A stretch of DNA of 50,781 nucleotides, taken from a bacterium (GTDB lineage Bacteria; Hydrothermota; UBA3073; JACQXS01; JAGMCI01). The notes below the pieces were generated by a model that was not told where the DNA came from, searched no databases, and saw nothing but the letters and a program-made list of their open reading frames with translations. The stretch spans positions 1 through 50,781 of the forward strand of contig JASEGA010000015.1 of the NCBI GenBank assembly GCA_030018315.1, given 5' to 3'. This document shows positions 1 to 50,781 of this stretch, piece after piece. The translations under genes and the position numbers were made by a program. Each line of letters starts with the position of its first letter. Positions within the stretch are counted from its first letter, which is position 1.

Positions 1-1038
1 TCAACTAACAGCTGGGCAACAAAAGCCAATATGACGACTGCACGTCTTTTCTTAGGGGTAGCAGAAGTGGGTTCCAAAATATACGCAATAGGAGGATGGG
101 TGTACGGGGCACCTAATGTTCTTGCTACAAACGAGGAATACGACCCGTCAACTGATAGCTGGACGACAAAAGAGCCTCTACCAACTGCACGCCGTTCAAT
201 GGGAGTAGCAGCAGTGGGTGGCAAGATATATGTTATCGGAGGATGGGATGGTACTAACAGCTTTGCTACAAACGAGGAATACGACCCTGCAACTGATGGC
301 TGGACAGTAAGGGAGCCTATGCTGGCTGCAAGGAGTGGGCATGTAGCAGTGGCAGTGAATGATATGATATATGCTATTGGAGGGGGAGTGGCAGGTCCGG
401 GTACTGCTAATGAGGAATATGACCCTGCATCCGACCTTTGGACAGTGATGGCGCCTATGCCAACTGCACGACTCGCAATTGGGGGAGCCGAAGCAGGTGG
501 TAAGGTATACATTATTGGGGGAACTGATGGTACTAATGCTCTTGCCATAAATGAAGAGTATGACCCAGTAGCTGATAGTTGGGCGACAAGAGCAGCTATG
601 CCAACTGCAAGATACCAGCCAGCAGTTGCTGCAGTGACTACTGGTAAAACAGCAGCAATCGTGAAGATATATGTTATTGGAGGCTTTACTGGACAAGAAT
701 TTCTTAATACTAATGAGGAATATACTCCTGGTGTAGGGATTGAAGATATTGAGATTGATGTTCCAATATGCGAATTAAGTATAGCCCCTACTGTATCTTG
801 TAGAGATTTTAATATAAGTTATAGTATCAAAGAGCCATCTTTCATCAGTGTTAAGATATACGATGCTTCTGGTAGGCTTGTATGTACCTTAGTTGACGGA
901 TTAGCAAATGCCGGTTCTTATAGAGGGCATTGGGATGCAAGAGGTGCGACCTCAAGTAGTGTTGAGTCAGGTGTATATTTTTGCCAGCTTACAGTAGATA
1001 ACAATAGTGTGACTAAGAAAATGATTGTGATGAGGTGA
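1..1038 (+). CDS. Kelch-repeat secreted protein with FlgD-Ig/T9SS-like C-terminal domain (5' partial)
   Basis: The reading frame is open from base 1. The codons before the first ATG (31) already encode a Kelch strand (STNSWATKANM), so the gene starts left of the window. At least four ~50-residue Kelch repeats follow, each with an IYVIGG-type strand, an NEEYDP turn and a D.W motif, which predicts a beta-propeller. The last ~85 residues form a FlgD-Ig-like domain (VKIYDASGRLV, GVYFCQLTVD) ending in KKMIVMR, typical of C-terminal secretion/anchoring domains in Bacteroidetes-like bacteria. It is probably exported and binds proteins or glycans; the ligand is unknown. The repeats are also conserved at DNA level (units near 120-170, 270-310 and 410-430), so copy number could vary by recombination. 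The TGA stop is at 1036-1038. Confidence 0.85.
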   Translation, partial: STNSWATKANMTTARLFLGVAEVGSKIYAIGGWVYGAPNVLATNEEYDPSTDSWTTKEPLPTARRSMGVAAVGGKIYVIGGWDGTNSFATNEEYDPATDGWTVREPMLAARSGHVAVAVNDMIYAIGGGVAGPGTANEEYDPASDLWTVMAPMPTARLAIGGAEAGGKVYIIGGTDGTNALAINEEYDPVADSWATRAAMPTARYQPAVAAVTTGKTAAIVKIYVIGGFTGQEFLNTNEEYTPGVGIEDIEIDVPICELSIAPTVSCRDFNISYSIKEPSFISVKIYDASGRLVCTLVDGLANAGSYRGHWDARGATSSSVESGVYFCQLTVDNNSVTKKMIVMR

Positions 1039-1048
1039 TACCTTAAGG

Positions 1049-1100
1049 TGTCATGCTGAACCCTTCGCTATTGCTCAGGACAGGCTCAGTGAAGCATCTT
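1049..1100. repeat. Interspersed repeat of the TGTCATGCTGAA...GAAGCATCT type
   Basis: An imperfect inverted repeat begins TGTCATGCTGAA and ends GTGAAGCATCTT, just after the Kelch gene stop. It resembles the other TGTCATTGCGAG/TGTCATTCTGAG-type elements at 6845, 30955, 36774 and 43780. It may also act as a weak transcript-end hairpin, but no T-run follows. Confidence 0.55.
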
Positions 1101-1241
1101 AATGTAGAGGAGTATACAGGATACAAGGATTAGTGAATAGAAAAGGTAAAATGCAAAATTGCGTATCCATGCGATAGGAAGATAGTTTTACCATTTTTAG
1201 AAATGAAAGGAACGCCCCAAAGTTTAGTAAAAAGGAGGTGA

Positions 1242-2295
1242 ATAAAGACGAACAGGTATAAAAGAGTGAGTACCACGAGGATGAGAATACCACAGCTACT
1301 GGTTGGGACTGTGTTTTAGTATTACTGTGTGTGAAAATCTCTGCTGATTGCACAGCAATGTTCATTTCAAATGAGGGTGTGAGAATTACTTCAGGTGAAA
1401 AAGTGCTGTTCATAGATGCGTTTTTTCAGGGAGGGATGACCCCGGTGAAGCTACAGAAGCTGATATTATTTTTGTTACCCATTCCCATTTCGACCATTTT
1501 GATGCTAATAATGTTATACAAGTAGCTAACAATACAGGTGCTAAAGTGGTTGCTGGAAACGATGTGATGCAGCATCTTACCGGTCAGGTACCGCAAGAGC
1601 AGCTAATATTGGTTCAGCCATCGGAGAGTAATTATGTTAGTATAGATGTTGATGAAGTCCATGTAGAGAGTTACAGATACGACGCACATCCAAGTAACAA
1701 TTATTTTATCACAGTGGGCGGATGCTGTATATATCATCCTGGTGATTATGGAGTTAGGTACGAATATCCTTATAACTTTGCACAGAACAACAAGGTTAAT
1801 CTCGCCTTCTGTGCATGCAGGTGTAGTCCAATTGACCCCAATTCAATGCTATCAGAGGTACTCACTACTTATCCTAATGCTGAGTATTTAGTTGGCATAC
1901 ACTTTGGAGACGAGGCACGTTGTTATCATGTACCAACGAGTGAAAGTAGTATCATGCATCGTGGCGATACTATCGTCGTATCAAGCCAGGGGATTACAGA
2001 TATCTCTCATACTCACAGCAGAACCATTCTATATGGAAACTTACCTAACCCATTCAACAGGTATACAACAATCAGTTACCAGCTACCTTGTGACCAAAAT
2101 GTGACACTTGTGATTTATGATGTCACAGGAAAGCTGATAAGGATATTAAGCGATAATTTTGAAACTAATGGATTACATAACATTCGCTGGGATGGACAAA
2201 ATTCTGATGGAATAGAGAGTCCACCAGGTATATATTTCTCTGTACTTAATGGTGGAAGTTCTTCTCAGACACATAAAATGTTGAAAATCAAGTAA
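1242..2295 (+). pseudogene. Metallo-beta-lactamase-fold (UlaG-like) secreted hydrolase with C-terminal FlgD-Ig domain, frameshifted
   Basis: The 5' part (frame from GTG 1331) reads NEGVRITSGEKVLFIDAFF, the first strands of an UlaG/metallo-hydrolase fold. The frame then must shift near 1439-1443 (a run of four C, one base too few), after which the other frame reads VTHSHFDHFDANNV, containing the metal-binding HxHxDH motif, followed by an open frame to the TAA at 2295. The C-terminus (from about 2020) is a FlgD-Ig/T9SS-like domain (NPFNRYTTISYQL, LVIYDVTGKLIRIL, GIYFSVLNGG). Upstream, a strong AAAGGAGGTG (1231-1240) precedes an ATA-led frame. A signal-peptide-like MRIPQLLVGT (1281) seems to need a second shift near 1310 to join the domain. 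It is a decaying gene or contains sequencing errors in homopolymers. The intact portion is 1546-2295. Confidence 0.7.
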
Positions 2296-2394
2296 AGGAG
2301 ACTTTTTGGGCGTTTCTTTATAACTCTTCATTCACCATATTTGAAAATTTTGTAGTGGCGTATTGCTACTACATTCAATCTGTTCGACCATCTC

Positions 2395-3540
2395 CTATTC
2401 CTCAATCATCTCAATATTTGCACGTGGTAGAGTTATACGATTGCCATCGTCAAGTTCTACTTCAACGACCCTAACTTTAGCACCTGTCTCTATAAGCTGA
2501 AGTTCTGATGGTAAAGCAGTCACCTTACCAATTTGACCAAAGTTGGGCTCTCGAATAATTCTCACTTTTGAACCTACTTCAACTCCCTTTGAGTCCCGAC
2601 TTTGTCGGGATTGAGTTACTGCTTCTTCTCTAATTTCGTGTACCTCTTCATCAAGCGGTATGATTACTTCCGGTCTCAACACACCCGCCCTTATCTGGGT
2701 AGCGCCATTTATTGAGACTTTCTTTCCTTCGTGTGCACACAAGAGGTCAAAAGTCCTCTGTGCCATATTCATTGGACCGAAGCCTTCAGTAACAATAACT
2801 GTTATCCCCTTTTGCTCTGTCCCGGTTATAGCAACTCCAATCTCGTAGCCTAAGAAGTCTTTTATATCTTTATCAGCTATACCACCAACTACAATCCCTT
2901 TACAGCCACATTCAACTGCCTTTTGTAATACTTCGTGTGTCACAAGTGAGCCCCCTATAATTACTTTACCTTTAAGGTCTTCAGATATATCATCTTTTGT
3001 CAAAACTGTTGTCGGCTTTTCTGCCACTTTTGCAAGTATTCCATGAGTCTCGCCTCCTATCCCAAATATACCCTGAACAAACGCTCCTGTGGTCTCAACT
3101 GCTACCCCTTCATTTGGAAAGACTTCTGTCACAATCCCATCTATATAGGCGTTTATTTCTACAAGAGTGGGTGGATGCCTTAATATTGCTTGACCTGTAA
3201 TTTTGGATACACTTTCAAGAGTCCCATCTATAGGTGAAGTTACAGTAGTCTTCAGCAACCCAAATACTCCCTTTGTTTGTGCTATTATTTCACCCTTTTT
3301 TAATGTATCACCCGGATGTTTTATAAGGTAATGATCAACATCCTCAGGTAGTACTCCCAACAGGCCACCAACATTAAGTGGCTCAACATCTCCAGGTAGC
3401 TGTGTCCGTGCTACAATTGTGTCTGCACTCACTTTACCTGCTACCCATGCCACTACCTGCCCTTTTATTGGTAGCCTTCTTTCTTTACGAATACGAGCCC
3501 TCGGTGTAATCTTAAGACCCGGAGTGTATGCATGCGCCAT
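2395..3540 (-). CDS. Conserved protein with barrel-sandwich-like N-terminus and C-terminal KOW domain, linked to MutL
   Basis: 381 aa, not assignable to a named function. Residues ~50-130 look like a barrel-sandwich hybrid (HPGDTLKKGEIIAQTKG, TVTSPIDGTLESVSK), the fold used in lipoyl/biotinyl carriers and RnfC/NqrA-type proteins. The middle (GKVIIGGSLVTHEVLQKA, GCKGIVVGGIADKDIKDFLG) is globular and probably alpha/beta. The C-terminus (~325-381) has a KOW-type motif (GSKVRIIREPNFGQIGKV). No signal peptide or membrane segment is seen. It is the last gene of the run mutL-like, YgiT-like, this gene, which suggests a role together with the MutL-type ATPase. Residues 311-317 (SRQSRDS) are encoded by an in-frame palindrome and are probably an acquired surface loop. 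Confidence 0.6.
   Translation of the reverse strand: MAHAYTPGLKITPRARIRKERRLPIKGQVVAWVAGKVSADTIVARTQLPGDVEPLNVGGLLGVLPEDVDHYLIKHPGDTLKKGEIIAQTKGVFGLLKTTVTSPIDGTLESVSKITGQAILRHPPTLVEINAYIDGIVTEVFPNEGVAVETTGAFVQGIFGIGGETHGILAKVAEKPTTVLTKDDISEDLKGKVIIGGSLVTHEVLQKAVECGCKGIVVGGIADKDIKDFLGYEIGVAITGTEQKGITVIVTEGFGPMNMAQRTFDLLCAHEGKKVSINGATQIRAGVLRPEVIIPLDEEVHEIREEAVTQSRQSRDSKGVEVGSKVRIIREPNFGQIGKVTALPSELQLIETGAKVRVVEVELDDGNRITLPRANIEMIEE
2594..2610. repeat. In-frame palindrome (TCCCGAC-TTT-GTCGGGA) inside the KOW-protein gene
   Basis: Perfect 7-bp arms around TTT, encoding SRQSR plus flanking residues on the minus strand without changing the reading frame. It sits in the linker just before the KOW domain. 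Confidence 0.75.
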
Positions 3541-3582
3541 GTTAAATTTTTAATTAGTTTTTATTTTTATATCCAAATTATT

Positions 3583-3804
3583 TTAAATATATTCGAATAC
3601 AGGAACCTGAATATGAGTCTCTGCCTCTTTTCTATTGATAAGCTCGTAAACCCGTGAAGTAACTTCTTGGCTCATCACCTTCTCGCCGCATCTTTCACAG
3701 ACATAAGCAGGTATACTCCTCACTACATATGTCTCACTATCCACACATATCTCAATACTTGCACTTTTAAACTCCATCTTACCCCTGCAATAAAGGCACT
3801 TCAT
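3583..3804 (-). CDS. YgiT-type zinc-finger protein
   Basis: 73 aa. Starts MKCLYCRGKM and has a second CERCGEK pair, giving the two CxxC knuckles of YgiT/MqsA-N-type zinc fingers, then a helical C-terminus (EVTSRVYELINRKEAE). In other bacteria such proteins are often antitoxins paired with a small upstream DUF4258-like toxin. Here the only upstream candidate is a ~20-codon GTG frame (about 3862-3803) overlapping its start by ATGA, which does not look like a toxin. It lies between the MutL-like gene and the KOW protein, all minus strand. Function beyond zinc binding is not known. Confidence 0.7.
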   Translation of the reverse strand: MKCLYCRGKMEFKSASIEICVDSETYVVRSIPAYVCERCGEKVMSQEVTSRVYELINRKEAETHIQVPVFEYI

Positions 3805-3872
3805 AATATCTTTCTCTGCTTCGCAAAATCTCTTATTTGAGTCTCAATTTCTATGATTTTCACTATACAAAA

Positions 3873-5636
3873 TTAATATACCTTAAGAGCTGTAAACCAC
3901 TTATTGAGTTTATTAATCCGTTCCTTCTTATCCTCTGGCAGTTTAAATGGTCTACCTCTTGCATCTATAATAATCCCTACTTCACCGCCTTCAATTTCTC
4001 TATTCACTTTCTTGCCTTTACCTTCACCAATATCAAATTCTCTCTCAGGTGTAATCTCAGCCTCTTCTTTTCCTTTAAGTGGTATAATGGCGACATCGCC
4101 AAAATTTACCTTTATTTCTGCACCCTTTACCTTAATAGTCACACACAGCTTACCTTCTTTCCCTATTCCTACAGGTGCTATACAAGTTCCAAGTCTAACA
4201 AGGCAGTCCTTATCAAACACCTCCATCGCCGCTTTATTATGTACTGTCGCTAATACACCAAGATGAGGCATCATAAAGATAGAATCCACTGTTAGCATCG
4301 TTATTCCTTCTGGTAGGTATGAGTCTATAAGCATAAGTGCCGCCTGTACCCTTCTTGGTGCATGTGATAACACACCACCTGACCCAATTATTAAATTAAG
4401 GGCTTGCATATCAATAAGAGACTCGCCAGTTACCTTTTGTGCAAATGTGTCTGAAATAGTCCGTCTTTGCTGTACTCCTTTTAACCCTACAGCCATCGTT
4501 TTATGGTGCTCAAATGCCAATCTTATAGCTTCCCTTGCTATTGCTTGCTCTATCTTTAACTCATCAAGTGTCGAAGGTATAGTAGTAGGTCTTATCATTT
4601 TGTTACGAATACGATTCCTTAGGTCTTTTTCATCTATCTCAAATGGTATCCATCTAGCTATATTTTCTATACCAGTCTCAGCTAACACATTTGATATTGA
4701 ATAACTCATACCGAGATTAGCTGATACTGTTCTGTTGAATACACCTGTAAACACAGAGAATACATCTGTCGTCGCTCCCCCTATATCTACACCTATAACA
4801 TTTATACCCTGTGTCTTCCCAACCATCTCAACTAATGAACCAACAGCACCAGGAGTCGGCATTATAGGGGCATCAGTCCATTTCATTAATTTTGGATACC
4901 CAGGAGCGTGTGCCATTACATGTTCCATATAGAGTTCATGAATCTTATTCCTTGCAGGTATAAGATTTTCGACCTCAAGTACTGGTCTTATGTTATCAAC
5001 TATAGAAAATGCAGTCTTATCTTTTAAAGTCTTATCTATTATCTCTCTTGCCTCTTTGTTTCCAGCATATACTACAGGTAGCGAATAATCTGTACCAAAC
5101 CTTGGTTTCGGCTCCGCTGCCCTGATTAGTTCAGCAAGCTCTACTACATGAGATACTGTGCCGCCATCTACTCCACCTGAAAGTAGTATCATATCAGGTC
5201 TGAGCTGGCGTAATATTTCTATTCGCTGGTGTGGTAGTCTACCATCATTTGATGCTATTGTTTCCATCACAATAGCACCTGCCCCAAGAGCGGCACGGGC
5301 GGCTGACTCTGCAGTCATTGATTTAACAACACCCGCCACCGTCATCTGTAAGCCACCACCAGCTGATGAAGTAGAGACATATATGTCTACACCTTCATGT
5401 TCATTTTTTCTTGGTTTTATAATAGTTTCGCCATCAAGTATCTTCTTACCAGTAAGTTCCTCTACTTCTCTTATTGAGTTAAGGACACCACGAGTCACAT
5501 CCTCAAATGGTGCCTCCACTGTTGTAGGAGCTTCACCTCTTACAACTAATCTATATTCTTCACCACGCTTTTCTATCAGTATTGCTTTTGTAGTTGTACT
5601 ACCACAGTCAGTAGCTAATATAGTATTTATCTCCAT
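3873..5636 (-). CDS. MutL/GlmL-type ASKHA-fold ATPase
   Basis: 587 aa. The N-terminus ATDCGSTTTKAIL is the phosphate-1 loop of the acetate/sugar kinase-Hsp70-actin superfamily, and GVDIGGATTDVFSV (about 280-295) is the second phosphate loop. LLSGGVDGG and VSTSSAGGGLQM are strongly characteristic of the MutL (glutamate mutase-associated) family. In clostridia the family member GlmL sits between the two glutamate mutase subunits and is thought to maintain the B12 enzyme. No mutase subunit is in this window, so the substrate enzyme here is unknown. It is followed by the YgiT-like and KOW genes. The start at 5636 (MEINTILATDCGS) places the loop at the expected position. Confidence 0.85.
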   Translation of the reverse strand: MEINTILATDCGSTTTKAILIEKRGEEYRLVVRGEAPTTVEAPFEDVTRGVLNSIREVEELTGKKILDGETIIKPRKNEHEGVDIYVSTSSAGGGLQMTVAGVVKSMTAESAARAALGAGAIVMETIASNDGRLPHQRIEILRQLRPDMILLSGGVDGGTVSHVVELAELIRAAEPKPRFGTDYSLPVVYAGNKEAREIIDKTLKDKTAFSIVDNIRPVLEVENLIPARNKIHELYMEHVMAHAPGYPKLMKWTDAPIMPTPGAVGSLVEMVGKTQGINVIGVDIGGATTDVFSVFTGVFNRTVSANLGMSYSISNVLAETGIENIARWIPFEIDEKDLRNRIRNKMIRPTTIPSTLDELKIEQAIAREAIRLAFEHHKTMAVGLKGVQQRRTISDTFAQKVTGESLIDMQALNLIIGSGGVLSHAPRRVQAALMLIDSYLPEGITMLTVDSIFMMPHLGVLATVHNKAAMEVFDKDCLVRLGTCIAPVGIGKEGKLCVTIKVKGAEIKVNFGDVAIIPLKGKEEAEITPEREFDIGEGKGKKVNREIEGGEVGIIIDARGRPFKLPEDKKERINKLNKWFTALKVY

Positions 5637-5645
5637 AAGGTTACC

Positions 5646-6308
5646 TTATTTAAACAACTTTAGAGTGTTAAAATTTGATGAACACTCCTTAATCCGCCTT
5701 TCTGCTAACTTCACATATTCTTCATTGATTTCATATCCTATATAGTGGCGACTTGTTCTTATAGCCGCAATTGCAGTCTGTCCACTTCCTATAAACGGGT
5801 CCAAGACTATCTCTCCCTCAAAGGTATAAAGTTGAATCAATCTATACGGCAACTCCAATGGAAAAGGGGCAGGATGCCCAATTTTTGTTGCCGGCTCCGC
5901 AGCAAATGTCCAGACACTCTTGGTAAATTCAAGAAATTCAGCCTTAGAAATAGTGCTCTTTCTCCCCATGTTTTCTCTTGTAAACATACCCTTAGAGAAG
6001 ACTAATATATATTCGTGAATATCCCTCAATGTCGGATTCTTAGCAGAAAGCCAGCTCCCCCAAGCAGTAGAAGGACTGCCACTTGAAGCTTTACTCCAGA
6101 TGAGTTCGCTCCTCATCAAAAAACCTAAATCAAGCATATCCTCAACAAACTCTGGCGGAATGCAATTTTCTACATACTTGACTGCTTCCTCCTTAGGCAA
6201 TCCTTCGTATAATCTACTTGTATAGAAAGGGGTGGAGTCATGGTTGACCCTCCCAGGAGAGCCAAAAGCACTCGTTTTTGTGCCCCTTTTTCTTTGATTA
6301 AGTCCCAT
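5646..6308 (-). pseudogene. DNA methyltransferase (beta-class type II-like) with internal deletion of the catalytic motif
   Basis: 220 aa from ATG 6308; the frame can extend to a TTG at 6332, but ATG lies 1 nt after the upstream stop and begins the family-like MGLNQRKRGTKTSAFG. The SAM-binding motif I is present near the C-terminus (LDPFIGSGQTA, ~169-179), with AWGSWLSAKNPTLRDIHEY and GHPAPFPLELPYRLIQLYT, typical of N4/N6 site-specific methyltransferases. The TSPPY/DPPY motif IV expected between the N-terminal block and motif I is missing. PPEF joins directly to VEDMLDLGFLMR near 6146, as though ~80-90 codons were deleted in frame. The protein is therefore probably catalytically dead. The size of the deletion is estimated from memory of the family. 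Confidence 0.65.
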
Positions 6309-6309
6309 T

Positions 6310-6528
6310 TTAGTCTTCTCTCCAGATGTCAACCCATCTTTTATAAGAATTAAATTCTATCTTTGCTCTTTGCCATTTTGGTGGCACAGGCATCTTACCT
6401 GTGTTCCATGCCATTTTATCACCATGCTCTTAGACAGTCCATATCAGTTTAACACCACCAAAACTTTTGCCTGTAATTGTCTTAATGGATACAGACTCCT
6501 CAAACAATTTTGTATCCACTGTAGACAT
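6310..6528 (-). pseudogene. Remnant of an unidentified gene upstream of the methyltransferase (one in-frame TAA)
   Basis: From ATG 6528 the frame reads 32 codons (MSTVDTKLFEESVSIKTIT..IWTV), meets TAA at 6430-6432, and continues in the same frame through MAWNTGKMPVPPKWQRAK and FNSYKRWVDIWRED to a TAA at 6310-6312, 1 nt before the methyltransferase ATG. Close coupling to a decayed methyltransferase suggests a leftover of a partner gene such as a restriction enzyme tail, but no nuclease motif is visible and I do not recognise the family. Confidence 0.4.
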
Positions 6529-6531
6529 TCT

Positions 6532-6843
6532 TTACTTCTCTAATTTCTCAATTGCCTGAATTAAGTACTCAACACTTTCCCTTTTTTCTAACACTTTTTG
6601 TATTCTGCCATAAACTTGGGTAGGCAATATACTCTGCACTATTGGTTCAAAGAATAGCAGTACTTGAGACCCAATAAAGTTTAAGTATTTAACGGATTCA
6701 AGAAATGTTATTGCCGGGACAGTAAGTCTCTTATCCACTATACCTTTAGCAATTTTTTTAAGTAATTCCGATTCGTCAGAAGTAAGTTTCGTATCTTCTT
6801 CCTTAATTGCAAACGCCCTCTTTAGACTATTAAGAATGCTCAT
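6532..6843 (-). CDS. Small conserved hypothetical protein
   Basis: 103 aa, no signal peptide. A central amphipathic/hydrophobic stretch (TVPAITFLESVKYLNFIGSQVLLFFEPIV) is followed by a charged helical tail (RIQKVLEKRESVEYLIQAIEKLEK). The pattern suggests a small helical, perhaps membrane-peripheral protein. It follows gcvPB by 37 bp, with an interspersed repeat directly abutting its start codon. Function unknown. Confidence 0.6.
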   Translation of the reverse strand: MSILNSLKRAFAIKEEDTKLTSDESELLKKIAKGIVDKRLTVPAITFLESVKYLNFIGSQVLLFFEPIVQSILPTQVYGRIQKVLEKRESVEYLIQAIEKLEK

Positions 6844-6844
6844 T

Positions 6845-6871
6845 AGATTCTTCGCTTCGCTCAGAATGACA
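6845..6871. repeat. Interspersed repeat AGATTCTTCGCTTCGCTCAG...TGACA
   Basis: A 27-bp element of the widely seen TGTCATTCTGAGCGAAGCGAAGAATCT type (inverted ends ATTCT/AGAAT) between gcvPB and the 103-aa gene, only 1 bp from the latter's start codon. Confidence 0.7.
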
Positions 6872-6880
6872 GGATGATAA

Positions 6881-8341
6881 TCAACTGTAAAATTTTACAT
6901 CTAACTCTCTTGCTGCTTTTACTTCATCCAGCCTGCGTACAGGAGTGTTATGAGGTGCACTCCTTAAAATATCAGGGTTTTCTCTTGCTTCTTTATCAAT
7001 CTTTATCATTGCATCTATAAAGCTATCCAGTGTCTCAATACTTTCTGTCTCTGTTGGCTCAATCATCAATGCCTCATGCACTATCAGCGGAAAGTATATG
7101 GTTGGTGGATGAAATCCGTAGTCAAGCAGCCTTTTTGCAATATCAAGTGTCTTTATTCCAAGTGCTTTCTGTTTATCTCCTGATAACACAAATTCGTGCA
7201 TACACGGTCCTGGATACGGTAGTTCATAGTACTCTTTTAACACTGTCATTAGATAATTTGCGTTTATTACAGCATTTTCGGCTACTCCCTTCAACCCATT
7301 TGCACCAAGCATCTTTATATAAGCGTAGGCTTTGACGCAGACACCAAAATTACCGTAAAAGCTGTGCACCCTACCAATTGAGTCAGGAAAGTCGTAAGAT
7401 AACTTATATTCATTTTTGATTTTCTCGACTCTTGGCACAGGCAAAAATGGTTCAAGGAAGCCCTTCACTCCTATACCGCCACCTCCTGGACCTCCAGTGC
7501 CATGTGGTGTTCCAAATGTCTTATGTAGATTAAAGTGCATTATATCAAACCCCATATCAGATGGTTTTGTAATTCCTAAAAATGCGTTGAGATTGGCACC
7601 ATCAAGATATAATAGACCACCATTTTCGTGCACAATTTTAGCAATCTCGTCTATTTGGGATTCGAAAAGACCGAGTGTATTTGGAATAGTAAGCATTAGA
7701 CAGGCAACATCTGTTCCCATTGCTTTACATAGAGTGTTGAGGTCAACTAATCCATACTCATTTGACTTTATAGAAATAGGCTCAAATCCTGTAAGTACAG
7801 AGGATGCAGGATTTGTACCATGTGCTGAATCCGGTATAAGTATTTTGTTTCTATTTTCGCCCCTCTTATTAAAATATTTACGTACGATAAGTAAAGAAGC
7901 AAGCTCTGAGTGCGCGCCAGCTACAGGTTGTAGTGATACATTATCCATACCACTAATTTCGGTAAGTAATCTTTCAAGCTCGTAAATAAGTTCAAGGCTA
8001 CCCTGGACAGTAGATTCAGGCTGTAAAGGGTGCAACTCTGTAAACCCAGGTAGTCTTGCAATATACTCATTTACTTTTGGGTTATATTTCATTGTACAGG
8101 AACCAAGTGGATAGAAGCCACGTTCTATATGGTAATTTAATGTAGATAAGTTAGTAAAATGACGCATAACTTCAGGCTCTGATAGTTCTGGCAGTCTCGG
8201 TATAGATTGACGTTGGTATTCTTTAGGAATATCTACCTGCGGTACATCTAAATCAGGTAATGTGTATGCTTTTCTTCCAGGTCTTGATAACTCAAAACTC
8301 AACTTGTCCACAGGATACTGCGTAAGGTCGTACCTCTCCAT
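6881..8341 (-). CDS. gcvPB: Glycine dehydrogenase (decarboxylating) subunit 2, glycine cleavage P-protein beta
   Basis: 486 aa, the usual length for the split P-protein beta subunit. The pyridoxal-phosphate lysine is K274 in [11 protein letters not shown], followed by the glycine loop [28 protein letters not shown] near residue 74-90 and [10 protein letters not shown] near 171-180 are family signatures. With subunit 1 it decarboxylates glycine and passes the aminomethyl group to lipoyl-H protein. Neither gcvPA, gcvH nor gcvT is in the window, so the rest of the system must be encoded elsewhere. It is first in its transcription unit, and a good promoter lies directly before the start with almost no leader. 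Confidence 0.95.
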
Positions 8342-8347
8342 ATTTTA

Positions 8348-8375
8348 ATTGTATATACCATTTACTTTTTGTCAA
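8348..8375 (-). promoter_or_regulatory. Sigma70-type promoter of gcvPB, leaderless arrangement
   Basis: On the minus strand TTGACA (8375-8370), a 16-bp spacer and TACAAT (8353-8348). Only 6 nt separate the -10 box from the gcvPB ATG and there is no Shine-Dalgarno sequence, so transcription would begin at or next to the A of ATG. Confidence 0.6.
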
Positions 8376-8404
8376 GTCCAAATTGTGAGGATACTGAAAA
8401 AGAG

Positions 8405-8917
8405 ATGCTTGGGTTCATTATATTTCTTTGCTATATTGCTTCTTTTATACCTATTATCAAGGTAGCTATACGGGCATCAAATCTACCATGGATAGAGGTT
8501 AACTGGAAGCGTCCAATTTTATACACTGTATTAGTGGCTGTTACTCTTACAATAATACTTGTGCTATTACGAGTATATACAGAAGTTTTATGGTTTAACA
8601 AATTTGGATTTACCCAAAGATACTGGAAAGTGATTTACACATCCTGGTGCCTATTTGGCTTATTTGGAATAGTTGCATTTGGATTCATGCGCTGGAATCT
8701 TAAACCTATTAGCTCAATTATAGCTGGAGGTAAACTCATCCATACCTGGCTACCCATTATTATTGGCATCGTTTTTGGCCTTATCGCAAGTACCAAATGG
8801 CATACAACCCTCCTCTATACTAATAAAATACTGTCCGGGGTTGTTGACCCAATATTTGGTAAGGATGTTAGCTTTTACTTATTTTCACTCCCATTCTGGG
8901 TATTCGTTAGCTCATGA
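8405..8917 (+). pseudogene. UPF0182 membrane protein, N-terminal fragment (ends at in-frame TGA)
   Basis: From ATG 8405 (MLGFIIFLCYIASFIP) this piece carries about four transmembrane segments and the conserved LWFNKFGFTQRYWKVIYTSW and FGKDVSFYLFSLPFW blocks of the UPF0182 family. The frame can extend to a TTG at 8369, but that overlaps the gcvPB promoter. It stops at TGA 8915-8917 inside a transmembrane segment, and the next fragment continues in exactly the same frame (SS*GLGLFFLTLII). A Trp-to-stop change (TGG to TGA) is the simplest explanation. The three pieces total about 850 residues, near the family's usual ~900. Confidence 0.8.
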
Positions 8918-9790
8918 GGGTTGGGATTATTCTTTCTCACTCTTATAATAATTGAAGCCTTCTACATTCCTAATAGATTAATAAATATAGGTGTCCGTCA
9001 TGGTGCATTGATTGGGGTAGCCATCCTTGCTGTAATTATATGTAAAACTATATTAGCACAGTATAACTTACTTTACTCTACTCGTGGTGTAGTATTTGGT
9101 GCCTCCTATGCAGATGTGCATGCACAAATCTGGGCTTATAGGATATTTGCAATAATTACTTTTGTAGTCCTATTACTACTAATTTTAGGCAAAACACAAA
9201 AATTAGTATCAACTGCACTTGGTAGCTGGGCTGGTGCCTGGCTTATTGTCATAGTGATATACCCAAATTTTGTACAGTATTTTGGGGTGAAGCCAAACGA
9301 ACTGGCACGTGAGTCCCTATATATTAAGAATAACATAGCATTCACTCGCTTAGGTTACAATATTGTAAGCGTAGAGGAGAAAGATTTTAAGCCTGAGCCT
9401 ATCACACCTCTCACAATTAGGCGCAATTCTCCTACTTTTAATAATATTAGGCTATGGGACCCAAGGGCATTACTCAGCACTTATAACCAACTGCAAGAGA
9501 TAAGGTTATACTACCAGTTTGAGAAAGTAGATATAGATAGATACTGGATTGGCGGGAAATATACACAGGTGATGCTTGCACCACGTGAGATAGACCAGTC
9601 CAAATTACCAAAACCATCAAAAACATGGATTAATGAGCGATTCAAATATACCCATGGATATGGGGTTTGCTTAAATCCAGTAAATGAATTTACAGAGGAA
9701 GGCTTCCCTAACCTATTGATAAAAGATATACCACCAAAAAGTGAAATACCAGAACTACAGGTGACCCAACCTGAGATATATTATGGGTGA
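8918..9790 (+). pseudogene. UPF0182 membrane protein, middle fragment (ends at frameshift)
   Basis: Same frame as the preceding fragment. It contains the remaining membrane segments (FLTLIIIEAFYIP, ALIGVAILAVIICK, WAGAWLIVIVIYPNFVQYF) and the start of the large extracytoplasmic domain (FTRLGYNI, NNIRLWDPRALLSTYNQLQEIRLYY, RYWIGGKYTQVMLAPRE). It ends at TGA 9788-9790 within QPEIYYG. One extra G in the GGG run (9784-9786 area) explains the shift, because removing it gives PEIYYGELTYPPVF, as expected for the family. Confidence 0.8.
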
Positions 9791-10946
9791 ACTCACTTAT
9801 CCACCTGTATTTACAAATACACTTACTGAGGAATTTGATTACCCAAAGGGAGACAAAAATGTATACTGTACCTATGAAGGTGATGGTGGAATACCATTAT
9901 TAAACTTTTTGCGTAAATTTGCTTTTGCACTTAGATTTGATGGGATAAAACTTTTATTAGCTAAATATCTAACACCTAAGTCAAGAATAATGTTCAGACG
10001 CCAAATTACTCATAGGGTGCTCCGTATAGCACCATTCTTACGATATGATGCTGACCCATACATTGTGATATCAAAAGAGGGTAAACTATTCTGGTTATGG
10101 GATGCATATACAATATCAAGTAGATTTCCTTATTCAGAAAGATTTGCCTTCCAAGGGGATACAATAAATTATATACGTAACTCAGTAAAAGTTTTAATTG
10201 ACGCTTACAATGGAGGAGTTAAATTCTTTGTCTTTGATACAAAAGACCCAATCATACGCACCTGGTCAAATATATTCCCGTCACTTTTCTTTCCAAAGGC
10301 AGAATTTCCGACCGACTTATTACAGCATTTAAGGTATCCAGAAGATTTGCTATCCCTACAAGCAAGAGTTTATGCAACTTACCATATGACAGACCCAAAT
10401 GTATTCTATAACAAAGAGGACTTATGGAGTATTGCACAGGAAGTATATATTGAACGGACACAACCAATGCTTCCTTATTATGTTATTGTAAAGCTGGATA
10501 AGGAGATTGAGTTTATACAAATGATACCATTTAATCCAGTGGGTAAAAACAACCTTATTGCTTGGCTTGCAGGTAGGTGTGATGGTGAATTCTATGGAAC
10601 ACTTCTGGCATACAAATTCCCTTATGTGGAGCCACTTTATTTGCAGGCTACTGAATCAAGGATGCCAGAGCTTAAGAAAGTAATTGTGGCATCAGGTGAT
10701 AGATTAGTTTGGGCAGATAACTTTTCAGGTGCTATCCACAATTTGATAACTGAGTACAGGGCTCCTGTAACAAAGCGTGAAGAAGTGGGTATTGAGGAAG
10801 TAGGTATTCACGACTTAATTGGGGCTGCACTCATGCACTTCAATCGCTATAAAGAACTGGTTGGCGAAGGTAAGTTTAAAGAGGCAGGTGATGAGCTTTA
10901 CAAATTGGAAGCTACCCTTAAAAGAGCTGCAAAGCAAAGAAAATGA
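9783..10946 (+). pseudogene. UPF0182 membrane protein, C-terminal fragment
   Basis: 387 codons in the frame after the shift: GELTYPPVFTNT, EFDYPKGDKNVYCTYEGDGG and VLRIAPFLRYDADPYIV are family hallmarks, then a C-terminal helix rich in charge (FKEAGDELYKLEATLKRAAKQRK). The ATG at 9783 overlaps the previous fragment by 8 bp and could start translation, but no Shine-Dalgarno sequence is seen. An isolated C-terminal domain would lack its membrane anchor. Family function is not established. Confidence 0.8.
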
Positions 10947-11033
10947 AAAAGTGTAAAATAATCAGTAAGTGAAAATACAGACCCTCCATTTGAAGTAAGT
11001 AGGCATCCCTCAACCTGAAAACGAATTTAAAGC

Positions 11034-11061
11034 TTGACTTTCAAGTACGACTTTATATAAT
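11034..11061 (+). promoter_or_regulatory. Promoter of tRNA-Gln
   Basis: TTGACT (11034-11039), a 16-bp spacer and a consensus TATAAT (11056-11061), with the mature tRNA starting 12 nt downstream. Confidence 0.7.
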
Positions 11062-11073
11062 ATTTACAAGGTT

Positions 11074-11145
11074 TGGGGGGTCGTCCAATTGGCAGGACAC
11101 AGGACTCTGGATCCTGGTATTGGGGTTCGAATCCCTACCCCCCAG
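11074..11145 (+). tRNA. tRNA-Gln (anticodon CTG)
   Basis: 72 nt cloverleaf. The acceptor stem TGGGGGG pairs with CCCCCCA and the discriminator is G. The D arm is GTCC/GGAC, the anticodon stem CAGGA/TCCTG with loop CTCTGGA (CTG at 34-36, decoding CAG), and the T loop TTCGAAT has a 5-bp stem containing one G-T pair. CCA is not encoded. It is the only tRNA seen, standing between the UPF0182 remnant and the ybbR-like gene. Confidence 0.95.
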
Positions 11146-11218
11146 ATAACAAAATTAAATATATTTTACTTATAATTTTTATTGCAATTTTTAAATTTTA
11201 TATTAAAGTTTAATTACT

Positions 11219-11878
11219 ATGCCGAAGTGGGTAACTGTGAATTTGGGAATAAAAATTCTATCATTTTTTATTGCCCTACTTATTTGGTTCTATGTTATAA
11301 CTGAGAGGGTATATGAAGAAATACTTACAGTACCTGTAATTTGCACTCATTTAAGAGAAGGGCTAGTTTTTACTAAACCGTTACCAGCATCAGTCAAAGT
11401 AAAAATTAAAGGAAAAGGTAAAGAACTTATAAGATTGAGATTTGGAGAAAGTGTTAAGATATCTTTGGATTTCAGTGAGGCAAAGCTTGGCTGGAGTCGT
11501 ATTGAGTTTAAAAAGGAAGATGTCAGCCTCCCTTACTGGTCTAAAATTGAAGTAATAGATGAGCCAACTCCAAATAGCTTTGTTGTCCGAATTGACAAAA
11601 AAGTTAGGAAGTGGGTTAAAATTGTCCCCCGCCTGCCAAAGAACTTGTTCGGCGAGCAGGCAAATTTGATTCCTATATATGAGGCTGAAATAGTTCCAAG
11701 AATGATAGAAATTTCAGGTGGAAGTGCAGACATTCATCCTATATCTATACTTCACACAGAGGAAATAGTTACACACCATGAGCCTCCAGAGACATTGAAA
11801 GTAAAGATTGAAGTCCCAGATGGCGCAAAAGCATCTGTTGATTCTGTTACTGTAATCCTAAAAAAGAAGGAATTATAA
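11219..11878 (+). CDS. YbbR/CdaR-like domain protein
   Basis: 219 aa. One N-terminal membrane anchor (LGIKILSFFIALLIWFYVI, ~9-27) with the LWFYV signature is followed by two YbbR-type beta domains (VPVICTHLREGL, PASVKVKIKGKGKEL; then KWVKIVPRLP). In Firmicutes CdaR regulates the diadenylate cyclase CdaA next door, but no CdaA gene is here, so the role is open. Residues 138-148 (RLPKNLFGEQA) come from an in-frame palindrome inserted in the second domain. The stop overlaps the beginning of tsaD. Confidence 0.75.
   Translation: MPKWVTVNLGIKILSFFIALLIWFYVITERVYEEILTVPVICTHLREGLVFTKPLPASVKVKIKGKGKELIRLRFGESVKISLDFSEAKLGWSRIEFKKEDVSLPYWSKIEVIDEPTPNSFVVRIDKKVRKWVKIVPRLPKNLFGEQANLIPIYEAEIVPRMIEISGGSADIHPISILHTEEIVTHHEPPETLKVKIEVPDGAKASVDSVTVILKKKEL
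11631..11661. repeat. In-frame palindromic element in the YbbR-like gene
   Basis: Outer arms GCCTGC (11631-11636) and GCAGGC (11656-11661), inner arms GAAC/GTTC around TT, with an internal loop of CAAA/GGCGA. It encodes LPKNLFGEQA in frame. Confidence 0.7.
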
Positions 11879-12867
11879 CAGTTATTGGTATCGATACTTC
11901 TTGCGACGATACCTCTGCTGCTTGTATAAGAGGTAAGCAAATCCTATCAAATATTGTCTTTTCACAGCTATTTCATTCCAGATATGGAGGTGTGGTACCC
12001 GAACTTGCCTCAAGAGATCATATTAAAAATATCGTCCCTGTGGTAGAGGAGGCACTTAAACCTGTAAATCTATCGGAGCTAAATGGTATTGGAGTAACTT
12101 ACGGACCCGGTCTCATCGGCTCCTTACTTATTGGGCTTTCGTTTGCAAAATCGATTAGTTATGTACTTAGGATTCCATTTTATGGGGTAAACCACATTGA
12201 AGGTCACATATTCTCTTTATTTATTGAGAGAGAGATTAAAACACCATTTGTTGCACTTATAGTATCAGGTGCACATACAGAACTTATACTTGTAAAAAGG
12301 AAAGGGAATTATAAACTTATAGGCACTACTTTAGATGATGCAGCTGGTGAGTCATTTGATAAGGTTGCAAGACTGCTCGGTTTCACCTATCCTGGTGGTC
12401 CGGTGATTGAAAAACTTGCTCTCAGTGGCAATCGTCAAGCAATAAGGTTTCCGAGAGCCGAAGTTGCTGGGTATGATTTTAGCTTTAGTGGACTTAAGAC
12501 AGCTGTTCTTTATTACCTAAAGAAATGCAAAGCACAAAATATAAAATATAAAACTGCAGAGCTCTCAGATATAGCTGCTAGTTTTCAGGAGGCAGCTATT
12601 GATTCACTTGTAGATAAACTGATGGCTGCAGCAACCAGTTTTAAGATACCAAGAGTTGGAGTAGCTGGTGGTGTAGCAGCAAACTCAAGGCTTAGAGAGA
12701 AGTTAAAGGAGGTTGGAGAAGCTAAGGAAATAGAGGTATATTTTCCTAAAAGAGAATTTTGTACAGATAACGGAGTGATGATAGCTGTTTGTGCCCAATA
12801 CTATCTCAGCAAAGGTAAGACGTCAGAGTTCTCACTTAAGGCAAATCCCGGTGCATCGCTTGTATGA
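11872..12867 (+). CDS. tsaD: tRNA N6-adenosine threonylcarbamoyltransferase
   Basis: TsaD transfers the threonylcarbamoyl group to A37 of ANN-decoding tRNAs. The family N-terminus VIGIDTSCDDTSAAC is encoded from 11881, and the metal-binding HxxxH is in NHIEGHIFSL. GESFDKVARLLG, YPGGPVIEKLA and FSFSGLKTAVLYY are also typical. No ATG, GTG or TTG exists in frame between the upstream stop (11839) and this block. The next GTG (11986) would remove the ATP-binding strand. I therefore place the start at ATT 11872 (or ATA 11875) behind GAAGG, overlapping the ybbR-like stop, which gives 331 aa, the normal length. The gene overlaps the following acyltransferase by ATGA. Confidence 0.9.
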   Translation: MITVIGIDTSCDDTSAACIRGKQILSNIVFSQLFHSRYGGVVPELASRDHIKNIVPVVEEALKPVNLSELNGIGVTYGPGLIGSLLIGLSFAKSISYVLRIPFYGVNHIEGHIFSLFIEREIKTPFVALIVSGAHTELILVKRKGNYKLIGTTLDDAAGESFDKVARLLGFTYPGGPVIEKLALSGNRQAIRFPRAEVAGYDFSFSGLKTAVLYYLKKCKAQNIKYKTAELSDIAASFQEAAIDSLVDKLMAAATSFKIPRVGVAGGVAANSRLREKLKEVGEAKEIEVYFPKREFCTDNGVMIAVCAQYYLSKGKTSEFSLKANPGASLV

Positions 12868-13730
12868 AATATTATCTCATAAGAATTGGGATTATCCTAA
12901 AGAAAATACTACCTAATTTTTTAGCCTACTTAATTGCAATTACACTTGGCTATTTAGCTTATGTCATACTTGCACAAAGGAGAAAAATTCTTACACAAAA
13001 TATTAAACATCTTGTAGGCTCAAATAAATTGATAGGGACACGCCATGGCGTGTCCCTACTTGTAAAAGAGACATTCGTAAATTTTGCACTCGATTATATG
13101 AACTTTCTTGCTATACCATCAATGTCAATTACTCAAATAAAAGGAATTGGTAAAGCCCAAGGGACTTCTAATCTTGACAAAGCTCTATCACTTAAAAGAG
13201 GAGTAATCCTTGTAAGCGCGCATATTGGAGCTTGGGACCTCGCAGGTTGTTTCCTTACAGCAGTCGGTTATCCAACAATTACTATTGCAGAATCAAAAGG
13301 ACCGGGTGAAAAAATGTTCAAATTATATTCAAGACTGAGGGGAAAAACAGGTATGGAAGTTATCCGATTAGAAGATAGAGATGTTACAAATAGGGTGATA
13401 GAAAAATTGAAACAAAATAAAATACTCACTTTATTAGGAGATAGGGACTTAACAGGAAAAGGAGTAAAGGTAAAATTCTTGGGTAGCGAATATTTACTTC
13501 CAAAAGGACCTGCTTTATTATCTCTAAGATACGAAATTCCTATAGTTACAGGTTACTTTTTAAAAAAGAGGAAATGGTATACAGGAGTGATAGAACCTCA
13601 AATTGATTTTGTAAGAAGTGGTAATCTTAAAGAGGATATTAAGTGTTTAACTCAACTTATAGCAGAAAGATTAGAAATTGGAATAAAAACCTACCCAACT
13701 CAATGGTATGTATTTCAAATGAACTGGTAA
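12864..13730 (+). CDS. Lipid A biosynthesis-type lauroyl/myristoyl acyltransferase (LPLAT family)
   Basis: 288 aa. N-terminal membrane anchor (~16-37). The catalytic HxxxxD is H120-D125 in SAHIGAWDLAG, with the substrate block GDRDLTGKGVKVKFLG and PKGPALLSLRYEIPIV downstream, as in LpxL/HtrB enzymes that acylate lipid A at the inner membrane. It overlaps tsaD by 4 bp, so translation is probably coupled. Residues 59-65 (TRHGVSL) come from a 24-bp perfect palindrome in frame. The same heptapeptide occurs in CoaE of this window. Confidence 0.85.
   Translation: MKYYLIRIGIILKKILPNFLAYLIAITLGYLAYVILAQRRKILTQNIKHLVGSNKLIGTRHGVSLLVKETFVNFALDYMNFLAIPSMSITQIKGIGKAQGTSNLDKALSLKRGVILVSAHIGAWDLAGCFLTAVGYPTITIAESKGPGEKMFKLYSRLRGKTGMEVIRLEDRDVTNRVIEKLKQNKILTLLGDRDLTGKGVKVKFLGSEYLLPKGPALLSLRYEIPIVTGYFLKKRKWYTGVIEPQIDFVRSGNLKEDIKCLTQLIAERLEIGIKTYPTQWYVFQMNW
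13034..13057. repeat. 24-bp perfect palindrome (half AGGGACACGCCA) in the LPLAT gene
   Basis: A perfect dyad centred on CCATGG, inserted in frame and coding for TRHGVSL. A 20-bp perfect copy of the same element lies in coaE at 25835-25854, read in the same frame. Confidence 0.9.
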
Positions 13731-13733
13731 ACT

Positions 13734-14525
13734 ATGTTACCAATCCTACTTTATCATGAGGTAACTGACTTCGACTTTAGTGGAACTTGGGTAACACCAC
13801 ACCAATTTGAGTCCCAAATGCGATACTTACACAAAAATGGATATACTACTATAACTCCATATGAAATTATCTCCACAGGATCCTTCGGAAATTCTAAATC
13901 TTCAATCCACAATTCCAACATATTAATCACCTTTGATGACGGCTATGAATCTTTTTATTACAAGGCGTTACCTATTCTACTAAGATACGGATTTAGGGCT
14001 ACAATTTTTGTAGTCACTAATTACATTGGAAGGGAGAATCTATGGGATGTAAGTATAGGGAGGAGAAGACGTCACATTAGTTTGGCTCAGTTAGATGAAC
14101 TTAAAAAATACGGCTTCATAATCGGGTCACATACAAGGATGCACCCGGACCTTACAAAAATCAGACTTAATCAAGCAAAAGATGAGATATTAAATTCAAA
14201 ACTTGAACTTGAAGATAAATTAGGCAGTAAAGTAGATTTTATATCATATCCATTTGGTAGGTACAATGCCACAATTCTTGACCTTGTAAAGGAAGCCGGC
14301 TACAGGCTATCGTTTACATCAAATCCTTTTGTAAATTCAAAGTCGGTATTAGGAAGAATGGGTGTATATATAATTGACAGCTTAGCAAATTTCAAGTCAA
14401 AGCTATACAAAAAGGATAGTGTATATCGCACATTTGAGGCTACAAAATCAGTAGTTATAAATTCGCTATCACCCGGCACATGGATATGGAAAACATTGAA
14501 TCCTTTTTCAAAAGGGTGCATCTAA
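13734..14525 (+). CDS. NodB-fold polysaccharide deacetylase
   Basis: 263 aa. MLPILLYHEV start, metal-binding TFDDGY (D68-D69) and HTRMHPDL (H133, H137), plus SYPFGRYN near 185-195: the NodB homology domain of carbohydrate esterase family 4. It probably removes acetyl groups from a cell-surface polysaccharide or glycolipid. No signal peptide is seen. It begins 3 bp after the LPLAT stop, so it belongs to the same operon. A Ser/Asn-rich insert (TGSFGNSKSSIHNSN, ~48-62) lies just before the catalytic motif and looks like low-complexity repeat DNA. The last ~25 residues differ from the core domain. Confidence 0.85.
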   Translation: MLPILLYHEVTDFDFSGTWVTPHQFESQMRYLHKNGYTTITPYEIISTGSFGNSKSSIHNSNILITFDDGYESFYYKALPILLRYGFRATIFVVTNYIGRENLWDVSIGRRRRHISLAQLDELKKYGFIIGSHTRMHPDLTKIRLNQAKDEILNSKLELEDKLGSKVDFISYPFGRYNATILDLVKEAGYRLSFTSNPFVNSKSVLGRMGVYIIDSLANFKSKLYKKDSVYRTFEATKSVVINSLSPGTWIWKTLNPFSKGCI

Positions 14526-14544
14526 ACTTGCAGGAGGTGATAAT

Positions 14545-14994
14545 ATGGACAGGAAGTATCATCCATTGACAGAGTTTAGAGGAGTTGAAGATATAGTGGA
14601 CAGGACACTTTGGCGCTTTTTCTCAGATTTCTTTCCTGGTAGGTGGAGGAGACCGTGGGCAGAGGAAATAGCACCTGCATGTGACCTCATTGATAGGGGA
14701 GACCACCTTCTACTACGAGCTGAAGTACCTGGACTTAAAAAAGAGGATTTAGAGATATCTGTGGATGAGAGTTCTATTAGTTTAAAAGGTGAGATAAAGA
14801 AAAGTACTGAGGAGAAAGGTGAAACCTATTATCGGAGCGAGCGAAGTTACGGCTCATTCTCAAGGAGTATCACTTTTCCTACCGAAATAGACTCAAGTAA
14901 GACAGATGCTACCCTAAAAGACGGTATTCTTGAAGTTAAACTACCAAAGAAGAAAGAGAAGATAGCAAAGAAGGTTGAGATTAAGATTAAGTAG
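14545..14994 (+). CDS. Hsp20/alpha-crystallin small heat-shock protein
   Basis: 149 aa. An alpha-crystallin domain from ~45 to 140 (DRGDHLLLRAEVPGLKKEDL, GSFSRSITFPTEID) ends in the GILEVKLPK motif, followed by a Lys-rich tail. It acts as an ATP-independent holdase. A good AGGAGGTGA lies 7 nt before the ATG. A strong hairpin-plus-T terminator follows, so this gene ends the unit. No CIRCE-like operator is seen upstream. Confidence 0.95.
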   Translation: MDRKYHPLTEFRGVEDIVDRTLWRFFSDFFPGRWRRPWAEEIAPACDLIDRGDHLLLRAEVPGLKKEDLEISVDESSISLKGEIKKSTEEKGETYYRSERSYGSFSRSITFPTEIDSSKTDATLKDGILEVKLPKKKEKIAKKVEIKIK

Positions 14995-15016
14995 GGGTTT
15001 GATTAATCAAACCCCT
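14993..15016. repeat. 24-bp perfect palindrome (half AGGGGTTTGATT) at the hsp20 stop codon
   Basis: It overlaps the TAG stop (14992-14994). The same element, as 18-20 bp of dyad, lies inside two coding sequences at 31421-31440 and 33927-33946, where it encodes GLINQT. Confidence 0.9.
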
Positions 15017-15027
15017 ATAATTTGGGA

Positions 15028-15058
15028 CTGGGCAATGAATTCCATTGCCCAGCTTTTA
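15028..15058 (+). terminator. Rho-independent terminator after hsp20
   Basis: A perfect 10-bp stem CTGGGCAATG (15028-15037) / CATTGCCCAG (15043-15052) with a 5-nt loop, followed by CTTTTATTT. Confidence 0.8.
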
Positions 15059-15069
15059 TTTAATAATGC

Positions 15070-15098
15070 TTGACTAACTTGTATTGTTATAATACAAT
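15070..15098 (+). promoter_or_regulatory. Promoter with overlapping dyad operator upstream of phosphomannomutase
   Basis: TTGACT (15070-15075), a 17-bp spacer and TACAAT (15093-15098). The inverted repeat TTGTATT-GTTAT-AATACAA (15079-15097) covers the spacer and -10 box, as an operator would. A TATAAT at 15088 is an alternative -10 but is too close to this -35. Confidence 0.5.
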
Positions 15099-15117
15099 TG
15101 AATATGGTGTATGAATT

Positions 15118-16500
15118 ATGAGAGGATTGGTGTTAAATCCAAATATATTTAGAGCATATGATATAAGGGGGGTTGCAGATGTAGACCTCACAGATGATGT
15201 TGTATATAGACTGGGTCAAGCTTACGGAACATATATAAACTCAAATCTCAAATCTCAAATCTCAAATCTCAAAGTGGGAGTTGGACAGGATGTAAGGATA
15301 TCATCACCAAGAATAGCTAAATCACTTATTCGTGGAATACTGGATACAGGAGTAGATGTTGTTGACCTCGGTGTTATACCGACTCCTATTTTATACTTTT
15401 CTACCTTTTATTATAATTACGCTGGTGGCATAATGGTAACAGGGAGTCATAATCCTAAGGAATATAATGGATTCAAGATACTCAAAGGGAAAGAAACTAT
15501 TTATGGAAATGAGATACAAAAACTCAAAACCGTAATGGAGGAAGGCAATTTTATAAAAGGCAAAGGTAAGTTAATTAAGCACAACCCTGTCTTAGATTAT
15601 ATAAATTTAGTCAAAAGTAAAGTAAAAATCAAACACACAAAGAAACTTGTAATTGACCCAGGTAATGGGACCTGTGGTCCGGTTGCATATCGCATTTTCC
15701 GTGAACTTGCCTGTGATATAGAATGTATTTATTGTGAGCCGGATGGTAATTTTCCTGCCCATTTACCTGACCCTACAATTCCTGAATATATGGAGGACTT
15801 AATAAAGAGAGTACGTACTACACAGTCAGATTTTGGCATAGGCTACGATGGTGATGGCGACCGTATAGGGGTTGTGGATGAGCTTGGTAACATAATATGG
15901 GGTGATAAATTACTCGCTCTATTTGCAAAAGATGTATTAAAGGAACACCACGGTGCCCCAATCATATTTGAAGTTAAGTGTTCTGATGGCCTTGTAGAAT
16001 ATATAAAATCTATGGGTGGCTTACCAATTATGTGGAAGACTGGGCACTCATTTATAAAAGCAAAAATGAAGGTAGAAAAATCACCACTCGCAGGTGAGAT
16101 GTCAGGTCATATGTTTTTTGCTGACAACTACTACGGTTACGATGATGCAATATTTGCATCAATGAGACTGCTTGAAATACTGTCAAATGAAAAAAGAACT
16201 CTATCAGACCTTATAACTGAAATCCCATACTATTACTCAACACCGGAAATTCGTGTAGACTCCAAAGATGAATTAAAATTTAAACTCGTAAATTTGCTAA
16301 AGGATCATTTTAAATCCCATTACCCAGTTATAGATATAGATGGTGTAAGGATAAAGTTTACAGATGGCTGGGCTCTTGTACGTGCATCAAATACACAGCC
16401 CGTTCTTGTCATGAGGTTTGAGGCAAAAACTAAAGAAAGACTCGCACAAATAAAGAAAGAAGTAATTGACAAGTTATCTGAAATCCAACCCAATAGGTAA
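15118..16500 (+). CDS. Phosphomannomutase/phosphoglucomutase (alpha-D-phosphohexomutase)
   Basis: 460 aa with the four-domain phosphohexomutase layout: FRAYDIRG at the N-terminus, active-site phosphoserine S110 in TGSHNPKEYNGFK, metal loop DGDGDR (244-249), sugar-binding GEMSGHMFF (~325-333) and phosphate-binding RASNTQPVLVMRFEA near the end. It interconverts hexose 1- and 6-phosphates for surface glycan synthesis; AlgC/ManB-type specificity cannot be decided. Residues 41-52 (NSNLKSQISNLK) are encoded by about five copies of a 7-bp repeat, so slippage would shift the frame 40 codons into the gene. It has its own promoter with an overlapping dyad. Confidence 0.9.
   Translation: MRGLVLNPNIFRAYDIRGVADVDLTDDVVYRLGQAYGTYINSNLKSQISNLKVGVGQDVRISSPRIAKSLIRGILDTGVDVVDLGVIPTPILYFSTFYYNYAGGIMVTGSHNPKEYNGFKILKGKETIYGNEIQKLKTVMEEGNFIKGKGKLIKHNPVLDYINLVKSKVKIKHTKKLVIDPGNGTCGPVAYRIFRELACDIECIYCEPDGNFPAHLPDPTIPEYMEDLIKRVRTTQSDFGIGYDGDGDRIGVVDELGNIIWGDKLLALFAKDVLKEHHGAPIIFEVKCSDGLVEYIKSMGGLPIMWKTGHSFIKAKMKVEKSPLAGEMSGHMFFADNYYGYDDAIFASMRLLEILSNEKRTLSDLITEIPYYYSTPEIRVDSKDELKFKLVNLLKDHFKSHYPVIDIDGVRIKFTDGWALVRASNTQPVLVMRFEAKTKERLAQIKKEVIDKLSEIQPNR
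15241..15273 (+). repeat. Heptanucleotide tandem repeat (TCAAATC)~4.7 inside the phosphohexomutase gene
   Basis: Four full TCAAATC units plus TCAAA at 15241-15273. The unit length is not a multiple of three. Confidence 0.9.
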
Positions 16501-16517
16501 TCTTCTATCACAAAATA

Positions 16518-16859
16518 TCAACTAATATTTGTATCTATCCGTATTGTTGGTACATCCCCCCATATACGCTCAAGTCCATAGTAGTCACGTGCTTCTCTTA
16601 AGAAGATGTGGACTACTACATCTAAGTAATCTAATAAAATCCAATACCCGTGTGAATAACCTTCAAGATGCCACGGGGAGCCAATTTTTTCTTCAATACT
16701 CCTTGCAAGTGCTTTTGAGTGAATCTCTGAACTCGCTGTACACACAACAAAATAATTGGTTATGTCTGTTACTTTAGCAAGGTTCATAATTACAATATCT
16801 TCTGCTTTCTTAGCTTGTAAAGTGTTAGCTATAGATTGTGCTACCTTCTTTGGACTCAC
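16518..16859 (-). CDS. rsfS: Ribosomal silencing factor RsfS
   Basis: 113 aa, full length. AEDIVIMNLAKVTDITNYFVVCTASS and GYWILLDYLDVVVHIFLREARDYYGLERIWGD are diagnostic for the RsfS/Iojap family, which binds uL14 and blocks subunit joining during starvation. It starts at GTG 16859, overlapping the stop of the upstream LytR_C gene by 4 bp (GTGA). This is the same rsfS/lytR_C pairing seen in many bacteria. Confidence 0.95.
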   Translation of the reverse strand: MSPKKVAQSIANTLQAKKAEDIVIMNLAKVTDITNYFVVCTASSEIHSKALARSIEEKIGSPWHLEGYSHGYWILLDYLDVVVHIFLREARDYYGLERIWGDVPTIRIDTNIS

Positions 16860-17362
16860 TTAGGATAGAGAAGACTTGAAGCCCTTTTTATTTCTTTAAT
16901 TTCTTTAAAATCATTTCCAAGCACTACGGTTACTTCCAGCAGTTGTAGTGGATGCGGTTCAAAGCTAACTTTACCTTGCCGCAATGCCCTCCTTACAAAG
17001 CTTGCACTCTCAAGACTCGGATTTATTCTATCAAGTATTACTGTACTTTCTACTTCACGATTGGCATCCTCATACCCAATAATATCAAATCCTTTGGAAC
17101 GTAAGAAATTGGCTGTCCGCTTTGCAAGCCCAGCCCTGTTGGTACCATTCAAAACCTCTACCCGTATTTTGCTTATCGTCTCTTTACTTGCTATGAGCCA
17201 ACTTTTTACAAAACTTCTACCTGTTGAAATTAAGTAAACAATACAAAAAATGCCTATAAGTAGGAGAATTAAAGCCTGTAGTTTGTCTTTTAGTTTTGGA
17301 ATATCACTAAGCTTAAGCGCATACTTACGCAGTTCTTTGATTTCTTTTTTAGAATGCTGCAT
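16856..17362 (-). CDS. LytR C-terminal (LytR_C) domain protein
   Basis: 168 aa. A single membrane segment (LQALILLLIGIFCIVYLIS, ~28-46) is followed by an external LytR_C domain (IRVEVLNGTNRAGLAKRTANF, LRSKGFDIIGYEDAN, VVLGNDFKEI). The LCP phosphotransferase domain that often precedes LytR_C is absent; the LytR_C domain alone with a membrane anchor is a known arrangement upstream of rsfS. Probably envelope-associated. Confidence 0.8.
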   Translation of the reverse strand: MQHSKKEIKELRKYALKLSDIPKLKDKLQALILLLIGIFCIVYLISTGRSFVKSWLIASKETISKIRVEVLNGTNRAGLAKRTANFLRSKGFDIIGYEDANREVESTVILDRINPSLESASFVRRALRQGKVSFEPHPLQLLEVTVVLGNDFKEIKEIKRASSLLYPK

Positions 17363-17377
17363 TCTCTAATATGCATT

Positions 17378-17433
17378 AACCGCAGATAGACGCAGATTTG
17401 ATTATCTGTATTCATCAGCGTTTATCAGCGGTT
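17378..17433. repeat. Inverted repeat AACCGCAGATAGACGC...GCGTTTATCAGCGGTT
   Basis: A 56-bp imperfect dyad spanning the 3' end of the pyrophosphorylase gene. A relative (AACCACAGATACACGC...GCGTTCATCTGCGGTT) lies at 42207-42273. The last ~10 codons of the upstream gene, including its TAA, lie in this element. Confidence 0.75.
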
Positions 17434-18193
17434 TCAAATAATGCCAACCTCTTGATTGAAGAATTGACTCTACCTCCGCAAGTGCCGCTTTTGTATTTAT
17501 TCCGATAGTTTCATGGTAATCATCAACTTTAAATGCACAAATCTTTAATCCCATCTTACGCAATATCTCTATGGTATCAGTGAGATAGAACTCACGCTGA
17601 GCATTTGATGGTTTAACTTTATGGAGAGCATCAAACAGTGGAGCTTTCTCAAAAACATAAATACCTGTATTTACTTCACTGATTTCTTTTTCAACTTGAG
17701 AAGCATCTGCCTCTTCTACAATTCGCATAACTTCGTTTCCTTCTCTTACTATTCTTCCATATGAACTCGGGTCTGGAACTACTGCAGTAAGAATAGTAGC
17801 AACTGCTCCCTTCGCTTGATGTAACTTTATAAGCTTGTTTAATGTTAATGTAGTAAGTAGTGGGACATCGCCGCAAAGTACGAGGATTGAGCCATCAAAT
17901 TCATTGAATACAGGCTGTGTACATAGGACTGCATCTCCCGTTCCTTTAGGTGGGTTCTGGACGACGAACTGAATTGGGGAGTCACACTGAGTAGGCGAAA
18001 TATCGAGCAAATGTTTATTATCTATCCCTGGACTCACGACAACCACAATTTTAGACGGATTTAAACTTTTTGCAGTCTCTATCACATACGAAAGTATTGG
18101 CTTACCACAAAGGAGATGCATTACTTTTGGAATTTTTGTTTTCATCCTCTTACCTATCCCAGCAGCAAGGATGACAACTGAAAAAGGACTCAT
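17402..18193 (-). CDS. UDP-N-acetylglucosamine pyrophosphorylase-like nucleotidyltransferase (GlmU N-domain only)
   Basis: 263 aa from ATG 18193 (MSPFSVVILAAGIGKRM); a TTG at 18202 is possible but less likely. The N-terminal LAAGIGKRMKTKIPKVMH is the GlmU/NTP_transferase signature, with QNPPKGTGDAVL, LVLCGDVPLL, EVNTGIYVF and NAQREFYLTDTIEIL typical of GlmU. The C-terminal left-handed beta-helix acetyltransferase domain is missing, so it would only make UDP-GlcNAc from GlcNAc-1-P and UTP. The final residues KPLINADEYR derive from the AACCGCAGAT repeat. It follows the tricorn gene by 9 bp. Confidence 0.85.
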   Translation of the reverse strand: MSPFSVVILAAGIGKRMKTKIPKVMHLLCGKPILSYVIETAKSLNPSKIVVVVSPGIDNKHLLDISPTQCDSPIQFVVQNPPKGTGDAVLCTQPVFNEFDGSILVLCGDVPLLTTLTLNKLIKLHQAKGAVATILTAVVPDPSSYGRIVREGNEVMRIVEEADASQVEKEISEVNTGIYVFEKAPLFDALHKVKPSNAQREFYLTDTIEILRKMGLKICAFKVDDYHETIGINTKAALAEVESILQSRGWHYLKPLINADEYR

Positions 18194-18202
18194 CTGTATC
18201 AA

Positions 18203-21200
18203 TTATGGTAATGTAAGTTTTGGCTTTTTCCTGAAATCAGGTTTAAGGGGTGGATTTTTCTCTAATTCTCGTAAAACTTCCTTGATAGCTCTATCTAATT
18301 GTGTATCTACCCCTTTTACATAATCCTGCGGTTTTATGTCAACTTTAATATCTGGATCTGTACCATAATTCTCAACACCCCATCCTACATCTTTAAACCA
18401 AAAAGAGAACTCAGGCTGTGTAGTCAGTGTTCCATCTACTAACCAATTACGTGGCCAAATACCAATTACACCACCCCAAGTGCGACGACCAATCAATTTA
18501 CCGAGTTTCATCAGTTTAAATGAATGGCTAAAAATATCGCCATCTGAGGCAGCATATTCATTTGTTAAGGCAACAACTGGACCACAAATAGACTCTTGCG
18601 GATAAGGTGCATAACCCATCCAGCGAGTCAAATCATATCCAAGTCTTTTACGGGCAAGTTTCTCCAACAAAAGTTGTGAAACATGGCCACCCCTAGTGAA
18701 GCGGACATCCACAATTAAACCTTCCCTATCAAGTTCTTGTAAAAAGTAGCGGTGAAATTCAGCATAGCCATCTCCCATCATATCAGGGATGTGGAGATAG
18801 CCGACCTTACCATTGCTCTTTTTATGTACATATTTCCTGTTCGATTCTACCCATTCCCGATAACGAAGTGGTGTCTCATCCTTCAATGTCTTAACACAAA
18901 CAGTCCTCGGTGAACTGCCATCACTATTTGCCACAGTGAGTTGTAATTCTGTATCTACTTGATTTACTAATAATTTATTTGGTGGACAACCTCTTTCTAC
19001 TTTTTGACCACCAATTGCCAAAAGCAAGTCTCCGTCTTTTACATTTACTCCAGGTCGCTTCAATGGAGGTGGATTATTTTCATCCCAAGGGTCGCCTCTT
19101 AGAATATGCTTGAACCTATAAGCATTATGTTTATTGTCATAAACCAAATCTGCACCTAAAAAGCCAAGTTTATATTGGGGTGATGGCCTATAATCACCAC
19201 CAAGTTCGTAAGCATGTGATGTCCCCAATTCACCCTGCATTTCCCATATTAAATCTGAAAATTCGCTACGTGAAGCAACTCGACTTACTAAAGGACAATA
19301 ACGATTAAAAACTTTCTTCCAATTTACACCTGACATGTCTTTTTGCCAGAAATATTCGCGCTGTAAGCGCCATGCTTCATGAAACATTTGTTGCCATTCA
19401 GATATTGGGTTAATTGAAACTTTTACACGTGCTAAATCAAGCCAACCACTCTCCCTGCTTGGTTTATCATCTTTTGGAAGCTCTTCTTTTGGGACTCTTT
19501 TTGTCTTTAGTACACGTAAGCGATTGCCAACACGACATATTAAGGCTGAGCCATCGCGAGAGAGTCTAAAACTTGTTACTTTATCAACAAATGTTGCTTC
19601 TTCTAATTTTTTCATATCGTATACCTTTATACAAACCTTGCTTGGCGGCTCTTTTTTGGACCATTCCATTCCACGAGTACCCTCAACTGGATATACTCCA
19701 TAAAATACTTTATCTTTAGTTGCTACGATATCGGTATATATTCCTTCATCTACAGGAAATGGTACTATTCGGTCAGAAATACCTTCTATGTCAATTTTGA
19801 CTTGCTTTGGCTCTGATTTTTTAGGTCCCTCTTTTTCAGCTTCTTCACCAAATCCTTTTGGCTGCGGCACAAATGGGGAGGGTAAATCTTTTTGTAAAGT
19901 AGCAAGATACGGACGCATACCTTTGGGAAAGTTTAAGTCGAAATGTATATTGTCGTAAACTGGATTAAACACACGGTTAGATAGGAAGTACAAGTATTTG
20001 CCATCCGGATCAAATACTGGTGCAATATCATACCGAACCGGCTCAGTTACCTCAAATATTTTGTAAGTTGATAACTTGCAAATTTTAATTATCTCTATCT
20101 GGCGATTTATTGCAAACGAATAAGCTACCCACCTACCATCGGGTGACCAATCAAACCCCCTGATTGGACCGTACTTGCTTTGCTCAATAACTTTTGACTT
20201 TCCAGTCAATATGTCTATCCAGATTAGTTCATGACGATGGTTTGCCAGAATTACTTCATCTTTCTTTGGGGATACGAGTAGCTCATATGGTATGCCAATA
20301 TCTAAATCATTAAATGATTTTTTGGGCTTAATTCCATCAACCCAGTGTACCTCCAACTTCTGTTCACCACTCTCATCACTTACAAGTACTACACGCTTTT
20401 TGTCATTTAACCAACGAGTTAGCCGATATCGGACTCCATCAGGGACACCCTGCTGTAATACTGGGCCCTCCCAATTACCGAAGGTAAATGATTTGCCACG
20501 ACTTACTAATGCTACTGAACTGCCATCACCTGATAAACTATAATCTTCAAGGTATTTATCTGCTTCCACAAATTTACGACTACGCTGTATATGTGGACTA
20601 TGATATTTAATCTCAACACAGTTGGTTGATTCGTTAAGTGTGTCAAAAACATAAATATCGGCTCCCGCATGATACACAATACGCTTGTCATCAGTAGTAG
20701 CATTCCGTACATAGAACTCTTTATGGTTGGTATGCCTTCTTAAATCGGTACCAGAAGTCAGGCAAGAATAAATATTACCAATACCTTCATGGTCAGAAAT
20801 AAAGTATATTCGCTTACCTATCCACATGGGATTAGCGAGGTTACCTTTTAGTTTGATAAGTGGATAAAAGTGTCCACTATTATTTTTATCTATCCAGATT
20901 TCACCAGCAGTACCGCCTCTATATCTTTTCCATCTTGCAAGGTCACCGGTATTTCTGCCAATTACTAAGCCAGTGGGTCCAAAGCTTATGGTGCGAGCAG
21001 GACCAACCTGAATCAGTTCGGGGTCACCACCTGCCCTATTAACTTTATATAAATAAAAAAGTTGTATAAATGGCTGACCAACATTGCTGGCAAACACAAT
21101 GCTTTCACCACTCCAACCAACCACTAACGTTGAACTACCAAGCCAAGTCATCCTCTTTGCAAACCCACCATCGGCTGGCATCACATAAACCTCAGGATGA

Positions 21201-21418
21201 CCCTCCTCCTGTCCTGTAAAGGCAAGCCAGTTGCCATCAGGTGAGAAAAATGGATACATAACTTCACCAAGATTTGAAGTTAGACGCCTGGCTATACCGC
21301 CTCCTAATGCAACCAACCATAAGTCATCTTCAGCCACAAATACTATTTTATCGTTATGGATAGTTGGGTACCTATAATAGCCTTTGATTTGCTGATTAGA
21401 GGATGTATCTACTCTCAT
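18203..21418 (-). CDS. Tricorn protease homologue (S41 family)
   Basis: 1071 aa, the size of archaeal tricorn. The N-terminal half is beta-propeller (YPFFSPDGNWLAFTGQEEGHPEVYVMPADGG, WIGKRIYFISDHEGIGNIYS, FDWSPDGRWVAYSF), then a PDZ-like region (~770-830) and the C-terminal S41 peptidase with nucleophile near S958 in NEYAASDGDIFS. No signal peptide, so cytoplasmic. Tricorn trims peptides of 6-12 residues released by the proteasome or other proteases. The ATG overlaps the panD stop by one base (TAATG), linking translation of the two. Confidence 0.9.
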   Translation of the reverse strand: MRVDTSSNQQIKGYYRYPTIHNDKIVFVAEDDLWLVALGGGIARRLTSNLGEVMYPFFSPDGNWLAFTGQEEGHPEVYVMPADGGFAKRMTWLGSSTLVVGWSGESIVFASNVGQPFIQLFYLYKVNRAGGDPELIQVGPARTISFGPTGLVIGRNTGDLARWKRYRGGTAGEIWIDKNNSGHFYPLIKLKGNLANPMWIGKRIYFISDHEGIGNIYSCLTSGTDLRRHTNHKEFYVRNATTDDKRIVYHAGADIYVFDTLNESTNCVEIKYHSPHIQRSRKFVEADKYLEDYSLSGDGSSVALVSRGKSFTFGNWEGPVLQQGVPDGVRYRLTRWLNDKKRVVLVSDESGEQKLEVHWVDGIKPKKSFNDLDIGIPYELLVSPKKDEVILANHRHELIWIDILTGKSKVIEQSKYGPIRGFDWSPDGRWVAYSFAINRQIEIIKICKLSTYKIFEVTEPVRYDIAPVFDPDGKYLYFLSNRVFNPVYDNIHFDLNFPKGMRPYLATLQKDLPSPFVPQPKGFGEEAEKEGPKKSEPKQVKIDIEGISDRIVPFPVDEGIYTDIVATKDKVFYGVYPVEGTRGMEWSKKEPPSKVCIKVYDMKKLEEATFVDKVTSFRLSRDGSALICRVGNRLRVLKTKRVPKEELPKDDKPSRESGWLDLARVKVSINPISEWQQMFHEAWRLQREYFWQKDMSGVNWKKVFNRYCPLVSRVASRSEFSDLIWEMQGELGTSHAYELGGDYRPSPQYKLGFLGADLVYDNKHNAYRFKHILRGDPWDENNPPPLKRPGVNVKDGDLLLAIGGQKVERGCPPNKLLVNQVDTELQLTVANSDGSSPRTVCVKTLKDETPLRYREWVESNRKYVHKKSNGKVGYLHIPDMMGDGYAEFHRYFLQELDREGLIVDVRFTRGGHVSQLLLEKLARKRLGYDLTRWMGYAPYPQESICGPVVALTNEYAASDGDIFSHSFKLMKLGKLIGRRTWGGVIGIWPRNWLVDGTLTTQPEFSFWFKDVGWGVENYGTDPDIKVDIKPQDYVKGVDTQLDRAIKEVLRELEKNPPLKPDFRKKPKLTLP

Positions 21419-21762
21419 TATTTTTTGATGCCATTTTTGTCATCCACTCTTACAACTTTTATATTATACAGCTTTGCACTTTCTGTATCCATAAACTCGT
21501 AGGATATGATGAGTAACTTATCTCCTATATCTCCAAGTCTTGCTGCTCCACCAAGTAAGCCACATTTACCGGGTTCACCTTTTATCACATAAGTGTCAAA
21601 TCTTGCCCCATTATTTAAATTAACAACAAGAACAATCTCACCTGGTAAAATATCTGCCTCTTCAAGTACCTTAGGTGGTAATTCAATTGAGCCTTCATAT
21701 TCTATAGACTTATGAGTCACTCTGAGGCCACATACTTTGGATTTACACATTACCCTTTGCAT
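21418..21762 (-). CDS. panD: Aspartate 1-decarboxylase precursor
   Basis: 114 aa, close to the usual ~120. The self-cleavage site is Gly24-Ser25 (YEGSIELP), which forms the pyruvoyl cofactor. VNLNNGARFDTYVIKGEPG and GGAARLGDIGDKLLIISYEFM match the family. The product, beta-alanine, feeds pantothenate and CoA; coaE is 4 kb away on the same strand. It carries an AGGAGATAATGC-type Shine-Dalgarno region upstream. Confidence 0.95.
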   Translation of the reverse strand: MQRVMCKSKVCGLRVTHKSIEYEGSIELPPKVLEEADILPGEIVLVVNLNNGARFDTYVIKGEPGKCGLLGGAARLGDIGDKLLIISYEFMDTESAKLYNIKVVRVDDKNGIKK

Positions 21763-21799
21763 TATCTCCTCCAGTATCTTTTTTAGGTATTTAGGTATT

Positions 21800-21853
21800 C
21801 CTGCCTGCCGTCAGGCTGGTTTGACTTTTAGGCCTGTCTGCCGACAGGCAGAC
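21800..21853. repeat. Bipartite palindromic element at the ispG 3' end
   Basis: Part A is CCTGCCTGCCGTCAGGCTGG, followed by TTT (21800-21822). Part B contains GCCTGTC-TGCC-GACAGGC (21832-21849), extended by a nested GTCTGCC-GACA-GGCAGAC to 21853. The same A-then-B order and orientation occurs, as reverse complement, inside polA (27684-27744). Part B supplies the last residues of IspG. Confidence 0.8.
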
Positions 21854-22898
21854 ATTTTCTAATCTCATCCATTAATGTAGCTACTATTTTATCTTCAGCC
21901 ACTTTTTTAATTATTTTACCTTTTTTGAATATAATTCCTATTCCATTACCACCAGTTACACCAAAATCTGCATCCATAGCTTCACCAGGTCCATTCACTA
22001 TGCACCCCATAACCGCAATTTGTAAAGGTTTCTTTATACCATTAAGAAGCTCTCTTTTTACTTTATAAACAAGCTTCTCAACCGGAATCTCACATCTGCC
22101 ACAAGTAGGGCATGATATGATTTGGGGCTCCTCATCCCTTAGGTGTAGTGAGTGCAATATCTCTTTCCCTAATTTTACTTCATCAATAGAAGAGCCAGTA
22201 ACTGATACTCTAATCGTGTCTCCTATTCCTTCTGAAAGTAAAGTACCAATCCCAACTGCTGAGCGAACTATACCCGGTATCCCGGGAGATGTAGCTGTCA
22301 CACCAATATGAAGAGGGTAGTTCAGTTCATTAGATATTTTACGATAAGCTTCTACAGTTGTGTAAGTATCTGATGATTTAAGTGATAGGACAAGCGAATC
22401 AAAGCCAAAGTCTTCTATAATCTGCACCCATTTTTTAACACTCTCAACAAGAGCACCTGCGGTCGGTCTGCTATATTTTTGGAGTATATCATGCTCCAAA
22501 GAGCCTGAATTTACGCCTACCCTTATTGGGACTCCGTAATCTTTGGCACAGCGAACTACTTCTTTTACTCGTTCTTTACCCCCTATATTACCAGGATTTA
22601 TTCGTACTTTATCAGCACCCGCTTTTATTGACTCAATTGCAAGCCTATAGTTATAATGAATATCAGCTATAATTGGAATACGAGTTTCAGACTTAATCTC
22701 TTTAATCTTTCTCGCACTGTCAAAATCTGGAATGGCTATACGGACAAGGTCACATCCAATAGACTCGAGCCCTTTAATCTCTTTAATAATAGCTTTAATT
22801 GTCTTTGATTTAGTCATTGACTGAATTGAAATTGGGACACCACCACCAATTTTAACGCCTCCAACTTGCACCTGCTTTGTAAGTTTTCTACTAATCAT
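21828..22898 (-). CDS. ispG: 4-hydroxy-3-methylbut-2-en-1-yl diphosphate synthase (flavodoxin/ferredoxin)
   Basis: 356 aa. The N-terminal TIM-barrel (GGGVPISIQSMTKSKT, CDLVRIAIPD, IPIIADIHYNYRLA, KVRINPGNIGG) and the [4Fe-4S] ligands CPTCGRC (~265-271) and GCIVNGPGEAMDADFGVTGG (~298-317) identify IspG, which makes HMBPP in the non-mevalonate isoprenoid pathway. The C-terminus should end near MDEIRK; the extra CLPVGRQA is translated from a palindromic repeat that also provides the stop. panD lies downstream of the repeat-filled gap. Confidence 0.95.
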   Translation of the reverse strand: MISRKLTKQVQVGGVKIGGGVPISIQSMTKSKTIKAIIKEIKGLESIGCDLVRIAIPDFDSARKIKEIKSETRIPIIADIHYNYRLAIESIKAGADKVRINPGNIGGKERVKEVVRCAKDYGVPIRVGVNSGSLEHDILQKYSRPTAGALVESVKKWVQIIEDFGFDSLVLSLKSSDTYTTVEAYRKISNELNYPLHIGVTATSPGIPGIVRSAVGIGTLLSEGIGDTIRVSVTGSSIDEVKLGKEILHSLHLRDEEPQIISCPTCGRCEIPVEKLVYKVKRELLNGIKKPLQIAVMGCIVNGPGEAMDADFGVTGGNGIGIIFKKGKIIKKVAEDKIVATLMDEIRKCLPVGRQA

Positions 22899-22921
22899 AA
22901 TAAAACTATTTTATCTACAGG

Positions 22922-23389
22922 TGTGCAAAGTTGACCCAAGCTTAAACTCACCTTACAGTAATAAACTCAACTAATTTCTTCACCCCATCAGCCTCAACCT
23001 CTATATCAATAGTTCCTTCCTTTAACCCGGTCACTGTCACTTTTGAACCAACTGGAGGAGTTATTTCAACAATACCGGGCTTAGTAGGTGTCCAGGTTGG
23101 ATTAACTTCCATCGGATTAAAATTTGCATCTCTACCTTGTGCAGTAAATACGACACTACCACCAATCTCGAGTTCTGTCCCATCAGCACTCCTGCCTGAC
23201 TCCCCAAGAGGAACTTCACCTACATAAACGAGAATCTGAGCCAGTGGCCCTACCTTCTTAGGTACTGGTATTTTAACTTTCTTAGCACATCCAAAAGCAA
23301 ATACCAGTAAAGAGATACTCAACACCGTCAAGATGCCTATCCTTACTCGTCCCATTTTGCCTCCTATGTAGAGGAGTCAACTTTGCACA
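22922..23389. repeat. 14-bp perfect inverted repeats flanking a lipoprotein gene
   Basis: TGTGCAAAGTTGAC at 22922-22935 and its exact complement GTCAACTTTGCACA at 23376-23389 enclose the 135-codon lipoprotein gene (22948-23355) with only ~13-20 bp between each repeat and the gene. Confidence 0.75.
22948..23355 (-). CDS. Small lipoprotein with Ig-like (BIG2-type) domain
   Basis: 135 aa. Signal peptide with lipobox LLVFAFGC (Cys23). The rest is a beta-rich domain (LEIGGSVVFTAQGRDANFNPMEV, PTWTPTKPGIVEITPPVGSKVTVTGLKEGTIDIEV), close to bacterial Ig-like group 2 repeats. Probably tethered to an envelope membrane. A clear AGGAGG precedes the ATG. It sits between murA and ispG and is bracketed by 14-bp inverted repeats, so it may be a cassette rather than part of the housekeeping operon. 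Confidence 0.7.
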   Translation of the reverse strand: MGRVRIGILTVLSISLLVFAFGCAKKVKIPVPKKVGPLAQILVYVGEVPLGESGRSADGTELEIGGSVVFTAQGRDANFNPMEVNPTWTPTKPGIVEITPPVGSKVTVTGLKEGTIDIEVEADGVKKLVEFITVR

Positions 23390-23390
23390 A

Positions 23391-24635
23391 CTATACTCTT
23401 TTTATCTCTGCACCAATACTACTCAACTTAGTTTCTAACTTCTCATATCCTCTATCTATATGATAAACCCTTGACACTTCTGTAATTCCTTCACCAGCCA
23501 AGCCTGCAATTACAAGTGCAGCACCCGCCCTTATATCTGAAGCCATCACTTTTGCACCAAATAAATTAGATACCCCATTGATTATGGCACTCCTTTCATC
23601 GAGTTCTATTTTAGCTCCCATTCGCTTTAGCTCAGGGATATGATTAAATCTATTCTCATACATAGTTTCTGTTACTATTGAAATACCATCAGCAATAGTG
23701 AGAAGCGAAGTTATCTGTGGCTGTAAATCTGTTGGGAATCCGGGATAAGGGGCAGTTTTTATATCGCAAGGCTTAAGTGTATCTCTTCTTTTTACCCTTA
23801 TACCGTTAGTTTCACTTTTGATTTCACACCCTATTTCTTGTAATTTTGATATCTCTGAGATTGAGTCCTCCCATCTTGCATCTTGCAAGAAGACATCACC
23901 ACCAGTAATTGCAACTGCAATCATAAATGTGCCAGCCTCATTATAATCAGGAGATACACGATATTCTGTTGAATGTAGCTTACTCACTCCATCAACTGTA
24001 ATAACATCGTCTTTATACCTAATCTTTGCACCCATTAAGTTTAAAAATTTTATTAGCTCCATAACATGTGGTTCCCTTGCCGCATTTATAATATAAGTTT
24101 CGCCCTCAGCCATTACTGAGGCAAGTAAAATGTTCTCAGTAGCAGTAACTGAGCGCTCATTGAGATAGATTTTTGCCCCTTTCAGCGATTCTACATTAGC
24201 GTTGATGTAGCCATGTTTCTCATCAATCTTCACCCCAAGTGCCCTAAAGCCACGCAAATGCTCATCAATTGGCCTCGGCCCTATTGCACAGCCACCAGGT
24301 CTTGCAACACGAGCTTTACCAAGCCTACTAATTAAAGCACCAGTCACAAGGAATGACGCTCTCATCGTTGAGACAAGTTCATAAGGAGCATCCGGATTAG
24401 TCACCACTTTAGTATCTACTATAAGTGTGTGGTCTTTAAGTTTTGTTTTTGCTCCTATAACCTCAAGTATTTTCATCATTGTTCTGATATCTCCAAGAAT
24501 TGGTACATTATGAATAATATACTCACCAGGGGCAAGTAAAGTAGCAGCCATTATTGGGAGACAAGCATTTTTAGAGCCAGAGATAGCAACTTTGCCTTTA
24601 AGGGGACGCCCTCCCTCAATTACAAATTTCTTCAT
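23391..24635 (-). CDS. murA: UDP-N-acetylglucosamine 1-carboxyvinyltransferase
   Basis: 414 aa. Catalytic Cys116 in ARPGGCAIGPRPIDEHLRG and the N-terminal SGSKNACLPIMAATLL are definitive for MurA. The Cys type is the fosfomycin-sensitive form. It commits UDP-GlcNAc to peptidoglycan, so the organism makes a cell wall. It lies 29 bp after purE, separated by short repetitive TCTGACTTCTGA-like DNA. Confidence 0.97.
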   Translation of the reverse strand: MKKFVIEGGRPLKGKVAISGSKNACLPIMAATLLAPGEYIIHNVPILGDIRTMMKILEVIGAKTKLKDHTLIVDTKVVTNPDAPYELVSTMRASFLVTGALISRLGKARVARPGGCAIGPRPIDEHLRGFRALGVKIDEKHGYINANVESLKGAKIYLNERSVTATENILLASVMAEGETYIINAAREPHVMELIKFLNLMGAKIRYKDDVITVDGVSKLHSTEYRVSPDYNEAGTFMIAVAITGGDVFLQDARWEDSISEISKLQEIGCEIKSETNGIRVKRRDTLKPCDIKTAPYPGFPTDLQPQITSLLTIADGISIVTETMYENRFNHIPELKRMGAKIELDERSAIINGVSNLFGAKVMASDIRAGAALVIAGLAGEGITEVSRVYHIDRGYEKLETKLSSIGAEIKRV

Positions 24636-24664
24636 AGTTCAGCTCAGAAGTCAGATGTCATAGG

Positions 24665-25108
24665 TCAAGATGTTTCCTGTCCTCTGTTTTCTGTCTTCTG
24701 CAGTATCCTACATGCAAACAGGGCTGCATTCTTTGCACCGGATTTGCCTATGCCCATTGTAGCTACTGGGACTCCACTTGGAAGCTCAGCTATAGAAAGT
24801 AACGAATCTATACCTTTAAGAGGAGAAGTCGGAAGTGGCACTCCTATAACTGGCAAATCTGTATATGAGGCTATAAAGCCGGGGAGTGCACACGAATAGC
24901 CACACATTGCAATGACTACTTTTACACCCCTGTTTTTAAGCTCCTTTGCATATTTTCGTGTCTTCTCTGGCTCCCTGTGGCAAGATGTCACTACTACTTC
25001 GTATGAAATACGAGCAGACTCAAGTACATTTTTGCAATCTTCAAGCCATGGCTCATCTGACTTACTTCCTATAGCAATGCTTACTTGAGGTGATACCTCT
25101 TCTGGCAT
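24665..25108 (-). CDS. purE: N5-carboxyaminoimidazole ribonucleotide mutase (PurE)
   Basis: 147 aa from ATG 25108. An upstream TTG at 25129 lies inside the promoter and is unlikely. IAIGSKSDEPWLEDC, VVTSCHREPEKTRKYA and VVIAMCGYSCALPGFIASYTDLPVIGVPL cover the CAIR-binding loops, though with CGYSCALPG in place of the usual AGGAAHLPG/AGMAAHLPG; GVPVATMGIGKSGAKNAALFA closes the domain. A missing His in the loop (H to C) resembles class II PurE variation and is worth a check. The tail KTENRGQETS is encoded by a purine-rich repeat. Confidence 0.85.
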   Translation of the reverse strand: MPEEVSPQVSIAIGSKSDEPWLEDCKNVLESARISYEVVVTSCHREPEKTRKYAKELKNRGVKVVIAMCGYSCALPGFIASYTDLPVIGVPLPTSPLKGIDSLLSIAELPSGVPVATMGIGKSGAKNAALFACRILQKTENRGQETS

Positions 25109-25113
25109 AAAAA

Positions 25114-25142
25114 TATATACTATAAACAATTAAAAAAGTCAA
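25114..25142 (-). promoter_or_regulatory. purE promoter, leaderless arrangement
   Basis: Minus strand TTGACT (25142-25137), a 17-bp spacer and TATATA (25119-25114), then TTTTT and the ATG at 25108. There is no room for a leader or Shine-Dalgarno sequence. Confidence 0.6.
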
Positions 25143-25146
25143 GTTT

Positions 25147-25719
25147 TTACATTTTTTTTATTCTGTAAATATCAAATTGATTAATATAACTTGAGTGGTC
25201 TATATTCAAACCATGAAAAATTCCTGCTGCATTTATATTATGGCTACCAAAAAGTTTTTTACCTAACCATTCAAATACTTTAGGCAACGGCTTGAACTCA
25301 AGTACGATAGTCTCACTACCTACACGGAGAGCCTCATCTAATGCTAACCTCGGTTTTTCAATTGTGCGTAGTGTATAAATAAATAGAACAATGTCAAAAA
25401 CATGGTTCTTAAATGGTAGTTTATACGCAGAAGCTACACAAAGCTTATTAGTCCCGTTTAGAGATTTATCTCTAACGGGATTAGTATACTTCTTTGCTAA
25501 AAGTAGCATAGATATTGAATTATCTACACCAAAAAATTCATCACCTTTAAATAATGGGATAGACTTGCCAGTTCCTATTCCTACTTCAAGAACCTTACCT
25601 TGAGGTAATACCTTTTTAAGGGAACGTACAAACTCTACCCTGGCTAAATCGGAGAGGCCAAAGTTAAGCACACTATCTAACAAATTATATAGCCGCGGAT
25701 GCCTGTACAGCCATTTCAT
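25147..25719 (-). CDS. Class I SAM-dependent methyltransferase
   Basis: 190 aa. Motif I VLEVGIGTGKSIPLF (~39-53), motif II-like FFGVDNSISML, then FDIVLFIYTLRTIEKPRLALDEALRVG, typical of Methyltransf_11 enzymes; the substrate is not predictable. Residues 80-91 (NPVRDKSLNGTN), between motif II and the next strand, are encoded by an in-frame palindrome and should form an extra loop. Gene order is polA, coaE, this gene, purE. Confidence 0.8.
   Translation of the reverse strand: MKWLYRHPRLYNLLDSVLNFGLSDLARVEFVRSLKKVLPQGKVLEVGIGTGKSIPLFKGDEFFGVDNSISMLLLAKKYTNPVRDKSLNGTNKLCVASAYKLPFKNHVFDIVLFIYTLRTIEKPRLALDEALRVGSETIVLEFKPLPKVFEWLGKKLFGSHNINAAGIFHGLNIDHSSYINQFDIYRIKKM
25452..25480. repeat. In-frame palindrome TCCCGTT(T)AGAGAT/ATCTCTAACGGGA in the methyltransferase gene
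   Basis: 13-bp arms with a single bulged T, encoding NPVRDKSLNG. The outer arms TCCCGTT/AACGGGA are shared with the element in the nuoL-like gene at 48246-48268, which also has one bulged T. Confidence 0.8.
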
Positions 25720-25741
25720 ATCATTGATGCAAACAGAGATA

Positions 25742-26368
25742 TCATTTTACACTTACTACAATTTTAGACCATACTTTTTTTGTCTCTTTACAAAGAGTTT
25801 CCAAACTACCATTGTTTTCAATTACAATTGGTAGGGACACGCCATGGCGTGTCCTCACATTATCAAGTAACTGGCTCTTTATTCTGATATCTGCTTCCTT
25901 TCGAGTATATCCCATTTTTAAAAGCCGAGCCAATTTTGTCTCATAATTGGCTTTAACGAGAATAACCTTATCAAACCAGCTCTCTATCTGCCACTCGTAT
26001 ACCAGTGCACAGTCTACAATCAGTACCTTTCTGTTTACCTCAATGATTGATGTTCTAAACGATTCTATTTGCTTTTTTAGCTCAAAAAGGAGCGGTGGAT
26101 GGACAATAGACTCGAGGAGCCTCATTTTATTACGATTTCCAAATACAAGAGTGCTGAGCTTCTTCCTATCAACTTTGTCTCTGTCTACATCAATGATACT
26201 GCTGCCAAAAGCCTCAACTAACTCATCTTTTTTTTGTTCAAGTACATTCCAGCCCATTCTGTCTACATCAATGACAGCTACATCAATGATACCTCTATTT
26301 ACCTCAATGATAAATGAAACTACTGTCGATTTACCAGCTCCAATGCCACCAGTTACACCTATTACCAT
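25742..26368 (-). CDS. coaE: Dephospho-CoA kinase with repeat-derived insertions
   Basis: 208 aa. P-loop GVTGGIGAGKST (4-15) starts the last enzyme of CoA synthesis. LSTLVFGNRNKMRLLESIVHPPL and KVLIVDCALVYEWQIESWFDKVILV are typical. Three kinds of repeat DNA are built into the frame: IIEVNR-type segments (SFIIEVNRGIID and TSIIEVNRK) from CTGTTTACCTCAATGAT copies; IDVDR segments that match or overwrite the usual VIDADxI and ILDxDG positions; and TRHGVSL (173-179) from the palindrome shared with the LPLAT gene. All leave the frame intact, so the enzyme may still work. It follows polA by 28 bp, a gap made of the same repeat. Confidence 0.9.
   Translation of the reverse strand: MVIGVTGGIGAGKSTVVSFIIEVNRGIIDVAVIDVDRMGWNVLEQKKDELVEAFGSSIIDVDRDKVDRKKLSTLVFGNRNKMRLLESIVHPPLLFELKKQIESFRTSIIEVNRKVLIVDCALVYEWQIESWFDKVILVKANYETKLARLLKMGYTRKEADIRIKSQLLDNVRTRHGVSLPIVIENNGSLETLCKETKKVWSKIVVSVK
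25835..25854. repeat. 20-bp perfect palindrome (half GGACACGCCA) in coaE
   Basis: Second copy of the element at 13034-13057, again centred on CCATGG and again read as TRHGVS. Confidence 0.9.
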
Positions 26369-26410
26369 ACCTCTGTCTATATCAATGACACTCTGTTTAC
26401 CTCAATTCAT
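26031..26410. repeat. Cluster of seven TCATTGATGTAGACAGAG-type direct repeats in coaE and at the polA stop
   Basis: Copies on the plus strand: 26031 (CTGTTTACCTCAATGAT), 26181 and 26259 (CTGTCTACATCAATGA), 26275 (CAGCTACATCAATGAT), 26293 (TATTTACCTCAATGAT), 26371 (CTGTCTATATCAATGAC) and 26391 (CTGTTTACCTCAAT). More copies lie directly after the stops of the PorV-like gene (32889-32907) and the TonB receptor gene (36860-36878). Confidence 0.8.
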
Positions 26411-28982
26411 ACCAGTTATCACCTACTCCTATCCTTACCACTACAGGGACTTCAAGTGGTAATGCATGCTTCATCTCATACTCTACAATAGATTTTACAT
26501 CCTCTACCTCTTCCTCAGGAACTTCAAATACAAGCTCATCATGTACCTGCATTATTATACGGGACTTGAATTTATGTAGCTTGTCGTAAATTCTTATCAT
26601 TGCTACCTTTATCATATCAGCTGCTGAGCCCTGAATAGGTGCATTGATAGCAGCACGCTCAGCAAATTCCCTTACACGAACATTATCTGAATTTATACCT
26701 TCTATCCAGCGCTTCCTACCAAGTAGTGTCTCAACATAACCAGTTTTACGTGCAAACTCTAAGTCTTTATCTATCCATTGTTTGACTCCCGGATATGTAA
26801 GAAAATAAGCAGCTATAAAAGTAGATGCCTCGTCTACATTTATACCAAGACGCTGTGATAACCCATAAGGACCCATCCCATAAATAATGCCAAAATTTAC
26901 TACCTTTGCATTGTCACGCTCCAATGAACTTACACGAGACTCAGGTATATTAAAGATTAATGAAGCAGTCTTTGTATGGATATCAGCACCAGAATTAAAG
27001 GCTTCAATTAGAGTGGAGTCTTTTGAAACTGATGCAAGTATCCTGAGCTCTATTTGTGAATAATCAGCTGAAAGAATACGCCAGCCACGATGCGCAATAA
27101 AACCCATACGAATTTCACGCTTCGGAATATTTTGAAGGTTTGGATTAGATGAAGATAACCTACCAGTAGCAGTGCCAGTTTGCTGCCAATTAGTATGTAC
27201 CCTGTCATACGAATCAGCAAGCAGTGGAATAGCATCAAGATAAGTAGACTTTAACTTGAACAGGTCGCGATACTCCAGAATCTTACGTGGTAGCTCATAA
27301 TCTTTGGCTAATTCTGTAAGAACATCTTGGTCAGTTGAATACCCTGTCTTTTTACGCTTTGACTTGGGTAGATTGAGCTTGTCAAAAAGTATATTGCTTA
27401 ATTGAATAGGTGACCTTAAATTAAAACGCTCTCCTGATAAAGAGTAAATTTCTGCCTCAATCTTATTTAATTTTAGCTCAACTTTACTGGATTCGGACAA
27501 AAAATAATTCTTGTCTATAAGGACACCTATGCGTTCCATATTTGAAAGAACACGAGCTAAAGGAATCTCTACATTAGTAAAAAGAGAGATTAGACCCTTA
27601 CTTTCAAGCTCAGTTTTCAGAATATTATAAAGAGGATAACACACAAAAGCACTATCCATAAGCCAGCTTACTATTTTATCTTGCCTGTCGGCAGACAGGT
27701 GGTCAGGAATACCTGTAAAACCTGCCTGACGGCAAGGCAGGTTTGCATTTTTCTTGCCTTTACCAGTATCTAAACTAGAAAGTGGAAAGCCAAGCCAAGT
27801 GAGAGCAATGTTATCAATAGAGTGCTCCTTTAATTCAGGCTTTAATAAATAATCTGCTATACTTAGGTCAAAAACATTGCCTTTAATATCAAATTTTTTA
27901 AACAATGATTTAGAATCGGGTACAATTTTACAAATGGATGGATTTTCTACCAGTGATACAATTACATTTTCTACCCCCTTACCTACAAAAACTATGCCTT
28001 TTTCGTTAGCAAGAGAAAAATAATAGCCAAATGACACTATACTTACTTTGTCCTTTACTGATTTTAAAAACTTAGCCAAATCTGTTACAACTTTGTATTC
28101 TTCAGGCTTGTAATGTAGGGGCAACTCTTGTGGTTGCCCAGACGTCAGTTTCTTTATTATTGAGAAAAACTCAAGCTCAGTTAAAATTTTGAAAAGTGCT
28201 TTGTTATCAGGAACACCTATTTTCAAATCATTAGGCTCTATTTTAAGAGATGCTTCAGTTTGAATAGTTGCAAGCTCCTTTGAAAGTAAAGCTTGCTCCT
28301 TAAAATTATTAAGAGCTGACTTCACCTTTTCTGATTCAATTTTAGATATGTTTTCAAATATATCTTTTAGACTACCAAATTGTGAGATTAATTTAGTAGC
28401 TGTCTTATTACCTATTCCTGGGACACCTGGAATATTATCTATTGTATCACCTGTAAGACCAAGAAAATCAGTCACCCATTGTGAAGGTATACCTAATTTA
28501 GATTGAGCTGAAACAAATTCAAAACTGCGTGGACTGAGAATCTTTATACCGAGAAATTCAAGCTGTAGAAAATCTTTGTCATCAGAAAAAATTATCACAT
28601 CAAATCCTTTAGAATGTGCCTTCTTTGCTATTGTCCCTATAACATCATCTGCTTCTATACCCTCCTCTTCAATCAGCTGTATACCTAAACACTTGACAAT
28701 TTCTTTTATTACAGGAAGCTGTGAAACTAACTCTGGAGGTGCTTTTGGACGAGTAGCTTTGTATTCCTTAAATTGTTTATGCCTAAAACTAGGTGCACTG
28801 GAGTCAAAGCTAACAAGTAAATATTCTGGTTTCTTTTCGTTTAATAATTTAAGTAGAGAATTCACAAACCCAAATACAGCAGAGGTATTTTCACCTTTTG
28901 AATTACGGAGCGGGTTGCGAATGAATGCAAAGAATGAGCGATAGGCAAGCGAAGTGCCATCTACAAGCCATAAAGTCTTCAC
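26397..28982 (-). CDS. polA: DNA polymerase I
   Basis: 861 aa. The 5'-3' exonuclease domain is ~1-270 (EGIEADDVIGTIA, SDDKDFLQL, GVPGIGNKTATKLI). The 3'-5' exonuclease-like region ~290-470 lacks the visible DxE acidic pair and is probably inactive. The polymerase domain has motif A DYSQIELR (D640), motif B RDNAKVVNFGIIYG (R689, K693) and motif C VHDE (H814-D815). Three palindromic inserts are in frame: GQPQELP (282-288) in the linker, and NLPCRQAG plus LSADRQ (414-434) in the degenerate exonuclease domain. The last codons and TAA lie in another repeat. Overlaps the upstream PAP2 gene by 4 bp. Confidence 0.97.
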   Translation of the reverse strand: MKTLWLVDGTSLAYRSFFAFIRNPLRNSKGENTSAVFGFVNSLLKLLNEKKPEYLLVSFDSSAPSFRHKQFKEYKATRPKAPPELVSQLPVIKEIVKCLGIQLIEEEGIEADDVIGTIAKKAHSKGFDVIIFSDDKDFLQLEFLGIKILSPRSFEFVSAQSKLGIPSQWVTDFLGLTGDTIDNIPGVPGIGNKTATKLISQFGSLKDIFENISKIESEKVKSALNNFKEQALLSKELATIQTEASLKIEPNDLKIGVPDNKALFKILTELEFFSIIKKLTSGQPQELPLHYKPEEYKVVTDLAKFLKSVKDKVSIVSFGYYFSLANEKGIVFVGKGVENVIVSLVENPSICKIVPDSKSLFKKFDIKGNVFDLSIADYLLKPELKEHSIDNIALTWLGFPLSSLDTGKGKKNANLPCRQAGFTGIPDHLSADRQDKIVSWLMDSAFVCYPLYNILKTELESKGLISLFTNVEIPLARVLSNMERIGVLIDKNYFLSESSKVELKLNKIEAEIYSLSGERFNLRSPIQLSNILFDKLNLPKSKRKKTGYSTDQDVLTELAKDYELPRKILEYRDLFKLKSTYLDAIPLLADSYDRVHTNWQQTGTATGRLSSSNPNLQNIPKREIRMGFIAHRGWRILSADYSQIELRILASVSKDSTLIEAFNSGADIHTKTASLIFNIPESRVSSLERDNAKVVNFGIIYGMGPYGLSQRLGINVDEASTFIAAYFLTYPGVKQWIDKDLEFARKTGYVETLLGRKRWIEGINSDNVRVREFAERAAINAPIQGSAADMIKVAMIRIYDKLHKFKSRIIMQVHDELVFEVPEEEVEDVKSIVEYEMKHALPLEVPVVVRIGVGDNWYELR
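27684..27744. repeat. Bipartite palindromic element inside polA
   Basis: Part B is CCTGTC-GGCA-GACAGG (27684-27699). Part A has 10-bp arms AAACCTGCCT/AGGCAGGTTT (27718-27744). Together they encode about 21 residues in frame. The composite is the reverse complement of the pair at the ispG 3' end (21800-21853). Confidence 0.85.
28119..28139. repeat. In-frame palindrome GGGCAAC/GTTGCCC in polA
   Basis: 7-bp perfect arms with a 7-nt loop, encoding GQPQELP at residues 282-288, in the linker between the two N-terminal domains. Confidence 0.75.
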
Positions 28983-29662
28983 TGGTGTAATTTAGATATT
29001 GTCCTCCCTACCGATATACCTATTAGACTGCCAACAAAGATATCAGATGCCCAGTGCTTGTCATCATTTACACGCGAAAGTCCAACTACAGTAGCTACCC
29101 CATAAGCTAAACCACCAATTATTGGATTCTTATATTCATCAGTTATACAGGAGGCAATGGAGAATGCAGTACTCGTATGTCCTGATGGGAAAGAGTGGTT
29201 ATCGGAGTAGATGCTAGGAGGAGAACAAGAAAATGCGCCTTTCTCCATATAGGGACGACTCCTACCAATCAAGCATTTAATAGCCCCTACAATAGCAGTC
29301 GAAATCAATGCACTCTCACCACTTAGAAGGGCTGCCTTTTTTAACTTTGTATTGCTTGTAATACAACCATAGAGGTAAACACTACCTAACATAAGCGCAG
29401 CGCCCTCAGCCCCCAAAGGCCTAAATATATCATCAATTTTATCAGTTGTAGAACTACGCCTACTTTGTGAGAAATTGCGTATCGTCTCATCATTAGATGC
29501 AAAACTACCAGTAGCTACTAAGACACAAGAGAACTTAGCCCAATCTCCCGTATCCCACCTCAAAGGCGAACTAATTATATGCCTAGCATCTGGATAAAAA
29601 CTTCTCCACCAATCCATAGAATTAATGTCCCAAGAACAAACTATTAAAATTAAATAAAGCAT
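28979..29662 (-). CDS. PAP2-family membrane phosphatase
   Basis: 227 aa from ATG 29662 (MLYLILIVCSWDINS); an ATG at 29695 would add residues encoded by repeat DNA. The three phosphatase motifs are all present: KCLIGRSRP, FPSGHTSTAF and SRVNDDKHWASDI. They belong to lipid phosphatases of the undecaprenyl-pyrophosphate/phosphatidic acid type, with several membrane segments. It overlaps polA (ATGA-type) downstream and the DUF763 gene upstream. Confidence 0.85.
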   Translation of the reverse strand: MLYLILIVCSWDINSMDWWRSFYPDARHIISSPLRWDTGDWAKFSCVLVATGSFASNDETIRNFSQSRRSSTTDKIDDIFRPLGAEGAALMLGSVYLYGCITSNTKLKKAALLSGESALISTAIVGAIKCLIGRSRPYMEKGAFSCSPPSIYSDNHSFPSGHTSTAFSIASCITDEYKNPIIGGLAYGVATVVGLSRVNDDKHWASDIFVGSLIGISVGRTISKLHQ

Positions 29663-30801
29663 TTCATATTTGAATTTTGGTTTGTCATTTTGCATTTTGA
29701 TTTTTGATATTTAATATTACTATTGTATATCTTATTTAACCGTCTAAGGGCATCAAGTTTATCTCTATCACCAAGCTTGGCATGTGAAATTGCACGCTCC
29801 AAAGCTGATATGGTACGCTCGTAATTTTTTCTATCTACTGGATACGGATGACCATCTTTACCACCATGAGCATAGCTAAAGCGGGCAGGGTCAGTAAAAC
29901 TTGGTGCCTCCCCATATATAATTTCACTTGCTAAAGAAAGTGCTCTTATAGTCTTGGGACCCACACCTGTAAGTCCTAATAAAGTCTCAAAATCAGCTGC
30001 CTGGCGCTCATAAGTTTTTTCAAAAATATGATAAAGCCTATCCGGATTTATATCACGAAGAAAAATTTCATGATGAGATGGGAGATGTAGAGACTGTAAC
30101 TTCTTCAACTTATGCACTAATTTATCAGGCGGCGTCCTTGATAACTCAGTTGATACTATCCGATTACCTTCATGCCCTTTTGCTACTGTATTTAATACAA
30201 GCTTTTCAATATGAGTTGCCAAAATTGCATTGTGAGGGTCGTCTACAAACGAACAATGCGCAAGTGGATTAGTAGTTAACCAATGGTAGCGTCTTGCAAA
30301 ACAGGATTCTAAATTCATACCCTGCTGCACTACTGCCCATGCACCATCTTTAGTAAAAAAGAAAGTATGATGATAAATCTGATACCCATCCTGTAAACCT
30401 GATGAGTCCACTTTGGCAGCCATCCTTGAAGCATATATAAGTGGCTCAGGTGTTATATTTATAAATTTACTCTTATTTTCTATTTCTTCAGCTGTCTTCC
30501 TTGATGCTCTACCTTTACCACCAGCAACAAATATTCCTAAGTCAGCCTCAATACCTTTCAACCCTTCCTTTAGTGCACCACATACAGTTGTCGTCAAACC
30601 TGATGAATGCCAGTCAAACCCAAGAAGTGCACCAAGAGACTGAAACCAGAAAGGTGAAGCTATCTTATCCAAAAAATCAACTGACCCAAACTCGTTTACA
30701 ATTATAATTGCTATCTCACGAGCAAGCCGCCGCATACGCTCAAATAGCCAAGCAGGCGCCTTCCCGTAATGGAGAGGTAAATCAGCTACCCCAGTCCTCA
30801 T
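29650..30801 (-). CDS. DUF763 protein
   Basis: 383 aa. MRTGVADLPLHYGKAPAWLFERMRRLAREI is the hallmark start of DUF763. LLGFDWHSSGLTTTVCGALKEGL, DGAWAVVQQGMN and GLTGVGPKTIRALSLASEIIYG (a helix-hairpin-helix-like segment, ~275-300) follow. Found mostly in archaea and thermophilic bacteria; a nucleic-acid role is plausible from the HhH-like segment but unproven. The last ~20 residues come from an AT-rich repeat. It is first in the unit DUF763, PAP2, polA, coaE. Confidence 0.85.
   Translation of the reverse strand: MRTGVADLPLHYGKAPAWLFERMRRLAREIAIIIVNEFGSVDFLDKIASPFWFQSLGALLGFDWHSSGLTTTVCGALKEGLKGIEADLGIFVAGGKGRASRKTAEEIENKSKFINITPEPLIYASRMAAKVDSSGLQDGYQIYHHTFFFTKDGAWAVVQQGMNLESCFARRYHWLTTNPLAHCSFVDDPHNAILATHIEKLVLNTVAKGHEGNRIVSTELSRTPPDKLVHKLKKLQSLHLPSHHEIFLRDINPDRLYHIFEKTYERQAADFETLLGLTGVGPKTIRALSLASEIIYGEAPSFTDPARFSYAHGGKDGHPYPVDRKNYERTISALERAISHAKLGDRDKLDALRRLNKIYNSNIKYQKSKCKMTNQNSNMKCFI
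29670..29719. repeat. AT-rich interspersed repeat (AAAATCAAAATGCAAAATGA type) at a gene junction
   Basis: This low-complexity element carries the last ~20 codons of the DUF763 gene (KYQKSKCKMTNQNSN) and the possible early start of the PAP2 gene, in two different frames. Confidence 0.6.
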
Positions 30802-30809
30802 ATTTAAAA

Positions 30810-30838
30810 ATAATAACTGTATTTAAACTGCTTGTCAA
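30810..30838 (-). promoter_or_regulatory. Promoter of the DUF763-polA unit, near-leaderless
   Basis: Minus strand TTGACA (30838-30833), a 17-bp spacer and TATTAT (30815-30810), 8 nt before the ATG at 30801. No Shine-Dalgarno sequence. Confidence 0.6.
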
Positions 30839-30874
30839 ACTATTTTTATTGGTTTGTAAGGTGGTGATGTAGCA

Positions 30875-30982
30875 CGGGAGTTTATCTCCCGCTTAAAAGA
30901 ATCTACTCCAAGACCAAAAGAGGTAATTTTACTGTTGTCCCTAGTGTCTCTACTGTCATTGCGAGCGATAGCGAAGCAATCT
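30875..30982. repeat. Two intergenic palindromic repeats
   Basis: CGGGAG-TTTAT-CTCCCG (30875-30891) and the imperfect inverted repeat TGTCATTGCGAGCGATAGCG...GCAATCT (30955-30982). The second is the same family as the element translated in the gene at 33989 and the one between korA and korB. Confidence 0.7.
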
Positions 30983-30986
30983 ATCC

Positions 30987-31520
30987 TCAAAGCTTCTTTC
31001 TTGGTTCCACTATTACTTCCTTTTTTGATAAATTATAGCCAATAAATGCACCTATAGGTAGAGAAAAGCCTATAAGTTTGTCAAATTCACTTGATTTTAT
31101 TTTAAGCACTCTTTTTGCCCCAATCAACACTAATGGGAATGAAACTGCCCCAATAAGTGTAGTAAAATACCTACTTTCATCATACTGTTGCCCCACTTTC
31201 CATACCCCAAATGTAGCTCCAAGTGTATACAGCGAGAAGCCACCGATTAAGGCAGCATCTTCTGTCCCCCATATCGCATAGCCTAATATAGTGCCTATGC
31301 ACCAGCCAATACCACCAAGGACATAGCCAGCAGCCAGTTCATTTAAGTACTTGGAGTAGGTTGGAAATTTAGCAGTTGTATCTACTGTCCAAACTGGTTG
31401 AGATGAAGCTAAAAATGTAGGGGTTTGATTTATCAAACCCGAATATTTATTGGACACAATAACTTGTGCCTCCTCATTATTAATACATAGCAAAAAGAGA
31501 ATAGCACTCCAAGAAATCAT
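30987..31520 (-). CDS. Hypothetical exported/membrane protein
   Basis: 177 aa. N-terminal hydrophobic segment (SWSAILFLLCI), then glycine-rich hydrophobic stretches (LAAGYVLGGIGWCIGTILGYAIWG, LIGGFSLYTLGATFGVW, FDKLIGFSLPIGAFIGYNL), perhaps a small outer- or inner-membrane protein. I do not recognise the family. Residues 28-34 (GLINQTP) come from an in-frame palindrome just after the signal-like segment. It has its own near-leaderless promoter. Confidence 0.6.
   Translation of the reverse strand: MISWSAILFLLCINNEEAQVIVSNKYSGLINQTPTFLASSQPVWTVDTTAKFPTYSKYLNELAAGYVLGGIGWCIGTILGYAIWGTEDAALIGGFSLYTLGATFGVWKVGQQYDESRYFTTLIGAVSFPLVLIGAKRVLKIKSSEFDKLIGFSLPIGAFIGYNLSKKEVIVEPRKKL
31421..31440. repeat. 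In-frame palindrome GGGTTTGAT/ATCAAACCC
   Basis: 9-bp arms around TT, encoding GLINQT; copy of the element at 14993-15016. Confidence 0.85.
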
Positions 31521-31526
31521 AGGTAA

Positions 31527-31555
31527 TACATATTACTTTGTTAAAACTTTGTCAA
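31527..31555 (-). promoter_or_regulatory. Promoter of the 177-aa gene, leaderless arrangement
   Basis: Minus strand TTGACA (31555-31550), a 17-bp spacer and TATGTA (31532-31527), 6 nt before the ATG at 31520, without a Shine-Dalgarno sequence. Confidence 0.5.
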
Positions 31556-31692
31556 GTTTTTTGTATTTTTTTCAAAAAACAGCCTCTCTAATTCATATAA
31601 AGTTTTAACAAAATACTGTTACAGTTTTACTATGAGATTAAAAATAACTTTATTTCGCTCCGGATTTCGCTTAATACAAAATCCGTATTCAG

Positions 31693-32853
31693 CTATTTAA
31701 TAAAGTGCAACGTCTCATGGCCACTGGTTACAGCATTAGCTTCTGAGCAGTTGTCCATAAGCTTTATTGTAAAAGAACAGTCTTTTAATGTATCAAACAC
31801 AACATCATCTGTGTAAAATGTGTTGAATACCCTCCTTAACTCTACAACCCATACACCATCAGTCCAGGAAGCGGCTGCAACAATGTCTGCTTTACTTTGA
31901 GAAGGTGTGCGTAGAATATATACTGGAATAACCCTCGGACCAAGAGAATCTACTTTAGTCCAGACATGATTACTTATATTATACACTACTCCAAGTGAAT
32001 CATAATTAGCTGCCCAAATAGAATCAACATTTAGACCTGTGACATTGGTACCTTCACCAGATTGCAGAATCATCAAATCTATGAACTCTTTGGGTGAAGG
32101 TTGCATCTCTCTTGGTGCAGTTGTGTCAGCATTTGCATTTAGGGAGTAGCAACTTGTGCCATTGTCATCCATAATAATTGCATTTTTAAGATACTTATCA
32201 TCTGCATACCCAACAAATGTAAATTTACGTGATTTTATATGGCATACAAGGTTGATTGGGTCAAGTACCCATGTGGTCTCAGGTGGTGTAACTGTGGTAT
32301 CTATATATGCTATCTCAGTATCTGCCTCAAATACTGTAGTATCTATCTGAATATCCTGTAATGCTCCTCCGGGTATATCAGTTGTGCTTCGTGAGCCCAA
32401 AGTTTTAGCTGCACCTATATACCAGATATCTTTATCAATCCCTGTATTTGGAGTATCCCATACGAGCTCAATCGCATCTTCGTACAATGCACTTTTTGAC
32501 CATGCGGAATTAGAGTATAACCATGACCCATTAGCTACGATACCAAAACTTGCATCTTGCCATGTAGCAAGAAGCCATAAATAGCCAGCAGTGGAGTCAG
32601 GATATGGAGACCAAACTGCTTTCATGGTAACTATCTTAGTCCCAATAATTACCTCTCTTGCAGGCGCAAATGTCCAAGCCGGGTCAGAGGCATCACCATC
32701 TACTTTTGGAGGCGATGTCGGAAACCTGATAGCATTGAGTAAAGATGTATCATAGGTTGGCGGTTGGGTTGGCTTCTTCTCACACCCAATAAAAAGACAC
32801 AGATAGCTACAGATAATAACACAAATAAATACACAGATTTTTCTGCTCTTCAT
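31693..32853 (-). CDS. Lipoprotein with ethylbenzene-dehydrogenase-like haem-binding domain
   Basis: 386 aa. Signal peptide with lipobox FIGC (Cys24). The domain PKVDGDASDPAWTFAPA, TMKAVWSPYPDSTAGYLWLLATWQDASF, YEDAIELVWDTPNTGID and FVGYADDKYLKNAI follows the plan of the cytochrome c-552/DMSO reductase-like (EB_dh) haem-binding domain, a CBM9-like beta sandwich. It may instead bind carbohydrate. It has an AAAGGAGGTG Shine-Dalgarno sequence and is last in the TonB receptor, CTD cargo, PorV-like, lipoprotein run, suggesting they act at one surface complex. Confidence 0.65.
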   Translation of the reverse strand: MKSRKICVFICVIICSYLCLFIGCEKKPTQPPTYDTSLLNAIRFPTSPPKVDGDASDPAWTFAPAREVIIGTKIVTMKAVWSPYPDSTAGYLWLLATWQDASFGIVANGSWLYSNSAWSKSALYEDAIELVWDTPNTGIDKDIWYIGAAKTLGSRSTTDIPGGALQDIQIDTTVFEADTEIAYIDTTVTPPETTWVLDPINLVCHIKSRKFTFVGYADDKYLKNAIIMDDNGTSCYSLNANADTTAPREMQPSPKEFIDLMILQSGEGTNVTGLNVDSIWAANYDSLGVVYNISNHVWTKVDSLGPRVIPVYILRTPSQSKADIVAAASWTDGVWVVELRRVFNTFYTDDVVFDTLKDCSFTIKLMDNCSEANAVTSGHETLHFIK

Positions 32854-32888
32854 CTAACACCTCCTTTAATCATTGGGATAGACTCAAC

Positions 32889-32907
32889 CTCTGTCTACAT
32901 CAATGAT
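32889..32907. repeat. Copy of the ATCATTGATGTAGACAGAG repeat at a gene end
   Basis: Directly abuts the stop codon of the PorV-like gene (32908-32910). Same sequence as the copies in coaE. Confidence 0.8.
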
Positions 32908-33972
32908 TTAAAATACAAACCCAAGTGACACACGATGCATCAAGCCAAGCCGACCAAGGTCTTGACCTGCATAGTCAACTTTAAGAAATTGACCCCCAAG
33001 CCCATAATTGATACCCATACCAAAAGTGAAAGCTTCACGACTATTTAACCTGTCCTTATACATACCGGGATTGTATTTATAGCCAGCTCTTAATGCTAAA
33101 ATTTTATTCCATACATATTCAGCACCAAACATTAATAATTCTTTGCTATCGTTAGGATGAGAAAAGTCAAAAGAGGCAGTCAGAAGATTTTGCTCATCCT
33201 CTAATAGGTTATAAGCAAACCCCATTATGAAATTAAGAGGAAGAGGATAAGCGGAGGTCATTTTTTCTACATCCGTTGTTGCATAATTACTTGGCCATGA
33301 TGTATCTGACCAAAGAACTTGTAGTTGCTTTCCATGAAATGCCATGTCTGGACCAAAGTTTGATATCATCAGTGCCCATCTGAGGCTACCGAAACCCGGT
33401 CGATACAGTGTACCAAAATCAAAACATAACCCATTTGAAGACATATCCCAAATCGCTTCTTGAATATATTTTGCATTCATACCAAATGAGAACCTATCTG
33501 TGAAGTTCCTGGCATAAGAGAGAGCAAAAGCAAGGTCACTTGCACCAAACTTGTTTCCTGTGCTATCCGGCTCGTATATTGTTGTTTCTTCCATCTCACC
33601 CATACTTAGAACTGTAACACCTACACCTACTGACCCAAATAATCCTAATGGAGCTACATAGCCAACAAAGTCGTTTCTAATGTCTGCAATCCAATCAACA
33701 TCGCAAATAAGTAATTCAGGCCTTTCCATTAACGCTATACCTGCCGGATTCCAATATAAAGCAGAAGCATCATTTGCAAGTGCAGTGTAGGCACCACCCA
33801 TCCCCATTGCACGACTTCCTATTCCTATTTTCAAAAACTGTGCACCTGACATGCCAACCTTTGAAAGCCCAAATGATAAACATGGATAGAGACAGAAAAA
33901 AAGCATAGATAAACACAGAGTTGTAAGGGTTTGATTAATCAAACCCCTACATAATTTTGAGCTTACTGACAT
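32908..33972 (-). CDS. PorV/PorQ-family outer-membrane beta-barrel protein
   Basis: 354 aa. AQFLKIGIGSRAMGMGGAYTALANDASALYWNPAGIA is the PorV/PorQ (UPF0164) signature, followed by alternating beta-barrel strands and a C-terminal aromatic (LGFVF). In Bacteroidetes PorV receives type IX cargo after the outer-membrane step. Three or four window genes carry matching C-terminal domains, so this may be the shuttle for them. Part of the signal peptide (RGLINQTL, 9-16) is encoded by a palindrome. Shine-Dalgarno AGGAGG at the right distance. Confidence 0.8.
   Translation of the reverse strand: MSVSSKLCRGLINQTLTTLCLSMLFFCLYPCLSFGLSKVGMSGAQFLKIGIGSRAMGMGGAYTALANDASALYWNPAGIALMERPELLICDVDWIADIRNDFVGYVAPLGLFGSVGVGVTVLSMGEMEETTIYEPDSTGNKFGASDLAFALSYARNFTDRFSFGMNAKYIQEAIWDMSSNGLCFDFGTLYRPGFGSLRWALMISNFGPDMAFHGKQLQVLWSDTSWPSNYATTDVEKMTSAYPLPLNFIMGFAYNLLEDEQNLLTASFDFSHPNDSKELLMFGAEYVWNKILALRAGYKYNPGMYKDRLNSREAFTFGMGINYGLGGQFLKVDYAGQDLGRLGLMHRVSLGFVF
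33927..33946. repeat. In-frame 20-bp perfect palindrome (half GGGTTTGATT) in the PorV-like signal peptide
   Basis: Third copy of the GLINQT element, here forming the n-region/h-region junction of a signal peptide. Confidence 0.9.
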
Positions 33973-33988
33973 TTTGCCTCCTTTTTAA

Positions 33989-36814
33989 CTACTTAATTAT
34001 AGCAAACTTACCAATCTTATTTCCTATCTTTGACTCAATATGATAAATATATATTCCACTCGCCGGTATACGACCTTCAGCAGTCAAGATATCCCACCAT
34101 TCAGTACCACCTGCAGTGTTCACACCTTGTCCTGAAATCGTCGCCTTGTGTTCAATAGTCTTAATCAAGTCGCCAGCCAGTGTGTATATCCTAATTGTGC
34201 ATTCATCAGGTAGGTGTGTAAACTGAAGTCTCGAGTAATCTTTGCTACACTCCCAGTCATTTCTGACTAAAAGTGGATTTGGAACTACCCTAATATTGTC
34301 AAGATTACCTTTGCCGGCAAACTTAAACGATTTGCTATTAATTCTGAACACATTGCCAGCACCAGGAGCTTTATCACCTGAGTTATACACAGTCCATATC
34401 TCACCATCTTCAGGATGTACACTCCAATTCATAGGAAGTGGGTTAGCAGCTGGCTTATTAAAATAATAAAGACAGCCACAAATGTACATTCCTTTCCTGT
34501 AGTTTCTTTCAATTAGGGCTGTATCACCTGTGATAAAATCTCTACCAGGCTTGATACTTGAATAATTAAATGACCAAGAGTTTACACGGGCAGTGTCAAA
34601 ATTAACTTTAATATTATTTCCTATATCCCATACCTCACAAGTAAGAGTATCAGGGTTTCCATGATAATATTTCCACCTAATCTCAAAGTTTGTCCCCCTA
34701 AACGCCCATTTCTCAGTCCCACCGCCTGTAAAGCCACCTACTTTTAATGAATCGCCAGGATAAGCAGTCCCTATATCATTTGTCACCTTAATGCTATCGC
34801 AGCCAAATGTATTTGGGTCAACCTTAACATCCGCAGATACCTCTATTCCATCAAATATAGGAGAGACAACTTTACCCGTCCACATACCTTGTGCAGTATT
34901 TATAGGAATGGTCAAAACAGGAACTGGAGTGTCTCCATCAGTTACATCAAAAATATAAAAAGAATAAATAGGTAGTAAATTATTCTTATTTACTTGTGTC
35001 TCTTGGCACCTGATTTCATAAGCATGACCAGTAATGGCAGTCGGCACTTTTGCATCAGCTCTAACAGTGACAGCATTAGCCGCCCCTTGAGTGTGTTCAA
35101 CAGGTGTCTCCGGTGGAATATAATTTGCTGCCTCTGACCTTGGGACTGCTGTCTTCATCCCCTTACCACCTTGACTGCACTCCTGAGCAGTATACTCAGC
35201 TACATTTGGGCTTGCAGTTGTATTATAATCAAATGATGTCACAGCATAATAGTATGTGAAACCGTTCACTACTGAGTTATCTACATAAGAGTATTTTAAT
35301 CCTGTATTAGGAGACGCCCATGCAGTATCAATTGGGGTTAATTCATCAGGGAGCATTCTTATATCATCAGCTTTGTCACATTCACCTAAAAGGGTCCAGT
35401 CACCGGGAAAGCCAGTTTTACTTCTCCATACCCTATATCCTTGAAAATCATATTCAAGATATAGTGTATCACCTATTTCTTGCATTTTTGTGTAAAATGC
35501 ATCCGGTGTATTCTCAGGTGAATTATCCCATGTGAGAGTTACCTTGTGGTCTCCAGGTGTTACAGTGAGTTCAGGTGGGGGTGGTGGTCCTGGAAATAAC
35601 CAGCCAGCATCAAACATTGCCTTTGCAAGGTCACCCTCTGCTCTTAAATAATCTAACCCCCCTGTTGCTCCGTTAGAGAACATAACTGCGACAAGTAAAG
35701 TGTCTTCTTCACCCGGTGCTAATCTAAAAGGACCTGCTGCTTGAATCATACGCTTGTCACCAGGTACATTATCTACACTGTCACCAAATGGATTATAAGC
35801 ACCAGTTGTATAGTCATAACCAGCAAGCATATCGTATCGCTGGTTATCATTTGATGGCTCAACAGCACGTGTACACTTCTTAAATGCTGTCATTGGTAGC
35901 CTTTCACCAGGAAACACTGTATCTATTGCACCAGTAGGGTCGTTCCAGCCGTTAAGGCTGCCTACATAAACAGTGTCACTCGCCTTAGGTCCTTGAAGGA
36001 ACCTAAATGCCACATAATATGGAGGTGGATACTTCCAACCAGGTTCCTGTCCAACTGTATAAGTATAGCCAAGACTCCTACTTATATCAAGCCCGACAAG
36101 ATCGTTATCTGCATTCCCAATATCCATATCAGCATCTGCACCCACATACATACCCCTTAAGGTACGTGAACTAACATTTTTAAAAGCGTATTGGATAAAG
36201 ACAATGTTGTTGTTTACAGGTGCATTCCATGCAAATGCAAGCTGTTTAACTATAAGTCCGATAGGCTTTGTCTCCTCATGCTGAGCTTGCCACATATCAT
36301 TATACAAACAGTAAACATCCTGGTCAGATAGTATAATATTTTGACCAAGCGAATCTTTCAGTGGCCACTCTGCTAAATCTGTAGAATTTGTGCTAAAATA
36401 TAGCCTATCTTCAGGATGCGAAGATGCATTAGCTGCATGGTCAGCATTATGTTCCGGAGGACCCGGCATGAATTCAGACCTACCATTCATTGGATTGTAG
36501 CCTTGGGTTACTAATTTTTCTCCCCCCACAAGTGCACCTATCCACATACCAGCCCCAAATATATATGGACAGCCAGACCCTTTTGGCCATATTCCACCTG
36601 CGGTACCGGCTGCATTTTGACCAAATTTGCCATAGGTTGTTAGGGGTAGCTCAACATTGTTGATATCCATATTTTTTAACTCAAATAGTCTCGAGCCCTG
36701 TGTCCCACTTTGTGTTTTAGCAGTTGCTATTTTTGAGGAAAGTAAAAAGCAAAAGCTAAGTCCTAATATCAGCAGATTGCTTCGGCTGCGCCTCGCAATG
36801 ACAACATTACACAT
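33989..36814 (-). CDS. Large secreted protein with fibronectin-III-like region and C-terminal sorting domain
   Basis: 941 aa from ATG 36814, chosen because AGGAGGTG is correctly spaced; a GTG at 36820 lies inside that site. Signal peptide (~MCNVVIARRSRSNLLILGLS) whose Arg-rich start is encoded by the TGTCATTGCGAGG repeat. The N-terminal half is unassigned (GGIWPKGSGCPYIFGAGMW, PGEEDTLLVAVMFSNG). A fibronectin-III-like stretch is near ~420-550 (PPPPELTVTPGDHKVTLTWDNS, YYYAVTSFDYN). The C-terminus (VVPNPLLVRNDWE, IRIYTLAGDLIKTIEH, GIYIYHIESK) is a FlgD-Ig/T9SS-like domain. It sits between the receptor and PorV-like genes. Confidence 0.75.
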   Translation of the reverse strand: MCNVVIARRSRSNLLILGLSFCFLLSSKIATAKTQSGTQGSRLFELKNMDINNVELPLTTYGKFGQNAAGTAGGIWPKGSGCPYIFGAGMWIGALVGGEKLVTQGYNPMNGRSEFMPGPPEHNADHAANASSHPEDRLYFSTNSTDLAEWPLKDSLGQNIILSDQDVYCLYNDMWQAQHEETKPIGLIVKQLAFAWNAPVNNNIVFIQYAFKNVSSRTLRGMYVGADADMDIGNADNDLVGLDISRSLGYTYTVGQEPGWKYPPPYYVAFRFLQGPKASDTVYVGSLNGWNDPTGAIDTVFPGERLPMTAFKKCTRAVEPSNDNQRYDMLAGYDYTTGAYNPFGDSVDNVPGDKRMIQAAGPFRLAPGEEDTLLVAVMFSNGATGGLDYLRAEGDLAKAMFDAGWLFPGPPPPPELTVTPGDHKVTLTWDNSPENTPDAFYTKMQEIGDTLYLEYDFQGYRVWRSKTGFPGDWTLLGECDKADDIRMLPDELTPIDTAWASPNTGLKYSYVDNSVVNGFTYYYAVTSFDYNTTASPNVAEYTAQECSQGGKGMKTAVPRSEAANYIPPETPVEHTQGAANAVTVRADAKVPTAITGHAYEIRCQETQVNKNNLLPIYSFYIFDVTDGDTPVPVLTIPINTAQGMWTGKVVSPIFDGIEVSADVKVDPNTFGCDSIKVTNDIGTAYPGDSLKVGGFTGGGTEKWAFRGTNFEIRWKYYHGNPDTLTCEVWDIGNNIKVNFDTARVNSWSFNYSSIKPGRDFITGDTALIERNYRKGMYICGCLYYFNKPAANPLPMNWSVHPEDGEIWTVYNSGDKAPGAGNVFRINSKSFKFAGKGNLDNIRVVPNPLLVRNDWECSKDYSRLQFTHLPDECTIRIYTLAGDLIKTIEHKATISGQGVNTAGGTEWWDILTAEGRIPASGIYIYHIESKIGNKIGKFAIIK
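36774..36803. repeat. TGTCATTGCGAGG...GCAATCT repeat translated as signal-peptide n-region
   Basis: The interspersed element is read in frame as VIARRSRSN at the start of the CTD cargo protein, providing the positive charges of its signal peptide. Confidence 0.75.
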
Positions 36815-36833
36815 TTTCACCTCCTAATCATTG

Positions 36834-36878
36834 TGGACGGGGTTATCCCGCCTCTACATCTCTGTTTACATCAATGAT
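36834..36878. repeat. Intergenic GGACGGGGTTATCCCG palindrome and a copy of the CATTGATGTAAACAGAG repeat
   Basis: Lies between the TonB receptor gene (stop at 36880) and the next gene. The GGACGGGGTTA element also occurs at 39826-39848. Confidence 0.7.
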
Positions 36879-36879
36879 T

Positions 36880-39711
36880 TTAGAAATTGACACATACTCC
36901 AACCTGTATTCTTCTTGGGTTACCATAAATGTATGGGTCATTGGTGTAATCCTTGTAGCAACTCACATAAGAGTTGTACCACTCATCCTTTGTTATTTCA
37001 CCATTCTTGTCAATGTCCCGTCTTGTATCGTATGAGCCAGAATAACATGGGATTGCATCTTGATACCCTGTTGGCCATGTCTCACTTATAAGCCTATCAT
37101 AATCATACATCATGCCGCTATCATCAGGTTTACCAGTTACAGGGTATACATTTTGGATATTCTTCCGGTTAAACAGATTGGTTATCTCACAGAATAAAGA
37201 ATAACTGAGCCCAAAGAACTTGACCTCTTTATTTAACCTAATGTCTGTAGTTATCGTCCAGGGCATCCTCTTAGAGTAAATGTCGCCTATAATACGCATG
37301 GAGGCATCTCTTACAGTATAAGGAAGACCACTACCTGCCTGTGTCAATATGTTCAAGTTAAGGTTTTGTAGTGGATAAATAGAGCCTACTCTTATTCCAG
37401 ATTTATCCGGAATATTAAAATTAAGATTTGCTGATACTGTATGACGCTGGTCAAATTCCAAATAGTATTCTTTCTGTGGCAGCACTACAGGCTTACCAGT
37501 AACAGGGTCAGGTGGTATATTAGCAATGTAATCATAATATGCCTGTGTTGAATATGAACCAGTTCCTTTGGCTTCAGATAAGCTATAGGAGAGCTTACCA
37601 GAAACATAACCCATCAACCTTTGAGTAAGTACAATTTCAAATCCTTTTACATTACCGTAATCTACACCCTCATAAATAGTATACACTTTTGGCTGAGCCG
37701 GTATCAGACGAGCCGCAAGTATATCGTAAAGGTCTTTGTAATAGGCAGTTAGGTTTAATGCAGTTGTCAGTGATAGCTGATGAGCAATACCAATCTCGTA
37801 TTGAGTTGTCTTTTGAGCTGCTAAATCAGGATTCCCTATACGAATCCAGCCACCCCTTAGCTCCATCAAATTCCTGCCTACATATTCATAGAGACGCTGA
37901 AGTTCAGGCACCTGAAAGAATTGACCATAAGATAGATGGAATACAGTACGCTCTGTGACAGGATATGAGATACCAAACCGTGGTGATAGCTTATATTTTG
38001 GCTTAGCCCACACCTTACCAAGTAGAGGCGCGTACGGGTCTATAAATTTTTCTGCTTTTGAGTCAAGATAATCAAACCTTAGACCTGCATTCACAATGAA
38101 ACCAGGATACTCAATTTTGTCTTGAATATAGGCAGCACCTTGTATAGGATAGTATTCATACTGGTCAAAATAAAGGCAGTTTGATATAATTGTATCTGTA
38201 GTGTCGGGTCTGGTATAGATATATTGCCCTATTTCATACTTAACATCGTTCCGCTTGGCTTCAAGGCCAAACTTTACCTGATGATGTCTTGCAATCTGGC
38301 TTGTAATGTCAAACTTGCTATTTATGTAACTTGATTCCCTATCACGCCACAAGCCAGGACTCCCATGAACAAAACCCCATTGAGTGCCACCAGGAACACC
38401 CCATGGATAATCAGCATTGTATGGGGCAGTTGTTGCTCTTACAGCATGTTGATTGTATGTCCACCAGGGTCTAAACTTAACATCTTCCCACCATTGCCTA
38501 TCTTTTTCATACTCCCAATCTCTATGTCCTTGTAAAAGATGAGTCTTAAAGTAAGCTAAACCAATTGTGTAAAATGTAGATTTCGTCCACATATGTGTTA
38601 AAGTAGCATTAACCTGACGCGCTTTCTCAAACCTTGTAAGTCTATTCTCCTTTGTTTGATACTTTTCTTGGTTTTCACTTTGCTGACCAGCATCAGGGAG
38701 ACCACTAAAAACAGCATACTGACCTTCTTGGGTACGGGAGAGGAAGCCACCGAGTGATAGTTTTATAAGTGGAGTAAATTTGTATGTCATCTTACCCTGA
38801 AATGAGTAGAACTCGCGGTCTGTTAATGGTACCGGGAAAAAATACGACTGCCAGCGCTCCCTCGAATTTACCTCACCTGATAAGAAATAATTTGCATTCT
38901 TAATAAATGGACCGCCTATACTTGCTTCGTAACTATTTAAACCTTGGTCAAGATAGCCAGTAAATATTCTGTCTGTCCTGTATCTTGTCATACCCTCACT
39001 CTTAACTCCCTCTTTTGTGACTAAGTTGACTACACCTGACATAGCCTCACCATACTCTGCATTGAAGCCACCAGTTAATACCATAACCTCCTGTATTGCA
39101 TTCATATTGATATTAGCACCAGCTCTGCCAAGAACAGGGTCCTGAATTGACATCCCATCTACCATATAAATAACCTCACCTGACCTACCGCCTCTGATAT
39201 GAATACCACCAGTTGCACCAGATGCACCACCAGCCGAACTTAGGACACCAGCCTGCTGTGAAACTACTGCCTGATAGTCATGTACAGGTTGACGCTCTAT
39301 TTCTTCTGTAGTTATCACATGGGTTGTAGCAGTCGCATCCTTGAGTACCATTGGACGCTTAGCTGTCACTGTTACACCTTCTACTTTGATTACTGTTGGC
39401 TTAAGCTCAAAGTCTAATGTAGTTGTGAGGTCCATAATAGACTTGACATCAGTCTTAGTTACAGGCTCATAACCAATCATTGTCGCCTTCACTGAATATG
39501 TGCCTACAGGGACATTTAATATATAGTAATAGCCATCAATATCAGTTGCCGCACCCATAGTTGTACCCTCAATCACCACATTTACGCCAGGAAGTGGGCT
39601 ACCCATTGTAGCATCTGTAACCCTACCTGCAATCTTACCAGTTACCCCTGCAAAAGTAAGACTTGTGCAAAACAACAAGAGTATAACACCACTTAATCTC
39701 TTTATACACAT
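36880..39711 (-). CDS. TonB-dependent receptor with carboxypeptidase-regulatory-like domain and EF-hand loop
   Basis: 943 aa. Signal peptide (to ~21), a carboxypeptidase-regulatory-like/CNA-B sandwich (~22-115: GKIAGRVTDATMGSPLPGVN, DGYYYILNVPVGTY), a plug with GGIHIRGGRSGEVIYMVDGM and FNAEYGEAMSGVVNLVTKEG, and a 22-stranded-barrel-like remainder ending in Phe (VGVCVNF), as outer-membrane barrels do. Residues 899-910 (DIDKNGEITKDE) are a complete EF-hand calcium loop before the last strand. Substrate unknown; no TonB/ExbBD in the window. Shine-Dalgarno AAAGGAGG. It heads the cargo, PorV-like, lipoprotein run. Confidence 0.9.
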   Translation of the reverse strand: MCIKRLSGVILLLFCTSLTFAGVTGKIAGRVTDATMGSPLPGVNVVIEGTTMGAATDIDGYYYILNVPVGTYSVKATMIGYEPVTKTDVKSIMDLTTTLDFELKPTVIKVEGVTVTAKRPMVLKDATATTHVITTEEIERQPVHDYQAVVSQQAGVLSSAGGASGATGGIHIRGGRSGEVIYMVDGMSIQDPVLGRAGANINMNAIQEVMVLTGGFNAEYGEAMSGVVNLVTKEGVKSEGMTRYRTDRIFTGYLDQGLNSYEASIGGPFIKNANYFLSGEVNSRERWQSYFFPVPLTDREFYSFQGKMTYKFTPLIKLSLGGFLSRTQEGQYAVFSGLPDAGQQSENQEKYQTKENRLTRFEKARQVNATLTHMWTKSTFYTIGLAYFKTHLLQGHRDWEYEKDRQWWEDVKFRPWWTYNQHAVRATTAPYNADYPWGVPGGTQWGFVHGSPGLWRDRESSYINSKFDITSQIARHHQVKFGLEAKRNDVKYEIGQYIYTRPDTTDTIISNCLYFDQYEYYPIQGAAYIQDKIEYPGFIVNAGLRFDYLDSKAEKFIDPYAPLLGKVWAKPKYKLSPRFGISYPVTERTVFHLSYGQFFQVPELQRLYEYVGRNLMELRGGWIRIGNPDLAAQKTTQYEIGIAHQLSLTTALNLTAYYKDLYDILAARLIPAQPKVYTIYEGVDYGNVKGFEIVLTQRLMGYVSGKLSYSLSEAKGTGSYSTQAYYDYIANIPPDPVTGKPVVLPQKEYYLEFDQRHTVSANLNFNIPDKSGIRVGSIYPLQNLNLNILTQAGSGLPYTVRDASMRIIGDIYSKRMPWTITTDIRLNKEVKFFGLSYSLFCEITNLFNRKNIQNVYPVTGKPDDSGMMYDYDRLISETWPTGYQDAIPCYSGSYDTRRDIDKNGEITKDEWYNSYVSCYKDYTNDPYIYGNPRRIQVGVCVNF

Positions 39712-39735
39712 GCTACCTCCTTTCTATATTTACGC

Positions 39736-39848
39736 TTGCCCTACTACACATTATTCCAGTAGGGCAAACCTTTGGGTTTGCTTTATTTACTTGCCCTACT
39801 AAATTACTGTGATTGCAACCAGTAGGGACGGGGTTACCCCGCTCCTAT
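39736..39848. repeat. Intergenic island of nested palindromes
   Basis: AGTAGGGCAA (39758-39767) pairs with TTGCCCTACT (39791-39800), enclosing GCAAACC/GGTTTGC (39764-39781). A further TTGCCCTACT lies at 39737, and CGGGGTTACCCCG with flanks AGGGA/TCCT ends at 39848. No gene is present; it separates the sialidase-fold gene from the TonB receptor gene. Confidence 0.75.
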
Positions 39849-39859
39849 AATAGAAAATT

Positions 39860-41539
39860 TTACTTTAAAACTACTAGCTTCCTTATAGAACTGGTAGTTC
39901 CCGCCTGTAGCCTGCAAAAATATACACCATCTGCCACTACTGAGCCAGAATCATCTTCTCTATTCCACGACACAGTATGGACACCTGCGTTTACTTTGCC
40001 ATTTACAAGTACTCTCACAAGCCTACCTGCAATATCATACACATTAAGAGAAACTGTTCCCGCCAATGGAAGTGCATAACTTATTGTAGTAACATTACTT
40101 ACAGGATTTGGCTTGTTCTGGTTAAGGATAAACGTTGTCGGAACATTAGGACTACTTTCTTCAACTCCAATAACTTTCCAAAATCCATTAACCCACGCAG
40201 TATCAGATGAAACAGAGTAATGCCATAGGGGATCAGGTCCTGCATTTAATGCTGTATAATCAACATAAAGCATATGAACACGAGAGCCTACAGCTTCTGC
40301 AATTTCTACTCCCCACTCATCAACATCTGGAGTATTAGTTATCCTGACAGGATAGAATACACTGTCATTCCTGATACCTACAAGATAGATATCAGCAAAA
40401 CCAGTTGCTGTGTCAGGGTAGTCAATGTAAGTTATATAAAAATAACCATTACCATCTACCCCAATTGATGGACAATCTGCATTCCCAAGAAATGTAGCAC
40501 CTGTTGTATCCAAATCTGGAGTCACTTGTGTATGAACCCAGTTACCATTTTTCATACAGCTAAAAAATGTAGCACTCTGTGGAATTGTATCACCGGCACC
40601 AGTCACATATATGCCTGCTAGACAAACAACAGTGTAAGGTTTATTATTGTGCACAATGCAATCATACCTATACCACCAGCATCCTTGGTCATATCCGGAT
40701 GGGTCAGTTGCCATAAGCCTTGCTGGAGTAGTCCAGGTAGCACCTCCATCAGTAGAACTTAGATAGTATGGAATTAAATATCCAGTTAATGTATCTTCAA
40801 CTCCATTAATAAGTCCAAATAGGTAGCCACCCGATCCACATGCCACATCCATTGCATCAGTAGCATTATGGAAAAGTGCACCATCAACTACCCGAGCCGG
40901 TGGAGCAAAACTTACACCCCCATCAGTAGACTTAGAGAGCCAATCATGGCCAGTATTCAAATCCCAGCCAACAATATACAGATAACCATTCTCATCTATG
41001 TCTACACTATGAAAAAAGCAGTGAGTGGTTGTAGTATCATCTAATAAAAATGGAGCCCACCACGAACCTGCAGCATAATCATCGTCTCTTGTAAAGAAGC
41101 CGGCACCACCACCAAGATTTTGCTCATAATACCCTATATATGGAATAAACCCAGGGTCTACTGCTAATCCCGGATACCTTGCTCGATAGCCAAGTCCAAG
41201 TGGCCCCATTGAAGTCCAGCTTGTACCACCATTAGTAGAAGTAGCCCAATGAAGGGCATAGTTTGATGCCGGGGGTGCTAAATATACAACTTGAAGATAG
41301 TTAGTTGACGGGTCATATATAATACTCTTACAAGACATACCAGCTATAGTGCGAATGTTGTCTACAGTTGCTATTGAGTCACCTACTTGCCTAACTCCAC
41401 TCCGTAGTGAACCACTGATTACAGCCTCTCTATTAGAAGTTGGCTCCACCTTAGGAATTAATGACTTATTAAACCCTGCAAATGCAAAAGAAGATAATAA
41501 AACAAAACCTATCATCCCTACTAATATCTTTTTTACCAT
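39860..41539 (-). CDS. Secreted sialidase/BNR-fold beta-propeller protein with C-terminal sorting domain
   Basis: 559 aa. Signal peptide ending near SSFAFA. Repeated Asp-box-like blocks (TSTNGGTSWTSMG, KSTDGGVSFAPPA, SSTDGGATWTTPA) define a BNR/sialidase-type propeller; the catalytic Arg triad of true sialidases cannot be confirmed, so it may only bind glycans. The last ~85 residues (NQNKPNPVSNVTTISYALP, LNVYDIAGRLVRVLV, GVYFCRLQAG, KLVVLK) are the FlgD-Ig/T9SS-like domain, the clearest example in the window. AGGAGG before the ATG. Confidence 0.8.
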   Translation of the reverse strand: MVKKILVGMIGFVLLSSFAFAGFNKSLIPKVEPTSNREAVISGSLRSGVRQVGDSIATVDNIRTIAGMSCKSIIYDPSTNYLQVVYLAPPASNYALHWATSTNGGTSWTSMGPLGLGYRARYPGLAVDPGFIPYIGYYEQNLGGGAGFFTRDDDYAAGSWWAPFLLDDTTTTHCFFHSVDIDENGYLYIVGWDLNTGHDWLSKSTDGGVSFAPPARVVDGALFHNATDAMDVACGSGGYLFGLINGVEDTLTGYLIPYYLSSTDGGATWTTPARLMATDPSGYDQGCWWYRYDCIVHNNKPYTVVCLAGIYVTGAGDTIPQSATFFSCMKNGNWVHTQVTPDLDTTGATFLGNADCPSIGVDGNGYFYITYIDYPDTATGFADIYLVGIRNDSVFYPVRITNTPDVDEWGVEIAEAVGSRVHMLYVDYTALNAGPDPLWHYSVSSDTAWVNGFWKVIGVEESSPNVPTTFILNQNKPNPVSNVTTISYALPLAGTVSLNVYDIAGRLVRVLVNGKVNAGVHTVSWNREDDSGSVVADGVYFCRLQAGTTSSIRKLVVLK

Positions 41540-41659
41540 TTTAACCTCCTATTCAAACTACTATTTCCTAATTTTTATTTCCTGTTTCCTAATCTTACTC
41601 CTCTTTTCTCTCACCTCCCTTCCAAGCTCTTTTTAATACCTTGCCTTTATCACCCCCTT

Positions 41660-42181
41660 TCATTCCACCTCAGGCGGATTATTTGTCTCCTTATCTGTAT
41701 CTTTCTGTGATGTTAGGGTACTTCGTGAGCTAACCATTTTAGCTTTTCGATAGTCAAAGTAATAAGCTCCATCAGGATTACCGAATACTATGCTCTTGTG
41801 TAAATCTTTAGCTTTTATTCTTAGTGTGAAAGTATTAGCATTACCTGTGTAACTGAAAGAGGTAAAGTTTGATGTATCAGGCAGTGTCATATATGGTTTG
41901 CCACTGGGATCTACAACATTATCTACAAATACATTATAATCTGCTATAATACACCCGTCTCCATTAGGTGTCTTGTTAACAACATCATAAGTAGAATAAT
42001 CTGCATCAAATAAACTTAGTGCTTTTCTCATACAGTTAACATCAGCTTCTGCTGCAGTTATCTTTGCACGATCCCTAATTCTTCTAACACTTGAGATTGC
42101 AATAGTATTGATAATACCAAGAAGCACAACTACTACTATCAGTTCAATTAATGTAAAACCGTGAGCACTTTTTTTAAACAT
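41660..42181 (-). CDS. Type IV pilin/pseudopilin (GspG-like)
   Basis: 173 aa. Prepilin site HG/FTLIELIVVVVLLGI (cleavage after Gly8, Glu at +5), followed by the usual N-terminal helix and a small globular C-domain (GKPYMTLPD, DGAYYFDYRKAKM). Could be a type II secretion pseudopilin or a type IV pilus subunit; no assembly genes are nearby. The polar tail (SQKDTDKETNNPPEVE) is unusual. Downstream is a 120-bp C/T-rich gap with no gene. Confidence 0.85.
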   Translation of the reverse strand: MFKKSAHGFTLIELIVVVVLLGIINTIAISSVRRIRDRAKITAAEADVNCMRKALSLFDADYSTYDVVNKTPNGDGCIIADYNVFVDNVVDPSGKPYMTLPDTSNFTSFSYTGNANTFTLRIKAKDLHKSIVFGNPDGAYYFDYRKAKMVSSRSTLTSQKDTDKETNNPPEVE

Positions 42182-42206
42182 AAATGTAACAGTTTAGTTT
42201 TTAAAA

Positions 42207-42273
42207 AACCACAGATACACGCAAATAATTAAAATTTCATTTAATCTGTGTCTATCAGCGTTCATCTGCGGTT
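42207..42273. repeat. Inverted repeat AACCACAGATACACGC...GCGTTCATCTGCGGTT
   Basis: Upstream of the pseudopilin gene, related to 17378-17433. A transcript would form a long imperfect hairpin. Confidence 0.75.
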
Positions 42274-42338
42274 ACATTCATTTTCTAAAAAACTTACCTA
42301 TTACACATAAATTTAGATACAAAAAATAACATAATTTT

Positions 42339-42368
42339 TTGACTTGTCAAACAAAAAAATATTTTTTT
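42339..42368. repeat. TTGAC-TT-GTCAA dyad and A7-TA-T7 palindrome after korC
   Basis: TTGACTTGTCAA (42339-42350) provides a -35-like TTGACA/TTGACT in both directions. AAAAAAAT/ATTTTTTT (42353-42368) lies 3 bp past the korC stop and could act as a weak terminator. Confidence 0.4.
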
Positions 42369-42371
42369 ACT

Positions 42372-42908
42372 TTATTTATTATGTTTCCTATATTCATACC
42401 CTTTATTAAATGCATTAAGATTTAATTCTTCAGTTCCCTTTGGAACTGATGTCTTGATTGACTCACGCATACCGTCTACACTTACCGCATCACATTGGGA
42501 AGAAAAGAAACCTAACATTACCATGTTAGCTACAATTTTACGACCCAACTCCTCAGCAATACGGGTGGCAGGAATTTTCATAACTCTTTTATCTGTAGAA
42601 GATGGGAATACTAAGTCTTCATCTATTAGAATTACACCACCTTTTTTAACACTGGCAGAAAATTTGCTATAGCCCTCCTGTGACATAGCTATTAAAATAT
42701 CGGGCGTATCTACTAACGGATAATTTATAGTTGTATCTGATATTATAACCTGAGCTGAACACGCTTCACCCCCTGCCTCAGGTCCATAAGATTGGACAAG
42801 TGTTGCCTCCTTTTTGTCATATATTGATGCCGCTTTCCCAATAACATAGCCGGATAAGATTACACCTTGACCACCAAAGCCTGCCACTCTAATTTTGAGA
42901 GAGGTCAT
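42372..42908 (-). CDS. korC: 2-oxoacid:ferredoxin oxidoreductase gamma subunit
   Basis: 178 aa. GFGGQGVILSGYVIGKAA (10-27) and SYGPEAGGEACSAQVIISD are the signature of the gamma domain. Together with KorA, KorB and KorD it oxidises a 2-oxoacid with CoA and reduces ferredoxin. The ATG overlaps the korB stop by 4 bp. Substrate class (2-oxoglutarate rather than pyruvate or branched-chain) is inferred from the four-gene KorDABC order. Confidence 0.85.
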   Translation of the reverse strand: MTSLKIRVAGFGGQGVILSGYVIGKAASIYDKKEATLVQSYGPEAGGEACSAQVIISDTTINYPLVDTPDILIAMSQEGYSKFSASVKKGGVILIDEDLVFPSSTDKRVMKIPATRIAEELGRKIVANMVMLGFFSSQCDAVSVDGMRESIKTSVPKGTEELNLNAFNKGYEYRKHNK

Positions 42909-43747
42909 TTTAAAGAAATGCTGACTACTGTCTTTAACTCCTCTAATTTATCCAAATAAGTTGGTCTCTCTATATCTACAAACTTGCCGCATACTATTTC
43001 ACCATCGAGTTTAATATCTGTAAGTTTTCCGAAGGATCCCGTGGAAAGGTCAATATCACGTTTTATCACACTCTTTTCTTTAAAGTATTTCATTATATCA
43101 ATACCTCTTGCTTTACGATTTTTTCGTCCATACTCAGTTGGACATGGAGAAATGACTTCAATAAAACTAAAGCCACGTTTATTAAATGCCTCACCTATGG
43201 CACGCTTAAGTTGATGCACATGTAGGGTAGTCCACCTTGCTACATACACTGCACCAGCAGCTGCTGTAAGGTAGACGAGATTAAATGGATGCTCAAAATT
43301 ACCGTAAGGACTTGTAGATGTTATTCCTCCAACAGGGGTTGTAGGTGCTACTTGACCACCAGTCATCCCATAAATAAAGTTGTTTACACAAATAACAACT
43401 AACTCCACATTCCTGCGTGCCGCATGGATTATGTGATTACCACCTATTGCAAATAGGTCACCATCACCGGCAAGAATAAAGACTTTAAGTCTTGAATTTG
43501 CAAGCTTTAGTCCTGTAGCAAATGGGATTGCCCTACCATGGGTAGTGTGAAAGGAGTCCAGATTTATATAGCCCGGCGCCCTACTCGTGCACCCAATACC
43601 TGATACAGTTACAAACTGCTCCTCAGGAATACCAGATTCCTCTATTGCCCTTATACAACAAGAAACGATAGTCCCTATACCACAACCAGGGCACCAAATG
43701 TGAGGTAACCTATCTGTCCTAAGTAAATGGTCCATTGGATGATTCAT
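42905..43747 (-). CDS. korB: 2-oxoacid:ferredoxin oxidoreductase beta subunit (thiamine-diphosphate binding)
   Basis: 280 aa. IWCPGCGIGTI, GIGCTSRAPGYINLDSFHTTHGRA and the ThDP/Mg motif GDGDLFAIGGNH...VNNFIYGMTGGQ are diagnostic. CPGCG-type cysteines may ligate a cluster. Follows korA across a 70-bp gap filled by an interspersed repeat. Cytoplasmic. Confidence 0.9.
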   Translation of the reverse strand: MNHPMDHLLRTDRLPHIWCPGCGIGTIVSCCIRAIEESGIPEEQFVTVSGIGCTSRAPGYINLDSFHTTHGRAIPFATGLKLANSRLKVFILAGDGDLFAIGGNHIIHAARRNVELVVICVNNFIYGMTGGQVAPTTPVGGITSTSPYGNFEHPFNLVYLTAAAGAVYVARWTTLHVHQLKRAIGEAFNKRGFSFIEVISPCPTEYGRKNRKARGIDIMKYFKEKSVIKRDIDLSTGSFGKLTDIKLDGEIVCGKFVDIERPTYLDKLEELKTVVSISLK

Positions 43748-43779
43748 TTTTCTATTTCCTAATTCCTACTACTTTTTAC

Positions 43780-43820
43780 TGTCATTGCGACCACGAGCAA
43801 AGCGTGGTGGGAAGCAATCT
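43780..43820. repeat. TGTCATTGCGACCACG...GAAGCAATCT repeat between korA and korB
   Basis: Outer ends ATTGC/GCAAT with an inner stem CCACG/CGTGG. A hairpin inside a polycistronic kor mRNA; may influence mRNA stability. Confidence 0.7.
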
Positions 43821-44971
43821 CATTTTCGTTTCTTTGCTACCTCTTCTATTGCTTGACTTATTTCTTCTGGCTTATGAAAGCCACCACCTGCATGAGGTAC
43901 AAGTAATGTCTTTACAGCTGAACATCTCTCTACTTCATAAAAAATTTGTCCTAAATTCATCTCTACCACAACGAAGCCAGTTATATGGTTTGATAATTCT
44001 CTAACCATAGCTTCAGGGAATGGCCATATAGTTATAAGCCTAAGGTAACCAACTTTTATCCCTTTACGCTTAGATAACTCAATACCTGACCATACAATCC
44101 TTGATGTTATGCCATAAGATATAACAACAACATCAGCATTATGAGTGTCTATTTCTTCAACTCTTATTATTTTATTTGCATTCTTTCTTATCTTATTAAC
44201 AAGCCTCCTGACAAGCCTACCCTGCGCCTCCTCTTTCATCACTGGATAGCCACGTTCATCATGAGTTAGACCAGTTGTATGTATCCTATAGCCATCGCCT
44301 GCCTTTATAATTGGAGGAACAAGGTCTGAGTCTGGCTTATGAGGAAGGTAGTCACCGGGTTTTAGAGTTGTATATCTTCTTGGTGTTATTTTTACCTCTT
44401 CCGGTGTTCGAAACTTTACTTTTTCTGTCATATGACCAACAGCTGCATCTGAAAGCACAATTGTTGGTACTCTATACTGCTCTGATAAATTAAATGCTTC
44501 AATTGTTAAATCAAAAATTTCTTGTGGTGAATTAGGTGAAACAGCAATTATTTCATAGTCACCGTGCGACCCCCACCTTGCCTGCATCACATCTGCTTGT
44601 CCTTCCATTGTAGGTAAGCCAGTTGATGGACCACCACGCTGGATATTGACTACTACACAAGGAACCTCCATCATCGCACCAAGTCCGATATTTTCATTCA
44701 TTAAAGAGAAGCCAGGTCCTGATGTTGCAGTCATAGACTTTACACCTGCCCAAGAAGCACCAAGTATAGCAGCTATTGAGGCTATCTCATCTTCAAACTG
44801 GACAAAAACACCACCTAATTTAGGTAACCTCTCAGCCATATGCTCGCCTATCTCAGTTGATGGTGTAATTGGGTAGCCAGCAAAAAATCTACAACCCGCC
44901 ACTATTGCACCTTCAGCACATGCAATGTTGCCTTGAACGAAATGCTCACCCTTTAAAAACTCTGTGTTCAT
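43820..44971 (-). CDS. korA: 2-oxoacid:ferredoxin oxidoreductase alpha subunit
   Basis: 383 aa. FAGYPITPSTEIGEHMAERL (33-52), ATSGPGFSLMNENIGLG and VNIQRGGPSTGLPTMEGQADVMQARWGSHGDYEIIA are the pyrimidine-domain blocks of KorA/VorB/PorA, with the DHDERGYP-type GLTHDERGYPV segment supporting 2-oxoglutarate specificity. Core subunit with KorB. Upstream lies a 165-bp repeat island separating it from korD. Confidence 0.9.
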   Translation of the reverse strand: MNTEFLKGEHFVQGNIACAEGAIVAGCRFFAGYPITPSTEIGEHMAERLPKLGGVFVQFEDEIASIAAILGASWAGVKSMTATSGPGFSLMNENIGLGAMMEVPCVVVNIQRGGPSTGLPTMEGQADVMQARWGSHGDYEIIAVSPNSPQEIFDLTIEAFNLSEQYRVPTIVLSDAAVGHMTEKVKFRTPEEVKITPRRYTTLKPGDYLPHKPDSDLVPPIIKAGDGYRIHTTGLTHDERGYPVMKEEAQGRLVRRLVNKIRKNANKIIRVEEIDTHNADVVVISYGITSRIVWSGIELSKRKGIKVGYLRLITIWPFPEAMVRELSNHITGFVVVEMNLGQIFYEVERCSAVKTLLVPHAGGGFHKPEEISQAIEEVAKKRK

Positions 44972-44976
44972 TATAC

Positions 44977-45135
44977 CTGATTACACAGATTTATTTTACC
45001 TGCCTGCCGCAGGCAGGGATTACGCAGATTAAATAGGTAAGGCATCTTGCCTTACCTTGTGAAGCTGGAAGCCTCACCTATTTTCCATCTGTGTAATCTG
45101 GTTTTATGCACCCGTACGGGTGGACAATCTGTGTA
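44977..45135. repeat. Repeat island between korD and korA
   Basis: Outer copies of ATTACACAGAT (plus) and ATCTGTGTAAT (inverted) enclose CCTGCCT-GCCGC-AGGCAGG (44999-45017), GGTAAGGCA-TCT-TGCCTTACC (45036-45056), a GTGAAGC/AGCCTCAC stem and the ACCCGTACGGGT dyad (45109-45122). No reading frame. It appears to be built by successive insertion of several element families. Confidence 0.8.
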
Positions 45136-45136
45136 A

Positions 45137-45379
45137 TCATAATTCATAACTCATTTTTGCTTCTTTATAAACTGTAAATATAGCAAATTCAGGACAAATA
45201 AGCTCACAAGTCTTACAATTTGTGCAGGCAGCACCATCTTTAACAAAAGGAGGATGATACCCCTTTTTAGTGAACTTAGTTGATAGTTCTAATACAGCTT
45301 TTGGACAAAATTCAACACAATAGCCACAACCTTTACATCTTTCTTCAAGTATGTAAATATCAGCCTTCACCAATTTCAT
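45137..45379 (-). CDS. korD: 2-oxoacid:ferredoxin oxidoreductase delta subunit (2x[4Fe-4S] ferredoxin)
   Basis: 80 aa. Two CxxCxxCxxxCP clusters: CKGCGYCVEFCP (15-26) and CTNCKTCELICP (52-63). Carries electrons from KorAB to soluble ferredoxin. First gene of the kor unit. The ATG at 45379 is only 3 nt from the -10 box, so translation may instead start at the GTG three codons on (45370). Confidence 0.9.
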   Translation of the reverse strand: MKLVKADIYILEERCKGCGYCVEFCPKAVLELSTKFTKKGYHPPFVKDGAACTNCKTCELICPEFAIFTVYKEAKMSYEL

Positions 45380-45382
45380 AAC

Positions 45383-45411
45383 ATAGTATCATAAAGTAAT
45401 CTATCCGTCAA
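45383..45411 (-). promoter_or_regulatory. kor operon promoter
   Basis: Minus strand TTGACG (45411-45406), a 17-bp spacer and TACTAT (45388-45383), directly before korD, with no Shine-Dalgarno sequence. Confidence 0.55.
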
Positions 45412-45450
45412 ACAAAAAATTCAGACCCAATACCATTTTCTTTCCATTTT

Positions 45451-47019
45451 CTAAAGATTTTTAAGATTGATAAAGAGCTTATTTACATAAATTAAGGCAC
45501 GGTCACGATTTTTTAGAAAATTGTGTAGTAGGAATTCGGGTGAAGCACTAATTTGACCATCAAAAATTTTTCTCCCATTCACTTCAAGCACAACATTTTG
45601 ATCAAGTTGAACCATATCAGGGAGTATATAAATTGTGAAGGCACCAACTTGGGAAGCCTTAATAGAAAATTTATTGCCGCAAAAATAAGCCTCTAAGCGT
45701 GCCGATGGTTGTCCACGTCTAAACAGATTATATTTGGTAGGACCTGGAAATTGTCCCTTTAATTTAAGTTCTTGTCCTTGTCTAAGGATTGTCATTTCTG
45801 CCCAATCACCACATTTTTTATCTTCTTTATACTTATTTATATCGTCTAAATTATTAACAGGATTTTCTCCTAATTTAATAAGAACATCTCCTTCCTGGAT
45901 ACCCAATATTGCACAAAGTGTGCTGTCACCGACAACCTTGCCAATTCTCACCCCCGGTCCATTGTACTTGTCATCAGGCATAAATCCAAACATTACACGG
46001 TCATCTATCAACTCCATATTGTAGTCTTTATACCAGTCAGCATGGCCTTCAGCGATTATTGAATCGATGGAAAGCCACATACATCCCATCCCAGGATATG
46101 CACTCTCCCATTTGATTATAGAACTCAGACTACGAGGATGAGTTTCCATAAATTTTACCATAAGAGGCAATTCCTTATCAACGTAGTCAAAACTATGTCC
46201 AATATCTGCATAGATACGATAAAGAATATTAGCACCAGCACTTTGGGCAAGTTCAATTATAGGAGTAATTTTTTTAGCTGGATAGAGCTCATCTTTCTCA
46301 GTACTTATCACATATAGAGGACAATTAAAGAGATTAATAAAATATGTTTGTAGCCCACCCCATGAACCCACACCAGGATGCCCATTGAGTGGCAAAAAGG
46401 CTGCAAAATCTGTTGGATAACACATTGCAAATAAAAATGAGCCAGAGCCTCCATCAGAAAAGCCGGTTAGGAAAACACGGTTGTCATCAATATTAAAATT
46501 TTGCTTAGTAATACGAATCTGTTGTAATACATTTGATACACCAACTGAATCCCACCAAGTAGCCCCAAATTGACCAAGTGGAAAAAGAAGAATATAATTA
46601 TACTTATCGGCTATTTTGATAAAAGGTGAATTTTGTACATACTCTTCTGGTTTTTCTATGATATCTGGTCGACTTATGCCTCCATGGAGGTAAATCAGAA
46701 GTGGAGTTTTTTTACTCGGGTCATAAGTCGATGGAACATACCAACAGAATGGGCGCTTAATCCCATCGATACAGAGGTTCTCATTAGTAATTATACCAAT
46801 CTTATCCAATTTCTTAAACTTTATGTTCTGTAGCAATGCTATCAGACTATCAACGGAAGGTTTTTCTTTTAATATTTGGTTAATGATTTGTTCCTGTTCT
46901 TTTGTATTGGTTGTTCTTAGAAGTTTATCCAATGATTCGGAAAGATTAACAGCACCACTCTGAAAAGGAACGATAATCGTGAAAATGAATAAAAAGGAAT
47001 TTATTATTTTATTATCCAT
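45451..47019 (-). CDS. Exported alpha/beta-hydrolase (esterase-like) with C-terminal PDZ domain
   Basis: 522 aa from ATG 47019 (the frame extends 6 codons further). Signal peptide MDNKIINSFLFIFTIIVPFQ. Hydrolase features: oxyanion loop LIYLHGG (~108-114), nucleophile S188 in LTGFSDGGSG and a probable His in YADIGHSFDYV. Residues ~355-435 form a PDZ-like domain (GPGVRIGKVVGDSTLCAILGIQEGDVLIKLGENPVNNLDDINKY, shortened here in meaning: the typical GI..GDVL..NG.PV pattern). Its ATG overlaps the NuoL-like stop (TAATG), an odd partner for a respiratory subunit. Confidence 0.75.
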   Translation of the reverse strand: MDNKIINSFLFIFTIIVPFQSGAVNLSESLDKLLRTTNTKEQEQIINQILKEKPSVDSLIALLQNIKFKKLDKIGIITNENLCIDGIKRPFCWYVPSTYDPSKKTPLLIYLHGGISRPDIIEKPEEYVQNSPFIKIADKYNYILLFPLGQFGATWWDSVGVSNVLQQIRITKQNFNIDDNRVFLTGFSDGGSGSFLFAMCYPTDFAAFLPLNGHPGVGSWGGLQTYFINLFNCPLYVISTEKDELYPAKKITPIIELAQSAGANILYRIYADIGHSFDYVDKELPLMVKFMETHPRSLSSIIKWESAYPGMGCMWLSIDSIIAEGHADWYKDYNMELIDDRVMFGFMPDDKYNGPGVRIGKVVGDSTLCAILGIQEGDVLIKLGENPVNNLDDINKYKEDKKCGDWAEMTILRQGQELKLKGQFPGPTKYNLFRRGQPSARLEAYFCGNKFSIKASQVGAFTIYILPDMVQLDQNVVLEVNGRKIFDGQISASPEFLLHNFLKNRDRALIYVNKLFINLKNL

Positions 47020-48431
47020 TAACTTACAAATAACCAAAACTTTGAGATAAAAATACCTAATAGTAACGAGATAATTCCTAACCCAAGCACACAGCTAACC
47101 ATTGTCTTACTTGTTTTTATCCTACCTTTAATTTGCGACTCGCCAAGAAATATTCCATTAAATAGCCTAAATGTATAGAATAAAGTTAGCATAGCCGAGA
47201 ATATAACTAACCCTGCAACTAATAAATGACCAGTCTCCACAAGCCCAATAATAACACCAAGTTTAGCCCAAAAGCCACCAAATGGTGGTAACCCTGCTAT
47301 AGAGGCAATACAAAACAGAAACCCAACCCCAGTTGCTGGGCTCAATTTCATAAAGCCACCAAGCTTACGGATGTCCATATCACGAGTCTCTTGTTCTAAA
47401 ATTCCAGCACCAAAAAAAAGACCCGCCTTCCCAATACCATGGATAACAGAATATAACAACGCTGATTGGATACCAATCTCACTGAGTATTCCAAAACCCA
47501 TTAGAATATATGCAATCTGTGAAATTGAAGAGTAAGCTATTATCTTCTTAATATCTGTAGAGACAAGTGCAGCACCACCAGCAATAATTGAGGAACCTAC
47601 TGCAAGGAATAATATCCATGTCCAAGAGAGATAAAAAGTGCATACAAATATTTTAGCAAATGCAAGTAACCCAATTTTAGAGACTATGCCAGAGAGAAGA
47701 GCAGATGATGAAGATGGAGCTGCAGGATATGCAGCTGATGGCCAAGTATATATAGGCAAGAAAGCTGATTTAGCAATCAGACCTATGAAAATGAGGTTAA
47801 ATATTTGAGATGAATGGTCAAGAGTCTCGCCTATTAATAGATTTAAGTCAAGTACTCCCTTTTGTAAATAAATGAAAATGAACCCAAAAAGCATAAGGGA
47901 TGAGCCAAGATAAGTCATCAAAAATGTCTTATTCGCTATCTTAGTAAGTTCAGGCTTTCTTATGGAGCCAACAAGACGCCAAGTTGTGAATGCTGAAAGC
48001 TCCCAAAATATGTAAAGTAATATAAGATTGTTTGCATATGAGACTCCCATAAGTGAACCAATTAAGAGGGTAGTCACAAAATAGTATTCTGACTTCTCAT
48101 TTTTTATATAATTTATTGAATAAATAAGTGAAATAAGTCCTATAAATGAGAATAGGAGTGCAAAAACAAGTGAGATACGGTCTAATTCAAAGCTAATGTT
48201 AAACAAAGGGGTGCCAAATCTAAATGGTTGTATTAAAATGCTTTGTCCCGTTTCCATATGGAACGGGATTTGACTACCAATCACAGCTGGAATTAACGCA
48301 CAAGACAAAATTAAAGACCCAACTACAGTGATGATTGCCCATGTCTCCCTTGCTTTATCTCTGAGAACAAGACAAAAAAAAGAACCTATAAAAGGTAGCC
48401 AAATACTTGCAAGGAGTAAATTGTTAATCAT
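47019..48431 (-). CDS. NuoL/M/N-type (Mrp/hydrogenase) proton-translocating membrane subunit
   Basis: 470 aa, about 13-14 membrane helices. Conserved channel residues are visible: Glu in LLYIFWELSAF (TM5), Lys in GLIAKSAFLPIYTW (TM7) and Lys in HGIGKAGLFFGAG (later helix), as in antiporter-like subunits of complex I and group 4 hydrogenases. Residues 55-62 (IPFHMETG), in the first extracytoplasmic loop, derive from an in-frame palindrome. It starts immediately after the NuoH-like stop. Complex identity (Mbh, Ech, Fpo or Nuo-like) cannot be settled because no catalytic subunits are here. Confidence 0.85.
   Translation of the reverse strand: MINNLLLASIWLPFIGSFFCLVLRDKARETWAIITVVGSLILSCALIPAVIGSQIPFHMETGQSILIQPFRFGTPLFNISFELDRISLVFALLFSFIGLISLIYSINYIKNEKSEYYFVTTLLIGSLMGVSYANNLILLYIFWELSAFTTWRLVGSIRKPELTKIANKTFLMTYLGSSLMLFGFIFIYLQKGVLDLNLLIGETLDHSSQIFNLIFIGLIAKSAFLPIYTWPSAAYPAAPSSSSALLSGIVSKIGLLAFAKIFVCTFYLSWTWILFLAVGSSIIAGGAALVSTDIKKIIAYSSISQIAYILMGFGILSEIGIQSALLYSVIHGIGKAGLFFGAGILEQETRDMDIRKLGGFMKLSPATGVGFLFCIASIAGLPPFGGFWAKLGVIIGLVETGHLLVAGLVIFSAMLTLFYTFRLFNGIFLGESQIKGRIKTSKTMVSCVLGLGIISLLLGIFISKFWLFVS
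48246..48268. repeat. In-frame palindrome TCCCGTT(T)CCAT/ATGGAACGGGA in the nuoL-like gene
   Basis: 11-bp arms plus a bulged T, encoding IPFHMETG. Outer arms identical to those of the element in the methyltransferase gene (25452-25480). Confidence 0.8.
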
Positions 48432-49358
48432 TTATATTCTAAACAGTGCCAAAATGAACCCTATTATAGAGGCGACAAGAACTTTACCCCAAAAGAATTT
48501 AAGTGCCTGGTCAATTCGGACACGTGGATTTACATTCTTTATTACAATTATTACAAAAAGGATAAGCCCATACTTAATGAAGGTCCATAAAATATTTAAT
48601 CCTTTAAAATTAATTCCACCAAGAAACATAGTAATTAAAAATATTGGAAGTACAAAAAGTAGTGTGTATTTCATTAGTTTAATAAAAGCAAGTGGCGGTC
48701 CCCCATATTCTATATATGCACCCTCAGCAATCTCTGTATCAGCTTCAGCTAAATCAAATGGGACATAGCCTAACTTTGCAATAACACAAATTAATGCAAC
48801 AAAAAATGCAATAGCAGAAGATAATGAATTAGTAAACATCATACCATGTGTAGACTGATACCTAAGTATGGCTCCAATGTTTATCTCCTCTACCTTGCCT
48901 ATGGGCGTAAATACTGCAAATATAAGCGGTAATTCATAAGCTATAAGTAGCTTTATCTCCCTTGATGTCCCAATAGCAGCAAGTGGGTTACCACTCGCTG
49001 ACCCGCCAATAATAGTTGATATTGGCGGCAATATTAATAGATACAGGACTACAATTATATCACCAATAAATGCTTTGCTTGGATTTAAATTTATTTGCCA
49101 AAGGATTACACTTACTAATAGAACGCCGACAAACCCAATAATTGGAGCCATTAGGAAGGCAATACGATTACCTGCACTTGGGACTATTGTTTCTTTACCT
49201 AAGAGTTTAAAGAAATCGGCAAAATTTTGATACCAAGGTGGACCGACCCTATATTGTATCCTCGCCGTTAACTTGCGGTCTACCCAGCCTACAAGTAAAG
49301 AGAGGACAAATGTAAATAAAAAACCAGGAAATATAAGCCACGAGAAGATAAGGTTCAC
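48432..49358 (-). CDS. NuoH-like membrane subunit (complex I/group 4 hydrogenase)
   Basis: 308 aa, eight predicted helices. The GWVDRKLTARIQYRVGPPWYQNFADFFKLLGKE region (shown here as separate marks RKLTARIQYRVGPP and FADFFKLLGKE) and YVPFDLAEADTEIAEGAYIE are the quinone-chamber/interface signatures of NuoH and hydrogenase HyfC/EchB. GTG start at 49358. First of a three-gene group with the NuoL-like subunit and the PDZ esterase; the peripheral arm genes are absent. Confidence 0.88.
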   Translation of the reverse strand: MNLIFSWLIFPGFLFTFVLSLLVGWVDRKLTARIQYRVGPPWYQNFADFFKLLGKETIVPSAGNRIAFLMAPIIGFVGVLLVSVILWQINLNPSKAFIGDIIVVLYLLILPPISTIIGGSASGNPLAAIGTSREIKLLIAYELPLIFAVFTPIGKVEEINIGAILRYQSTHGMMFTNSLSSAIAFFVALICVIAKLGYVPFDLAEADTEIAEGAYIEYGGPPLAFIKLMKYTLLFVLPIFLITMFLGGINFKGLNILWTFIKYGLILFVIIVIKNVNPRVRIDQALKFFWGKVLVASIIGFILALFRI

Positions 49359-49449
49359 TGTAACTATTTCAAAAAAAACAAATTACAAAGCTCAAATGAT
49401 TTTGACATAAAATATTGAGCAAAATTATGAATTTTAATGCTGAATGCTA

Positions 49450-49476
49450 CCCCGCACCTATACATAGGGGGCGGGG
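49450..49476. repeat. Intergenic palindrome CCCCGC...GCGGGG
   Basis: Stem CCCCGC-a-CCTAT / ATAGG-gg-GCGGGG in the gap between the LivK-like gene and nuoH-like gene; no T-run, so a repeat more than a terminator. Confidence 0.65.
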
Positions 49477-49512
49477 CATAATTGAGCATTTAGAATTTAG
49501 CATTTCTAATGA

Positions 49513-50613
49513 TTAATATGTTGTTACCATTTCAATAGGCTTACCAGGCTCAAACTTAATAATCATCAAACTCCTTCTTGGCTCCCTCCCTTTTGTAAAA
49601 TCTATAGTCCCTGTTGCACCTAAGAAGCTGGTTGACTTGATGTTGTATTGGAAATTACTTCTTGTAACTCGTCTTGAGCGTTTAAAGATTTCTTGAATTA
49701 ATCTTATAGCATCATAACCTAAGGCTGAGAATGTCTCAGGTTCTATACTGTATTCAAGCCTAAATTGATGCAAAAATTCCTGTACCTCCGGAGCACCATA
49801 GTTATAGAAAAAATGAGTTGAATAGTAATTTACACCAGGTCGGTTGCCAATAATTCTTGATAGCTCAGGTGAATCCCAGCCATCTCCCCCAATAAAGGGA
49901 ACCTTAATTCCAATATCCCTTGCTTGACGAGTTATCAGGCTGGCTTCTGAATAAAATGCAGGTATAAATACACAAGCAGGATTGGCTGCCTTCACAGATT
50001 TGAGCTGTGTCTCAAATATTGTATCACTTGCCTCAAATGTGTGCTTAGAGAGAATTTTGCCACCTAACCTACTGAATTCAAGTTCAAAACTTTCACATAA
50101 GCCTGCAGAATATGGGTCACGAGGGTCTAAGAAAATGCAGGTAGATTTAGCTTTTAGATTTTCTATGGCAAACTTTGCAAGCATCACCCCCTGAAATGGG
50201 TCAGTAAATGATATTCGCCATACCCAGTCTCTACCTTCAGTAGCTTTAATTCCTGTAGCAGTTGGGGTGATAATTGGAATACGTGACTTATCTGCATATT
50301 CACCTATACGGATTACATTCTTTGTTGTGAGTGGCCCTATTATGCATAAAACTCCTTGTTTATGAAGCTTGTCTACAGCAAGGTAAGCAGCTTCATCTTC
50401 ACCTTTATCATCCTCTACAATAAGCTCTACTTGCCTACCATTTATTCCACCATGAGTATTGATAATATTAGCACCAAGCTGTACACCTTTTAAGCACATA
50501 TCACCATAAGAAGAAAGTGGACCCGAAATCGGTAATACTACTCCTATTTTTACAGGCTTCTTGGCACAACCAAAACCAAGTAGCCATAAAATTAAAAAAT
50601 AATATTTTAACAT
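49513..50613 (-). CDS. LivK-type ABC transporter substrate-binding lipoprotein
   Basis: 366 aa. Signal peptide with lipobox LLGFGC (Cys16). KIGVVLPISGPLSSYGDMCLKGVQLGANIIN and VELIVEDDKGEDEAAYLAVDKL are typical of the branched-chain amino-acid/amide-binding (Peripla_BP_6) family. No permease or ATPase genes adjoin it, so it may be an orphan receptor or serve a transporter elsewhere. Shine-Dalgarno AGGAGG before the ATG and its own promoter. Confidence 0.88.
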   Translation of the reverse strand: MLKYYFLILWLLGFGCAKKPVKIGVVLPISGPLSSYGDMCLKGVQLGANIINTHGGINGRQVELIVEDDKGEDEAAYLAVDKLHKQGVLCIIGPLTTKNVIRIGEYADKSRIPIITPTATGIKATEGRDWVWRISFTDPFQGVMLAKFAIENLKAKSTCIFLDPRDPYSAGLCESFELEFSRLGGKILSKHTFEASDTIFETQLKSVKAANPACVFIPAFYSEASLITRQARDIGIKVPFIGGDGWDSPELSRIIGNRPGVNYYSTHFFYNYGAPEVQEFLHQFRLEYSIEPETFSALGYDAIRLIQEIFKRSRRVTRSNFQYNIKSTSFLGATGTIDFTKGREPRRSLMIIKFEPGKPIEMVTTY

Positions 50614-50638
50614 TTTGCCTCCTAACCGCAGGACTTAA

Positions 50639-50666
50639 ATTTTATGTAATAATTTCAGTTTGTCAA
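50639..50666 (-). promoter_or_regulatory. Promoter of the LivK-like gene (with normal leader)
   Basis: Minus strand TTGACA (50666-50661), a 16-bp spacer and TAAAAT (50644-50639), then a ~25-nt leader containing AGGAGG. Contrasts with the leaderless promoters elsewhere. Confidence 0.6.
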
Positions 50667-50689
50667 GCTTTTTTGTCCAATGTCCAATG

Positions 50690-50781
50690 TGTTACTTTTC
50701 AGCAAAAATGTCCTCTTTTATTTTTCAAGTAAAATGTCCTCTATCGCTGAAAATATGGTATATTCTTTGGCCGAAAGGAGG
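50690..50781 (+). mobile_element. Possible left end of an insertion sequence running off the window
   Basis: Starts with TGTTACTTTTCAGC. Two direct copies of AAAATGTCCTCT (50705-50716, 50731-50742), a dyad TTTTCAGC/GCTGAAAA (50696-50703, 50746-50753), a TATATT box (50759-50764) and a GAAAGGAGG ribosome site at the very edge. A TG-starting end with internal subrepeats followed directly by a plus-strand gene is the layout of IS21/IS481-like elements. The transposase itself is outside the window. Confidence 0.4.

Follow-up and report, generated by a model that had tools for sequence, protein, structure and literature searches.

The coaE gene of a candidate division WOR-3 bacterium carries several copies of a 17-bp repeat that belongs to a dispersed family with two arm types, A and B; A arms also pair as tandem dimers, and some copies within coaE add residues to the protein in-frame. 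We estimate a probability of roughly 75% that these copies are pieces of a REP-like, non-autonomous A/B repeat family that entered coaE repeatedly, each time in-frame. The stretch analysed, here called the window, is 50,781 nucleotides long, and its features of interest are listed in Table 1.

Table 1. Genes, repeat arms and palindromes of the window, in window coordinates; mm, mismatches.
Feature	Position	Strand	Sequence	Description
coaE	25742..26368	-		Dephospho-CoA kinase, 208 aa, open frame with putatively inserted repeat peptides; Pfam CoaE 8.3e-29 and alignment to relatives
polA	26397..28982	-		Upstream neighbour of coaE; stop codon inside copy 1
Copy 1	26392..26408	-	GAATTGAGGTAAACAGA	A1-type arm, 2 mm; gives polA's final codons and TAA stop
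Copy 2	26372..26388	-	TCATTGATATAGACAGA	A2-type arm, 1 mm; ends right before coaE ATG
Copy 3	26294..26310	-	TCATTGAGGTAAATAGA	1 mm; encodes IIEVNR, extra relative to other CoaE
Copy 4	about 26279..26289	-	TCATTGATGTA	Partial (11 bp); encodes IIDV; second half of the dimer with copy 3
Copy 5	26258..26274	-	TCATTGATGTAGACAGA	0 mm; exactly on native V/I-I-D-V-D-K/R motif of CoaE
Copy 6	26180..26196	-	TCATTGATGTAGACAGA	0 mm; encodes IIDVDR; loop of variable length among relatives
Copy 7	26030..26046	-	TCATTGAGGTAAACAGA	0 mm; encodes IIEVNR just before VLIVDCAL strand
Copy 8	25721..25737	+	TCATTGATGCAAACAGA	Inverted; between coaE stop and next gene
GTAG-tagged palindrome	25831..25858		GTAGGGACACGCCATGGCGTGTCC(TCAC)	Second repeat family in coaE; encodes VRTRHGVSLP
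A-arm copy	32890..32906	-		1 nt past stop of PorV/FadL-like gene
B-type partner arm	32870..32886	+		2 mm; inverted hairpin with 32890-32906
A-arm copy	36861..36877	-		2 nt past stop of TonB-dependent receptor gene
Palindrome	13032-13059		GTAGGGACACGCCATGGCGTGTCCCTAC	5' tag here ATAG; in-frame in LpxL-type acyltransferase gene 12864-13730 (+)
GTAG palindromes	14991-15022; 31417-31448; 33923-33954

The only match for a dephospho-CoA kinase in its own genome (G000), coaE encodes a protein that scores 101 bits against Pfam PF01121 (curated cut-off 27) and keeps both the P-loop GGIGAGKST and the DxD motif VIDVD expected of CoaE. On the minus strand of 26030-26408 we found six 17-bp matches to TCATTGANGTANACAGA at 0-2 mismatches and one partial match, in agreement with a sequence-only reading of this DNA that had counted seven copies in about 380 bp. 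That reading had pictured coaE itself as packed with all seven; five are in coaE (four full and one partial), while copies 1 and 2 form the polA/coaE junction (26372-26408). The coaE copies share one orientation and one frame, reading I-I-D/E-V-D/N-R, and encode the IIEVNR and IDVDR peptides as originally described. It was also right that copies abut the stop codons of polA and of the PorV-like and TonB receptor genes (Table 1). Copies 1-2 and 3-4 are tandem dimers with an outer arm GAGGTAAAC and an inner arm GATGTAGAC (GATATAGAC in copy 2), and the same A1-A2 order occurs at the intergenic locus C18:33702 and at several loci of G001, the nearest relative, a genome of the same family. Across the window there are 10 matches at ≤3 mismatches compared with 2.3 ± 1.5 in shuffled sequence, and 0 of 100 shuffles reached 10. 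From the density, 0.017 copies would be expected in the 667-bp polA-coaE stretch, and the seven copies in 380 bp are the densest cluster found.

To place the copies within the protein, CoaE was aligned with the repeat-free CoaE of G001 and with those of other relatives, the nearest being 49% identical. Relative to G001, copies 3-4 (FIIEVNRGIIDVA-VIDVDR) give a net gain of 5 residues and copy 7 a gain of 6, and the GTAG palindrome GTAGGGACACGCCATGGCGTGTCC adds about 5; copy 6 replaces a loop that is variable in CoaE. Because copy 5 falls exactly on the native VIDVD(K/R) motif, this stretch was probably either overwritten by the repeat or used by it as landing homology; the motif DNA has 0 mismatches to the repeat here versus 4-6 in six relatives. 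The alignment thus bears out both halves of the earlier proposal, that some copies are extra and that one matches a native VIDAD-like motif, and conservation of every segment in repeat-free relatives, the outcome that would have spoken against it, did not arise. From these CoaE proteins, which are about 50% identical, we infer that repeats were inserted into coaE. An AlphaFold model of CoaE built from two sequences had a mean pLDDT of 36.5, so the loop positions rest on the alignments. The CoaE of candidate division WOR-3 isolate RS_16_8 (L097) is the same sequence as that of G001, and on this basis the bacterium is assigned to WOR-3.

A genome-wide count, suggested by the sequence-only reading, found the 17-bp repeat TCATTGAKGTARACAGA at 49 sites with ≤1 mismatch in the 1.95-Mb genome, compared with 0 for the reversed pattern. 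On this result, together with the in-frame extra residues, we rejected the idea that natural motif codons had clustered by chance. G001 has 9 such sites (control 0), and the phylum's other genomes give counts at about background. Since a scan at ≤3 mismatches returned 168 sites against 123 for the control, counts were restricted to ≤1 (sometimes 2) mismatches. Counting A and B arms together, 74 were found at ≤1 mismatch; by mechanical ORF calls on the draft assembly of 74 contigs, 38 are intergenic, 19 overlap gene ends and 17 lie inside ORFs. Thus 57 of 74 are intergenic or at gene ends, as against about 10% expected, and random 17-mers fall inside ORFs 86-91% of the time. Arms that overlap gene ends at times provide the start or stop codon.

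The A arm (TCATTGAKGTARACAGA) ends in ACAGA and the B arm (TCATTGAKRTARACTGA) in ACTGA. The two are often arranged head to head, forming imperfect A..B' hairpins of about 37-59 bp, and a four-arm form, A1-A2-loop-B2'-B1', spans 79-90 bp in G001 and at C1:107714. Inverted A/B hairpins had z scores of -2.2 to -6.0 against mononucleotide shuffles. Among 25 arm pairs, a mismatch almost always occurs at position 15 and mostly also at position 8; the two arms of a pair showed no covariation in excess of the consensus (p 0.88; 25 pairs). Because the mismatches are nearly constant and covariation is lacking, the arms point to fixed DNA recognition sequences as opposed to selected RNA pairing. An RNA hairpin under selection was rejected on the covariation result, and a known structured RNA on finding no Rfam match at gathering level.

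The reading frame of the copies follows largely from the repeat itself. A forward A arm is open in one frame only, giving XIDVDR/XIEVNR, and two reverse frames are also open; in a forward B arm a stop codon ends the XIDVDR/XIEVNR frame. The frame seen in coaE is therefore forced, while the common orientation is not fully accounted for. The suggestion that the repeat mimics the CoaE motif at the protein level is unneeded, since the single open forward frame is the frame observed.

CoaE is not the only protein that carries an arm. In the PNPase gene (pnp, L021 828-2879), an A arm encodes NFIIDVDRD in-frame, within the linker that precedes the helical domain, and the protein is 4-6 residues longer at this site than in relatives G001-G007, which suggests an insertion by comparison with proteins 71% identical. 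An ORF at C36:10894, which we take to be PheT, contains a match with 1 mismatch that encodes GYKIIDADRKD; this is probably native sequence that matches by chance. Additionally, two paralogous ORFs (L025 1413-1895 and L037 856-1644) each hold a pair of reversed B arms separated by 27 bp, reading SVYLND/TVYIND, either a candidate insertion or a native strand motif.

The GTAG palindrome of coaE is unrelated to the A/B family. It has 12 copies in the genome (control 0), of which 11 fall within an ORF or at its edge; these ORFs match CoaBC, RseC, LplA, MurB, GcvH, YidC and lipid A acyltransferase, among others. Palindromes of the GTAGGGACACGCCATGGCGTGTCCCTAC type, at 11 other genome sites, encode GTRHGVSLL or RDTPWRVPT in-frame in conserved genes; the acyltransferase of the window is 71% identical to that of G001 overall and has 8 more residues at the palindrome, the pattern of a plain insertion. 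Several GTAG palindrome families (TTTGATTAATCAAA, GCGGGGTAACCCCGC, GCAATTCATGAATTGC and others) together account for 51 sites genome-wide (L157-L203). Palindromes of the form GTAGGG..CCCTAC were inside ORFs in 35 of 50 cases checked, near the 80-85% expected for random placement, and in-frame GTAG palindromes encode peptides such as RGLINQTPT, VGAIHELPL and RGGVTPPL. GTAG palindromes are also numerous in several related WOR-3 genomes. At C6:59614, 61129 and 62174 and at C15:36861, a GTAG-type palindrome begins 2-3 nt past an A arm, as though GTAG elements favoured A/B elements as targets. A complete Y1_Tnp (RAYT-like) gene (L072 1478-2166) is bounded by inverted ends that resemble TGGTGTCAAGTCTG and bear no relation to the A/B arms; a second Y1_Tnp-like ORF contains a GTAGGGGCGGGGTAACCCCGCCCCTAC palindrome (L073/L157, C1:7703-7729). 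The window also holds, within its first ORF (31-1038, +), a set of three direct repeats, each about 140 bp long (122-521), and a further short dispersed repeat, TACTGTCATTGCGAGCGATAGCGAAGC and variants, at 30951-30977, 39805-39831 and 43777-43803.

The arms join as A...B' hairpins or nested four-arm palindromes, mainly between genes or at gene ends. We propose that coaE was entered repeatedly, by insertion or replacement, both by half-elements (A1-A2 dimers) and by lone A arms. They may survive there because the one open forward A frame gives a mild hydrophobic-acidic peptide (IIDVDR/IIEVNR), because the landing sites would be variable loops, and because out-of-frame events would be purged from a single-copy gene. 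A more specific form of this proposal, which we regard as rather doubtful, holds that an untagged two-arm repeat, with a range that seems limited to one WOR-3 family, spreads by half-elements entering genes in-frame, and that the VIDVD(K/R) codons of coaE served as a homology landing site, mobile DNA overwriting a conserved motif while the protein sequence was kept.

The shared orientation and frame of the coaE copies is more uniform than independent insertions over three open frame/orientation combinations predict, and some of them may therefore stem from local copying. Carried further, this becomes a possible, though less probable, account in which coaE received just one or two elements and its remaining copies were made locally, by template switching or gene conversion between coaE copies, with help from the similarity of the native IDVD(K/R) codons to the repeat. 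A single strand and frame for all copies, their crowding into 380 bp and the perfect match of copy 5 on the native motif speak for this account. Against it, both arm subtypes are present in coaE and follow the A1-A2 order found at distant loci, and the unrelated GTAG palindrome entered the gene as well.

Repeated entry of A/B pieces also has to be weighed against the improbable reading that the arms are maintained as putative sites to which a host DNA-binding protein attaches, with a role in regulation or in chromosome structure, the coaE cluster being incidental. The features that suggest DNA recognition over RNA folding (two fixed arm types, near-constant mismatches, no covariation) are consistent with such sites, as is a dimer spacing of 19-22 bp, near two helical turns; however, spread is the better fit to the patchy distribution, in two genomes of one family, and to in-gene copies with their added residues. 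Far less credible is the earlier suggestion of a coaE-like seed, by which native motif codons were copied out of coaE and spread through the genome. The repeat does read as the CoaE motif VIDVDR, but G001 has the family while its coaE is copy-free, a finding on which we rejected coaE as the seed; moreover, native motif DNA in relatives is 4-6 mismatches from the repeat, the coaE copies show the dimer layout seen at intergenic loci, and the family's B arm and hairpin/dimer architecture are absent from coaE. Least credible of all is selection at the protein level for functional duplications of the CoaE substrate-binding motif, since, for all the resemblance of the peptides to the native motif and the intact frame, the same DNA is also found in the PNPase gene and other ORFs and for the most part lies outside genes, with codons that match the DNA repeat and an A arm that offers one open forward frame only.

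Among known systems, REP elements (PMC3733652) are close in form: like the A/B arms, they are imperfect palindromes of 20-40 bp that occur as singles, dimers and clusters, near 3' gene ends, supplying stop codons, with some in ORFs and sometimes two per ORF. REPs inside ORFs, stop codons supplied by them and repeated insertion into one ORF have already been described (PMC3733652). As in REPs, the A/B family is a short imperfect stem-loop palindrome in many copies (the 49 sites at ≤1 mismatch) with a preference for intergenic regions and gene ends, 3' and 5' ends being pooled in our counts. Unlike REPs, it begins and ends at TCATTGA/TCAATGA, has two different 17-bp arms and occurs as half-elements in coaE. 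We do not class it as a GTAG/CGTC REP because it has neither a GTAG or CGTC tag nor a linked RAYT gene; a RAYT flanked by the A/B repeat was rejected, as neither of the two Y1_Tnp loci contains an A/B arm within its 3 kb. In-frame Rickettsia palindromic elements (RPE) have been described in genes (PMC10969869), and A/B arms resemble them in lying in-frame in unrelated conserved genes, as the CoaE and PNPase alignments indicate, and in adding a recurring peptide. RPEs, however, are palindromes of about 150 bp with a longer conserved peptide, whereas the in-gene A/B units are 17-bp arms or dimers of about 38 bp, add about 5-6 residues and reside in WOR-3. Enterobacterial RU elements (PMC2759123), compared by description, are likewise small mobile repeats that are mostly intergenic and in some cases fused in-frame to genes, but they are MITE-like units of 103-168 bp. 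A limited literature search on intragenic or coding palindromes and WOR-3 found no report of in-frame repeats of this kind in that division.

The best-known cases of selfish repeats lying in-frame within conserved genes come from Rickettsia and from a small number of REP-rich bacteria. The coaE case is best read as selfish-looking DNA within proteins, striking yet of a recognisable type, comparable to RPEs and intragenic REPs. Here, two unrelated short repeat families appear in core proteins of a little-studied candidate division, with A/B arms in CoaE and PNPase and GTAG palindromes in ORFs matching CoaBC, MurB, YidC and GcvH, among others. Where peptides such as IIDVDR, GTRHGVSLL and RGLINQTPT recur among proteins predicted from WOR-3, they should accordingly be treated with caution, as derived from repeats and not as motifs, and the genome offers a system for studying how proteins tolerate short mobile DNA.
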